42,600 nt of DNA from Phycisphaera sp. Its GTDB lineage: Bacteria > Planctomycetota > Phycisphaerae > Phycisphaerales > SM1A02. Both the position numbers and the translations under genes were made by a program. Location: NCBI GenBank assembly GCA_016124975.1, contig WGMP01000008.1, positions 1-42,600 on the forward strand. Direction: 5' to 3'. Numbering within the stretch: position 1 is the stretch's first letter; each line of letters starts with the position of its first letter. The notes under the pieces are model-generated. The model was not told the origin of the DNA, did not search any database, and saw only the letters and a program-made list of their open reading frames with translations. Shown in pieces: positions 1 to 42,600 of this stretch.

Positions 1-5
1 CCGCA

Positions 6-280
6 GCGCGCGCTCCCTCGGGCATATCGCGGTTGGCACGGCCCCTCGTCCGCCAGTCTCCCTCGCCTCTGCGAGAGAGACCCGAAGTCCAACGACCTTC
101 GGAAGCGGGTCGGTTCACCCACACGATTTCCTGAAGCGCCGCTTTTTGGGCCCTTCGGGACTTCGTGTAGTTGAACCGGCCCGCTGCGGAAGGTCGTTGG
201 CGTCTGTGTCTCCCGCGGAGGCGCACGGGCCGACGCAGGACGGATTGCGCCAACGCGCGATCAGAGGCGGGAGCGCGCGC
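6..280. repeat. large imperfect inverted repeat (about 130-nt arms)
   Basis: The reverse complement of roughly 151-280 aligns with 6-138. The inner part, 89-138 against 151-200, matches at 41 of 50 positions without gaps, around a 12-base loop at 139-150. Further out, 65-80 matches the complement of about 209-222 with one small gap, 26-37 matches 249-261 with one extra base, and 6-17 matches 269-280 at 12 of 12. The left arm runs into the window edge, so the element may be longer. Transcribed, it would form a very long interrupted hairpin. It could equally be two diverged repeats in inverted orientation. Confidence 0.75.
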
Positions 281-1181
281 GGTGCCCGTGCTTTCGCGTT
301 GCTGCGGTTCTTCTCGATTGATCGTTGTGGCTGACGCCGTATCACTCTCTCACGGAGGAAGAGGACGAAGAACAGGGAGGAGCGCGAGAGACGCGAGAAG
401 AGGAAGGGAAGGCGGGACATGGAGTGCGGGAAACGGCGGGTTCTCCATGCGAGGACTCTTTCCCCGCACCAAGGTCGGCCGAGGTGGAAGACCTGTGCTT
501 GGCGACTTCGCGCCTCTGCATAGGAGTCCGAGTCGGCGGCCTTGCGAGGCTTGAGCGTGCCCGCCGCCACGACAGGCTCAGAGGCAGGTCCGAGCCCCCT
601 TCGCTTTCTCCGCCAGGGCCGTTCGCTGTGCCGCTCCTCCTCCCTGCCTCGCACCTTCATGCGATGCCACGAGCCTGCCCGCCGCTCGCAGGCTGCACGA
701 GCTCCGACGGCACCGCACCCACGCGAGAGCCCGAAGTCCCGCTTTGGGGAGGCACCTGGCGCGGAAGAGGTGACATTTCCGCATTCCGTAGGGAAACTCT
801 CCTCAGGCCCTGCGGGAGACCTCGTCCGAGAATTCGATGCCGTCGGACTGAGAAAGCGGCTTTTGCAAAGCATCGATCCATTTTCTATCGGACGCTACAC
901 CGCACGGCACCGTAAGGAAACTGCGAACAATCATGAATGTTCGCGAAATGGCGACTCGGGAACTTGCCCCGCCAAGAAACCCGCGCCATGTTCGCTGTGT
1001 TCGATGAGTTGGCGCTGGAGGGCGCCGACCCGAGCCCCGCGAGACTGCGGCGCAGCGAACGAGGCCCAAGAGCCTCGGACGAAGAGCGCGAAGTCCTCAG
1101 GAGCTTGCACAGGGAATCAGGGACTGCCTTGCTCGCGCGTTTCCGGCGCCGGGCACCACGGCGGTTTCAAGTGTGTTCCTC

Positions 1182-1202
1182 GATCTTCATCCCCTGAAGA
1201 TC
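1182..1202 (+). promoter_or_regulatory. leader hairpin before the PEP-CTERM-like gene
   Basis: An exact 8-bp stem (gatcttca / tgaagatc) closes a five-base tcccc loop. It is followed by CU-rich sequence in which ttcccctg occurs twice within 30 bases, ending at the ribosome binding site of the gene at 1252. There is no U tract, so it is not an intrinsic terminator. It may lie in the 5' leader as an mRNA-stability or protein-binding element. This is inference from structure and position only. Confidence 0.4.
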
Positions 1203-1251
1203 TTCCCCTGTTCGCTGTTCCTGTTCCCCTGACAATCGAAGGAGAGAGCGT

Positions 1252-1938
1252 ATGAAGCTGATGGCCCTTGCCCTCGCGGCCGCCGTTTCGAGCACCGCTT
1301 CCGCGGCGTTCGTCGAGTTCTACACCGTCAAGACCCAGGTCTCGACCGCTGGCGTCAACCTCGACGCCTATGTCCTCTACGCGCGCTTCAATGGCGCCAC
1401 GGACACCGTCCTCAACGCGTTCAACCTCAACGGTCTCGCCGGCGCGACGACCAACGCGTTCTACCACAAGGACAACTCTGACGAAGACAATCCCGGTCAG
1501 CTCTCGCAGACCGTCGGCACCTGGGCTCCCCAGGCAACCGGCTCCGCGACCGCGAACCGCCCGTTCGACTCGTACCTCGTGATCGGCGGCAACCCCGTCC
1601 TCGCGAACTCGACGAACGCTGACCCCTCGTGGGGCGCCGCGCTGTCGTGGAACCGCGCCGACATCCCGAACGGCCAGAATGTCGGCTGGTTCAACTCGAA
1701 CCCGCCGAACCTCCAGGGCCGCGTCGGTAACGCGGGCAACCTCGCTGACTCCGTCCGCCTTGGCCAGTTCGTGATCGCTCGTGACTTCAACGCGGGCACC
1801 TTCAACATCAAGATCGGCTTCAACAGCGGCGTGTCGGGAGATCCCGTCCAGTTCGCTGAGGGCACCTTCAACCTGCCCGCCCCGGGCGCCGTGGCGCTCC
1901 TCGGTCTCGCCGGCCTCGCTGGCCGCCGTCGCCGCTGA
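1252..1938 (+). CDS. secreted protein with PEP-CTERM-like sorting tail
   Basis: Unrecognised 228-residue exported protein. Residues 1-18 (MKLMALALAAAVSSTASA) are a classical signal peptide. The middle is Asn/Gly/Ala-rich with aromatic residues, like beta-sandwich surface proteins. The last 18 residues, PGAVALLGLAGLAGRRRR, are a Pro-Gly motif, a short hydrophobic helix and an Arg cluster. That is the architecture of PEP-CTERM/exosortase sorting signals in the compact form common in Phycisphaerae. The start is supported by a strong aaggag site 7-8 bases upstream. An intrinsic terminator follows at 1990, so it is probably monocistronic. By family logic it would be cut at the tail and delivered to the cell surface or matrix. 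Its own function is unknown; no exosortase gene is in the window. Confidence 0.85.
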   Translation: MKLMALALAAAVSSTASAAFVEFYTVKTQVSTAGVNLDAYVLYARFNGATDTVLNAFNLNGLAGATTNAFYHKDNSDEDNPGQLSQTVGTWAPQATGSATANRPFDSYLVIGGNPVLANSTNADPSWGAALSWNRADIPNGQNVGWFNSNPPNLQGRVGNAGNLADSVRLGQFVIARDFNAGTFNIKIGFNSGVSGDPVQFAEGTFNLPAPGAVALLGLAGLAGRRRR

Positions 1939-1989
1939 TCCAGTGCGAAGACCCGCGGGGCATGCGCTTCGCGATCGCCAAAGTTTCCG

Positions 1990-2026
1990 CACCCGCCGCA
2001 GGGCCTCCTGCGGCGGGTGTCTTTTT
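1990..2026 (+). terminator. intrinsic terminator after the PEP-CTERM-like gene
   Basis: A 13-bp perfect GC-rich stem (1990-2002 with 2007-2019, loop gcct) is followed by tcttttt. It is the clearest rho-independent terminator in the window. It lies 52 bases after the stop codon at 1938. Confidence 0.9.
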
Positions 2027-2278
2027 GCGGTCATTTCCGATGAAATCCCGTTCTTGCCCGCATCCTCCGGCCCCGGCGATGCGACATTGTCCGAGTCCTG
2101 AAACGCGCGGCCGCGTGGCGTCTGCGTCCGACATGCGCGAATTCAAGACATTCATCTCGTCCCCTCGAATTCTCGAGAGTATGTTGCATCACTGCGCCTC
2201 TTGAGGCGTTCGGGGCCTCAGCCGCACGCGGCTGACGGAACCGTGCCAGAGACAGTTTCAGCCCCATAGGAGAACCTC
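2027..2278 (+). other. intergenic leader region of the dockerin protein
   Basis: No gene is seen. The stretch contains two small perfect hairpins, 2195-2208 (cgcctc/gaggcg with almost no loop) and 2218-2235 (7-bp stem tcagccg/cggctga, loop cacg). It ends in an aggag ribosome binding site about 8 bases before the GTG at 2279. A tatgtt at 2180-2185 could be a -10 element, but no matching -35 was found. Confidence 0.5.
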
Positions 2279-3700
2279 GTGAAGACAAGCCTGACGCTCG
2301 GTGGTCTGCTTCTCGGCAGCGTTGCCGTGTTCCTCGGACAGTTCAACGCGTCCGCCCTTCCGGGCGAAGGCGATGGCGGCACGGCTTCGGTCGGCCCCGA
2401 TGTCATCGTGGGCGCCATTCCCGATGTGGCTCGCTACGCCCCGGGGACCTTCCAGGGCGTGCAGTATGCCTCCTACGCGATCGGCTCCACCAGCTGCAAC
2501 ATCGGCAACCAACAGCTCCTCTGGCAGCCGAACCCCGATCCTGACCACCCCGTCATCCCGCAGAACATGTTCCGCATCAAGGACGGCGCGATCGAGCAGA
2601 TCGGAATGTCCTGGGTAAAGCACGGCTTCTGCGCGCTTCAGCAGACCCTCTGCGGATCCTGCCAGCCCGCAGGCGGCGGCTGCCCCACCGTGCTCGGCAT
2701 CGGCTGCTCCGATCCCTACAGCGCGAGCCTGAACGGCAACCAGAGCGACCTCAAGAGCCGCGGCCCGATCAACCCCGCGACGGGCGTCTTCTCGGGAACC
2801 TACTCCGATCCCACCGCGCCGACGGGGCTCCCGGCCTCGCTGCGCGAGCGCGTCATGGTCGCCCGCTCCGACCTCGATCCGGCGGCGAACCCGGGCGCGA
2901 TCTATGTCGCCGAGGCGCAGTACATCCATCCGCAGGATGCCGCCGCCGACAACGCGCGCAACAACGCGTCGTACCGCCTGTTCACCGTGGGGAGCTCCTG
3001 GTCGACCAGCCTTGGCTACGCGCTGACGCTCACGGGTCCGACCGTGCAGCAACAGGCAGCGATCTACGCGTGGAAGGCCGCGCACTCCGATGTGGTGATC
3101 AAGCCCTTTGACATCGTCGGCGACGGCCACATGCTGCTCGGCTCGCGCGTGATCGACCTCGGCAACGGTCGCTGGCGCTACGAGTACGCTCTGCAGAACC
3201 TGACCTCCGACCGCTGCGGCGGATCGCTCTCGATCCCAGTCCCCGCGGGCGCCGACATCACCAACATTGGATTCAAGGCTCCGCGCTATATGAACGGCGA
3301 GCCCTACTCGAACGCTCCGTGGACCGCCACGGTGGCGAACGGCATGCTCACCTGGAGCTGCGAGCCCAACACCAATGCGAACGCGAACGCGGTCCGCTGG
3401 TCCACGCTCTACAACTTCCGATTCGAGACGAATGTGCCGCCCGCGAGCAACACCGCGGAGGTCAGCGTCGGTCTCTGGAAGGCCGCGACCGCGGGAAGTC
3501 CGCAGACGGCGATCGGGGTCACCGCCTACATCCCCGGAACGCTTCCGTCCGAGCCTGGCGACCTCGATGGCAATGGCGCCGTCGACGCCGCCGACCTCTC
3601 GATCCTGCTGAGCTCGTGGGGCTCCGCCGCCGCGGATCTCAACGGCGATGGCGCGACCGATGCCGCGGATCTCACCATCCTCCTGAACAACTGGGGTTGA
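2279..3700 (+). CDS. secreted protein with C-terminal dockerin-like domain
   Basis: Unrecognised 473-residue exported protein. The GTG start follows a ribosome binding site (aggag). Residues 1-27 form a signal peptide ending near ASA. The body contains several Cys residues at about 75-145, including CGSC and CSD, and ends in a beta-rich region. Residues about 427-473 carry two EF-hand-like calcium loops, DLDGNGAVDAADLSILLSSW and DLNGDGATDAADLTILLNNW. That is a dockerin type I-like pair of the kind planctomycetes attach to many surface proteins. A stable hairpin lies 57 bases downstream. No enzyme signature was seen in the body, so the dockerin call is firm and the function of the rest is unknown. 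It neighbours another dockerin protein at 3988, and both probably act outside the cell. Confidence 0.88.
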   Translation: MKTSLTLGGLLLGSVAVFLGQFNASALPGEGDGGTASVGPDVIVGAIPDVARYAPGTFQGVQYASYAIGSTSCNIGNQQLLWQPNPDPDHPVIPQNMFRIKDGAIEQIGMSWVKHGFCALQQTLCGSCQPAGGGCPTVLGIGCSDPYSASLNGNQSDLKSRGPINPATGVFSGTYSDPTAPTGLPASLRERVMVARSDLDPAANPGAIYVAEAQYIHPQDAAADNARNNASYRLFTVGSSWSTSLGYALTLTGPTVQQQAAIYAWKAAHSDVVIKPFDIVGDGHMLLGSRVIDLGNGRWRYEYALQNLTSDRCGGSLSIPVPAGADITNIGFKAPRYMNGEPYSNAPWTATVANGMLTWSCEPNTNANANAVRWSTLYNFRFETNVPPASNTAEVSVGLWKAATAGSPQTAIGVTAYIPGTLPSEPGDLDGNGAVDAADLSILLSSWGSAAADLNGDGATDAADLTILLNNWG

Positions 3701-3756
3701 TTCGAACGCGGCGCGGGTGAACCTCCCAAGTCCGCACAACCCCTCCAGTCCACACA

Positions 3757-3786
3757 CGGGGCGAAGACCGAAAGGTCTTCGCCCCG
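3757..3786 (+). terminator. terminator-like hairpin with GAAA tetraloop
   Basis: A perfect 13-bp stem (3757-3769 with 3774-3786) is closed by a GNRA tetraloop, gaaa. It sits 57 bases after the stop of the dockerin gene. The U tract is nearly absent (cttcct), so it may terminate weakly or protect the 3' end of the mRNA instead. Confidence 0.55.
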
Positions 3787-3837
3787 CTTCCTGAACCGCA
3801 CTTGACGCCCCGGCTCGACGAGACACCACGGCGAGCC

Positions 3838-3935
3838 GATGCAATGCGGACCCTTTCTCGCGGTCGAACGCCGCCTCTCGGCGAGACCGTTGCATTCGAA
3901 AAGTTCCTTTCTGGGGGGTGCGCGCAACGCACCCC
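3838..3935 (+). promoter_or_regulatory. structured leader upstream of the metalloprotease
   Basis: Two foldback elements precede the gene at 3988. 3838-3898 is an interrupted inverted repeat (tgcaatgcgg ... ctcgc against gcgag ... ccgttgca). 3915-3935 is an exact 8-bp stem (ggggtgcg / cgcacccc) with a cgcaa loop. No known riboswitch consensus was recognised. A regulatory leader or a stability element are both possible. Confidence 0.35.
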
Positions 3936-3987
3936 GCAGACGGGGCGAATCTTCCGCTGCCTTGCGACTGGCGCAGGGGGCGACCTG

Positions 3988-6651
3988 ATGAGACACGACA
4001 TGACGACACACGCCACCACCCTTCGCGCTGCAGTTTCGGCGGCAGCCCTCGCAGCAGCCCTGCTTTCCGTCCCCGCTCTGGCGGCCGATGCCGCGCCCGC
4101 GAAGGCAGGCGTCGACCCGAACTCCGCGCGCGCGATGCTCATGGCCTCGGCCCAGTCGCAGCGCGCCGCAGCCGCTGCTCCGAAGGGCCAGTCTGTGAAG
4201 CGCCCGACGGTCTCGGGCAAGTCGGTTCAGGGCAAGTCGATTCAGGGCAATTCGATTCAGGGCAATTCGATTCAGGGCAAGGCCCAGCGCACGAAGCAGG
4301 CCGTTCAGCCCCTGCCTGCGATCGAGTTCATGCCCGTCTATCGCACTGCGATGCTGGCCGTTCCCCCGGGCATCCCAGAGGAAATCGAGATCGACTTCCC
4401 GCTCGAGGGCGGCGGATTCGACACGCTCCGCCTCTTCCGCACCTCGATGCGGGCTCCCGACGCGAAGCTCTACCTCGATGTCGGCGGCGGCGAACTGGTG
4501 GAGGCCGAGCTTCCGCCCTACCGCACCTACCGCGGCTCGCTCCTTTCGAACGGCATGCCCGTGAGCGCGTCGGTCGTTGACGGCGAACTCTGGGCGATGA
4601 TTCCGCAGGACAACGGCGACATCCTTTGGATCCAGCCGATGAGCGACTTCGAGGTCGGTCGCGCGGCGAACGAGCATGTCATCTATCGACGGTCCGATCT
4701 CGTCGCGGCCGATCAGTTCAGCTGCGGAGTCGACCAGGCGGGCCTGGCCCTCCCTGACTGGATGTTCGGCGTGCCGTCCGATCCTGCGGACTCGGGTCTC
4801 ATCGGCTTTGTGCCCGGCGCGGGATCCGAGGACGGGCCCGTTGGCGGAGGCGACGATGCTTCGGGCGGCGGCTCAGACGGCGATGACGACGGAGCCTCGG
4901 GTGGCTCCGACGGGGCGAGCTTCGGCGTGATGGGCGGGGGAGACGGCGGCGACGATGGCGACGGCGGGGTCGCGGGCGCATCGCCCTTCGTCACGCGGAT
5001 CGCCTTCGATGCGGACTTCGAGTTCTTCCTCAAGAACAGCTCGAATGCGAACGCCACCGTGATCGACATCGAGAACGTGATGAACAACGTGTCGTTCGTC
5101 TACGACCGCGATGTGAACATCACCTACGAGTACACCGCGATCGTCGTGCGCACGACCTCGAGCGACCCATACACCTCGAGCAACATGGAGACGCTGCTCT
5201 GCGAGTTCCGCACCACCTGGAACGCGACTCCAGAGGTCGAGATCTCGCGAAGCGTCGCGCAGCTCTTCACGGGCAAGACGATCCAGGGAAGCGTGATCGG
5301 CCTCGCGTGGCTCGGCGTCGTGTGCAACCAGTCGGGCAACGACTGCGGCGCGTTCGGCAACCTCGCCTACTCCTCGGTTGAGAGCCGCTTCACCACGATC
5401 TCCGACTTCCGAACCTCGCTGTCCGCGCACGAGCTCGGCCACAACTGGCAGGCGCAACACTGCGACTCGGTGAACCCGTGCAACATCATGTGCGCGGCCA
5501 TCAACTCCTGCCAAGGCACGACGGGCAGCAACCTCAAGTTCTCGCCGACCGAGCAGAGCCAGATCACGGCCTTCCGCAACGCGGTCACCTGCGACGTGGC
5601 GCTGCCTGCCCCGATCGCGCTGCCCTTCTCCGACGGCTTCGACGCGTCGAGCACCATCAGCAGCGCGAACTGGATCTACAACAAGGGCGTGATCTCGACG
5701 ACCGCCGCGAGCAACGAGCCGAGCCCGACGCGCTCGATCAACCTCGACGCCTCGAGCTCGAATCTCTACGCGGACGACGAGATCCGCTCGAACTTCATGC
5801 TCCTCAGCGGGCTCTCGAGCGCGACCCTGCGCTACTTCGTCCAGCACTCGGGCGTCGAGGCGGGCGAGCAGCTCATCGTCGAGTACCTCAATGCTTCTCG
5901 TCGGTGGACGCTCCTCAACACGATCACCTCGGACGGGACCGCGCAGACGCAGTTCGTGGAGTTCTCGCATCAGCTGCCCGCCGCAGCGTTCCACGACCGC
6001 TTCCGCGTCCGGTTCCGCGCCGCGGTCGACGAGGCGAACGACGACTGGTTCGTCGACAGCGTGAGCGTGGTGTCCGTCGTGCTTCCGTCGAACGACGAGT
6101 GCACAGCGGCGATCGACATCGGCGCGGGCAACACGGCGTTCGACAACACGAACGCGACCAACAGCTCCACCGCGCTTCCCGCCAACTGCGCGGGGACGGT
6201 CGGGACGACCATGGCCAAGGACCTCTGGTACCGCCTGACCGTGCCTTGCACGGGCGAAGTCTCCATCAGCACCTGCGGAACCACGGGCTCGGACACGCGC
6301 CTCGCGGTCTACAGCCTCGCGTGTCCGACCGCAGGCTTCCTCGTCGGCTGCAACAACGACGCAGGCTGCGCCAACGGCGGAGCCACGGTGAACTTCGCCG
6401 CGGCGGAGGGCACGATCTACTACATCCGCGTCGGCTCCAACTCGACGGGAGGCGCGGGCACGCTCAGCGTGACCTGCACTCCAGAGGCGAACTGCCCGGG
6501 CGACGCCAACGGCGACGGTGCGGTCGACGGATCGGACCTTGCCGTAGTGCTCGGCGCCTGGGGAACGGGTGGCGGCGACCTCAACGAGGATGGCCAGACG
6601 GACGGGTCCGATCTCGCGATCGTGCTCGGCGCCTGGGGTCCGTGCCCCTGA
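3988..6651 (+). CDS. secreted metzincin metalloprotease with dockerin
   Basis: 887-residue exported zinc protease. The start at 3988 is preferred because aggggg lies 7-12 bases upstream and the signal peptide (AAVSAAALAAALLSVPALA) follows. In order it carries: four NSIQG/KSIQG repeats (about residues 75-98); a propeptide-like region resembling M12B propeptides (about 115-235); an acidic Gly/Asp linker (about 275-330); a catalytic domain with HELGHNWQAQH at 481-491 and a Met-turn NIMC at about 499-502; a jelly-roll or MAM-like domain (about 545-690); a PPC-like domain beginning NDEC (about 700-830); and a C-terminal dockerin-like EF-hand pair. HExxHxxxxxH plus the Met-turn place it among metzincins, closest by eye to M12B/reprolysin-like enzymes. 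It probably cleaves extracellular protein. The substrate is unknown. Confidence 0.9.
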   Translation: MRHDMTTHATTLRAAVSAAALAAALLSVPALAADAAPAKAGVDPNSARAMLMASAQSQRAAAAAPKGQSVKRPTVSGKSVQGKSIQGNSIQGNSIQGKAQRTKQAVQPLPAIEFMPVYRTAMLAVPPGIPEEIEIDFPLEGGGFDTLRLFRTSMRAPDAKLYLDVGGGELVEAELPPYRTYRGSLLSNGMPVSASVVDGELWAMIPQDNGDILWIQPMSDFEVGRAANEHVIYRRSDLVAADQFSCGVDQAGLALPDWMFGVPSDPADSGLIGFVPGAGSEDGPVGGGDDASGGGSDGDDDGASGGSDGASFGVMGGGDGGDDGDGGVAGASPFVTRIAFDADFEFFLKNSSNANATVIDIENVMNNVSFVYDRDVNITYEYTAIVVRTTSSDPYTSSNMETLLCEFRTTWNATPEVEISRSVAQLFTGKTIQGSVIGLAWLGVVCNQSGNDCGAFGNLAYSSVESRFTTISDFRTSLSAHELGHNWQAQHCDSVNPCNIMCAAINSCQGTTGSNLKFSPTEQSQITAFRNAVTCDVALPAPIALPFSDGFDASSTISSANWIYNKGVISTTAASNEPSPTRSINLDASSSNLYADDEIRSNFMLLSGLSSATLRYFVQHSGVEAGEQLIVEYLNASRRWTLLNTITSDGTAQTQFVEFSHQLPAAAFHDRFRVRFRAAVDEANDDWFVDSVSVVSVVLPSNDECTAAIDIGAGNTAFDNTNATNSSTALPANCAGTVGTTMAKDLWYRLTVPCTGEVSISTCGTTGSDTRLAVYSLACPTAGFLVGCNNDAGCANGGATVNFAAAEGTIYYIRVGSNSTGGAGTLSVTCTPEANCPGDANGDGAVDGSDLAVVLGAWGTGGGDLNEDGQTDGSDLAIVLGAWGPCP
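4215..4280 (+). repeat. 15-bp in-frame tandem repeat (NSIQG)
   Basis: Four copies of a 15-bp unit (consensus gggcaattcgattca) plus a partial fifth lie inside the metalloprotease gene. Copies three and four are identical; copies one and two differ by one to three bases. They encode a basic or neutral low-complexity stretch between the signal peptide and the propeptide-like domain. The repeat is suited to copy-number change by slippage without loss of frame. Confidence 0.9.
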
Positions 6652-6717
6652 CGCGGGACCGCCGGCTTGACCGGCTCCTTCGCGCGCGCTCCTGCGGACG
6701 GCTCGACCGATCCGCGC

Positions 6718-6723
6718 TATAAC
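6718..6723 (+). promoter_or_regulatory. -10-like TATAAC, leaderless arrangement
   Basis: TATAAC ends eight bases before the ATG at 6732, and there is no ribosome binding site. Transcription starting about seven bases after the hexamer would begin at the start codon. No -35 match was seen at the usual distance. Confidence 0.5.
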
Positions 6724-6731
6724 GCGCCGCG

Positions 6732-7529
6732 ATGGATGATGGCTTGAACTCCTCGACGAACTCCGTGCCTCCCACGGCCGCTCCGAAGCGCAGCGCGCTT
6801 GCGCGGGCGTCGCTGATCCTCGGCGGCATCTCGCTCGGGATGTTCTGCTGCACCGTCGGGCTCGGCGCCGCCGTGTCGCTTCTCTTCGGGATGACCGCCG
6901 TCATGTTGGGCACGATCGCGCTCGAGCGCATGCGCGCCTCGGGCGGAACCCTCACGGGGCGGTCTTCGGCATGGACCGGCATCGGTCTCGGCCTTGCGTC
7001 GTTCACGCTTTCGCTCGCGGCACAGTTCCTCTATTCGTCCGTCCAGCAGCAGTGGAACGACGACGTCGACGCCGCGCTCCGCGCGACCTTCGCCGCGGTC
7101 GACGCGGCCGGCGCCGATGCGGCCGAGGAGCGATGGACGCCGACAGCGCGGCGTACGCTCGAGGGCGGTGCGCTCGAGCGGTTCGCGCTCGAGTCGCGGG
7201 AGCGGTTCGGCGAGTTCCTCGACTTCGAGGTGCTCTCGGAGGTGCCCGAGCCAAGCCTCACGGGAACCCACACGCTCACGCTCGCTGTGGCGTTCGAGTT
7301 CGAGCGCGAGCGCGTGACGGGATCGGTGGTGTCGGAGATGTCGCCGATGGTCGGGCGGTTCATTCCCGTCGTGCGGCTTCGATCGATGACGCTGCAGGTG
7401 GCGGACGGCGCGCCGCTTCAGCTCGGCCCCGTCGCGGCGGCGGCCGCTCCCGACGGGGAGACCGAGGATGCGCCGACGCAGAGCGAGACCGGCGGAGAGG
7501 CTCGGAAGACCGAGGAGACAGCGCCATGA
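6732..7529 (+). CDS. DUF4190-like two-helix membrane protein
   Basis: 265-residue protein of unknown function. Residues about 22-95 hold two hydrophobic segments separated by [10 protein letters not shown]. The pattern ([14 protein letters not shown] ... [16 protein letters not shown] ... [13 protein letters not shown]) resembles DUF4190 membrane domains. The remainder is a soluble domain, probably extracytoplasmic, ending in an Ala/Glu/Thr-rich tail. There is no signal peptide or enzyme motif. The gene is preceded by TATAAC rather than a ribosome binding site. Its stop overlaps the murD start (ATGA at 7526-7529), so the two are likely cotranscribed and translationally coupled, suggesting a role at the envelope. 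That link is inferred from position only. Confidence 0.8.
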
Positions 7530-8935
7530 ACCAGCCCGCCAAGCCGACCGTTCCCGAACTCGCAGGCCGCCGCGTCACCGTGATGGGCCTCGGACAGTTC
7601 GGTGGCGGCGCCGGGGTCGCGCGACACCTTGTGCGTCGCGGCGCAAAGGTCACCGTGACCGACCGCGACGGCGCGGACAAGCTCGCGGGGTCGCTGGAGT
7701 CGATCGCGGATCTCGTCGCCGACGGGTCCGTCGAGCTCGCGCTCGGCGGACATCGCGAGAAGGACTTCACGGAAACCGACCTCGTGGTCGTGAACCCTGC
7801 CGTGCCAAAGCCGTGGTCGAACGCGCTGCTTTCGGCCGCGCGCGACGCGGGCGTGCCGCTCGAGACGGAGATCGGGCTGACGGTCGCCGGGCTTGCAGCG
7901 CGCGGGGTCACAGACATCGTGGGCGTGACGGGAAGCGCAGGCAAGAGCACGACGAGCGCGATGCTGCACGCGGCGCTCGATGCGCCCTCGGAGTTCGGCG
8001 GACGCAGGGCGTTCCTCGGCGGCAACATCGGTGGATCGCTCCTGGGCCTGATCGACGAGATCGCGGCGGGCGACTTCGTCGTCCTCGAGCTCTCGAGCGC
8101 GATGCTGTGGTGGCTCTCCGAGACGCGGCGCTGGTCGCCGCCCGTCGCGGTCTTCACGAACCTGCTTGAGAACCACATCGACTGGCATGGTGACTTCCGG
8201 CATTACGCCGCCTCGAAGTCCGCGGTCCGGCGTTTCGCGCCCGCGGGCGCTCGTTTCGTGAGCGAGTTCGAGAGCTCGGGCGCCGCGATCGAGGCCGTTC
8301 GGCTCGGCGCGGAGCCTTGGTGGCGCGGTGCGACGCCACCCCCGTGCGCGTTGCCCGCCGCCGAGGATCTGCGCCCCGCGATTCCGGGCGCGCACAACAG
8401 GGAGAACGCGCGGCTCGCGCTCGCTGGGGCGCTTGCAGTCGTCGAGAAGGCGGGCTTCTCGCCCATCGCGACGCTTGGCGGGCTGCGCGCCCGCATCGAG
8501 TCGTTCGCCGGGCTTCCGCACAGGCTGTCATTCGTCTGCGAGGCGAAGGGGGTGCGCTTCTACAACGACTCGAAGTCGACGACCGCGGAGGCCACGCTGC
8601 GCGCGGTCGGCGCGTTCGAGGAGCGCGGGCGCATCCATCTCATCGCGGGAGGCTACGACAAGGGCACCGATCTCACGCCCATCCAGAGGCTCGGCGACGA
8701 GCTCGCCGGACTCTACGCGGTCGGAACCACGGGACCTCGGCTCCTCGGCGGGGCGCGGGCGACGCTCAGCGGAACGATCGACGCCGCGGTGCGGCAGGCG
8801 GTCGCCGCAGCGCGCGAGGGCGACATCGTGCTTCTCTCGCCTGGCTGCGCCAGCTGGGACCAGTTCACGAACTATGAGGCTCGCGGCGACGCCTTCACGC
8901 GGCTTGCGCGGGGCGCGCGCGACGCTCACTCATAG
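7526..8935 (+). CDS. murD: UDP-N-acetylmuramoylalanine--D-glutamate ligase
   Basis: 469-residue MurD, which adds D-glutamate to UDP-MurNAc-L-Ala in the cytoplasm during peptidoglycan synthesis. Visible Mur ligase motifs: N-terminal Rossmann [18 protein letters not shown] loop [11 protein letters not shown] (about residue 132); [38 protein letters not shown]; and the C-terminal [19 protein letters not shown]. The ATP loop has SA where most Mur ligases have TN, and NDSKSTT replaces the usual NDSKATN; both are conservative. Length is normal. It stands apart from any other division or cell-wall (dcw) genes and starts within the stop codon of the DUF4190-like gene. The last ten bases overlap the convergent lipoprotein gene. 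Confidence 0.96.
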
Positions 8936-9411
8936 AAGCGCTTCTCGCGCGGAATCTCTCCGCCAGCGGGCGTCCACCATGCGGGACGGCCCTGCACGGC
9001 GTCGATGCGCTGCTCGTAGTCGACGGGCATCTCGCGTGCCTCTGGGGCCGGGCGCAGCGCATAGTCGATGCGGCGCGACCCCCGAGGCGGGCAGGTGAGC
9101 TGGTTGGTCAGGCGCCCGGTCGAGGTGCCCGCGTCCATGATGGCGTAGACCATGCGGTCGGGGCGCTCGACGGGGTCGTCGCCCTTTCCTTCGAGGAAGT
9201 TCAGCGTCAGCTGCTTGCCGACGGGGATCTCCATCTTGAAGAACGGCTCCTCGGTGCGGGTGTCGATGAGCGTCACCGTCACGGGCTGCATCTCGCTCGA
9301 GACATAGGTGTAGCCGCTGCCGCTGTAGGGGTAGATCGCGCCGCGGGGGCCGTAGCAACCTGCGAGGGCAAGCATGGCGGCGACGAGGGCGATCGGGGCG
9401 AGTCTGGTCAT
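8926..9411 (-). CDS. predicted lipoprotein of unknown function
   Basis: 161 residues. The N-terminus [19 protein letters not shown] is a lipoprotein signal with lipobox LAGC, so Cys19 would be lipidated. This supports the start at 9411 over longer upstream frames. The mature part has beta-strand patterning ([31 protein letters not shown]) and a charged C-terminus, without a recognised domain. The gene converges on murD with a ten-base tail-to-tail overlap. It diverges from ispF with a 165-base gap that must hold both promoters. Function unknown; an envelope location is the only safe inference. Confidence 0.82.
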
Positions 9412-9562
9412 GGCGATCCTGTCGTGGAGTCCGTCGGGGAGCCGTCGGGGAACCGTCGGGGGCCGTGCGACCGACGGGCGCATCCCCAAGCACGGGTGAT
9501 ATCGGTCGACGGTTCGCCCGCCCTTCGGGATTTTGCCGCGAACGGAGCGGCGTCCTTTCGGG

Positions 9563-9568
9563 CAGAAT
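9563..9568 (+). promoter_or_regulatory. -10-like CAGAAT before ispF
   Basis: CAGAAT ends eight bases before the ATG at 9577, where no ribosome binding site is visible. It matches the arrangement seen at 6718, 26804 and 35925, but with C in the usually strong first position, so it is a weaker case. Confidence 0.35.
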
Positions 9569-9576
9569 GCCGACGG

Positions 9577-10104
9577 ATGCCCGAGCCAGACCCCAGTTCC
9601 CTTCGCGTCGGACACGGATACGACCTCCATCGGCTTGAACCTGTCGCTCCAGAGGGCCGCGGCAGGCCGTTCATCCTTGCGGGGGTTCGGTTCGACCATC
9701 CAGTCGGCCCGGTCGGGCACTCCGACGGCGACGCCGTCTACCACGCCGTGTATGACGCTGTGACGGGCGCGCTCGGGCTTCCGGATATCGGACAGGCGTT
9801 TCCCGATACCGACCCTGCCTTCGATGGACACGATTCGGCCCGGTTCCTCGCCGCGCTGCGCGGCGACCTCGTGCGGCGCGGCCACGGGATCGTGAACCTC
9901 GACATCACCGTCGTCTGCGAACGGCCGAAGCTGTCGCCGCGCAAGGGCGAGATGGTCTCGAACATCGCCCGCGAGCTCGGGCTCGATCCATCGCGCGTGA
10001 ACCTCAAGGGCAAGACCCACGAGAAGGTCGACGCCGTCGGCGAGGGACGCGCGGTCGAGGTGCATGTGGTCGCGCTCGTGGCGTGCGCGGCACGCGTCTC
10101 GTAG
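9577..10104 (+). CDS. ispF: 2-C-methyl-D-erythritol 2,4-cyclodiphosphate synthase
   Basis: 175-residue IspF of the MEP isoprenoid pathway. It cyclises CDP-ME 2-phosphate to MEcPP with release of CMP. The start is placed at 9577 because the family begins within about ten residues of the metal motif. VGHGYDLHRL carries the Asp and His metal ligands (about residues 15-17). GHSDGDAVYHAVYDAVTGAL and DIGQAFPDTDP follow, and the C-terminal KTHEKVDAVGEGRAVEVHVVAL corresponds to the nucleotide-binding end of the family. The gap to the next gene is 82 bases. No other MEP genes are nearby. Length is slightly above the usual 155-165 residues. Confidence 0.95.
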   Translation: MPEPDPSSLRVGHGYDLHRLEPVAPEGRGRPFILAGVRFDHPVGPVGHSDGDAVYHAVYDAVTGALGLPDIGQAFPDTDPAFDGHDSARFLAALRGDLVRRGHGIVNLDITVVCERPKLSPRKGEMVSNIARELGLDPSRVNLKGKTHEKVDAVGEGRAVEVHVVALVACAARVS

Positions 10105-10186
10105 GTTCCGTCCGAGCCGCCCGTCCTGTTACCTTGACGCATCGGTCGCCCGCGCCCACTGGTGCGGGCCCAGCACAGGAGAACGC

Positions 10187-11317
10187 ATGCGAGCCATCGT
10201 GACAGGCCAGATCGGCGTCGACAAGAAGCCCTACCTCAAGGCTGTCAAGGACGCGGCCGAGCTGCGCGGCGAGCCACTGACGCTCTTCAATCTCGGCGAC
10301 ATGATGTACCGCGAGGCGCCCGACGTGCGGCCTGGTCGGATCCTCGATCTACCGATCTCGCGCCTCGCGACGCTTAGGCGCGCCGCGTTCAAGGATGTCA
10401 TCGCAGCGACGCTGCCCGCGCGGGAGCACCGAAACGTGATCCTGAACACGCACGCCACCTTCCGCTGGCGGCACGGGCTCTTCTCGGCGTTCGACTTCGA
10501 CCAGGTCGCGAAGTTCGAGCCGAACATGTTCATCTGCCTCGTCGACAACGTGGAGGTGGTGCACCACCGTCTGCACGCCGAGCACGACATCGACGCGACG
10601 CTCAAGGACTGCATGGTGTGGCGCGAGGAGGAGATCCTCGCGACCGAGCTTCTTGCACAGGCGATGGGCTGCTCGAACGAGTTCTACATCCTCTCTCGCG
10701 GCCGATTGCAGGACACCGTCGAGACGGCGACGCGGCTCGTGACGCGGCCCGAGATGCGGAAGGTCTATCCGAGCTTCCCGATGAGCCATGTCGTGGACAT
10801 GCCCGATGTCCTTGCGGAGATCGACCACTTCCGCGCGGAGCTCGCCAAGCACTTCATCACCTTCGACCCGGGCGACGTCGACGAGAAGCTCCTCCTCGAC
10901 CGCGCGCTCGCGGCGGCGCGCGAGGGCAAGGACTGGATCGAGACAGAGGCGCACAGCTTCGGCGGGCGCGCAGGGCGCAACCTCCGCGTCTCCGTGCGCG
11001 AGGTGCTCGACATCGCGGGCGACATCGACGGCCAGATCTACATGCGCGACTTCAAGCTGATCGACCAGAGCGACATGATCGTGTCGCTCGTGCCCGAGCT
11101 TCCCAACGGGACGCCGGGGCTCTCGAGCGGTGTCGAGCGCGAGCTGCAGCACGCGTGGGAGCACACGAAGGAGGTCTACGTGGTGTGGAAGCCGCGCAAG
11201 GCCCCGAGCCCCTTCATCACCGAGACGGCGACGAAGATCTTCCGCTCGGTCGACGAGGCGCTCGCCCACTTCGAGTCGAAGGGCATGTTCCACCCGGGCA
11301 ATCTCTTCGCGCACTGA
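10187..11317 (+). CDS. AdkA-like domain (degenerate P-loop) fused to NDT-like domain
   Basis: 376 residues; start supported by aggag seven bases upstream. Residues 1-150 follow archaeal-type adenylate kinase (AdkA) step by step: IVTGQIGVDKKPY in place of the P-loop, then FNLGDMMY, LDLPISRLATLRRAAFKDVI, VILNTHATFR and FICLVDNVEVVHHRL. The Walker A is altered: relative to GxxxxGK[ST], the second Gly is Asp and the Ser/Thr is Lys. Residues about 285-360 (MRDFKLIDQSDMIVSLVPEL, SSGVERELQHAWEHTKEVYV) resemble nucleoside 2-deoxyribosyltransferases, including the Asp and the SxGxxxE pattern. This suggests a nucleotide-binding protein that may not be a normal kinase. It lies 16 bases before truA, so cotranscription is likely. 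Domain calls are by eye; the C-terminal one is less certain. Confidence 0.75.
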   Translation: MRAIVTGQIGVDKKPYLKAVKDAAELRGEPLTLFNLGDMMYREAPDVRPGRILDLPISRLATLRRAAFKDVIAATLPAREHRNVILNTHATFRWRHGLFSAFDFDQVAKFEPNMFICLVDNVEVVHHRLHAEHDIDATLKDCMVWREEEILATELLAQAMGCSNEFYILSRGRLQDTVETATRLVTRPEMRKVYPSFPMSHVVDMPDVLAEIDHFRAELAKHFITFDPGDVDEKLLLDRALAAAREGKDWIETEAHSFGGRAGRNLRVSVREVLDIAGDIDGQIYMRDFKLIDQSDMIVSLVPELPNGTPGLSSGVERELQHAWEHTKEVYVVWKPRKAPSPFITETATKIFRSVDEALAHFESKGMFHPGNLFAH

Positions 11318-11333
11318 TCGACGGGGAGAGACC

Positions 11334-12143
11334 ATGCCGCGGTTCAGGCTCAGGATCGCCTACGACGGCACGGACTTCCATGGCTGGCAGCGCCAGGAGC
11401 CCGCGGATGCGCCGCCGCTGCGCACGGTGCAGGGCGTCGTGCAGGAGGCCGTCGCGGACCTGCTCGGAACGAAGGTCGACGTGGTGGGCGCGAGCCGCAC
11501 GGACTCTGGCGTGCACGCGGTCGGACAGGTTGCGGCGTTCACGGCTGACGTGCGCGTTCCGATCGAGCGGCTCGCGATGGCGATCACGGCGCGGCTTCCG
11601 CGCGATGTGGTGGTGCTGTCGGCGGAGCGCGTCCACGACGACTTCGACCCGATCTGCGATGCGCGAAGCAAGTGCTACCGCTACACCATCGAGCACTCGA
11701 GCCACCCGCATCACCCGCGGCCGCTCTTCGATCGCAATACGGTGTTCGCGACTCCGTACGCGCTCGACGCCGCGCGCATGCAGCGGGCTGCCGCGGGCTT
11801 CGTCGGAACCTATGACTGCGTGAGCTTTGCGCAGATCGACCACGGGCGCGCCACCACGGTTCGATCGATCTTCGACTGCACCGTGCGAACGCCTGCCGCG
11901 CGACGCGTCGAGATCGAGATCTCGGCGAGCGGCTTCCTCTACAACATGGTCCGGATCGTCGCGGGCACGCTGCTTGAGGTCGGCCGCGGACGGATCGCGC
12001 CCGATGCGATTCCCGAGATCGCCGCCGCGCGGGATCGGCGGAGGGCGGGGCCGACGCTTCCCCCGCAGGGTCTCTGCCTGCGCTGGATCTGGTACGGCGC
12101 GCTGCGTACATCACCTGCGGAGATGCAGCCATGCACAGAGTGA
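11334..12143 (+). CDS. truA: tRNA pseudouridine(38-40) synthase TruA
   Basis: 269 residues. TruA isomerises uridines 38-40 in the anticodon stem of many tRNAs. The N-terminal FRLRIAYDGTDFHGWQRQ and the catalytic motif ASRTDSGVHAVGQVA, whose Asp (about residue 61) is the catalytic residue, are clear. The C-terminal GFLYNMVRIVAGTLLEVGRG is the second family hallmark. A ggggag site lies just upstream of the ATG. Residues past LCLRWIWYG form a short non-conserved tail that overlaps the start of the next gene by 13 bases. Probably cotranscribed with the AdkA-like gene. Confidence 0.96.
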   Translation: MPRFRLRIAYDGTDFHGWQRQEPADAPPLRTVQGVVQEAVADLLGTKVDVVGASRTDSGVHAVGQVAAFTADVRVPIERLAMAITARLPRDVVVLSAERVHDDFDPICDARSKCYRYTIEHSSHPHHPRPLFDRNTVFATPYALDAARMQRAAAGFVGTYDCVSFAQIDHGRATTVRSIFDCTVRTPAARRVEIEISASGFLYNMVRIVAGTLLEVGRGRIAPDAIPEIAAARDRRRAGPTLPPQGLCLRWIWYGALRTSPAEMQPCTE

Positions 12144-14740
12144 GACGCTCCTGGCTCCGTACCCTTGGCGGCGCCGTGGCCTCGGCGGCGCTCCTTCCCG
12201 CCGCGGCGGTCGCGCCGTGGGTCGTCGCTTCGTCGCCCCTCTCGGCGCAGACCCTCGATCTTGACGGCGTCAGGCAAGGGCCGGCGATTCCCGCAGAGAA
12301 CGGCGCGCTTGACCTCGCTTCGGCGCTCGAGGACGAGCGGGCGCGGCTCGAGGAGTCGGCGCGCTTGCTGCGCGGCGAGGCGCAGGCCTCGGCCGAGGCC
12401 CGGATACAGCTGAGGCAGATCGCGATCATGCTCCTCAGGTCAGGGTCGAGCAGGCCGTGGTCGGAGAGCGGGCCCGTGGTGCTTGGCCTCCGAGTCGCCA
12501 ACCTGATTCGCGAGGCCGACGCGGCCATCGAGGCTGCGGCCGCGGGACGACGGCGCCCCGATGGGCGGGCGCTTCCAGCCGACGATGCCAAAGCCGCGAT
12601 GGCTGCGCTCCGCGCGCTCGGCGCCATGCCGCTCGACCGTCTGCAGGGCGCCATGCGTCGTGACGCGGGCACGCCCGCGCGCATCGTCGAGGCGTTGGCG
12701 CAGGTTCTTGCGCCCTTGGCGACGGTCGTGCGAATCGTCGAGGGCGCCGAGCCGCTCGACCCGTGGCCTGTCCTCGACTTCGCGCCTGACACGCCGAGTG
12801 CCCCACGATCGGCCGCCGACACCGTCGAGGCGCTACGGGCGCGGGTTGCCGCACTCAAGAGCGCCGGCGGGGCCGAAGGCAGGAGCCGTGGTGGGAGCGG
12901 CGACGGCCAGGACGACGGCGAGGACGGCGGGAAAAATGGCAGAGAGGTTGGCGAGGAGAACCGCGAGGAGGACGGCGGCGAGGACGGCGCGGGCGGTGCT
13001 CCCGAAGCCGATGGCCCCAGCGCGCGTGGTGACCTCGTCGGGGCGGAGATCGTCGGCCGCATCGAGGCCACGCTCGATGGCATCGCGACAGGTTCGATTC
13101 CTGATCGGACGCTCGTGCGTGGAGTGTCCTCCGCGGTGCGGGTGACGGAGTGGATCGTGGCTGTGCGGTCGCTCCCGCTCCCCCGCCCCGTCGATGACTC
13201 AGTGGTCGCGAGCGTGGAGTCGCAGGTATCGCGGGCGATCGAAGAGCTTGCGCGCACGGCGAAGGCCGATTCGGCTGCGTCCGACGGGGCATCCCGCGAG
13301 AGCGGACCTCGCGGCGGCGCTCTCGACGGAACGAGCCGCGCCGTCGACGAGCTCGCGGCGCTCGAGACGGTGATCGATGCATGCGACGACATGCTGGCCC
13401 TCCGCAGGTCGCAGGGTTCGAGCGACCTTGCGCGGCGTGCGCTCTCGGAGGCGATCGCGGCGCTTGCTGCTGGCGACGCCCGCTCCACATCCTCGGGAGT
13501 CAACACATCGGAGCGTGGGTCGGGAACCGGCTTGAGAAGCGCCGCACGCGCGGCAGCGCGGATTTCGGAGGCGTGTCGCGCTGCGGAGAGGCTTGAGAAG
13601 AGTGCGGCGGGCGATGCGCCGCGCGAGTTCCGCGAGGTCGTCCGAGCCCTCGACCGAGACGCCCGCATCGCGGTGCGCGCGCTGCCCGAGGCTTGCAGGG
13701 CGCTTGCGCTCGACCCCGTGCAGGCTTCGGACCCTGGGATGCTCGCGCCGTTCACCCGCGTGCTTACACTCGATGCCGATCGCGCTCGGATCATCGCGCT
13801 GCATGGGCTCGTCGCCAGGATCGGCGCCGTGCGGCCCAAGGCCGCGCAGGGGATCGAAGGCGCGACGCGGCGCCTCGCGCGCACGCTTCTCGACCCGATC
13901 AAGCGCACCGATGCCCAGCGCGGCTTCGCCACGGTTGAGGGGCTTGCGGCCGCGGCGTTCCCGTTCCCCTTCGAAGACGAGCTCCTGCGACGCACGGATC
14001 GCGCGGTCGCGTTGGCCGGCGGCAATCCCGAGCAACTGCTCGAGGTGGCTGCGCAGGCGAGGGTCGCGTGGGCCGAGGCCGTCGGGCGAGGCGATCTCGG
14101 CGGGCCCGACGCGGTCTGGCTCGATGAAGTGTCGCGCTTCTTCGCGGCCATGCGCGATCTCTCGTCGCTTGCTGGGCCCGTGACGCGCGGTGATGCGGAC
14201 AGGCTCGCGCTCTGGGGCGGATGGACGGCGCGCAGGGCGCTCATCGCCCCCGCCACCGTCGACCTCGATGCGCGGGCGGTGCTCGCCGCGCGCTCGCTCG
14301 TCGGATCGGCGCGCACGGGCGACCGAGGCGACTTCAGGAGGGATCTCTCCTCGCTCGAGCGGGCGATCCCGCTGGTCCGGCTGGTCTCGCGGCTCGAGCG
14401 CGCCGTGTCGCCACATCTCGGATCGGAGCCTTCATCGACCGCAGCCATGCTTGCGCCGCTGGTGCATGCTCCGGGAGCCGATGCGGCCTTCGTCCGCGAG
14501 TGGTCGCGGCTCCTCATGCTCGACCGCGCGCTGCTCGAGTCGGAGTACGCGCGGCGCAAGGGCTTGCTTTCCGTGCGGGACGAACTCGCCGCGTTCATGT
14601 CGGACCTCGCGCGCGACATCGAGGTCGGAGCGTTCGGCGCGGCCGTCTCGATCGGCGCGATCCCCGGCTTCGATGGCAGCGACAGCACGGGCGATGCGGA
14701 GCGGAAGCCCACGGGTACCGGGAGCCCCCGACGACGCTGA
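12131..14740 (+). CDS. large exported protein of unknown function
   Basis: 869 residues, unrecognised. The N-terminus (RRSWLRTLGGAVASAALL ... SPLSAQT) is a signal peptide of about 40 residues; the early Arg pair leaves Tat export possible. Residues about 250-300 are a hydrophilic Gly/Asp/Glu-rich linker. The rest is Ala/Arg/Leu-rich, predicted alpha-helical, with repeated ALxxLxx patterns suggesting a helical-repeat scaffold. No catalytic motif was found. It starts inside truA (13-base overlap), so it is likely read from the same transcript. Codon use and base composition match its neighbours. Such long alanine-rich exported proteins are common and uncharacterised in planctomycetes. Confidence 0.78.
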   Translation: MHRVRRSWLRTLGGAVASAALLPAAAVAPWVVASSPLSAQTLDLDGVRQGPAIPAENGALDLASALEDERARLEESARLLRGEAQASAEARIQLRQIAIMLLRSGSSRPWSESGPVVLGLRVANLIREADAAIEAAAAGRRRPDGRALPADDAKAAMAALRALGAMPLDRLQGAMRRDAGTPARIVEALAQVLAPLATVVRIVEGAEPLDPWPVLDFAPDTPSAPRSAADTVEALRARVAALKSAGGAEGRSRGGSGDGQDDGEDGGKNGREVGEENREEDGGEDGAGGAPEADGPSARGDLVGAEIVGRIEATLDGIATGSIPDRTLVRGVSSAVRVTEWIVAVRSLPLPRPVDDSVVASVESQVSRAIEELARTAKADSAASDGASRESGPRGGALDGTSRAVDELAALETVIDACDDMLALRRSQGSSDLARRALSEAIAALAAGDARSTSSGVNTSERGSGTGLRSAARAAARISEACRAAERLEKSAAGDAPREFREVVRALDRDARIAVRALPEACRALALDPVQASDPGMLAPFTRVLTLDADRARIIALHGLVARIGAVRPKAAQGIEGATRRLARTLLDPIKRTDAQRGFATVEGLAAAAFPFPFEDELLRRTDRAVALAGGNPEQLLEVAAQARVAWAEAVGRGDLGGPDAVWLDEVSRFFAAMRDLSSLAGPVTRGDADRLALWGGWTARRALIAPATVDLDARAVLAARSLVGSARTGDRGDFRRDLSSLERAIPLVRLVSRLERAVSPHLGSEPSSTAAMLAPLVHAPGADAAFVREWSRLLMLDRALLESEYARRKGLLSVRDELAAFMSDLARDIEVGAFGAAVSIGAIPGFDGSDSTGDAERKPTGTGSPRRR

Positions 14741-14768
14741 GTCGTTTTCGCGCCAACACGCAGCGCCG

Positions 14769-14774
14769 TACCAT
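14769..14774 (+). promoter_or_regulatory. -10-like TACCAT before the bshB1-like gene
   Basis: TACCAT ends seven bases before the ATG at 14782. No ribosome binding site precedes either possible start. The arrangement fits the leaderless pattern and is the reason for preferring 14782 over the ATG at 14773, which overlaps the hexamer. Confidence 0.35.
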
Positions 14775-14781
14775 GCACGCC

Positions 14782-15498
14782 ATGTCGGACGCCCCGTCGT
14801 CGAACCGTCCCGTGCGATCTCTCCGCATCGTCGTCGTCGCACCCCATCCCGACGACGCCGAGCTTGGCATGGGTGGCACGATCGCGCGGCTCGTGGCGGA
14901 GGGACACAGCGTCCACATCGTGGACCTGACGAACGGGGAGCCGACCCCCCGCGGCACACCCGAACGGCGCGCCGCCGAGGCGGCCGAGGCGGACCGGATC
15001 CTCGGCACCACGCGGACCAACCTCGGCCTGCCGAACCGTGCGCTCATGCATACGCTCGAGGCGCGCCATGCGCTTGCCGCCGTCCTCCGCGGGCAGCGAT
15101 GCGAGATCCTGTTTGCGCCGCATCCCGAAGATGCGCATCCGGACCATGTCGCCGCAACGCGGATCGTCGAGGACGCGCGCTTCGACGCCAAGCTGACGAG
15201 GTCCGCGATCCCAGGGGAGCCCGTGCACCCTCGCCGTCTCATCCACTACTTCTGCACCCATCTCAAGGGCATTCCCTCCCCCACCTTCGCGCTCGACATC
15301 TCGGGCCACAGGGACACGAAGCGCGCAGCTATCCTTGCGTACCGGTCTCAGGTGGTGGAGCACGAGCCGAACCGCCGGCTCCCCGACGACGTCGATCTGC
15401 GCGACCGCTTCATGGGCTCGCGGCTCGGGGTCGAGGCCGCGGAACCGTTCTGGTGCCGCGAACTTCTGGGAATCGACTCGGTCGGTTCGATCGTGTGA
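14782..15498 (+). CDS. bshB1: PIG-L/LmbE deacetylase, BshB1-like
   Basis: 238 residues (241 if the ATG at 14773 is used). Zinc-dependent N-acetylglucosamine deacetylase fold. PHPDDAELGMGG (about residue 20) supplies the HxDD zinc and catalytic residues, and HPEDAHPDHVAA the distal His. The run VDLTNGEPTPRGTPERRAAE, the nearby ADRILG and LGLPNRAL are specific to the BshB1 branch, which deacetylates GlcNAc-malate in bacillithiol synthesis. The C-terminal WCRELLGI fits the same group. No bshA or bshC is in the window, so use of bacillithiol is an inference. A general PIG-L deacetylase acting on another GlcNAc conjugate is the alternative. Confidence 0.87.
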   Translation: MSDAPSSNRPVRSLRIVVVAPHPDDAELGMGGTIARLVAEGHSVHIVDLTNGEPTPRGTPERRAAEAAEADRILGTTRTNLGLPNRALMHTLEARHALAAVLRGQRCEILFAPHPEDAHPDHVAATRIVEDARFDAKLTRSAIPGEPVHPRRLIHYFCTHLKGIPSPTFALDISGHRDTKRAAILAYRSQVVEHEPNRRLPDDVDLRDRFMGSRLGVEAAEPFWCRELLGIDSVGSIV

Positions 15499-15521
15499 CC
15501 GATCGGGTCGGATGCGAGTGG

Positions 15522-15527
15522 TAGAGT
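15522..15527 (+). promoter_or_regulatory. -10-like TAGAGT before the DedA gene
   Basis: TAGAGT is followed after 11 bases by the ATG at 15539. There is no ribosome binding site. This supports 15539 rather than the upstream in-frame ATG at 15512, which lies before the hexamer. Confidence 0.4.
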
Positions 15528-15538
15528 GCCTCATCCCC

Positions 15539-16321
15539 ATGCTCGACTGCCTCGACCTGATCGTTCCGATCCTCGCGCAAGCCGGACAGGCGGCCGAGTC
15601 GATCGGCCCGGGACCTGCCGCGGGACTTCCCGAGCCAGAGGCCGTCAGTCCATGGCTGGCGTGGATCTCGGAGTACGGCGCGCTCTTCATCTTCGTCGCC
15701 TTCATCGTGTGCGGCGTGGGACTGCACATCTCGGAGGACTTCCTGCTGATCCCCGCCGGCGTGGCCATCTACGAGGGCCACATGACCTGGTCGGAGACGA
15801 TCCTGGCTGCGTACTTCGGGCTTGTCATCGGCGACACGCTCTGGGTCTGGGTGTGCCGCAACTACGGCACGCGCCTGATCCACAGCAAGCGCTTCAAGCG
15901 GTCGATGGGTCCGCGGCGCCTGCTCGAGGCGAAGCTTGCGATGGAGACGCGCGGGGTCATCGTGCTGATCCTCGCGCGCTTCATCCCGGGAACGCGCACC
16001 GCCGTGCTGACGATGTCGGGGCTCCTCCACATGCCGTGGTGGAAGTTCCTGGCGGTCGAGCTCACGACCGTGGCCGTGACCGTGCCCGCGCAGATCGGCA
16101 TCGGCTGGCTCGGCAAGGCGGGCTACGACAAGGCGAAGGATCTCGGCGGGTGGCTGACCTTCGGCTTCGCCGGCATCGCGCTGACGGTGGCGTTCTTCGT
16201 CGGCTATCGCTGGTACAAGCAGGCCAAGGCCCGCAAGGGACCGCGGCCGCGTGCACCTGTCTCCTGGTTCCGTACCTTCGGCAAGGCGGGGCGGGCGTCG
16301 GCCCACACTCCGTCGCGGTGA
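15539..16321 (+). CDS. DedA/SNARE-associated family membrane protein
   Basis: 260 residues with about five hydrophobic segments. DedA hallmarks: the re-entrant region HISEDFLLIPAGVAI (near residue 70), GDTLWVWVCRNYG, and the core RFIPGTRTAVLTMSGLLHMP followed by WWKFL. Many DedA proteins act as flippases that recycle undecaprenyl phosphate or phosphatidylethanolamine, or maintain membrane potential. The branch here cannot be told from sequence. The carboxy tail is basic (AKARKGPRPRAP). The start at 15539 gives a short amphipathic lead-in. It ends 12 bases from a convergent gene. Confidence 0.9.
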   Translation: MLDCLDLIVPILAQAGQAAESIGPGPAAGLPEPEAVSPWLAWISEYGALFIFVAFIVCGVGLHISEDFLLIPAGVAIYEGHMTWSETILAAYFGLVIGDTLWVWVCRNYGTRLIHSKRFKRSMGPRRLLEAKLAMETRGVIVLILARFIPGTRTAVLTMSGLLHMPWWKFLAVELTTVAVTVPAQIGIGWLGKAGYDKAKDLGGWLTFGFAGIALTVAFFVGYRWYKQAKARKGPRPRAPVSWFRTFGKAGRASAHTPSR

Positions 16322-16333
16322 GCTGGGCCGCCG

Positions 16334-17362
16334 TCATGTGAGCTGCCCACCGGACGTCGGGCGCCTTGGCCTCGGGAGGAAGCGGTCGCGGTCGACCACA
16401 CGCGGCCATCCGTCGTCGGGCTCCCTCGCCCTCGAGAGCAAGCTCTCTTCGTCGTCGTCACCGTGATCTGCGTGCTCGAAGGGGCCGTCGAGGCCATCGG
16501 GCTTCATGCCCGCGGGAGTGGCCGTCGCGCCATCGCAGACGATCGCCTGGTCGGGGCGACACGGCCCGAGATCGATGAACTCCGACATGTCCGCGCTCGG
16601 TGGCACATCGCGGATCGACTCGTCAAGAATCCTGCCCGCGAGGATGCGCAGCAACGCGCGGTCGTCGAGGTGATCGGTCGTCGAGAGGAAGATCCCGAGG
16701 AATGCGAGTCCGTAGATGATTCGCCAGAGGGCTTCATGCGACTCTCGTTCGCCGAGTTCAGGTGCATGGGGAGACGGAGAGTCGACGCCGATCTCGGCGA
16801 GCTGACGACGGTTGGTCGAGTGCGGGGCGTGCTCTGAGTCGTAGAAGATGGCCGCGATGATCCGCTCGGAGGAGCGCCCATCGCGCTGCGCCTCGGCGAC
16901 GAGTTCCGCGATCTTCGCCTCGCGGATCTGACGCTTGGCGTCGAAAGAGGCCCGCATGGCGTGCGCGTCGAGCGCAGGATGATGATCGGCGAGGCTCGGC
17001 GCGCCCGCGATCTCGATGAACGCCGGCCAAGGCGAGGAGCCTGCGGCGAGCGCGCCGGGGCTCTTGCCGCCCTCGGTGCCGAGCTTGGGGCCGCTCGTAT
17101 GCCCGCTCGTGTGCCCGCTCGTGTGCCCGCTCGCGGCGCCACTCGTGTCCCCGTTCTTCGCCCCAATCTTCTCCCCGATCGTCCCCCCGATATTGGTCTT
17201 ACCCGATGCCGGCCCGCCCTTCGGAGTCTTCGAGCCCTTCCCGCCTTTCGCCCCCTTCGAAGGCTGCGCTGACTTGCCAGCTCCGCGTCTGCCGCCCGAG
17301 CCACCTCCAGATCCGCCTCCAGATCCGCCTCCCGATCCAACGCCATCCAGACACGCGATCAT
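16334..17362 (-). CDS. unknown protein with GGGS and SGHT repeats
   Basis: 342 residues, unrecognised. The start at 17362 is chosen because gagg lies six bases upstream and the translation becomes protein-like from MIACLDGVGSGGG. A longer frame upstream reads through an 11-bp DNA repeat. Residues about 7-22 are (GGGS) repeats, followed by a Lys/Gly-rich stretch and SGHTSGHTSGHTSG (about 80-95). The second half is folded-looking: FDAKRQIREAKIAELVAEAQ as a helix, then WRIIYGLAFLGIFLS as a hydrophobic segment, and an acidic C-terminus. There is no signal peptide and no catalytic motif. The flexible N-terminus suggests a linker or nucleic-acid-contacting arm, but this is a guess. Confidence 0.7.
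   Translation of the reverse strand: MIACLDGVGSGGGSGGGSGGGSGGRRGAGKSAQPSKGAKGGKGSKTPKGGPASGKTNIGGTIGEKIGAKNGDTSGAASGHTSGHTSGHTSGPKLGTEGGKSPGALAAGSSPWPAFIEIAGAPSLADHHPALDAHAMRASFDAKRQIREAKIAELVAEAQRDGRSSERIIAAIFYDSEHAPHSTNRRQLAEIGVDSPSPHAPELGERESHEALWRIIYGLAFLGIFLSTTDHLDDRALLRILAGRILDESIRDVPPSADMSEFIDLGPCRPDQAIVCDGATATPAGMKPDGLDGPFEHADHGDDDEESLLSRAREPDDGWPRVVDRDRFLPRPRRPTSGGQLT
17082..17142 (-). repeat. 12-bp-type in-frame repeat (SGHT)
   Basis: Within the unknown minus-strand gene, ctcgtgtgcccg recurs at 12-base spacing with near-identical neighbours. It encodes three consecutive SGHT tetrapeptides plus a degenerate fourth. Such exact short repeats are prone to length change by slippage. Confidence 0.8.
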
Positions 17363-17677
17363 CGCGCACCTCGCTTCCCCCGAGTCATTCCCGGGTCTTT
17401 GCTCGAGCTCTGCCTCGAGTACTTGGACACACCGTGCATCAGCGATTGAAGAGCCGTGCGACGGCCATGCGATGGCCACGCGGCGGCCATGTGACAGCCA
17501 TGCGACGGCCCGACAGCGCCCGTGCATGAACCGCACACGGCCCCTGCAAGGGCCATCGTCGCCCCGGGCGCACTTCGCGCTCGGGATCAGCGACGGCGCG
17601 AGACTACAGCCCTGCGGAAGGGCTCCGCCGATCCTTGTATGTTTTGCAGGAAGATTCTCCGCGCCTTCGTACGACGC
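17363..17677. other. intergenic region with 11-bp repeats
   Basis: 315 bases between two minus-strand genes. No protein gene is supported. It contains the six-copy 11-bp repeat at 17453-17518 (separate entry) and, at about 17609-17625, a small hairpin (agccct/agggct) without U tract that could mark the 3' end of the beta-mannosidase transcript. The promoter of the gene at 17362 should lie here. No convincing -10/-35 pair was found. Confidence 0.55.
17453..17518. repeat. six-copy degenerate 11-bp direct repeat
   Basis: Six successive 11-base units, best described as gccatgcgacg, run without gaps: gccgtgcgacg, gccatgcgatg, gccacgcggcg, gccatgtgaca, gccatgcgacg, gcccgacagcg. The last is the most degenerate. 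The spacing equals about one helical turn, so identical faces would line up on one side of the DNA. It lies 91-156 bases upstream of the minus-strand start at 17362 and could be a multi-site regulator target. Slippage-born junk is the alternative. Confidence 0.75.
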
Positions 17678-20155
17678 TCAGCCTTTCGACTTGGCGAAGT
17701 GGTTCGCGCACCACCATCGTGCGCCCGAAGGAAGGAGCAGCTCATCGCCGGGAAGGAGCGTCCGCCAGCTGTCGACGGTGTCCGATGCGGGCTCCTCGAT
17801 CCAGAACTCGCGCACGACGCACGAGGCGCGGTGGACGCCTCCGCCGAGGTGGACGAGCGACGCCTCGGGAAGACGCAGGTCGGAGTCGCCCGCGAGGAAC
17901 CAGACCGCCTCCGCCAGCGCTGGTTCATGCGCGACCCGCGCCACCAGCATTTCATGGGCGGGCTGCGCGCCTGCGAGCACTTCCGCGGGGATGGCTGCGC
18001 GTGCGGTCGCGGGCGCAAGTTCCGCCTCGGGGTGCGGCTGCAACCTGATCTCGGCGCGCGCACGGAGATTCCCGCGGAAATCGACCCGCTCCACCACGAC
18101 GGCGCCCGCGAGGCAAGCGGCGCCGTCCGTGAACGCAGCGTCGTCGGCGAGCACCACCTCAAGGGCGCCGCCCTTCCACTGCTCGAATCCGCCGATCGGT
18201 TCGATCGAGAGGAGTCGCTGCGCGCATGCGCGGCGCACGGCGTGCCACGCGGGCTTCGCGCGGCCAGCGACATCGACGAGCGACCACGAGTGGCCAGCCC
18301 AGACGTCGTTCCACTGCCAGATGAGCGCGCCCATCGAGCGCGGCGCCCCCGCGCGCAGCCAGCGCATGGCGACATCCATCGCGCGTGCCTGCAGGTGCTG
18401 CGCCTGCGCGGTGTACTCGCGTGCGTCCCGTGCGCCACGGAAGCGCGCCTCGAGGTACGGGCGGTACTGCGCGTCATCCCCGCCCCACGCCTCCTGCCTG
18501 AGCTTCAGCGCCTCGACGAGATCGGCTGCCGACATCGACGACGGGTCGCGCGCGGCGTCGAGGCACTGCTCGACGATCGTCGGCCAGCATGGCGGCGACT
18601 GATGACCGAACTCGCTTGAGAAGCGCGGCAGAACGAGCCGGTAGGACTCGATCTTCGCCTCCTGGTCCCAGGTGTGGCGGTCGCCGTGGTCGGGATCGTT
18701 CGGGTGGATGTCCATCGAGCCCGAGTACGGACTCTCGGTCCAGTACGGCGTGCCCGGGTCGTGCGCGGCGATGGCCGCGGGCAGCGTCTCGCTCCAGTAC
18801 TTGAGGCCCCACGACTGGCCGGGCGCGAGGCGCTCCTTCCAGCCCCAGCTCCACCACGCGAGGATGTCCTCGTTGCCGCCGCACCAGAGTGCGAGCGACG
18901 GATGCCGCGAGAGCCGGGCCACCTGATGCGCCGCCTCGCGCGCGACGAGCGACGCGAACGGCTTGTCCTCGGGATAGGTCGCGCATGCGAACATGAAGTC
19001 CTGCCACACGAGGATGCCGAGCTGGTCGCATGCCTCATAGAAGGCCTCGGGCAGGTAGTTTCCGCCGCCCCAGACGCGAACCATGTTGAAGCCCGTATCG
19101 CGGTAGCGGCGCATCTCGCCGAGCCAGTCGTGCTCGTGGCGCGCGCCGAGGAGCGGCGGGATGAGGTTCGCGCCGCGCGCAAAGATCGGCGCTCCGTTCA
19201 GGAGAAGGCGAAAGCGCGTGCCGATCGCGTCGCGGGCGGCGTCGAGCTCGACGCGGCGCGGTGCGAACCGCGCGGTCGCGAGCGGACGGAAAGTCCCTTG
19301 GGCGTCGCGACGCCCCACGACCGCGCTCCACCAGACGCCCGCGTTCAACGGCCCATCGCCGGCGCGGTCCCAGGTGGTCCAGACACGCGTCGGATGGATC
19401 GTGGCCTCGCCGTGCGCATCGCACTCGACGCGCTGCGTGCCTTCGCGCTCGCGCACGACGCACACGAGATCCAATCCCGCGAAGTCACCCTGCGGCGTGA
19501 CGCGCACGGTCACGCCACCGTCCTCATTCCATCGCTGCGACACCGAGACACTCGTGATGCGCAGCACTTCCCAGCAGTCGAAGCGTGCGCCATAGAAGCC
19601 GACGCCCGCCACGCGTGGCCCCCAGTCCCAGCCGAAACCGCACGCCGCGCTGCGCGCAAACGCGAAGGGAAGCCAGTCGCCGTTCACGGGCCGTGCGCCC
19701 AGCTTCTCCTGCCAGCGGAGGACCTCGGCGACGGGCGCGCGGAAGCGGAGCTCGAGCCGCACGCGCTGCCCGCGCAGCGCGTCGGGCACCGCTGCCTCGA
19801 AGGGAACATGCTCGCTCATGTGCTGCCCGAGCACGACGCCTCCGAGCGCGATCTCGCACGGCCCGTCGACCACATCGATCACGAGCGCGCATCGCGCGCC
19901 GTCGTGATGCGCGGGAACCTCGACCTCGCGCGAGAAGGTCCACTCGGTGCGGCCGACCCACTCGCTGTCGAGCTCGGCGCGCTCGCCGTTCCATGGCTGC
20001 AGGATTCCCGCGTCGCCCAGCGCCGCATGGATCGAAGCCTGCATGAGCGGCCCGACGGCGATCTCGCGCGCTCCGACGATCGGAGAGCCCTCGCCGCCGC
20101 ACGCGCGGACACGCCAGCCGTCGAGAGGAAGCGGAAGACGGCGAAGGTCAGCCAT
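17678..20155 (-). CDS. GH2 beta-mannosidase
   Basis: 825 residues. Hydrolyses terminal beta-mannosyl residues, as in oligosaccharides released from mannans or N-glycan cores. The architecture is the five-domain GH2 beta-mannosidase type: an N-terminal sandwich (WVGRTEWTFSREVEV), the diagnostic AACGFGWDWGPR (about 170-181), then the TIM barrel with GFNMVRVWGGGNYLPEAFYE and DQLGILVWQDFMFACATYP. The acid/base is Glu429 in WCGGNEDILAW and the nucleophile Glu515 in FSSEFGHQSPP. There is no signal peptide, so it is probably cytoplasmic. The start at 20155 has aagga upstream and overlaps the end of the symporter gene by eight bases, indicating one operon. The long C-terminal sandwich domains are typical. 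Confidence 0.93.
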   Translation of the reverse strand: MADLRRLPLPLDGWRVRACGGEGSPIVGAREIAVGPLMQASIHAALGDAGILQPWNGERAELDSEWVGRTEWTFSREVEVPAHHDGARCALVIDVVDGPCEIALGGVVLGQHMSEHVPFEAAVPDALRGQRVRLELRFRAPVAEVLRWQEKLGARPVNGDWLPFAFARSAACGFGWDWGPRVAGVGFYGARFDCWEVLRITSVSVSQRWNEDGGVTVRVTPQGDFAGLDLVCVVREREGTQRVECDAHGEATIHPTRVWTTWDRAGDGPLNAGVWWSAVVGRRDAQGTFRPLATARFAPRRVELDAARDAIGTRFRLLLNGAPIFARGANLIPPLLGARHEHDWLGEMRRYRDTGFNMVRVWGGGNYLPEAFYEACDQLGILVWQDFMFACATYPEDKPFASLVAREAAHQVARLSRHPSLALWCGGNEDILAWWSWGWKERLAPGQSWGLKYWSETLPAAIAAHDPGTPYWTESPYSGSMDIHPNDPDHGDRHTWDQEAKIESYRLVLPRFSSEFGHQSPPCWPTIVEQCLDAARDPSSMSAADLVEALKLRQEAWGGDDAQYRPYLEARFRGARDAREYTAQAQHLQARAMDVAMRWLRAGAPRSMGALIWQWNDVWAGHSWSLVDVAGRAKPAWHAVRRACAQRLLSIEPIGGFEQWKGGALEVVLADDAAFTDGAACLAGAVVVERVDFRGNLRARAEIRLQPHPEAELAPATARAAIPAEVLAGAQPAHEMLVARVAHEPALAEAVWFLAGDSDLRLPEASLVHLGGGVHRASCVVREFWIEEPASDTVDSWRTLLPGDELLLPSGARWWCANHFAKSKG

Positions 20156-22172
20156 TTCGGTCCTTCTCGACGGTCCCGTCGTCGCGGGCATCGGCGTGGT
20201 AGCGCTCGAGGTGCGCGTACATGCGCCTCAGGTCGCGGAAGCCGCCGATCGTGAACCACACCACGATCACGCAGCCCGTCGCGAACACAAGCCATGTCCA
20301 GTACTTCCAGAAAGTCATCCAGTTCGCTTCCTCGATGCCGAAGAACACCGCGTAGAGCGTGCCCACCACGAAGAGCAGCGTGAAGGCGAGCGGCCACGCG
20401 ACCGTGATGGCGGTGATCCAGGTGTCGGCGCGAGAATACTCCTTCGTGAACCCGATCTTCCGCATCCACGCGGGGAGGTTGTCGCCGTACTCCTCGCGAA
20501 AGTCGCGCTCGCTCTCGGGCAGTTCCTCGCGGTGCTTGCCTCGGTAGAGCATGCGGTCGAGGTCGAACGGCTCCTTGCGGTCGGCGAGCGACACCACGAC
20601 ATACGACGCGATGGCGCTCGCCATCGCGACGAAGGAGAGCACCTGCCCCGAGATCCATGTGTTCCCGTGCACCCACTTGATCCACTGCGGCACGGAGTCC
20701 TTCCCGAACAGCCCTTCGAAGGCCCAGTAGCTGTCCTTCGCGAGGATGCCGAAGGCGCTCACCGCGATCCCCACCAGCATTGCGGCCCACGCGCCGCGCG
20801 TCGTGCCGCGCGGCCAGTAGAGCCCGCCGATGATGACGCTGCCCGCACCCGCGACGAACACGCTCGCCGTCAGCGCGCTCCACATCGCGATGTACTGGTT
20901 CGGCCTGTAGGTGAGCCCGAACCAGAACGCGAAGCATGCGATCGCAAGCACCGCGCCCTTGACGAGCCAGAGGTGGCGATCGGCCGGAAGCGGCGCCTCG
21001 GTGAAGATCCGTCGGACGGGAAGCACCACATCCTGCACGAAGATCGTCGCCCACGAGTGGAGGTAGGTGTCGTCGGTCGAGAGGTACGCGCCGTACATGG
21101 CAGCGACGAACATCCCGAGGAGGCCCGCCGGGAGGATGAGCCCGAGCGCGAGCGGCACGCGACCTTCGGCCCTGTACGCATCGGTCGGCAGCGCGGCGAT
21201 CGCGTCGTGCACGGGCTGCGACTGCGCCGCGAAGTCGGGGTGCGTCAGGAACACCTTCACGCACACGGGAATCACGAGCGCGACGAGCATCAGCACGCGC
21301 CAGCGCCAGCCCGAGAGCACGCCCGCCATCTTCGCCTCGTGCGGCGTGATGGCGGCCGCGTTGTAGCCCTGGTCGCCCTGCCATGCGCGCGCGGTGTAGA
21401 AGAGGATGAAGGCGCTGATGAGCCAGTAGTACGCGTTGAACTGCGACTCGGCGCCGATCCCGAGCGGGTCGACCATCGACTTCCCCTCGGGCGACGCGAG
21501 CAGCGTCTCGCCGATCCTTTCCCAGCCGAATGTCGTGAGCAGGTAGAGGATGATGGCGAGGAAGGTGATGTTGCAGAAGATCCCCTGCAGGAAGTCGGTC
21601 ACCATCACCGAGATCTGCCCGCCGAGGAAGACGAAGAAGATCGCGGTCGAGAGGAGGAGCGCCATCAGGAACGGGAAGGTCCCGATGGTCGCGCCGAGGA
21701 GCGTGAAGTTCTCGGGGAGACCGCAGATCCAGATGAAGAACCGCGCGCTCACCGCGGGGAAGATCGCGTAGTTGAGCACGCCCGCGATGAAGGCGATCAG
21801 GCCGCAGAAGACGCGGAACGCGCGCGAGTAGCGGATCTCGAGGAACTGCGCGAGGGTGAGCGCGCGCGTCTCGCGGAAGCGGTACGCGACCCAGCCCGTC
21901 AGCGCGATCACGATCATCAGCGGGTTCTCGACGAGCCCCCACCAGATCGAGGTAAAGCCGGTGTCGTAGTACTGTTGGAAGTACCAGACCAGCGTGATGA
22001 TCCCGACCTGCGCCATGTTGTAGGCGACGCACACGAGGTAGCGGCCCGCGCAGCGATTTGCGGCGAGAAAACCGGAGACCGAGTCGGAGTACTTGCGCGT
22101 GCGCAGGGCGAACACCACGAGCGTCGCGAAGAGCGCCGCGGGGATCAGCCAGTCGATGAGCGTCATGCGCAT
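20148..22172 (-). CDS. sodium:solute symporter (SSS/SLC5 family)
   Basis: 674-residue inner-membrane transporter with about 14 hydrophobic segments. SSS features: the N-terminal LIPAALFATLVVFALRTRKY, SVSGFLAANRCAGRYLVCVA (the usual DFFLAGR-like stretch), ALTLAQFLEIRYSRAFRVFC, GILNYAIFPAVSARF-like core, and LVIALTGWVAYRFRETRA. A hydrophilic loop near residues 545-580 (DRKEPFDLDRMLYRGKHREE) precedes a C-terminal membrane part. It sits between alpha- and beta-mannosidase genes, so its cargo is probably mannose or a mannosyl oligosaccharide carried with sodium. That is inferred from context. A second ATG at 22166 is an alternative start. A TATTCT hexamer stands seven bases upstream with no ribosome binding site. 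Confidence 0.9.
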   Translation of the reverse strand: MRMTLIDWLIPAALFATLVVFALRTRKYSDSVSGFLAANRCAGRYLVCVAYNMAQVGIITLVWYFQQYYDTGFTSIWWGLVENPLMIVIALTGWVAYRFRETRALTLAQFLEIRYSRAFRVFCGLIAFIAGVLNYAIFPAVSARFFIWICGLPENFTLLGATIGTFPFLMALLLSTAIFFVFLGGQISVMVTDFLQGIFCNITFLAIILYLLTTFGWERIGETLLASPEGKSMVDPLGIGAESQFNAYYWLISAFILFYTARAWQGDQGYNAAAITPHEAKMAGVLSGWRWRVLMLVALVIPVCVKVFLTHPDFAAQSQPVHDAIAALPTDAYRAEGRVPLALGLILPAGLLGMFVAAMYGAYLSTDDTYLHSWATIFVQDVVLPVRRIFTEAPLPADRHLWLVKGAVLAIACFAFWFGLTYRPNQYIAMWSALTASVFVAGAGSVIIGGLYWPRGTTRGAWAAMLVGIAVSAFGILAKDSYWAFEGLFGKDSVPQWIKWVHGNTWISGQVLSFVAMASAIASYVVVSLADRKEPFDLDRMLYRGKHREELPESERDFREEYGDNLPAWMRKIGFTKEYSRADTWITAITVAWPLAFTLLFVVGTLYAVFFGIEEANWMTFWKYWTWLVFATGCVIVVWFTIGGFRDLRRMYAHLERYHADARDDGTVEKDRNG

Positions 22173-22179
22173 GACGCGC

Positions 22180-22185
22180 AGAATA
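22180..22185 (-). promoter_or_regulatory. -10-like TATTCT before the symporter gene
   Basis: Read on the minus strand, TATTCT ends seven bases before the ATG at 22172 and no ribosome binding site is present. It suggests that the symporter and beta-mannosidase can be transcribed from their own leaderless start, in addition to read-through from the alpha-mannosidase gene 72 bases upstream. Confidence 0.4.
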
Positions 22186-22244
22186 CAGGCGCGGCCACAC
22201 CATCGTCGATCGGCGCATTCCCTCGACGCTGTCGCTCGCCGCGG

Positions 22245-25200
22245 TTACTCGACGCGGAGCGAGACGATCTCGAACGGCTTCATGCGAAGGAGCGTGGCCG
22301 CCCCCGCCGCGTGCACGACACCCTCGCGCGGAAGCGGCCGCTCGAGGAGATCGACCGACGAGACGCGTCGCGCCGCCGTGTTCCAGAAGACCTGCACATC
22401 GCCGCGGGCGCCGCGCGTCTCGACGAGGCGCAGGATGCGGCCGCGCCCGTCCTCTGCGGGCTTCCATGCGGCGATCTCCACGCGCATCGGCGCTGCCGCC
22501 AGCACATCGAAAGGCGCCCACGCACCGCGCAGCGCACCCTTCCTGCCCGGCTTGAGCGCGAGCGCCCGCATCGGCTCGCGCAGGCAGTCGGCCGCGTGAT
22601 CGACGCCCGCCGCGCGCCAGTCTCCAGCGTGGGGCATGATCGCGTAGGTGAACGCGTGCGCGCCGCGGTCGCAGGTCGGGTCTGGGAAGAGCGGGCTCTT
22701 GAGGAGCGAGAGGCCGAGCGCCGCGCCCTCGGGCGTCGCCAGCGCGCTGCGGCCGTAGCGGCCGTCGTCGAGGACGGCGACGCCGAATCCAGGCTCCGAT
22801 GCATCCATCCACGCATGGCCAGGAAGCTCGAAGCGCGCCTCCTCCCAGCTCGTGTTGCGGTGGATCGGGCGTTCGATCGCGCCGAACTGCGTGCCGAACC
22901 ACGCGTGGCGCGCGCGCACGTCAAGCGGGAAGAGCGCGCGCAGCAGGCGCTGCGTCTCGTGCCACTCGACCTCGGTGAACACCTCGAGGCGTCCGCTCGA
23001 GGCGTCGAGGCGATAGGTCTGCCAGAGTCGGCTCTTCGCGCCGATCGTGCGCTCGACGCGCACCTCGCCGCGCAACGGGTGCGACTCGACGACCGCGATC
23101 TCGCAGTCGCCGTCGACCATCTCGCACTTGTCGAAGTAGTCGCGGTCGGTGTCCCACGCCTCCCAGCGCCGCGGACGGTCCTCGTAGAGCGCGAGCTGGT
23201 TGAGGGGCAGCGCGCGGCCCGCTGCGTCGCGCATGTTCGCGACGCGACGCGTTCCGAGATGCTCGAGTTCGGCGATGCGGCCCGCGAGGTCGATCGCGAC
23301 GCGCACGATTCCGTTCGACATCGTGACGGCGCGCTTCGAGGCCTTCACCTCGACCGCATGCGGCAGAGGGCCGATCTCGGCGGCATCGATCACCTTCACG
23401 CCGAGCGCGGGCACATCGCGCGCCTCGATGATCGCATCGCCCACCTTGACGACGCCGCAGCGCGCGGTCGACGCGCTGTTGCGCACGAGCACGGGCCGCT
23501 TCATGCCGCGCGTGTCGGCGATCTGCGCGAGTCCGCCCTCGAACGCGTCGCGCTCGGCGTGCACCGCGTCGCTGACGGCGGCATGGTCGGCGCGCGCGTC
23601 CTTGTAGACCGTCTCGATCGACGAGCCCGGCAGGATGTCGTGGAACTGGTTGAGAAGCACCGTCTTCCACGCGCGGTCGATCCGCACGCGGAACGCGGCG
23701 AGATCCTTCGCCTTCACCGCAGGCATCGAGCACGCGAGCGCCTCGATGTCGCGCAGCGCGCTTTCCGCGAGGCGGTTCTGCCGCTTGAGCCACGCCTGGC
23801 TCGTGTAGGTGCCGCGGTGGAGCTCGAGGTAGAGCTCGCCGTCCCACGCCGCGAGCGGCCGCCCCGCCGCTGCGAGCGCCTCGCGCCCCGCGTGCAGGCG
23901 CCCGCAGAAGACATCGACGCGGTGCTGCTCGAAGCGCGGCAACCCTGAACAGTCGGCCGCCATCTCGGCGCGCGCGATCTGCCAGTCGGTCGGCCCGCCG
24001 CCGCCGTCGCCGAAGCCGAACGGCTGCAGCCACACGGGAATCGCGCTGGAGAAGAAGCTCTGGCCGTCCTGGACAACGAGGTTCTTCTCGCCGTAGAGCA
24101 TGTCGGCCGGCTCGATCGACGAGTTGTAGTTGTGGCCGGGCGTGAGATGCGTGAGGATCTCGGTGCCGTCGAGCCCGCGCCAGTCGAAGGTGACATGCGG
24201 GAACTTGTTCGTCTCGCACCAGCTCATCTTGTTGGTGATGAAGGTGTCGAGGCCCGAAAGCCGCGCGATCTGCGGCAGGCACGGCGGGAAGCCGAAGGTG
24301 TCGGGGAGATAGAGGAAGCGCTGCGCGCCGCGCGCGCCGAACTCGCGCGTCCAGAATCCCGTGCCGTGGAGGATCTGCCGCACGAAGCTCTCGCCAGACG
24401 GGCAGGTGCAGTCCGGCTCGATCCACATCGCACCGCCCGGCTCCCAGCGGCCTTCGGCCACGCGCTTCTTGATCTCTGCATACACCTCGGGCGCGTCTTC
24501 CTTCACATATTCGTACTGCTGCGCCTGCGAGCAGAGGAAGTGGAAGTTCGCGAAGCGCTCCTGGAGCCGCAGCACGTTCGCGAAGCTGCGCACGCACTTG
24601 CGGCGCGTCTCGCGCAGGGGCCAGAGCCACGCGGTGTCGATGTGCGCATGGCCGACCGCGACGCACGCGGTGGCGGGCTCGTGCGCGCCACCCTTCAGGA
24701 GTTCATCGAGCGCGGACGCAGTGTCCTCCATGCCGGGCACGGGATCCTGCGCGTCGATCGACGCGTGGATGTCGCGCAGCGTGCCCGCGATCTCGGTGGC
24801 GCGCGCGCTGTCGGCGGGCAGCGCGAGCATCAGCTTGCGCAGGAACTCCCACGCCTGCGCGTAGCGCCACGCGGCCTCGTCGACGACGACGAGCTCGGCG
24901 CTCTCGAGGCGCCCAGGGTTCGGCTCGCGCCAGCGCGTCTGGAGCTCGGGGTGGTCCCACCAGAAGGTCGAGATGCCGAGCGGCAGGTTGCACGCGGCCT
25001 CGACGAGGAGGTCGACCTTCTCGCCGCCCTTCGCGCGCGGCAGGATGAACGCGAGATCGCGGTACGGGTCGAAACCCTGGAACGGCACGCCGTCCTTCCA
25101 GAGCGTCGCCTCGGTGCCCGAGCTGAACCGCAGCGCCACCGTGTGCCCGCGCATCTCCGCGGGCACGCGCCCCGCGAGGCGGAACCACGCGGTCGACCAG

Positions 25201-25409
25201 ACGGGCCCCCAGCGCAGGCCGACCTTGACAGGCCGATAGTTCGCCCGCTTCGCCTGCGCGAGCGAGGGGTGCCCGCCTTCGAGCCCCGAGCCCGCAGCCT
25301 GCCACATGGCGACCGAGAGCGGCGTCTTCAGCGGGAAGACCTGCGGGAGGAGGACTTCGGAGTGGAAGTTCTCGTAACGGATCGCGGCGTACTGGAGGTT
25401 GGGGAGCAC
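22245..25409 (-). CDS. GH38 alpha-mannosidase
   Basis: 1054 residues, GTG start. Retaining zinc-dependent alpha-mannosidase. An N-terminal sandwich domain (about 1-230, WSTAWFRLAGRVP, RWGPVW) precedes the GH38 catalytic domain: VGHAHIDTAWLWPLRETRRK (zinc His and Asp), GGAMWIEPDCTCPSGESFVR, and YLPDTFGFPPCLPQIA, where Asp370 is the nucleophile. NQFHDILPGSSI (about 595) supplies another zinc ligand. The C-terminal half is the beta-sandwich region. There is no signal peptide, so the enzyme is likely cytoplasmic and acts on imported mannosides. It heads the minus-strand mannoside module with symporter and beta-mannosidase. Instead of a ribosome binding site, TAGGAT lies six bases before the GTG. 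Confidence 0.95.
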   Translation of the reverse strand: MLPNLQYAAIRYENFHSEVLLPQVFPLKTPLSVAMWQAAGSGLEGGHPSLAQAKRANYRPVKVGLRWGPVWSTAWFRLAGRVPAEMRGHTVALRFSSGTEATLWKDGVPFQGFDPYRDLAFILPRAKGGEKVDLLVEAACNLPLGISTFWWDHPELQTRWREPNPGRLESAELVVVDEAAWRYAQAWEFLRKLMLALPADSARATEIAGTLRDIHASIDAQDPVPGMEDTASALDELLKGGAHEPATACVAVGHAHIDTAWLWPLRETRRKCVRSFANVLRLQERFANFHFLCSQAQQYEYVKEDAPEVYAEIKKRVAEGRWEPGGAMWIEPDCTCPSGESFVRQILHGTGFWTREFGARGAQRFLYLPDTFGFPPCLPQIARLSGLDTFITNKMSWCETNKFPHVTFDWRGLDGTEILTHLTPGHNYNSSIEPADMLYGEKNLVVQDGQSFFSSAIPVWLQPFGFGDGGGGPTDWQIARAEMAADCSGLPRFEQHRVDVFCGRLHAGREALAAAGRPLAAWDGELYLELHRGTYTSQAWLKRQNRLAESALRDIEALACSMPAVKAKDLAAFRVRIDRAWKTVLLNQFHDILPGSSIETVYKDARADHAAVSDAVHAERDAFEGGLAQIADTRGMKRPVLVRNSASTARCGVVKVGDAIIEARDVPALGVKVIDAAEIGPLPHAVEVKASKRAVTMSNGIVRVAIDLAGRIAELEHLGTRRVANMRDAAGRALPLNQLALYEDRPRRWEAWDTDRDYFDKCEMVDGDCEIAVVESHPLRGEVRVERTIGAKSRLWQTYRLDASSGRLEVFTEVEWHETQRLLRALFPLDVRARHAWFGTQFGAIERPIHRNTSWEEARFELPGHAWMDASEPGFGVAVLDDGRYGRSALATPEGAALGLSLLKSPLFPDPTCDRGAHAFTYAIMPHAGDWRAAGVDHAADCLREPMRALALKPGRKGALRGAWAPFDVLAAAPMRVEIAAWKPAEDGRGRILRLVETRGARGDVQVFWNTAARRVSSVDLLERPLPREGVVHAAGAATLLRMKPFEIVSLRVE

Positions 25410-25415
25410 CGAGGC

Positions 25416-25421
25416 ATCCTA
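25416..25421 (-). promoter_or_regulatory. -10-like TAGGAT before the alpha-mannosidase gene
   Basis: On the minus strand TAGGAT ends six bases before the GTG at 25409. No ribosome binding site is present. This is probably the promoter of the mannoside module, giving a leaderless mRNA. No -35 consensus was seen 17 bases further up. The element lies in the 132-base gap to the divergent gene at 25542. Confidence 0.45.
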
Positions 25422-25541
25422 CCTCGCAGGGATTTTTCTCCCGTTCGGCTCGATTCACGAAATCGCGGCCGCTCGATCGGGCAACAATCGGGTTCGCCGC
25501 GCCACGCCCCGCCGCCGACGCGCCGACCCCCGAAGAGCTCC

Positions 25542-26777
25542 ATGATGGACACGCGCTCGCTTCTCTCCGTCGGTCTGCTCGCCCTCGCCGCAGTCGCCTT
25601 CGTGGCGATTCCGAGCGCCGCCGCAGACATGCCCGCAGTTCTGGGCGCCGCGCCGATCGAGAAGACCCTCGACCGGGCCCGCGAGAGCGACGCCGCCGTG
25701 CTCGCAGCGGGCGTCGCGCAGGTGACGGGCCTCGCGATCTCGCCGCTTCTTGTCCTCGTCGGCCTCGGCTGGTACGACTTCCTGCGCCTCGGAGGCTTCG
25801 AGTCCGGTGCGGGAACGCTTCCGCTGCACGCGAATCCGTGGATCCTCTTCCCCTTCACGACGATCCTCGCCTTCGTCGCGCTCAAGAAGTTCACCTCGCC
25901 CGCGATTCCGCTGCCCTTGCGCAAGGTGCTCGACGCGGCCGAGTACTTCGAGGCGAAGTTCTCCGCGCTCGTCGCGGCGGGGCTTCTCCTCCCGACGATC
26001 GTCGGCGCGATGACCGCGGTCGGCGGCGCCGCCGCGACGGGAGGGGCCGTCTCCGATCCGACCGTCACCGCCGCGCTCGGCGGCGGGCCGGTCCTCACGG
26101 CCCTCCTCGCGATCGGCGCCGTCGCGATCTTCCTGTGCGTGTGGATCACCTTCCATGCGGTCGACGCGCTCATCGTCCTGAGTCCCTTCGCGATCCTCGA
26201 TGCGGTGCTCGTCGCGATCCGCAGCGCGATCCTCGGGCTCCTCGGCGTGGCGCTCCTCGTCAGCCCGTTCCTCGCGCTCGTGGTCGCGATTCCGCTCATC
26301 GTCTTCTCGTTCCTTGTCGCAGGCTGGTGCGTGCGGCTCGATCTCTTTGCGCTGGTGACGGCGGGCGATCTCCTCGGCGGGCGCAGCGCGGACCCGCGCC
26401 AGCCTGCGCGCAGCTTCCTTGCGCGTCGCGGGCTGGGCGCTCCGATCCGCACGATGGGCCGCGCGGAGCCAACCGACTCGGGGATCCGCTTCACCTACAG
26501 GCCGCTCTTCATCCTGCCTGAGCGCACGATCGAGATCGCGTCGCCCGACCCCGTCCTCGTGCGCGGCGCGCTCTGGTCGACGCTCGCGGACACGCCCGCG
26601 GGCCGCGCAGTGCTCTCGTTCCCGCCGCGATACAACCGCGCGGCGACGGCGCTCGCCGCGCGCTTCCGAGCCTCCGAGCGCGAGGGATTCCTGCGCGCAC
26701 GATGGCGGAGCCTGCGGGTCGCGGTCAGCTCGATCCTCGACGGCGGCGCGCGCGACGAGGACAGGGCGCGCGCATAG
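25542..26777 (+). CDS. multi-pass membrane protein, unknown function
   Basis: 411 residues. The N-terminus has a hydrophobic stretch (LLALAAVAFVAIPSAAA) that may be a signal peptide. About six hydrophobic segments follow up to residue 275, including GLAISPLLVLVGLGWYDFL, LLTALLAIGAVAIFLCVWI and FLALVVAIPLIVFSFLVAG. The C-terminal 135 residues are basic, soluble and probably cytoplasmic. KKFTSPAIPLPLRKVLDAAE followed by a hydrophobic segment faintly recalls DUF4126-type membrane proteins, but not enough to name it. Two adjacent ATGs (25542, 25545) are possible starts and no strong ribosome binding site is seen. It is divergent from the alpha-mannosidase gene and 38 bases before the next membrane protein gene. 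Confidence 0.75.
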   Translation: MMDTRSLLSVGLLALAAVAFVAIPSAAADMPAVLGAAPIEKTLDRARESDAAVLAAGVAQVTGLAISPLLVLVGLGWYDFLRLGGFESGAGTLPLHANPWILFPFTTILAFVALKKFTSPAIPLPLRKVLDAAEYFEAKFSALVAAGLLLPTIVGAMTAVGGAAATGGAVSDPTVTAALGGGPVLTALLAIGAVAIFLCVWITFHAVDALIVLSPFAILDAVLVAIRSAILGLLGVALLVSPFLALVVAIPLIVFSFLVAGWCVRLDLFALVTAGDLLGGRSADPRQPARSFLARRGLGAPIRTMGRAEPTDSGIRFTYRPLFILPERTIEIASPDPVLVRGALWSTLADTPAGRAVLSFPPRYNRAATALAARFRASEREGFLRARWRSLRVAVSSILDGGARDEDRARA

Positions 26778-26803
26778 GATCCGTCCGTCCGAGCCGCGAC
26801 CGC

Positions 26804-26809
26804 TACAGT
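26804..26809 (+). promoter_or_regulatory. -10-like TACAGT, leaderless arrangement
   Basis: TACAGT ends six bases before the GTG at 26816. The surrounding string TACAGTGC, followed by a GC-rich spacer and the start codon, is nearly the same as at 35925. No ribosome binding site is present. Confidence 0.5.
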
Positions 26810-26815
26810 GCCGCG

Positions 26816-27727
26816 GTGGATCAGTTCCTCGCGTCGCTCTCCGACATCGCGCTTCCCGCCGCCTTCGCAGGCATCGTCGCCGTGCTCGCCACGGTGGCGG
26901 TCGAGCGCCTCGGCGGAACGCTCGGCGGCGTCCTCTCGAGCATTCCCACGACCATCGTTCCCGCGGCGATCGGGCTCTCAGGAGGAAGCCTCGGCGGTTC
27001 GATGGCGGCGGCTGATGTCGACGACTTCCGGCGCGCGATGGCGTTTGTTCCCATCGGCATCCTGCTGAACGCGGGCTACCTCGTCCTGTGGCGCGTGATC
27101 CCCGCGCGGCTCGGGCCACGGCACCGCACGCATCTTCTCGCGGCCACCACCATCGGCGCGCTCGGCGCCTGGATCGTCGCCGCGGCGGCGATCATGACGC
27201 TGCACGAGCTCGCGCAGCCGTCGCTCGCACACGCCCTCGCCGCGGGAATCCTGGCGTTTCTCGCAGGAATCACCCTCGGCGTCGCCGCGAACCGCACCGC
27301 GCACCCCGCGCCAAAGGGGACGCGCCGCGTCGGCGCAGGCGTCCTGGTCCTGCGCGGCGTCGCGGCGGCGGGCGTGATCGGCGGCGCGATCCTCCTGAAG
27401 CGCTCCGGCCTTCCCGTCGCCAGCGGCATCGCGGCCGTGTTTCCCGTGATCTTCACCACGATCATGATCGCGACCTGGCTCGCGCAGGGCGCGCAGGTGC
27501 CGACGGGATCGGTCGGACCGATGGCGCTCGGCACGCTGAGCGTGAGCGCCTTCGCGCTGCTCGCGGCGTGGCTCTTTCCGATCATGCCGATCGCGCCCGC
27601 GACGGCGATCGCGTGGACGCTCTCCATCGCCTTCGTCAGCATCCCTGCGTATCTCTTTCTTCGTGCGCGCCGTGCGGCGCATCGTGCGGCGAGCCAGGGG
27701 ACGAATCAGGGCGCGCGCACGGCGTGA
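26816..27727 (+). CDS. multi-pass membrane protein, possible transporter
   Basis: 303 residues, GTG start with a TACAGT hexamer six bases upstream. About nine hydrophobic segments cover almost the whole length. A conserved-looking patch VERLGGTLGGVLSSIPTTIV (about 28-47) and a similar one in the second half (LPVASGIAAVFPVIFTTIMI) suggest two related halves, as in duplicated transporters. No nucleotide-binding or catalytic motif was seen. Family not recognised. Its end overlaps the convergent photolyase fusion gene by 22 bases, with the last seven codons read on both strands. Confidence 0.78.
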   Translation: MDQFLASLSDIALPAAFAGIVAVLATVAVERLGGTLGGVLSSIPTTIVPAAIGLSGGSLGGSMAAADVDDFRRAMAFVPIGILLNAGYLVLWRVIPARLGPRHRTHLLAATTIGALGAWIVAAAAIMTLHELAQPSLAHALAAGILAFLAGITLGVAANRTAHPAPKGTRRVGAGVLVLRGVAAAGVIGGAILLKRSGLPVASGIAAVFPVIFTTIMIATWLAQGAQVPTGSVGPMALGTLSVSAFALLAAWLFPIMPIAPATAIAWTLSIAFVSIPAYLFLRARRAAHRAASQGTNQGARTA

Positions 27728-30153
27728 GGCCATTCGCCCAGCGCGCGGCCCGCGAGCGCAACGCCCGAGAGATACGCGTCCTCGACGCGCGTGCCGCGGC
27801 GCCAATCGCCCGCGAGTCCGATGCCGAGGTCCGCGTCGAACAGCGCGCCGCCGCCTGCGCCCAGCGACGCAAGCGCGAACCGCCAGCGATGCGCAAGCGC
27901 GTGGTGCGGCTCGGGCGCCGTGACCCCAAGCGACGCTGAGAGCTCGGCGAAGGCCTGCGCGAGCCGCGGCGCGATCGCGTCGGGGGTTTCCTCGAGATGC
28001 ACCTCGCTCCACGCATCCTTCGCAAGGACGACCCAGCGATCGACGCCGTCCTGCGCGCGGCCCGGCTTCGACGAGACGCGCGAGACCCACGCAAGCGCGC
28101 CATGCTCGATCTCGGCGTGGTCGAACGGAAGCTCGACGCGGCCGCGCGACGCCCACATCAGCGCCCACACGGGGCGCATGACCTCGCGCGTGGCGCATGC
28201 GGCGAGGCCGGGCGCCGCCTCGCGAAGGAGCGCCGCCGTCTGCGCCGCGGGCGCGGTCGAGAGCACGACATCGAATTCGTCGGACTCCGCACCGATCGAG
28301 AGCGCCCAACGCCGCCCCGTGCGCGCGATCGAAGCCACCGCGGACTCCGTGCGCAGCACGACGCCCGGACCCGCGAGAAGCCACGCACACAGCGCGTTCA
28401 TGCGCGGAACCGCCACGAATCGAGGCGGTGGCGCGAGCACTTCGACGCAGCCCGCACGGACCGCGGCGAACCGCGCACGCCACTCCGCCACCACGCCGTC
28501 GTCGATCCAGCTCGACACGCGCTGCGCGAACCGCGTGTCGCGTGCGGTGAAGTACTGGGCGCCGTGGTCGAACTCCCCCGCCTCTCCGCGCCGCGTGCTC
28601 ATGCGACCGCCCGCACCGCGCGACTTCTCGAACACGACGACCTCGACGCCGTGCTCGGCGAGCGTGCGCGCGCATGCTGCGCCCGCGATGCCCGCGCCGA
28701 TCACCGCCACGCGCCACGGCCGCGTGCGTCGATGCACGATGCGGGCGTAGGCGTCGAGGTCGAGCCGCGCGGCGTGCGCGTCGATCGGCCGCGTCCGCAC
28801 CGTGCCGAAGACGGGCTGTTCGGGCGCAAACGCGCGGTCGAAGAGCCCCACGCACCAGAGGAGCCCGCCATAGCTCGCTGGGTCGGCGCCATCGAGCGCG
28901 AAGCGGTTGTTCAGGTCGAACAGCATGGTGACCGCTTCCTCGGGTGACCGCGTCCAGCCGACGATCGCCTTGCCCCAGGTCATGCGCAGGTTGTTGTGCA
29001 GTTCGCCGTGCACCACGAGCGAGCGCTGCGCGAGGTCCCACAGAGCCTCGCCCGCTCGGCCCGACGCGAGGCGCTCCCATGAGTGCACGGTGCGGGAATC
29101 GGCGGCGTGCGCGCGCAGCGTCGCCTGCGCCCAGGCGGGGAGCGACGCGAAGGCGCCCGCGGGCGTCGCGTGGAGGGGCGCGTGGCGGCACCAGTGGTAG
29201 GCGAGCTCGCGCCACACGCAGAGCTCGTCGACGAACTTCTCGGCGCCAGCCGCATGCGCCTCGCGCGCGATGCGCATCGGCGAGACCATGCCGTAGTGGA
29301 GATACGCAGACATGCGCGAGACCGCGGGAACGGCCGCGTCGTTTCGGTCGCGCGCATAGTCCGCGAGGCGCGTGGCGCGGAACGCGCTCCATCGCGCGAG
29401 GCCTTCCGACGAGCCTCCGCGCGTGTCGACGACGGGCGCGACGGAGTGGTCGATCTCGAGCGACGCGACGAGGCGCGAGATGTCGAGCGTGGGCCAGTCG
29501 ATCTCTGGAAGTCCGTGCTCGATGCGCGGCCAATCCCGCACCGCGAGCGGCGCACCGCGCCACGGCGCTGCGAGCCGCCGCAGCCGCTCCTCCTTCGTCG
29601 CATCGCTGAACGAGAACGCCCGCGCGTGCAGGCCGCGCACGGCGTTCATCGGCACCGTGCAGGCGGTGTCGACTGCGATCACCGCGCACGGCGCGCGCGC
29701 GGCGAGCGAGTCCACCCACGATGCGAAGGGCTCCGTGGGCATGTCCTCCGTCACGAGCGCCGCGGCGCCGTCGACGAGCGCACGGAGCCGAGCCTCGTGG
29801 TCCGTGGGCAGCGTGGCGTCGAACGCGAACGGAATCCGCAGTTCCGCAAGCTGCGCGGCGAAGTCGCGGAAACCCTCGAGCATGAAGGTCGCGTGGCGAT
29901 CCGAGGGAAAGGGATGCGTTCCCGCGAGCTGGCCGTAGACGAGGAGCGGCAGCCCGTGCACCTCCGCCAGCGCGCACGCGAGCTCGAGCGCGGGGTTCTC
30001 ATCCGTGCGGAGCGCGTGATGGGCCCAGTAGACGAGTGGCTTGGCTCCGTCCCGACGGAGACCGCTCGCAAGCGTGCGCGCGCGCTCAAGAAGTGGCCAC
30101 ACGGACTCTGGAAGCCCCAACTCCTGCGCGATCGAACGATGCTCGGACTCCAT
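27706..30153 (-). CDS. class II photolyase fused to renalase-like flavoprotein
   Basis: 815 residues in one continuous frame. Residues 1-470 are a photolyase of the class II type: LVYWAHHALRTDENPAL at the start of the antenna-binding domain, then ELCVWRELAYHWCR, LPAWAQATLRAHAADSRT, ALWDLAQRSLVVHGELHNNL, RMTWGKAIVGWTRSPEEA and LNNRFALDGADPASYGG. These line up with the FAD-binding half of class II CPD photolyases. At about residue 484 a new dinucleotide fold begins, VIGAGIAGAACARTLAEHG, followed by FEKSRGAGGRMSTRR, the signature of renalase-like FAD/NAD(P)H oxidoreductases, which continue to the C-terminus (GLAGDWRRGTRVEDAYLSG). The first half would repair UV-made pyrimidine dimers with light. 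The second may reduce a flavin or oxidise a dihydropyridine. A GTG at 30171 would add six residues. No clear ribosome binding site. Confidence 0.88.
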   Translation of the reverse strand: MESEHRSIAQELGLPESVWPLLERARTLASGLRRDGAKPLVYWAHHALRTDENPALELACALAEVHGLPLLVYGQLAGTHPFPSDRHATFMLEGFRDFAAQLAELRIPFAFDATLPTDHEARLRALVDGAAALVTEDMPTEPFASWVDSLAARAPCAVIAVDTACTVPMNAVRGLHARAFSFSDATKEERLRRLAAPWRGAPLAVRDWPRIEHGLPEIDWPTLDISRLVASLEIDHSVAPVVDTRGGSSEGLARWSAFRATRLADYARDRNDAAVPAVSRMSAYLHYGMVSPMRIAREAHAAGAEKFVDELCVWRELAYHWCRHAPLHATPAGAFASLPAWAQATLRAHAADSRTVHSWERLASGRAGEALWDLAQRSLVVHGELHNNLRMTWGKAIVGWTRSPEEAVTMLFDLNNRFALDGADPASYGGLLWCVGLFDRAFAPEQPVFGTVRTRPIDAHAARLDLDAYARIVHRRTRPWRVAVIGAGIAGAACARTLAEHGVEVVVFEKSRGAGGRMSTRRGEAGEFDHGAQYFTARDTRFAQRVSSWIDDGVVAEWRARFAAVRAGCVEVLAPPPRFVAVPRMNALCAWLLAGPGVVLRTESAVASIARTGRRWALSIGAESDEFDVVLSTAPAAQTAALLREAAPGLAACATREVMRPVWALMWASRGRVELPFDHAEIEHGALAWVSRVSSKPGRAQDGVDRWVVLAKDAWSEVHLEETPDAIAPRLAQAFAELSASLGVTAPEPHHALAHRWRFALASLGAGGGALFDADLGIGLAGDWRRGTRVEDAYLSGVALAGRALGEWPHAVRAP

Positions 30154-30263
30154 GGGGCACCCGCTTCGCACGCCGCGTCGCCGAGATTCGCAGACGTGGC
30201 GTGACAGGCCGATCCGCGTGGCGTTTCCGACCGAGTCGAGCCGACATCGCCGTCGGGTGAGGC

Positions 30264-30269
30264 TATCCT
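30264..30269 (+). promoter_or_regulatory. -10-like TATCCT before the Cys-rich gene
   Basis: TATCCT lies 18 bases before the ATG at 30288, which would give a leader of roughly a dozen bases. It is in the 134-base gap shared with the divergent photolyase fusion gene. No -35 match was found. Weak evidence. Confidence 0.3.
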
Positions 30270-30287
30270 GTCCTTTGCGGTCTTGAC

Positions 30288-30734
30288 ATGTCCATCGCTC
30301 GTCCGCTCCATCCCCTCCTCCATCGGGTCATCGTGGCCACGCTTGTCCTCTGCGGGCTTGCGTGCTGCTGCAGGGATCGTGCGCTCGCCGCGTGGTGGAC
30401 GACGGACGCGGTCCCCGCGCAGCACGCCTGCTGCGGCGGTTGCGCGGAAGGTTCCGCCGAGGCGCCCGCCTGCGACGACCCGCCTGCAGACAGCGAGCGA
30501 AACCAGAGCCATCCGCCCGGAGCGTGCAGGAGTTCCTGCTGCACCAAGGCCGGGCTCCACACGCCGTCGTTCGAGGTCGCGCATGATCGGATCGGGACGC
30601 CGCTCGTGTGCGTCGTCGTCACGACGACGCGGTCGACCGCGCCGCGTGCGAACGAGGCGGCGCGTGTCGACGAGGATGTCGGCGAACCCCCGCCCTGGCG
30701 ACGACTGCTCGACTCCGCGCGGCTGCGCGTGTAA
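30288..30734 (+). CDS. small Cys-rich exported protein
   Basis: 148 residues, unrecognised. The N-terminus (RVIVATLVLCGLACCCRDRALA) is a signal peptide, possibly with a lipobox-like GLAC. The mature part has Cys clusters HACCGGC, a single Cys, and CRSSCC, in a Pro/Ser/Asp-rich background, with no hydrophobic core evident after them. Such Cys/His clusters could bind soft metals. It stands 63 bases before the HlyD-type adaptor and reads the same way, separated by a strong hairpin at 30734-30770. Functional linkage to the efflux operon is inferred from position. A spurious gene is possible, but the signal peptide argues for a real one. Confidence 0.6.
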   Translation: MSIARPLHPLLHRVIVATLVLCGLACCCRDRALAAWWTTDAVPAQHACCGGCAEGSAEAPACDDPPADSERNQSHPPGACRSSCCTKAGLHTPSFEVAHDRIGTPLVCVVVTTTRSTAPRANEAARVDEDVGEPPPWRRLLDSARLRV

Positions 30735-30770
30735 CGCGACGCGAGTGCAACCACTCGCCGTTCGTCGCGT
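30734..30770 (+). promoter_or_regulatory. stable intercistronic hairpin
   Basis: A 14-bp foldback: acgcgac (30734-30740) pairs with gtcgcgt (30764-30770), and gcgagtg (30741-30747) pairs with cactcgc (30752-30758) around a caac loop. A five-base bulge lies on the 3' side. It begins at the stop codon of the Cys-rich gene and has no U tract. It could uncouple expression of the two genes by attenuation or by protecting an mRNA end. Confidence 0.5.
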
Positions 30771-30797
30771 CACGCCAGCCCCGAGACCGAGCAAGCC

Positions 30798-32294
30798 ATG
30801 CCGAATACTCCGTTCCCTGCAGGAAACCCCGCGCGATTTCTCGCGCGCATCGTCGTGCCAGCCGTCATCCTGTCGGTCGCGGCCGCCATCCTCGCCGTCA
30901 CCGCGATCGACGCGTTCCGCCAGGCGCCGAAGGTCCGCGTGACGCCCGTCGCGGTCGTCCGCTCGCAGTCGGCGGCCCCTTCTCTCGACGGCGGAGTTCA
31001 GGCCGCGGGCTGGATCGAGCCCGCGCCGTTCGCGCTCGAGGTCCGCGCGCTGCGCGAGGCCGTGGTGGCCGAGGTGCTCGCGCTCGAGGGCACGCGGGTC
31101 GAGGAGGGCGAACTTCTCGCCACGCTCATCGCCGCGGACGAGGCGATCGCGCTCAGGGGCGCGCAAGCGGAACTTCGCCTCGCCGAGGCCGATGTGTCGG
31201 CGCGCGAGGCCGTTGCGCGTGCCGCGGAGGAGATGCTCGCGCGCGCGATCGAGCCTGAACGAAGGCTGCGCATCGCGGAGGCTGCGTTGTCGGAAGCGAT
31301 CGCCCTCGCCGCAGTGCTCGACGCGGGGATCGCCGAGGCAACGCTCCTCGCGCAGGAGGCGCGCGACCTCTTCGAGCGAAGGTCGGAGCTCGCGGCCGCA
31401 GGCGCCGCGGCCGAGGGAGAAGCACGCCGTCTCGGCCTGCAGGCGGACGCGCTCGATGCAAGGGTGCGCGCGCTCGAGGCCGAGCGGCCCGCGCGAGCGG
31501 CGCGCCGCGGGGCGGCGGAAGCGGAGCTCGCCGCGGCCCGCGAGGCGCGCGAGACGCTTGTGTCCGAGCGAGGCGCGCGCGACGAGGCCGTCGCAGAGCT
31601 CGCCCATGCGCGCGCGCAGCGCGACCTGAAGGAGGCCGCGCTGGCAGCCGCAGAGCTTGCACTTGCGCGAAGCGAGATCCGCGCGCCGCGCGCCGCCACC
31701 GTGCTCACGCGCTCGGCGGTGCCCGGTGCACGCGCAGGCGGCGACGGGCCGCCGCTCTTCACGCTCTACGATCCCTCGCAGCTCCAGGTCCGCTGCGACA
31801 TCCCGCTGAAGGACGCAGCGAGGCTCGCGGTCGGCATGCGCGCAGAGGTGCGCAGCGAGGCGCTGCCCGACGCGCGGTTCGCAGGAACCGTCGTGCGCAT
31901 CGTCCCGCAGGGCGACCTCGAGAAGAACACCTTGCAGTGCAAGGTCCTCATCGAGGCGCCCGACGCAGCGCTGCGGCCCGACATGCTCGTGCGCGTGCGG
32001 ATCACGACGACCGAAGCGGAGACGCGCGGGGGCTCGGAGACCGTCGCCGTGCCGCGCGAGGCGCTGCGCGCGGTCGACGACGCGGCGAGGGAAGCGGATG
32101 TCCTTCTTGCGATTCCCACGGGTGCGCTCGCCCGCGTCGAGCGACGCCGCATCGCGCTCGGTGCGGCGCGCGAGGGCGGATGGATCGAGGTGACCGAGGG
32201 GCTCGCCGCGGGCGACCGCGTGGTGCTCGATGCGGCCATCGAGGCAGGTTCGCGCATCGATCCCGTCGAGAGCCTGAAGGGAGACGCACCATGA
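30798..32294 (+). CDS. HlyD/MacA-type periplasmic adaptor of ABC efflux pump
   Basis: 498 residues. One N-terminal membrane helix (VVPAVILSVAAAILAVTAI) anchors it. Residues about 70-110 start the biotinyl-lipoyl-like domain (AGWIEPAPFALEVRALREAV). Residues 110-300 are a long Ala/Glu/Arg coiled coil. The lipoyl half closes with ALARSEIRAPRAATVLTRS, and the beta-barrel and membrane-proximal domains follow (VRCDIPLKDAARLAVGMRAE, GTVVRIVPQGDLEKNTLQCK). It would bridge the inner-membrane transporter and the cell envelope. Its stop overlaps the ATPase start (ATGA), so it is in one operon with 32291-35354. No ribosome binding site of note precedes its ATG. Confidence 0.93.
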   Translation: MPNTPFPAGNPARFLARIVVPAVILSVAAAILAVTAIDAFRQAPKVRVTPVAVVRSQSAAPSLDGGVQAAGWIEPAPFALEVRALREAVVAEVLALEGTRVEEGELLATLIAADEAIALRGAQAELRLAEADVSAREAVARAAEEMLARAIEPERRLRIAEAALSEAIALAAVLDAGIAEATLLAQEARDLFERRSELAAAGAAAEGEARRLGLQADALDARVRALEAERPARAARRGAAEAELAAAREARETLVSERGARDEAVAELAHARAQRDLKEAALAAAELALARSEIRAPRAATVLTRSAVPGARAGGDGPPLFTLYDPSQLQVRCDIPLKDAARLAVGMRAEVRSEALPDARFAGTVVRIVPQGDLEKNTLQCKVLIEAPDAALRPDMLVRVRITTTEAETRGGSETVAVPREALRAVDDAAREADVLLAIPTGALARVERRRIALGAAREGGWIEVTEGLAAGDRVVLDAAIEAGSRIDPVESLKGDAP

Positions 32295-33049
32295 CCGGGG
32301 CGACTGCCGCCGCAGATGCCGCGTTCATCCGCTGCACGCGACTCACCAAGGTCTTCCGTCGCGGCGACACCGAGATCGTGCCGCTGCGTGACCTCGACCT
32401 CGAGATTCCGCGCGGAGCGTTCGTCTCGCTGATGGGGCCCTCGGGCTCGGGCAAGACCACGCTTCTCAACCTCCTTGCGGGGCTCGACGGCGCCACCCGA
32501 GGCGAGCTCTGGATCGACGGGCAGGAGCTCTCGCGGCTCTCGCGCGACCAACTCGCCAGGTGGCGCGCGAAGTCGGTCGGCATCATCTTCCAGTCGTACA
32601 ACCTCGTGCCCGTGCTCACGGCCTACGAGAACGTTGAGCTGCCGCTTCTCCTGCACGACCTCTCGCGACGCGAGCGCCACGAGCGCACGATGGCCGCACT
32701 CGAGACGGTGTCGCTCGTCGACCGCGCGTCGCACTTCCCGCGGCAGCTCTCGGGCGGGCAGGAGCAGCGCGTGGCGATCGCGCGCGCGATCGTCGCGGAT
32801 CCTCCGCTCCTTCTCGCGGATGAACCGACGGGCGACCTCGACCGCGTCAGCGCGGACCTCGTGCTCGACCTCCTCGGACGCCTGCACCGCGAGCGCGGAC
32901 GCACGATCGTGATGGTGACGCACGATCCGCTCGCCGCTGCGCGCGCACCGCTGAAGCTCCATCTCGACAAGGGCGCGCTTGAATCGACGCGCGTGGATTC
33001 CGTCTCCATGGAAGGCGCCCGCACCGCGGCTGGCGAGGTCGCACCGTGA
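32291..33049 (+). CDS. ABC transporter ATPase, MacB/LolD type
   Basis: 252 residues, cytoplasmic. Walker [10 protein letters not shown] (about residues 49-57), Q-loop [20 protein letters not shown] (from about 100), signature [15 protein letters not shown] (from 153), Walker [13 protein letters not shown] (173-184) and the switch His in VMVTHDP. The Q-loop and signature context is that of MacB/LolD/FtsE-like ATPases, which power mechanotransmission or lipid/drug efflux rather than import. Start overlaps the adaptor stop; its own stop overlaps the next GTG start (GTGA at 33046-33049). A non-conserved 25-residue tail ends the protein. Confidence 0.96.
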
Positions 33050-34200
33050 TCCTGCTGCGCACGGCCGCACTCTCGCTGCGCATGCTTGCGCGAAGCCGCG
33101 TGCGTGCGGCGCTCGCCGTCGCGGGCATCGCGGTCGCCGTGTTCATCCTTTGCGCCGAGCGGGCGGTGCACAGCGGGATCGTCGAGGCGACCGCCGCGAA
33201 CGAACGCGACACGCGCCTCATCGTCTACAGGGCGAACCGCTTCTGCCCCTTCACGAGCAGGCTTCCCGAACGCTATGCAGACGAGGTCGCGTCGATCGAG
33301 GGCGTGAAGAGCGCCGTGCCGATGCAGATCGTCGTGTCGAACTGCCGCGCGAGCCTCGATGTCGTGGTGTTCCGCGGCGTGCGCGCCGCCGACGCCGCGC
33401 GCGGGATCGCCGCGCGGGTCAGGTTCGTCGAGGGATCGCTCGACGCGTTCCTCGCGCGCGGAGACGGCGCCCTCGTCGGAAGCGCGCTCGCCGCGCGCCG
33501 CGGGCTCAAGCCGGGAGACCGCCTTTCCGCGGCAGGCATCACCGTCACCGTCGCTGGCATCGTCGATGCGGACGGGCCGCAGGACCGCAACGCCTGCTTC
33601 GTGCAGCTTCCGTTCCTGCAGGCGGCTGCGGGAGGCGTGCAGGGCGGAGAGGTCACGCAGCTCGAGGTCGAGGTCGCGGATCCCGCGAAGCTGCGCGAAG
33701 TCGCCACCCTGATCGACGCGCGCTTCGCCACGGACCTCGCACCGACCACCACACGCCCCGAGAAGGCCTTCGTGGCGCGGGCGGCGGCGGACCTCGTCGC
33801 CATCGCGGAGTTCGCGGGGTTTCTCGGCGTCGGCGCGCTCCTCGCCATCTTCGCGCTCGTTGCGAACGCCATCGTGCTGTCGCTCGAGCACCGCACGCGC
33901 GAGCTTGCGGTGCTCCAGTCGGTCGGCTTCCCGGGCAAGGCGCTCGCGTTCGGAATCGTGGTCGAGAGCTCTGCGCTCGCGTTCGTCGGCGCCGTCGTCG
34001 GCGCGGGCGCCGCCTCGCTCGTGCTCGGGCTCGGCCGCTTCAGCCTCGGCGCGGAGGGCGTCCTCGTCGAGTTCCGACCGTCTGGCGTGACGGCGGCCGC
34101 ATCGGTCGCGCTTGCGCTCGCCGTCGGCATCGCGGCGGGGCTGATCCCCGCGATCGCAGCGTCCCGCAAGGCAATCGTCGAAGGGCTCAGGGCCGCATGA
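33046..34200 (+). CDS. FtsX/MacB-like ABC permease, first copy
   Basis: 384 residues, GTG start overlapping the ATPase stop. Layout of MacB/FtsX permeases: a first membrane helix ([19 protein letters not shown]), a large periplasmic domain (about 40-240), then three helices near the C-terminus ([60 protein letters not shown]) with the family pattern [20 protein letters not shown] between them. It works with the ATPase and pairs with the second permease to form a heterodimer, by analogy with similar two-permease systems. Substrate unknown. Confidence 0.93.
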
Positions 34201-35354
34201 AGTTCCTCCCCTTCGACCATGCCATCCGCAATCTCGGCCGCTCGCCGAAGCGGCTCGCGCTCGTCGTCGCGGGCAGCGCGCTGGTGTCGTTCCTCCTGCT
34301 CGGCGCTGTCGCCTTCGCGCGCGGCATGGAGTCCGCGCTCGCGGCGACGGGTCTCGCCACCAACGCCCTCGTCCTTGGCGCAGGCAGCGAGGAAAGCGTC
34401 GAGCGCAGCGAGATCTCGCCGACCACGGCCGAGGCGCTCGCCGCGGACATCGACGGGCTTGCACAGGTCGCTGGGGAACCCGCCGTCTCGCCCGAGATCC
34501 ACCTCGCGCTTCCCGTCTCTCCCCTCGGGCGCGGCGCAGAGCTCGACGCGCCGCCCGTCCTCGTGCGTGGCTTCGAGTCGATGGCGTTCGCGGTGCACCC
34601 GCAGGTGCGGCTTGCCGAAGGCAGATGGCCCGCGCGCGGGGCCGACGAGATCGCCGCGGGCATCGAGGCGATTGCGAAGGTCCAGGGCGCGTCGCTCGGA
34701 TCGACCGTGCTCGTCGCGGGCGAGCCGTTTGAGATCGTCGGAGTCCTGGCCGCGCCAGGCACGGCCATGCACGGCGAGTTCTGGATGCGGCTCGACAGGC
34801 TCGCGCTCCTCACGCAGCGCACGACGCATTCCTGCGTGGTGGCCGCGCTCGGCGACGCGGACTTCGACGACATCGACGCCTTCACCGCGATGAGGCTCGA
34901 TCTCGAGACGGTCGCGATGCGGGAGAGCGACTACTACGCGCGGCTCACGGAGTTCTTCGCGCCGATCAGGATGCTGGTGCTCGTGACCGCGATCCTGATT
35001 TCGACAGGCGGCGTCCTCGGCGGCGTCCACGCGATGTACGCGGCGTTCGCGTCGCGCGTGCGCGAGGCGGGCACGCTGCAGGCGATCGGATTCTCGCGGG
35101 CGGCGATCGCCGTCTCGCTGACGATCGAGTCGACCGTCGCCTGCGTCGCGGGCGCGCTTCTCGCGGCGGCTGCAGGACTTCTGTTCCTCGACGGGCTCGC
35201 GATCCGCTTCTCGATGGGCTCGTTCGGCCTCTCGGTCGACGGGCCCGCCGTCCTTGCGGGCCTCTCTGCGGGCGTCCTGCTCGGGCTCCTCGGCGCCGTT
35301 CCCGCGATTCTCCGCTGTCTCACGCTTCCCATTCCGTCCGCACTCCGTTCATAG
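34197..35354 (+). CDS. FtsX/MacB-like ABC permease, second copy
   Basis: 385 residues, ATG overlapping the previous stop (ATGA). Same layout as its neighbour: an N-terminal helix ([20 protein letters not shown]), a periplasmic domain (about 45-255) and three C-terminal helices with [20 protein letters not shown] as the conserved cytoplasmic loop. Sequence divergence from the first copy, especially in the periplasmic domain, points to a true heterodimer. It is followed after nine bases by a small exported protein gene. Confidence 0.93.
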
Positions 35355-35357
35355 GAT
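35352..35357 (+). promoter_or_regulatory. TAGGAT: -10-like hexamer or ribosome binding site
   Basis: TAGGAT spans the stop of the second permease gene and ends six bases before the ATG at 35364, as in front of the alpha-mannosidase gene. The contained agga could instead be a Shine-Dalgarno at a workable distance. Within an operon the second reading is at least as likely. Confidence 0.3.
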
Positions 35358-35363
35358 CAGGTC

Positions 35364-35918
35364 ATGCTCACGCTCATCGTCTCCGCCATCCTCCTCGCGA
35401 CGCCGATCTCCCCTCTTTCAAGCAGCGCCATCGAGCCGCCGAAGCCGACCGCGCCACCCGCTGCGCCGAAGTCGCCCGCGATTCCGAAGGATCTCTTCGT
35501 CACCGAGAAGCCGTTGGACGCGAAGCCCGTCGGCGACGCCAAGAAGGTCGCGAAGAAGGGCGACACCGTCGTCATCGAGGCGAAGATCGGCGGCCGTGGC
35601 GAGCCGTTCGTCAAGAACCGCGCGGTCTTCATGGTCGCCGACCGGAAGCTCAAGAGCTGCGACGAGATTCCAGGCGACAACTGCCCGAAGCCGTGGGACT
35701 ACTGCTGCGAGCCCGCGGAATCGAAGAAGGCCAACATGATGACCGTGCAGTTCGTCGACAAGGACGGCAAGCCCCTGAAGGTCGCGGCGCAGGGCGAAGG
35801 CGGGCTCGAGCCGCTTGCGCTCATCGTGTTCGAGGGCACGGTCGCCGAGGTTGACGACAAGGGGAATTTCGTCGTGAACGCGACCAAGGTGTTCGTCGAG
35901 AAGCCTGCGAAGAAGTAG
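35364..35918 (+). CDS. small exported protein linked to the efflux operon
   Basis: 184 residues. A signal peptide (MLTLIVSAILLATPISPLSSS) is followed by a Pro/Ala/Lys linker, then a compact beta-rich domain: KKGDTVVIEAKIGGRGEPFV, AVFMVADRKLKSCDEIPGDN, CPKPWDYCCEP and LIVFEGTVAEVDDKGNFVV. The strand pattern resembles an OB-fold, and the Cys pairs (SCDE, NCPKPWDYCC) could form disulfides or bind a metal. Family not named. Nine bases after the second permease, it is almost certainly the last gene of the efflux operon and may be a periplasmic partner of the pump. Confidence 0.8.
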   Translation: MLTLIVSAILLATPISPLSSSAIEPPKPTAPPAAPKSPAIPKDLFVTEKPLDAKPVGDAKKVAKKGDTVVIEAKIGGRGEPFVKNRAVFMVADRKLKSCDEIPGDNCPKPWDYCCEPAESKKANMMTVQFVDKDGKPLKVAAQGEGGLEPLALIVFEGTVAEVDDKGNFVVNATKVFVEKPAKK

Positions 35919-35924
35919 CCGCGA

Positions 35925-35930
35925 TACAGT
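35925..35930 (+). promoter_or_regulatory. -10-like TACAGT before xylB
   Basis: TACAGT ends six bases before the ATG at 35937, with no ribosome binding site. It is the same hexamer, spacing and flanking GC as at 26804. It lies directly after the stop of the efflux operon, so xylB likely has its own transcript. Confidence 0.5.
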
Positions 35931-35936
35931 GCGCGC

Positions 35937-37472
35937 ATGGGCGCCAGCGACCCCCTCTTCCTCGGTCTTGATGTCGGCACCACGGGCACGAAGTGCGTGC
36001 TGATCGACACCCGCGGTGCGGTGATCGCCGAGGCGACGGCCGAGCACCCCGTCTCGTATCCGAAGCCGGGCTGGGCCGAGCAGGATCCCGAGGACTGGTG
36101 GCGTTCGTCGGTCGCGGCGACGCGCGCGGCGCTTGCGAAGGCGGCCGCGCACACAGCCGATTCGCCCGCGCGCGTCGAGGCCATCGGTCTCTCGGGCCAG
36201 ATGCACGGCCTCGTCGCGCTCGACGCGTCGGGCGCGGTCGTGCGGCCCGCGATCCTGTGGAACGACTCGCGCAGCAGCGCGATCTGCGATGCGCTGCAGG
36301 ACCGCGAGCCGGGCCTGGCCACGCTGCTTCGCCTCACGGGAAACCGCGTGTTTCCAGGCTTCCAGGCGCCGAAGCTCCTCTGGATGCGCGAGCACGAGCC
36401 TGCGGCGTTCGCGCGCACGGCGAAGGCTCTCCTGCCGAAGGACTGGCTGCGCTACCGACTGTCGGGGGCGTTCATGGCCGAACCGAGCGACTCATCGGGC
36501 ACGGCCGTCTTCGACTGCGCGAAGCGCGACTGGTCGCGCGAGATGCTCGAGATCATGCGGCTCCCGCGCGCGCTCTTCCCCGACATCGCAGAGTCGCCGG
36601 TGCTGTCGACGCGCCTCTCCGTCGACGCCGCGCGCGAGCTCGGCCTGCGCGCGGGAATCGGCATCGCAGGCGGCGCGGGCGACCAGGCCGCGGCCGCGGT
36701 CGGCTCGGGCGTCGTCGCCGAGGGCACGGTCTCGTGCACGATCGGAACCTCGGGCGTCGTCTTCGCGGCAAGCAACGAGTGGCGCGCGACGCCGAACGGC
36801 GAGCTGCATGCGTTCTGCCATGCGGTGCCTGATCGGTGGCACATGATGGGCGTGATGCTCTCGGCGGGCGGAAGCCTGCGCTGGTTCCGCGACACGCTCG
36901 CGCAGGACGCTGTCGCCGAGGCGAAGTCGCGCGGCGTCGACGCCTACGACATCCTCGCCGAGCGCGCGGCGCGCGTCGCGATCGGTTGCGACGGTCTCGT
37001 GTTCCTGCCCTACCTCACGGGCGAGCGCTGCCCGATTCCCGACCCTGCGATCCGCGGCGGCTTTGCAGGAGTCGATGTCTCGCACGGCCGCGACCACCTT
37101 GCGCGCGCGGCGTTCGAGGGAATCACCGCAGGCCTCGCGGGCAACATCGACCTCATGCGTGCGGTCGGCGTGCGCGTGTCGGAGGTGCGGCTCTCAGGCG
37201 GCGGCGCGAAGAGCGCCTTCTGGCGCGCGATGTGCGCCGAGATGTTCGACGCGTCGGTCTCGCTCCTCGCTTCGGACGCAGGCGGCGCGCTCGGCGTCGC
37301 GCTCCTCGCGTCGGTCGGCGCGGGCGTGCCCGAATCGGTCGACACAGCGTGCGGCGCCGCAGTGCGCACGCAAGGCGGGCTCGCGCCTGAACGCTCGCGC
37401 GTCGCCGCATACACTCGCGTCAAGTCACGCGCAGCGGCCGCCGCAACGGGCGCGCTGCGTATCGAGCACTGA
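35937..37472 (+). CDS. xylB: xylulokinase (FGGY family)
   Basis: 511 residues. Phosphorylates D-xylulose to D-xylulose 5-phosphate with ATP, feeding the pentose phosphate pathway. N-terminal phosphate loop LGLDVGTTGTKCVLID, then GLSGQMHGLVALD, which is characteristic of xylulokinases rather than glycerol kinases, WNDSRSSA, the catalytic Asp in GGAGDQAAAAVGSG (about residue 245), and the second-domain adenosine motif RLSGGGAKSAFWRAMCAEMF. Length fits the family (about 480-510). No xylose isomerase is next to it. The sugar specificity is from motifs only; a related FGGY pentulose kinase is the alternative. A 60-residue membrane protein follows. Confidence 0.92.
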   Translation: MGASDPLFLGLDVGTTGTKCVLIDTRGAVIAEATAEHPVSYPKPGWAEQDPEDWWRSSVAATRAALAKAAAHTADSPARVEAIGLSGQMHGLVALDASGAVVRPAILWNDSRSSAICDALQDREPGLATLLRLTGNRVFPGFQAPKLLWMREHEPAAFARTAKALLPKDWLRYRLSGAFMAEPSDSSGTAVFDCAKRDWSREMLEIMRLPRALFPDIAESPVLSTRLSVDAARELGLRAGIGIAGGAGDQAAAAVGSGVVAEGTVSCTIGTSGVVFAASNEWRATPNGELHAFCHAVPDRWHMMGVMLSAGGSLRWFRDTLAQDAVAEAKSRGVDAYDILAERAARVAIGCDGLVFLPYLTGERCPIPDPAIRGGFAGVDVSHGRDHLARAAFEGITAGLAGNIDLMRAVGVRVSEVRLSGGGAKSAFWRAMCAEMFDASVSLLASDAGGALGVALLASVGAGVPESVDTACGAAVRTQGGLAPERSRVAAYTRVKSRAAAAATGALRIEH

Positions 37473-37492
37473 CGACCGCGTCCCGCACGACC

Positions 37493-37675
37493 ATGGAGAT
37501 CCTCCTCGTCATCCTCAGGTATGTCTTCGCGATCGCGGGCATGGCCGCCGTCGCGTGGATCGCATGGAAGGTCGTCAACCGCCAGGAGGCGAAGGACGCC
37601 GCGTTCCAGAAGAAGCTTGACGACGACGACGCACGCGCCGCGAAGGGGCGATTCGGGCCACCGCCGAAGATCTGA
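37493..37675 (+). CDS. tiny single-helix membrane protein
   Basis: 60 residues. One membrane helix (ILLVILRYVFAIAGMAAVAW, residues 3-22) is followed by a charged tail KVVNRQEAKDAAFQKKLDDD and a Pro-rich end. It starts 20 bases after xylB in the same direction and ends 49 bases from a convergent amidase gene. Hydrophobic patterning and a sharp change to charged residues support a real small protein. Function unknown. Confidence 0.6.
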   Translation: MEILLVILRYVFAIAGMAAVAWIAWKVVNRQEAKDAAFQKKLDDDDARAAKGRFGPPPKI

Positions 37676-37724
37676 CGCCGCGGATCGCGCAACACAGGCG
37701 GCCGACGCCAGATCCACGGCGCGC

Positions 37725-38621
37725 TCACGCGAGCCGCGTGCGCAGCCCCTTCATCTTCGCCTGCAGGTCTTTGCCCGGGCAGAGCGTCGGCGAAAGCTCC
37801 TGGTGCGTGAAGATCTGCTTGCGCGCCACCTTGTGCTGCTTCTGCAGGTCCTTGAGGAAGCGCTCGAGCGCCTTCAGCTGCGCGTCGGGAATGCGCTGCA
37901 CCTCGAAGTTGCCGAGGCAGCAGACGCCGATGTTCCCCACATGGTTGTTGCGGACATGACGCCCCTGCCAGCGCAGGTCGCGCGCCTGCCACACGCGCCC
38001 CGCGGGGTCGATCACATAGTGGTAGGCGATGTCGCGGTGTCCGACGGCGCGCTCGCCGTTCAGGACATTCACGATGCGCGCGCGGCACTCCGCGACCGAG
38101 GTCTCGGTGAAGGCGCCGTTCCCCTCGTGATGGACGGTGATGCGCCTGATCTTGCCGAGCGCGTCCATCTCGGAGCGGTCGGGAAGCCACGAGGTCCACG
38201 CGGTGCGCGGAATCACGCTGCCCGCGTAGGTCGCGGGGATTCCGCGCCCCGAGCGGTCGAGCGGCCGCGCCTCGGGGCCGACGGTCTGGGGTCGCTGCAC
38301 GGCCCGCGGCGGCTCGGGCGTCGCCTGCGGCGGCTGCTTCGGAATCGGTGAAACTGGCCTCGCGTAGCGCGGGGGCGGCAGCTCGTCTCCGCTCGTCCAG
38401 AGGCCGCCAGGCATCGTCGCGGCATCTCCGGCCGCGGCCTGCGGACGGGCGGACGGCTTGGCCGCGCACGCCGCGAGGAAGCCGAGGCCTGCGAGAACGA
38501 AGCCGCGTCGGGCGAGCTCAAGCTCGCGCCGCGAAGGCGAACCCTCAACATCGTGTCGCTCGACATCCATCGACATGGCCTTGCGCTCCCGAGATCTCGA
38601 CCGATTTGGCGGCGAGTTCAT
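37725..38621 (-). CDS. N-acetylmuramoyl-L-alanine amidase, Tat lipoprotein
   Basis: 298 residues. PGRP/amidase_2 fold that cleaves the bond between MurNAc and the L-Ala of the stem peptide. The zinc site is complete: His164 in ITVHHEGNG, His273 in FTHQELSP and Cys281 in TLCPGKDL. Core motifs IAYHYVIDPAGRVWQARDLR and NNHVGNIGVCCLGNFE are present. The N-terminus has a twin-arginine-like stretch ending in a lipobox (RRGFVLAGLGFLAAC), then a Pro-rich spacer, so it is probably exported folded and lipid-anchored. A start at 38576 (MSMDVERHD) would also keep the signal. It follows its paralogue by 15 bases and may share its transcript. Role: peptidoglycan remodelling or recycling. Confidence 0.9.
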   Translation of the reverse strand: MNSPPNRSRSRERKAMSMDVERHDVEGSPSRRELELARRGFVLAGLGFLAACAAKPSARPQAAAGDAATMPGGLWTSGDELPPPRYARPVSPIPKQPPQATPEPPRAVQRPQTVGPEARPLDRSGRGIPATYAGSVIPRTAWTSWLPDRSEMDALGKIRRITVHHEGNGAFTETSVAECRARIVNVLNGERAVGHRDIAYHYVIDPAGRVWQARDLRWQGRHVRNNHVGNIGVCCLGNFEVQRIPDAQLKALERFLKDLQKQHKVARKQIFTHQELSPTLCPGKDLQAKMKGLRTRLA

Positions 38622-38636
38622 CGGACTTTCGCGAGG

Positions 38637-39515
38637 CTAGACCGCAGTTTCCGCCACGATCCGCGCCTCGCCGCGGGCAAGGCGCCGCGATGACCGCAGA
38701 CCCGCCATGTGCGACTGCAGGCTGCGCCCGGGGCAGGCCGTCTTCGCGTCGGGCCACTCGCGGTGGGTGTAGACGCGCGACTGCGGCACGCCGTAGGTCC
38801 GCATCAAGTCGACGAGCACCCGCTCGAGCGTCGCCTTCTGCGCCGCGGTCGGCTGCTGCTGGTCGAAGTTGCCCATCACGAGGACCCCGATGTTGCCCTC
38901 GTTGCGGAACTTGACATGGGCGCCCTGCCAGCGGATCGAGCGCCCCTGCCAGAGCGTGCCCGCGCGGTCGATCACGAGGTGGTAGCCGATGTCGGCCCAT
39001 CCCTGCGCGCGGTGGCCGACGCGGTAGAGCTCGAGTCGATCGGTCATCTCGCGGGGCGAAGTCCCCGTCACGAGCCTGTCGAGACCGTCGTGGTGCACCG
39101 TGATCGCCGTCACGGGCAGCATCGGGTTCAGTTCGGTGTAGTCGGGCTCGCCACGGGCCCACAGCATTCGCGGACGCGCGTAGGGCAAGGCCGCCGGCGC
39201 GATCGGGTTCTGCTGCCCGATGACCCGTGGGGTCGGAGCCGCAGGGACGACCTCCGTCGAGCGCGCGGGCGGCCCGAGGTCTTCCGCCCTCGCCCAGGCC
39301 GCGCCGGGCAAGGTCGTCGAGCGAGCGGGCGCGCACCCGAGGAACGCAAGCGCGGGCAGCGCCATGCCCGCCGCGAGAAGGATGTCCCTGCGCGAGACGC
39401 GGCGGAAGTCCCCTCGCTCGATGGCGCGCGCCAGAAGCAACTCGGGAGCAGCCGCACCCGAAGGCGCGCGATCGCGCGCTCGGACGGATTCTTGGCAGGG
39501 ATCGAGCGGTTCCAT
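38637..39515 (-). CDS. N-acetylmuramoyl-L-alanine amidase, paralogue
   Basis: 292 residues. Same family as the downstream neighbour: zinc ligands His141 (ITVHHDG), His251 (VYTHREWPDAK) and Cys261 (CPGRSL), with YHLVIDRAGTLWQGRSIRW and NEGNIGVLVMGNFDQQQ. The Tat signal is textbook (VSRRDILLAAGMALPALAFL) and ends in the lipobox FLGC at Cys61, preceded by an unusually long 40-residue cytoplasmic lead. The start at 39515 is chosen because farther upstream the frame is not protein-like. A TACAAT hexamer lies about 50 bases upstream on the minus strand. The pair arose by duplication and has diverged in spacer and surface. Confidence 0.9.
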   Translation of the reverse strand: MEPLDPCQESVRARDRAPSGAAAPELLLARAIERGDFRRVSRRDILLAAGMALPALAFLGCAPARSTTLPGAAWARAEDLGPPARSTEVVPAAPTPRVIGQQNPIAPAALPYARPRMLWARGEPDYTELNPMLPVTAITVHHDGLDRLVTGTSPREMTDRLELYRVGHRAQGWADIGYHLVIDRAGTLWQGRSIRWQGAHVKFRNEGNIGVLVMGNFDQQQPTAAQKATLERVLVDLMRTYGVPQSRVYTHREWPDAKTACPGRSLQSHMAGLRSSRRLARGEARIVAETAV

Positions 39516-39736
39516 CGTCGGCTGCGTCCTTGCACGCGGAGCGGGACCCCGAAACGGTGAGGCGATTGTAGGAAGATCGCGCGGGAAAGGCACCGCGGCG
39601 GCGTGGGAAACTGCGTGGAGGAGGACGCCCGGGAGCCGCGGCGGAGAGCCCTGCGGATCGCATGATTTCCCGTGGTTTTCGACCCGTTTCCGCGCCGAGC
39701 CCGCGCGTGCGCCGCGCTGCGGAAACCCTGCGTTTT

Positions 39737-39745
39737 TGCTAGAAT
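39737..39745 (+). promoter_or_regulatory. extended -10 promoter (TGCTAGAAT) of gyrB
   Basis: TAGAAT preceded by TGn forms an extended -10 element, which can work without a good -35. It would start an mRNA with a leader of about 65 bases before the gyrB ATG. The leader contains the palindrome ccccgcgggg (39754-39763). Confidence 0.55.
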
Positions 39746-39815
39746 CCGAGGCTCCCCGCGGGGCTCCTCGAAGCCGTCTCGCCGCCGCCCCGCCACCCTT
39801 CATTCCGGTTCATTC

Positions 39816-42434
39816 ATGAGCGAATCGACCCCGACCTTGCCCAACGAACCAGCGGACGCCGCGAACTACACCTCGGAGTCGATCCAGGTGCTCGAAGGCC
39901 TCGAGGCGATCCGCAAGCGGCCGGGCATGTATGTCGGCGGAACGGGGCTGAACGCCCTCCACCACCTCGTCTACGAGTGCGTCGACAACGCGATCGACGA
40001 GGTCATGGCGGGATACGCGACGACGGTCACGGTCCGCATCGGCGTCGACGGCTCCTGCACGGTCATCGACGACGGCCGCGGCATGCCCGTCGATCCGATG
40101 AAGCACGAGAACCCGACGATCAACGGGCGCCCCGCCGTCGAGGTCATCCTCACCGAGGTGCACGCGGGCGGAAAGTTCGGCGACAACGCCTACAAGGTCT
40201 CGGGCGGCCTCCACGGCGTCGGCGTCAAGTGCGTCAACGCGCTCAGCGAATGGACCGAGGTCGAGGTCGTCAAGAACGAGAAGACCTACCACATCGGCTT
40301 CGCCCGCGGCGAGGTCGTGAAGCCGCTCGAGCTCGTCGAGACGCTGCCGAAGTCGGCGGCCACCGAGAAGCGCACGGGCACGCGCATCTCGTTTCTGCCC
40401 GACCCGCAGATCTTCCCCGACACCGAGTTCCGCTACGACACGCTGGAGAACCGCCTCCGCGAGCTGTCGTACCTGAACCCGGGCGTCGTCATCCGCCTCG
40501 TCGACGAGCGCGTCGACGCGAGCGGCCAGCGCCGTGACATCACCTTCCACAGCCCCGACGGAATCGGCGGATATGTGGCGTGGCGCAACGAGCAGAAGAC
40601 GATCCAGAGCCCCGTGATCGCGCTCACCGCAGAGGACGCCGCGCAGTCGCTGCGCCTCGACTTCGCGATGCAGTACGTCGACTCGAACGCGGAGCTGACG
40701 CTCGCGTTCGGCAACAACATCCCGAACCGCGACGGCGGCACGCATGTCGCGGGCTTCAAGGCTGCGCTCACGCGCGTCGTGAACGGCTACGCGCGCAAGA
40801 ACAACCTGCTCAAGGACCTCGTGCCGTCGGGCGACGACCTGCGCGAGGGCCTCGTCACCGTCGTCAGCGTGAAGCTGCCGAACCCGCAGTTCAACAACCA
40901 GACGAAGGAGAAGCTCCTCAACCCGGAGGTCGAGGGCTTCGTGTCGAACGCGATCGGCGAGAAGCTGGGCGCGTGGCTCGAGGAGCATCCGAAGGAAGCG
41001 CGCGAGATCTGCATGCGCGCGGTGCTCGCGGCGCAGGCGCGCGAGGCGGCGCGCAAGGCGCGCGAGCTCATCAAGCGCAAGGGCTCCCTCGACTCGGGCG
41101 GCATGCCGCACAAGCTCGCCGACTGCTCGTCCGACGACGTCGAGAAGACGGAGCTCTTCATCGTCGAGGGCAACTCCGCAGGCGGAAGCGCCAAGGGCGG
41201 CCGCGACCATGTGCACCAGGCGATCCTGCCGCTGCGCGGAAAGCTCCTGAACGTCGAGAAGGCGCGCCTCGACAAGGTGCTCGGCTTCGAGGAGATCCGC
41301 ATCCTCATCCAGGCGCTTCAGTGCGGGATCGGCGAGGACTTCGACATCGCGAAGATGCGCTACGGCCGGCTCATCATCATGACCGACGCCGATGTCGACG
41401 GCTCGCACATCCGCACGCTGCTGTTGACCTTCCTCTTCCGCCAGATGCCTGAGCTCGTGCGCCAGGGCCGCGTCTTCATCGCGCAGCCGCCGCTCTACCA
41501 GGTGATGCGCGCGAAGAAGGCGACCTATGTGCTCAACGACCGGCGCATGACCGACGCGCTCGTCGACCTCGCACTCTCGCACGCCACCTTCGCGGTGCGC
41601 GACGAGGCTGGCGCCGTCACGCACCGCGTGTCGGGCGAAGAGATCCGCCGCATGGTGCGCACGCTCGACAGGCTCGACGAGCTCGTCACCGTGTCGCAGC
41701 GCCGCGGCATTCCGTTCACGAAGCTGCTCGCATCGCGCGCGCAGGACCCGAGCGGGAAGGGCCGCCTGCCCTCGTGGCACCTCGCGTGGGCCGAGGGCGA
41801 CGAGCTCTTCTTCGACGAGGCAAGCGCGCGTGCGTCCGTCGCCAAGCACGACCTCGTGCTCGACGACCTCGTGACGCACGAGATGAAGATCGACCGCCGC
41901 CGCATCGCGAGCCTGCGGGAACTCCACGAGAACCGCGAGCTCGAGCGCATCTTCGGCTCGCTCGCCACCTGGCACATCTCGATCGAGGACTACGACCGCG
42001 TGCAGGTCGAGGGCGTCACGGGCGAGAAGATGCCGACCCGCTACGCGTGGCTCGTCGACTCGGGCAAGACGCCTGCTTCACCCGCCGCCGACGGCGAGGA
42101 CGCCGAAAGCGAGACCTCCGCGCGGAAGTCGAAGGAAGGCGCGCGCGACGCAGGCCTCGTCGAGGCGGCGAACGTGCCGTCGATCGTGCGCGCGCTGCTC
42201 GAGGTCGGACGGCGCGGCATCGAGGTCAAGCGCTTCAAGGGCCTCGGCGAGATGGAGGCCGAGCAGCTCTGGGAGACCACCATGGACCCCGCGCGCCGCA
42301 CGCTCCTCCGCGTGACGCTCGAGAGCGCGAGCGAGGCCGACGCACTGTTCACCATCCTGATGGGCGAGGATGTCGACCGCCGCCGCGCCTACATCGAGAA
42401 GCACGCGCTCGAGGTGAAGAACCTCGATATCTGA
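39816..42434 (+). CDS. gyrB: DNA gyrase subunit B
   Basis: 872 residues. ATPase subunit of gyrase, which with GyrA introduces negative supercoils. GHKL ATPase motifs: LEGLEAIRKRPGMYVGGTG, ECVDNAIDEVMAG, VIDDGRGMPVD and GGLHGVGVKCVNALS. The TOPRIM domain shows EGNSAGGSAKGGRD (catalytic Glu), LPLRGKLLNVEKA and IIMTDADVDGSHIRTLLLTF. After IAQPPLYQV comes an insertion of roughly 190 residues before VKRFKGLGEMEAEQLWETTM, as in proteobacterial-type GyrB; it ends in an acidic linker (about 752-780). The lead-in is 26 residues. The start lacks a strong ribosome binding site. The stop codon is the first codon of a tandem repeat. GyrB is favoured over ParE by the insertion and the overall motifs. Confidence 0.96.
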   Translation: MSESTPTLPNEPADAANYTSESIQVLEGLEAIRKRPGMYVGGTGLNALHHLVYECVDNAIDEVMAGYATTVTVRIGVDGSCTVIDDGRGMPVDPMKHENPTINGRPAVEVILTEVHAGGKFGDNAYKVSGGLHGVGVKCVNALSEWTEVEVVKNEKTYHIGFARGEVVKPLELVETLPKSAATEKRTGTRISFLPDPQIFPDTEFRYDTLENRLRELSYLNPGVVIRLVDERVDASGQRRDITFHSPDGIGGYVAWRNEQKTIQSPVIALTAEDAAQSLRLDFAMQYVDSNAELTLAFGNNIPNRDGGTHVAGFKAALTRVVNGYARKNNLLKDLVPSGDDLREGLVTVVSVKLPNPQFNNQTKEKLLNPEVEGFVSNAIGEKLGAWLEEHPKEAREICMRAVLAAQAREAARKARELIKRKGSLDSGGMPHKLADCSSDDVEKTELFIVEGNSAGGSAKGGRDHVHQAILPLRGKLLNVEKARLDKVLGFEEIRILIQALQCGIGEDFDIAKMRYGRLIIMTDADVDGSHIRTLLLTFLFRQMPELVRQGRVFIAQPPLYQVMRAKKATYVLNDRRMTDALVDLALSHATFAVRDEAGAVTHRVSGEEIRRMVRTLDRLDELVTVSQRRGIPFTKLLASRAQDPSGKGRLPSWHLAWAEGDELFFDEASARASVAKHDLVLDDLVTHEMKIDRRRIASLRELHENRELERIFGSLATWHISIEDYDRVQVEGVTGEKMPTRYAWLVDSGKTPASPAADGEDAESETSARKSKEGARDAGLVEAANVPSIVRALLEVGRRGIEVKRFKGLGEMEAEQLWETTMDPARRTLLRVTLESASEADALFTILMGEDVDRRRAYIEKHALEVKNLDI

Positions 42435-42600
42435 GCGGTCGCCGCTGCGGCGGCTCCCTCTGGCGCGTTCGATGCGTGATTTGAGCGGTCGCCGCTGCGG
42501 CGGCTCCCTCTGGCGCGTTCGATGCGTGATTTGAGCGGTCGCCGCTGCGGCGGCTCCCTCTGGCGCGTTCGATGCGTGATTTGAGCGGTCGCCGCTGCGG
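42432..42600. repeat. perfect 50-bp tandem repeat at the gyrB stop
   Basis: Three identical 50-base units (42432-42481, 42482-42531, 42532-42581) plus 19 bases of a fourth run to the window end. The first three bases of unit one are the gyrB stop codon TGA. Each unit contains a GC hairpin (gccgc, loop tgcg, gcggc). Fifty is not a multiple of three, and the plus strand has a stop in every frame. The minus strand has no stop in any frame within the array. There are no spacers, so it is not a CRISPR array. Total copy number is unknown. Confidence 0.97.

Follow-up and report, generated by a model that had tools for sequence, protein, structure and literature searches.

Class II CPD photolyases, their bifunctional relatives, bacterial renalases and light-induced photolyase gene clusters are the closest described systems to the locus presented here. 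In the class II enzyme of M. mazei (MmCPDII), Tyr345 completes a Trp-Trp-Trp-Tyr chain and is almost strictly conserved within the class, and it is a matter of controversy whether photoactivation is needed in living cells or FADH- is always maintained (PMC5885780). Bifunctional CPD/(6-4) photolyases of the PhrSph98 type have been placed as sister to class II (PMC9649867). Renalases oxidise 1,2- and 1,6-NAD(P)H, nicotinamide isomers that are formed in vitro by non-specific photochemical reduction, and the human enzyme was reported to show no activity with the normal 1,4-NAD(P)H (PMC7660482). In P. mendocina, light-induced LitR/MerR clusters hold phrB together with the FAD-dependent oxidoreductase PME6625 (PMC9758184). 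A published report of a photolyase-renalase fusion was not found in a literature search confined to open-access sources, which makes this absence a weak one.

In this work, we describe such a fusion in a window of 42,600 nucleotides, the whole stretch of Phycisphaera sp. DNA that was analysed (contig WGMP01000008.1), and we consider what joining the two enzymes might bring to the cell.

Layout of the gene and reality of the joint

The fusion frame lies on the minus strand at 27706-30153. It runs from an ATG at 30153 to a stop codon at 27706-27708 over 815 codons without an internal stop; a preliminary description of this DNA had likewise given one uninterrupted frame of 815 codons, though no strand. 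Translation could alternatively begin at a GTG at 30171. The product (815 aa, P0001) consists of a class II-type photolyase (residues 1-471), a linker of 8 aa and a FAD oxidoreductase of the bacterial renalase type (residues 480-807); profile and structure-sequence matches to each half agree with the earlier claim that both domains are present and fused. The features are as follows, with residue counts referring to 25 aligned fusions.

27706..30153, minus strand: fusion gene P0001, 815 aa, class II-type photolyase plus renalase-type FAD oxidoreductase (domain and homology matches)
29635..30033, minus strand: photolyase N-terminal alpha/beta (antenna) domain, residues 41-173 (PF00875, E 7.1e-9)
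28741..29424, minus strand: photolyase FAD/lesion-binding domain, residues ~244-471 (TIGR00591 and class II structures)
29083..29085, minus strand: H357 at the place of M. mazei Tyr345 (adjacent gap, placement uncertain by about 1 residue)
28954..29040, minus strand: Trp triad W372, W393, W400 (M. mazei W360, W381, W388), in 25/25 fusions
28957..28959, minus strand: G399 at the place of M. mazei Glu387 (alignment with unfused class II proteins)
28909-28911, minus strand: N415 (M. mazei N403), following the Trp triad
28717..28740, minus strand: linker, residues 472-479, 8 aa (alignment of 25 fusions)
27733..28716, minus strand: renalase-type FAD oxidoreductase domain, residues 480-807 (4zcc, E 3.1e-54; Foldseek 4zcd, TM 0.94 by target length)
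28681..28698, minus strand: FAD-binding GxGxxG, residues 486-491, glycines in 25/25 fusions

The window has a G+C content of about 70%, at which long open frames come cheap, and a 999-aa frame overlaps the fusion gene on the same strand in another frame. Because of this cheapness, the openness of the fusion frame proves nothing alone. The frame is supported by protein identity of 42-63% to relatives across both halves. Moreover, pN was lower than pS in the photolyase half, in the joint region (23 codons) and in the renalase half in all seven pairs compared, with a narrow gap in one joint region (L090/L091, 0.058 against 0.098) and pS near saturation in several pairs. An internal start that would yield two proteins is unsupported: an ATG codon occurs within the joint region in four of the 25 fusions, none of them with a ribosome-binding-site-like motif ahead of it, and a GTG preceded by such a motif is found there in three. 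A promoter and terminator scan of the fusion gene gave no signal above chance.

Occurrence in other genomes

Of 392 Planctomycetota genomes, 13, counting that of the window, have the fused frame open; they come from eight families, and the fusion does recur in relatives. Its carriers include a single-contig genome (G330) and a two-contig genome (G367), and it is also present in two MAGs labelled Myxococcales. Fusions were counted by searching with the photolyase and renalase halves split. The 25 aligned fusions had been selected as continuous frames, and their continuity is no independent count. That set counts the window in and leaves out L001 (the window itself), L022, L023 and the interrupted L010, L022 and L023 being the same contigs as L006 and L010 by identical frames; it takes in frames cut by contig ends (L026 and L027) and L098, whose match ends at residue 720. 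Across the set, the linker measures 8-16 aa.

Within the window's genus (16 genomes), eight genomes have the open full frame, one has an interrupted copy, and seven, which are 78-98% complete, have neither half beyond weak flavoprotein-type matches; the two halves are thus present or missing together. The sole broken copy (L010 in genome G004, apparently on the same contig as L023) is interrupted inside the photolyase half, at residues ~83-141. A break near position 28720 separating two genes in relatives had been named as a result that would undo the fusion, and no genome with abutting separate halves appeared among the matches listed. An assembly artefact or frameshift at the joint is ruled out by the recurrence, by G330 and G367, and by pN below pS. 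The joint between the photolyase and renalase halves is therefore confirmed as real and common to a number of related bacteria.

No gene is widely common among the neighbours at 18 fusion loci, judged by the 25 largest clusters (counted apart from the fusion itself and frames overlapping it), and the clusters found at four loci are confined to the window's family. Phages gave no match, and a search of viral contigs for further class II sequences confirmed none. Genome scans with CofG and TIGR00591 took in 17 of the 21 known genomes with an uninterrupted fusion; in none of the 17 did a CofG match, which would point to an own 8-HDF antenna, exceed the cut-off.

Separate renalase and photolyase genes also lie close together elsewhere, as had been proposed. 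Of 60 unfused renalase loci, 20 had a photolyase-type gene, of the FeS type, class I type or short, in the flanking DNA that was retrieved; the remaining 40 had none, many of these flanks being cut. For 20 unfused renalases of Planctomycetota, up to 8 kb was taken on either side, and one of them (L141, in G156) has such a gene, and there the renalase gene adjoins a gene for an FeS-type photolyase; a 21st renalase, of G408, was picked since its contig was already known to hold a class II match. In a Burkholderia plasmid cluster, renalase is accompanied by MerR, GTP cyclohydrolase I, DUF2256 and a photolyase about 5 kb from it, and on an Asticcacaulis plasmid it overlaps a gene annotated as 'FAD-binding domain-containing'. 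Wherever a renalase stood beside a photolyase of another class in the loci inspected, each had a gene of its own.

Conservation and phylogeny of the two halves

Compared with class II photolyases of solved structure, the photolyase half gives E values from 3.5e-48 to 2e-46 (8oet, 3.5e-48; 3umv, the rice enzyme, 1.9e-47 over residues 24-469). Its score against TIGR00591 (phr2) is 281 bits over residues 23-471, below the curated cut-off of 550 bits. No match in the 17 fusion genomes exceeds that cut-off, their separate class II genes included; it also shuts out those unfused bacterial proteins, since their best score is 435 bits. Equivalents of the M. mazei Trp triad (381-360-388) and FAD-binding Asn403 are present in all 25 fusions, as are those of the lesion/FAD pocket (E301, W305, M379, N403, D409, W421 and R441). 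The roles given to E301, W305, M379 and W421 follow in part PMC9649867, with the positions mapped by offset.

Two positions close to the outer terminus of the photoactivation chain differ. At the place of Tyr345, tyrosine is found in 4/25 fusions as against 29/29 unfused class II proteins (H357 in the window), and at that of Glu387, glutamate is found in 1/25 as against 27/29 (G399 in the window). Tyr380 is kept in none of the fusions, but 17 of the 29 unfused proteins also lack it. Judged by its residues, the window's photolyase half is class II-type and not a canonical class II member, because the conserved Tyr345 is replaced. In a tree that took in 29 of the unfused class II proteins, all 25 photolyase halves of the fusions fall into a single clade (100/100) containing none of these 29; L050 was left out for its weak score.

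The renalase half matches Pseudomonas renalase over nearly its whole length (4zcc, E 3e-54; 3kkj, 1e-53), and its model comes nearest to the Pseudomonas enzyme with NAD+ (Foldseek 4zcd, TM 0.94 by target length). Fifty positions are conserved in 85% or more of 77 unfused renalases, and at 48 of them the window protein has the consensus residue. FAD-binding residues, the lack of which in the second half would have spoken against the preliminary reading, are in place: the GxGxxG glycines and G516/R517 occur in 25/25 fusions. Position 693 is asparagine in 91% of unfused renalases and valine in the window; among the fusions it is asparagine in six, another residue in 16 and a gap in three, and from this change the specificity of the half may have moved. 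Other conserved residues are lost in some fusions (Y534 kept in 19/25, T536 in 18/25, E791 in 17/25).

The fused renalase halves are not one clade (AU p 0.00065). Some cluster among unfused sequences, including a renalase whose gene adjoins that of an FeS-type photolyase, and those of L097, L098 and L099/L100 sit on very long branches. The tree held 55 of 102 sequences, with 11 named and 36 further unfused ones left out, and the renalase set was without the short L079 and L085 pieces. A single origin of the whole two-domain gene followed by strictly vertical descent fits the photolyase half but not the renalase half.

Possible functions of the fusion

We tentatively favour, at a probability of about 0.45, a two-activity light-damage protein that would combine DNA repair and nicotinamide repair in one chain. 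The N-half, driven by blue or UV-A light and using FADH-, would break cyclobutane pyrimidine dimers in DNA, and the C-half, with its own FAD, would oxidise wrongly reduced nicotinamides (1,2-/1,6-NAD(P)H) to NAD(P)+, presumably with O2 as the electron acceptor, as in characterised renalases. Because sunlight would increase both kinds of damage, the fusion would provide both repairs at a fixed ratio. The evidence is that both domains are complete in the window protein, that the fusion is conserved across families, and that genes of the renalase type recur in the vicinity of photolyase-type genes belonging to various classes. The earlier suggestion that the oxidoreductase disposes of a damaged nicotinamide stands in so far as it comes close to the published renalase reaction (PMC7660482). 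Against this reading weigh the change at N693, the 40 of 60 loci, many with cut flanks, in which no photolyase gene appeared, and the single positive among 20 Planctomycetota loci. Simple co-supply of two repairs leaves the loss of Tyr345 and Glu387 unaccounted for, and the very long renalase branches are odd under the constraint of a fixed reaction.

That loss, with the Trp triad kept throughout, is indirect evidence for a somewhat doubtful alternative, a built-in reductant, which corresponds to the earlier suggestion that the oxidoreductase serves the photolyase. Here a pyridine nucleotide or some other donor would reduce the renalase FAD, which in turn would feed the Trp chain of the photolyase (quenching the outer Trp radical) or its FAD, keeping the latter as FADH- under bright light and oxygen. 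Tyr345, an auxiliary outer donor, persists in the unfused class II proteins of three fusion-holding genomes (L130/G330, L124/G369 and L137/G198), the linker is short, and in the M. mazei enzyme the outer radical needs scavenging by extrinsic reductants for efficient photoactivation, the isolated flavin re-oxidising within minutes in air (PMC5885780). However, Tyr345 and Glu387 could have drifted for other reasons, and no unfused clade member was found for comparison; the absence of Tyr380 says little, and the effect of mutating Glu387 in M. mazei is small, ~350 to 500 ps (PMC5885780). The photolyase half was modelled poorly (pLDDT ~60). The separate genes beside other photolyase classes also count against it, and plain NAD(P)H-driven reduction is unlikely, given the inactivity of human renalase on 1,4-NAD(P)H, unless the fusion branch changed specificity. 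The idea can be sharpened into a self-reducing photolyase, which we regard as unlikely: the renalase-type flavin would take over from the outer tyrosine and from extrinsic reductants the task of supplying electrons to the class II Trp chain, a domain fed by pyridine nucleotides would hold the repair flavin reduced in light and air, and FeS-type and short photolyases would have a partner of this kind in the form of a separate subunit.

The residue at position 693, the losses at Y534, T536 and E791, and the scattered position of the fused renalases would also suit a re-used renalase fold, with the C-half taking another substrate, which might stem from DNA or from light, or serving as a redox-sensing or docking module; as the window's C-half keeps 48 of the 50 conserved positions, we consider this improbable. 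A fusion without cross-talk or shared purpose is highly improbable, whether neighbouring genes were joined by chance and the product retained neutrally or the frame is a sequencing or annotation artefact. The gene is dispensable, since seven of the 16 genus genomes do without it, and it has no widely common neighbour; yet it spans eight families, shows lower pN than pS in each half and across the joint, and has a photolyase clade free of unfused members, while G330 and G367 likewise carry it. The artefact version is already contradicted.

The fusion suggests joint handling of light damage to DNA and redox cofactors, or a photolyase with its own electron supply. As a conserved natural fusion that keeps the Trp triad and has mostly lost the outer tyrosine, it offers a single protein for the question of photoactivation in vivo. 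Several classes of photolyase, moreover, seem to have renalase-type enzymes as companions, and the purpose of bacterial renalases could be the repair of nicotinamide damage under light.

Comparison with known systems

The N-half resembles class II CPD photolyases (M. mazei MmCPDII, 2xry/8oet; 3umv) in domain layout, Trp triad, N403 and lesion pocket. It differs from the M. mazei enzyme in Y376 to N and Y380 to T (25/25), K384 to A (23/25) and the mostly lost Y345 and E387, and from class II in general by its own clade and the attached second flavoprotein. The C-half is close to Pseudomonas renalase (4zcc/4zcd/3kkj) in its full-length match, fold and conserved positions; in contrast to that free enzyme, it sits behind a photolyase and, in the window, carries valine for N693.

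PhrSph98-type enzymes share the class II-type fold, and equivalents of their N384, E310, M388 and W314 are present in the fusion, by our own mapping, in which 9 is added throughout to the M. mazei numbers (N403 = N412). Other residues are changed (Y389 = T, W381 = E, F376 = L, A430 = W), and the available text on these enzymes mentions no fused domain (PMC9649867). Identity with this type was rejected, as Y389 and W381 of its proposed electron path are absent from the fusions (T in 25/25 at the former; E in 24/25 and R in 1/25 at the latter). The P. mendocina clusters likewise bring a photolyase and a FAD oxidoreductase into one light-induced region, which the Burkholderia plasmid cluster resembles; there, however, the genes are separate, and PME6625 is taken here simply as a FAD-dependent oxidoreductase (PMC9758184).

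The photolyase–renalase fusion gene

In the window, a class II-type photolyase and a renalase-type FAD oxidoreductase are encoded by a single gene:

27706-30153, minus strand, fusion gene, ATG start, 815 aa

The preliminary description had proposed that one frame joins the two proteins, and this holds, with all 815 aa in a single frame and both domains matched by sequence. The class II photolyase profile TIGR00591 aligns with residues 23-471 at 281 bits, short of its curated cut-off of 550, and class II enzymes of known structure match the photolyase half with E-values of 3.5e-48 to 2e-46. For residues 480-807, the match is to Pseudomonas renalase (E 3e-54). In the AlphaFold2 model of the protein (mean pLDDT 73.8, pTM 0.70), the renalase half is confident and the photolyase half poor; the photolyase alignment had few rows. 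A Foldseek search with this model returned 4zcd as the top match (TM 0.94 by target length); the class II structures from M. mazei reached a TM of about 0.6.

The fusion is real and recurrent. It is present in 13 of 392 Planctomycetota genomes (the window's counted) from 8 families, including the single-contig genome G330, and in two further MAGs labelled Myxococcales (loci L025 and L027, the latter cut by a contig end). In genome G244, the match ends at residue 720. When these 392 genomes were scanned with a profile, 56 renalase-type places in 55 genomes scored E 1e-40 or better, including the 13 fusions. Among 16 genomes of the window's genus, the full open frame is present in 8 and interrupted within the photolyase half in 1; in the other 7, neither half was found apart from weak flavoprotein-type matches. 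The photolyase comes first in all 25 aligned fusions, with the halves 8-16 residues apart, and no consistent internal start was found in the fusions. In 7/7 pairs, pN is lower than pS for each half and for the joint region of 23 codons, only narrowly so for the L090/L091 joint. In G004 (L010/L023), the gene is broken around residues 83-141, within the photolyase half, and may represent a pseudogene or a sequencing error.

The photolyase half

When 25 fused and 29 unfused class II proteins are placed in one tree, a branch supported at 100/100 separates all of the fused from the unfused. No unfused member of this clade was seen among the 29 unfused proteins placed, which were the better matches from genus and Planctomycetota searches; one may exist among the weaker matches.

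Equivalents of the M. mazei residues W360, W381, W388, and N403, as well as E301, W305, M379, D409, W421, and R441, are present in 25/25 fusions. Other positions are altered: Y376 is replaced by N in all 25 (Y in 29/29 unfused), K384 by A in 23 (K in 29/29 unfused), and Y380 by T in all 25 (Y in 12/29 and L in 17/29 unfused). Tyr345 is kept in 4/25 fusions vs. 29/29 unfused proteins, at a position adjoining a gap in many fused rows, and Glu387 in 1/25 vs. 27/29. In M. mazei (PMC5885780), Tyr345 acts as an auxiliary donor at the outer end, passing electrons to Trp388, extrinsic reductants must scavenge the outer radical, and Glu387 was examined as a proton acceptor, its mutation having a small effect. 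With the Trp triad intact and Tyr345 and Glu387 mostly lost, the fusion clade has retained the core wire and altered its outer end. Judged from the alignment, this is consistent with a new electron donor, without proving one.

The fused protein is accompanied by other photolyases. All 17 fusion genomes examined have an FeS-type (DPRP) photolyase match, 8/17 a separate class II gene, and 8/17 a strong FAD_binding_7 match, broadly class I-type; the window's genome itself carries two class I-type FAD_binding_7 matches and one FeS-type gene. The fused protein is thus unlikely to be the only repair enzyme and probably fills a special role. Outside the window, FeS-type and class I-type photolyase genes lie about 3 kb apart in the same genome (G000:C16:165107-169580), and this pairing also occurs in G001 (C9) and G404 (C84).

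The renalase half

Across 77 unfused renalases, 50 positions show at least 85% conservation; the window protein matches 48 of these and departs from them at two (L492A and N693V). In contrast to the fused photolyase halves, which form a single clade, the fused renalase halves do not: in a tree of 20 fused vs. 35 unfused proteins out of 102 rows, whose long branches call for caution, their monophyly was recovered in 0/200 bootstrap trees (AU p 0.00065). The renalase of the G171 fusion groups with the unfused renalase of same-family G156 (100/99), and that of the G365 fusion with unfused renalases from its own family (99/82). Either the renalase part may have been swapped several times, or unfused copies may have branched off several times. 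In the L097, L098, L099, and L100 fusions, the renalase half lies on very long branches (in both renalase trees, or in one of the two for L098) and the photolyase half retains the Trp triad and N403.

Renalase–photolyase linkage outside the fusion

That separate genes of both kinds adjoin in some bacteria was also borne out, as the unfused renalase gene in G156 (L141) directly follows an FeS-type photolyase gene. Within the flanking sequence available (up to 6 kb), 20/60 unfused renalase loci have a photolyase-type gene and the other 40 show none; the loci were picked by similarity to the window protein and contig ends truncate many of the flanks, so 20/60 is not an unbiased estimate. By our estimate, with a few photolyase genes per several-Mb genome, chance would account for at most about one such locus. 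The flank photolyases comprise 7 of FeS type, 2 of class I type, 9 of short type, and 3 of ~430 aa, with two kinds at one locus. Within Planctomycetota, the tie outside the fusion is loose: a photolyase lies near 1/20 unfused renalases taken with up to 8 kb either side (L141), and G408, in which a renalase and a class II match are ~4.6 kb apart, was chosen on the prior knowledge that both occur on its contig. On one annotated plasmid, a renalase gene is clustered with a MerR regulator, GTP cyclohydrolase I, and DUF2256, with a photolyase ~5 kb away; on another, a renalase gene overlaps a gene with an FAD-binding domain that belongs to the short photolyase type. On a Polymorphobacter plasmid (L160:3536-6984), a renalase-type gene lies near bacteriorhodopsin-like and carotene dioxygenase genes, with no photolyase found in its flank.

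At four renalase loci (L072:5734-8100, L087:4584-6957, L054:1974-4224, and L064:4625-6996), a gene for an FAD-domain-only photolyase (~275-327 aa) is immediately followed by a ~144-aa gene and then by the renalase gene. Three of the four ~144-aa genes match PF00875, the N-terminal domain of photolyases, weakly (E 7e-4 to 5e-3, all below cut-off), and that of L087 gave no match. From gene order and these matches, the pair looks like a split photolyase with reversed domain order, and the ~144-aa protein may supply the domain that "short photolyase-like" proteins lack. Proteins of ~390-440 aa that begin with the photolyase FAD domain and continue into ~150-190 unassigned C-terminal residues (L056:3684-4967, L063:4804-6126, L070:6981-8270, and L159:6884-8056), are perhaps circularly permuted photolyases; they gave no match to a profile built from the split N-domains.

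Predicted function and comparison with known systems

The best-supported reading is that of two predicted activities in one light-damage protein, in which the photolyase half would perform CPD repair and the renalase half would oxidize 1,2-/1,6-NAD(P)H, the reaction published for renalase (PMC7660482). The ties of renalases to several photolyase classes fit this reading. The main rival, that the renalase flavin supplies electrons to the photolyase, is in keeping with the changes at the outer end of the electron chain. The two-activity and electron-feeding readings are not exclusive.

In the open-access literature searched, no description was found of the fusion, of the single clade formed by its photolyase halves, of what looks like an exchange of renalase partners, or of the changed end of the electron chain; the photolyase and renalase domains that it combines are both of known kinds.
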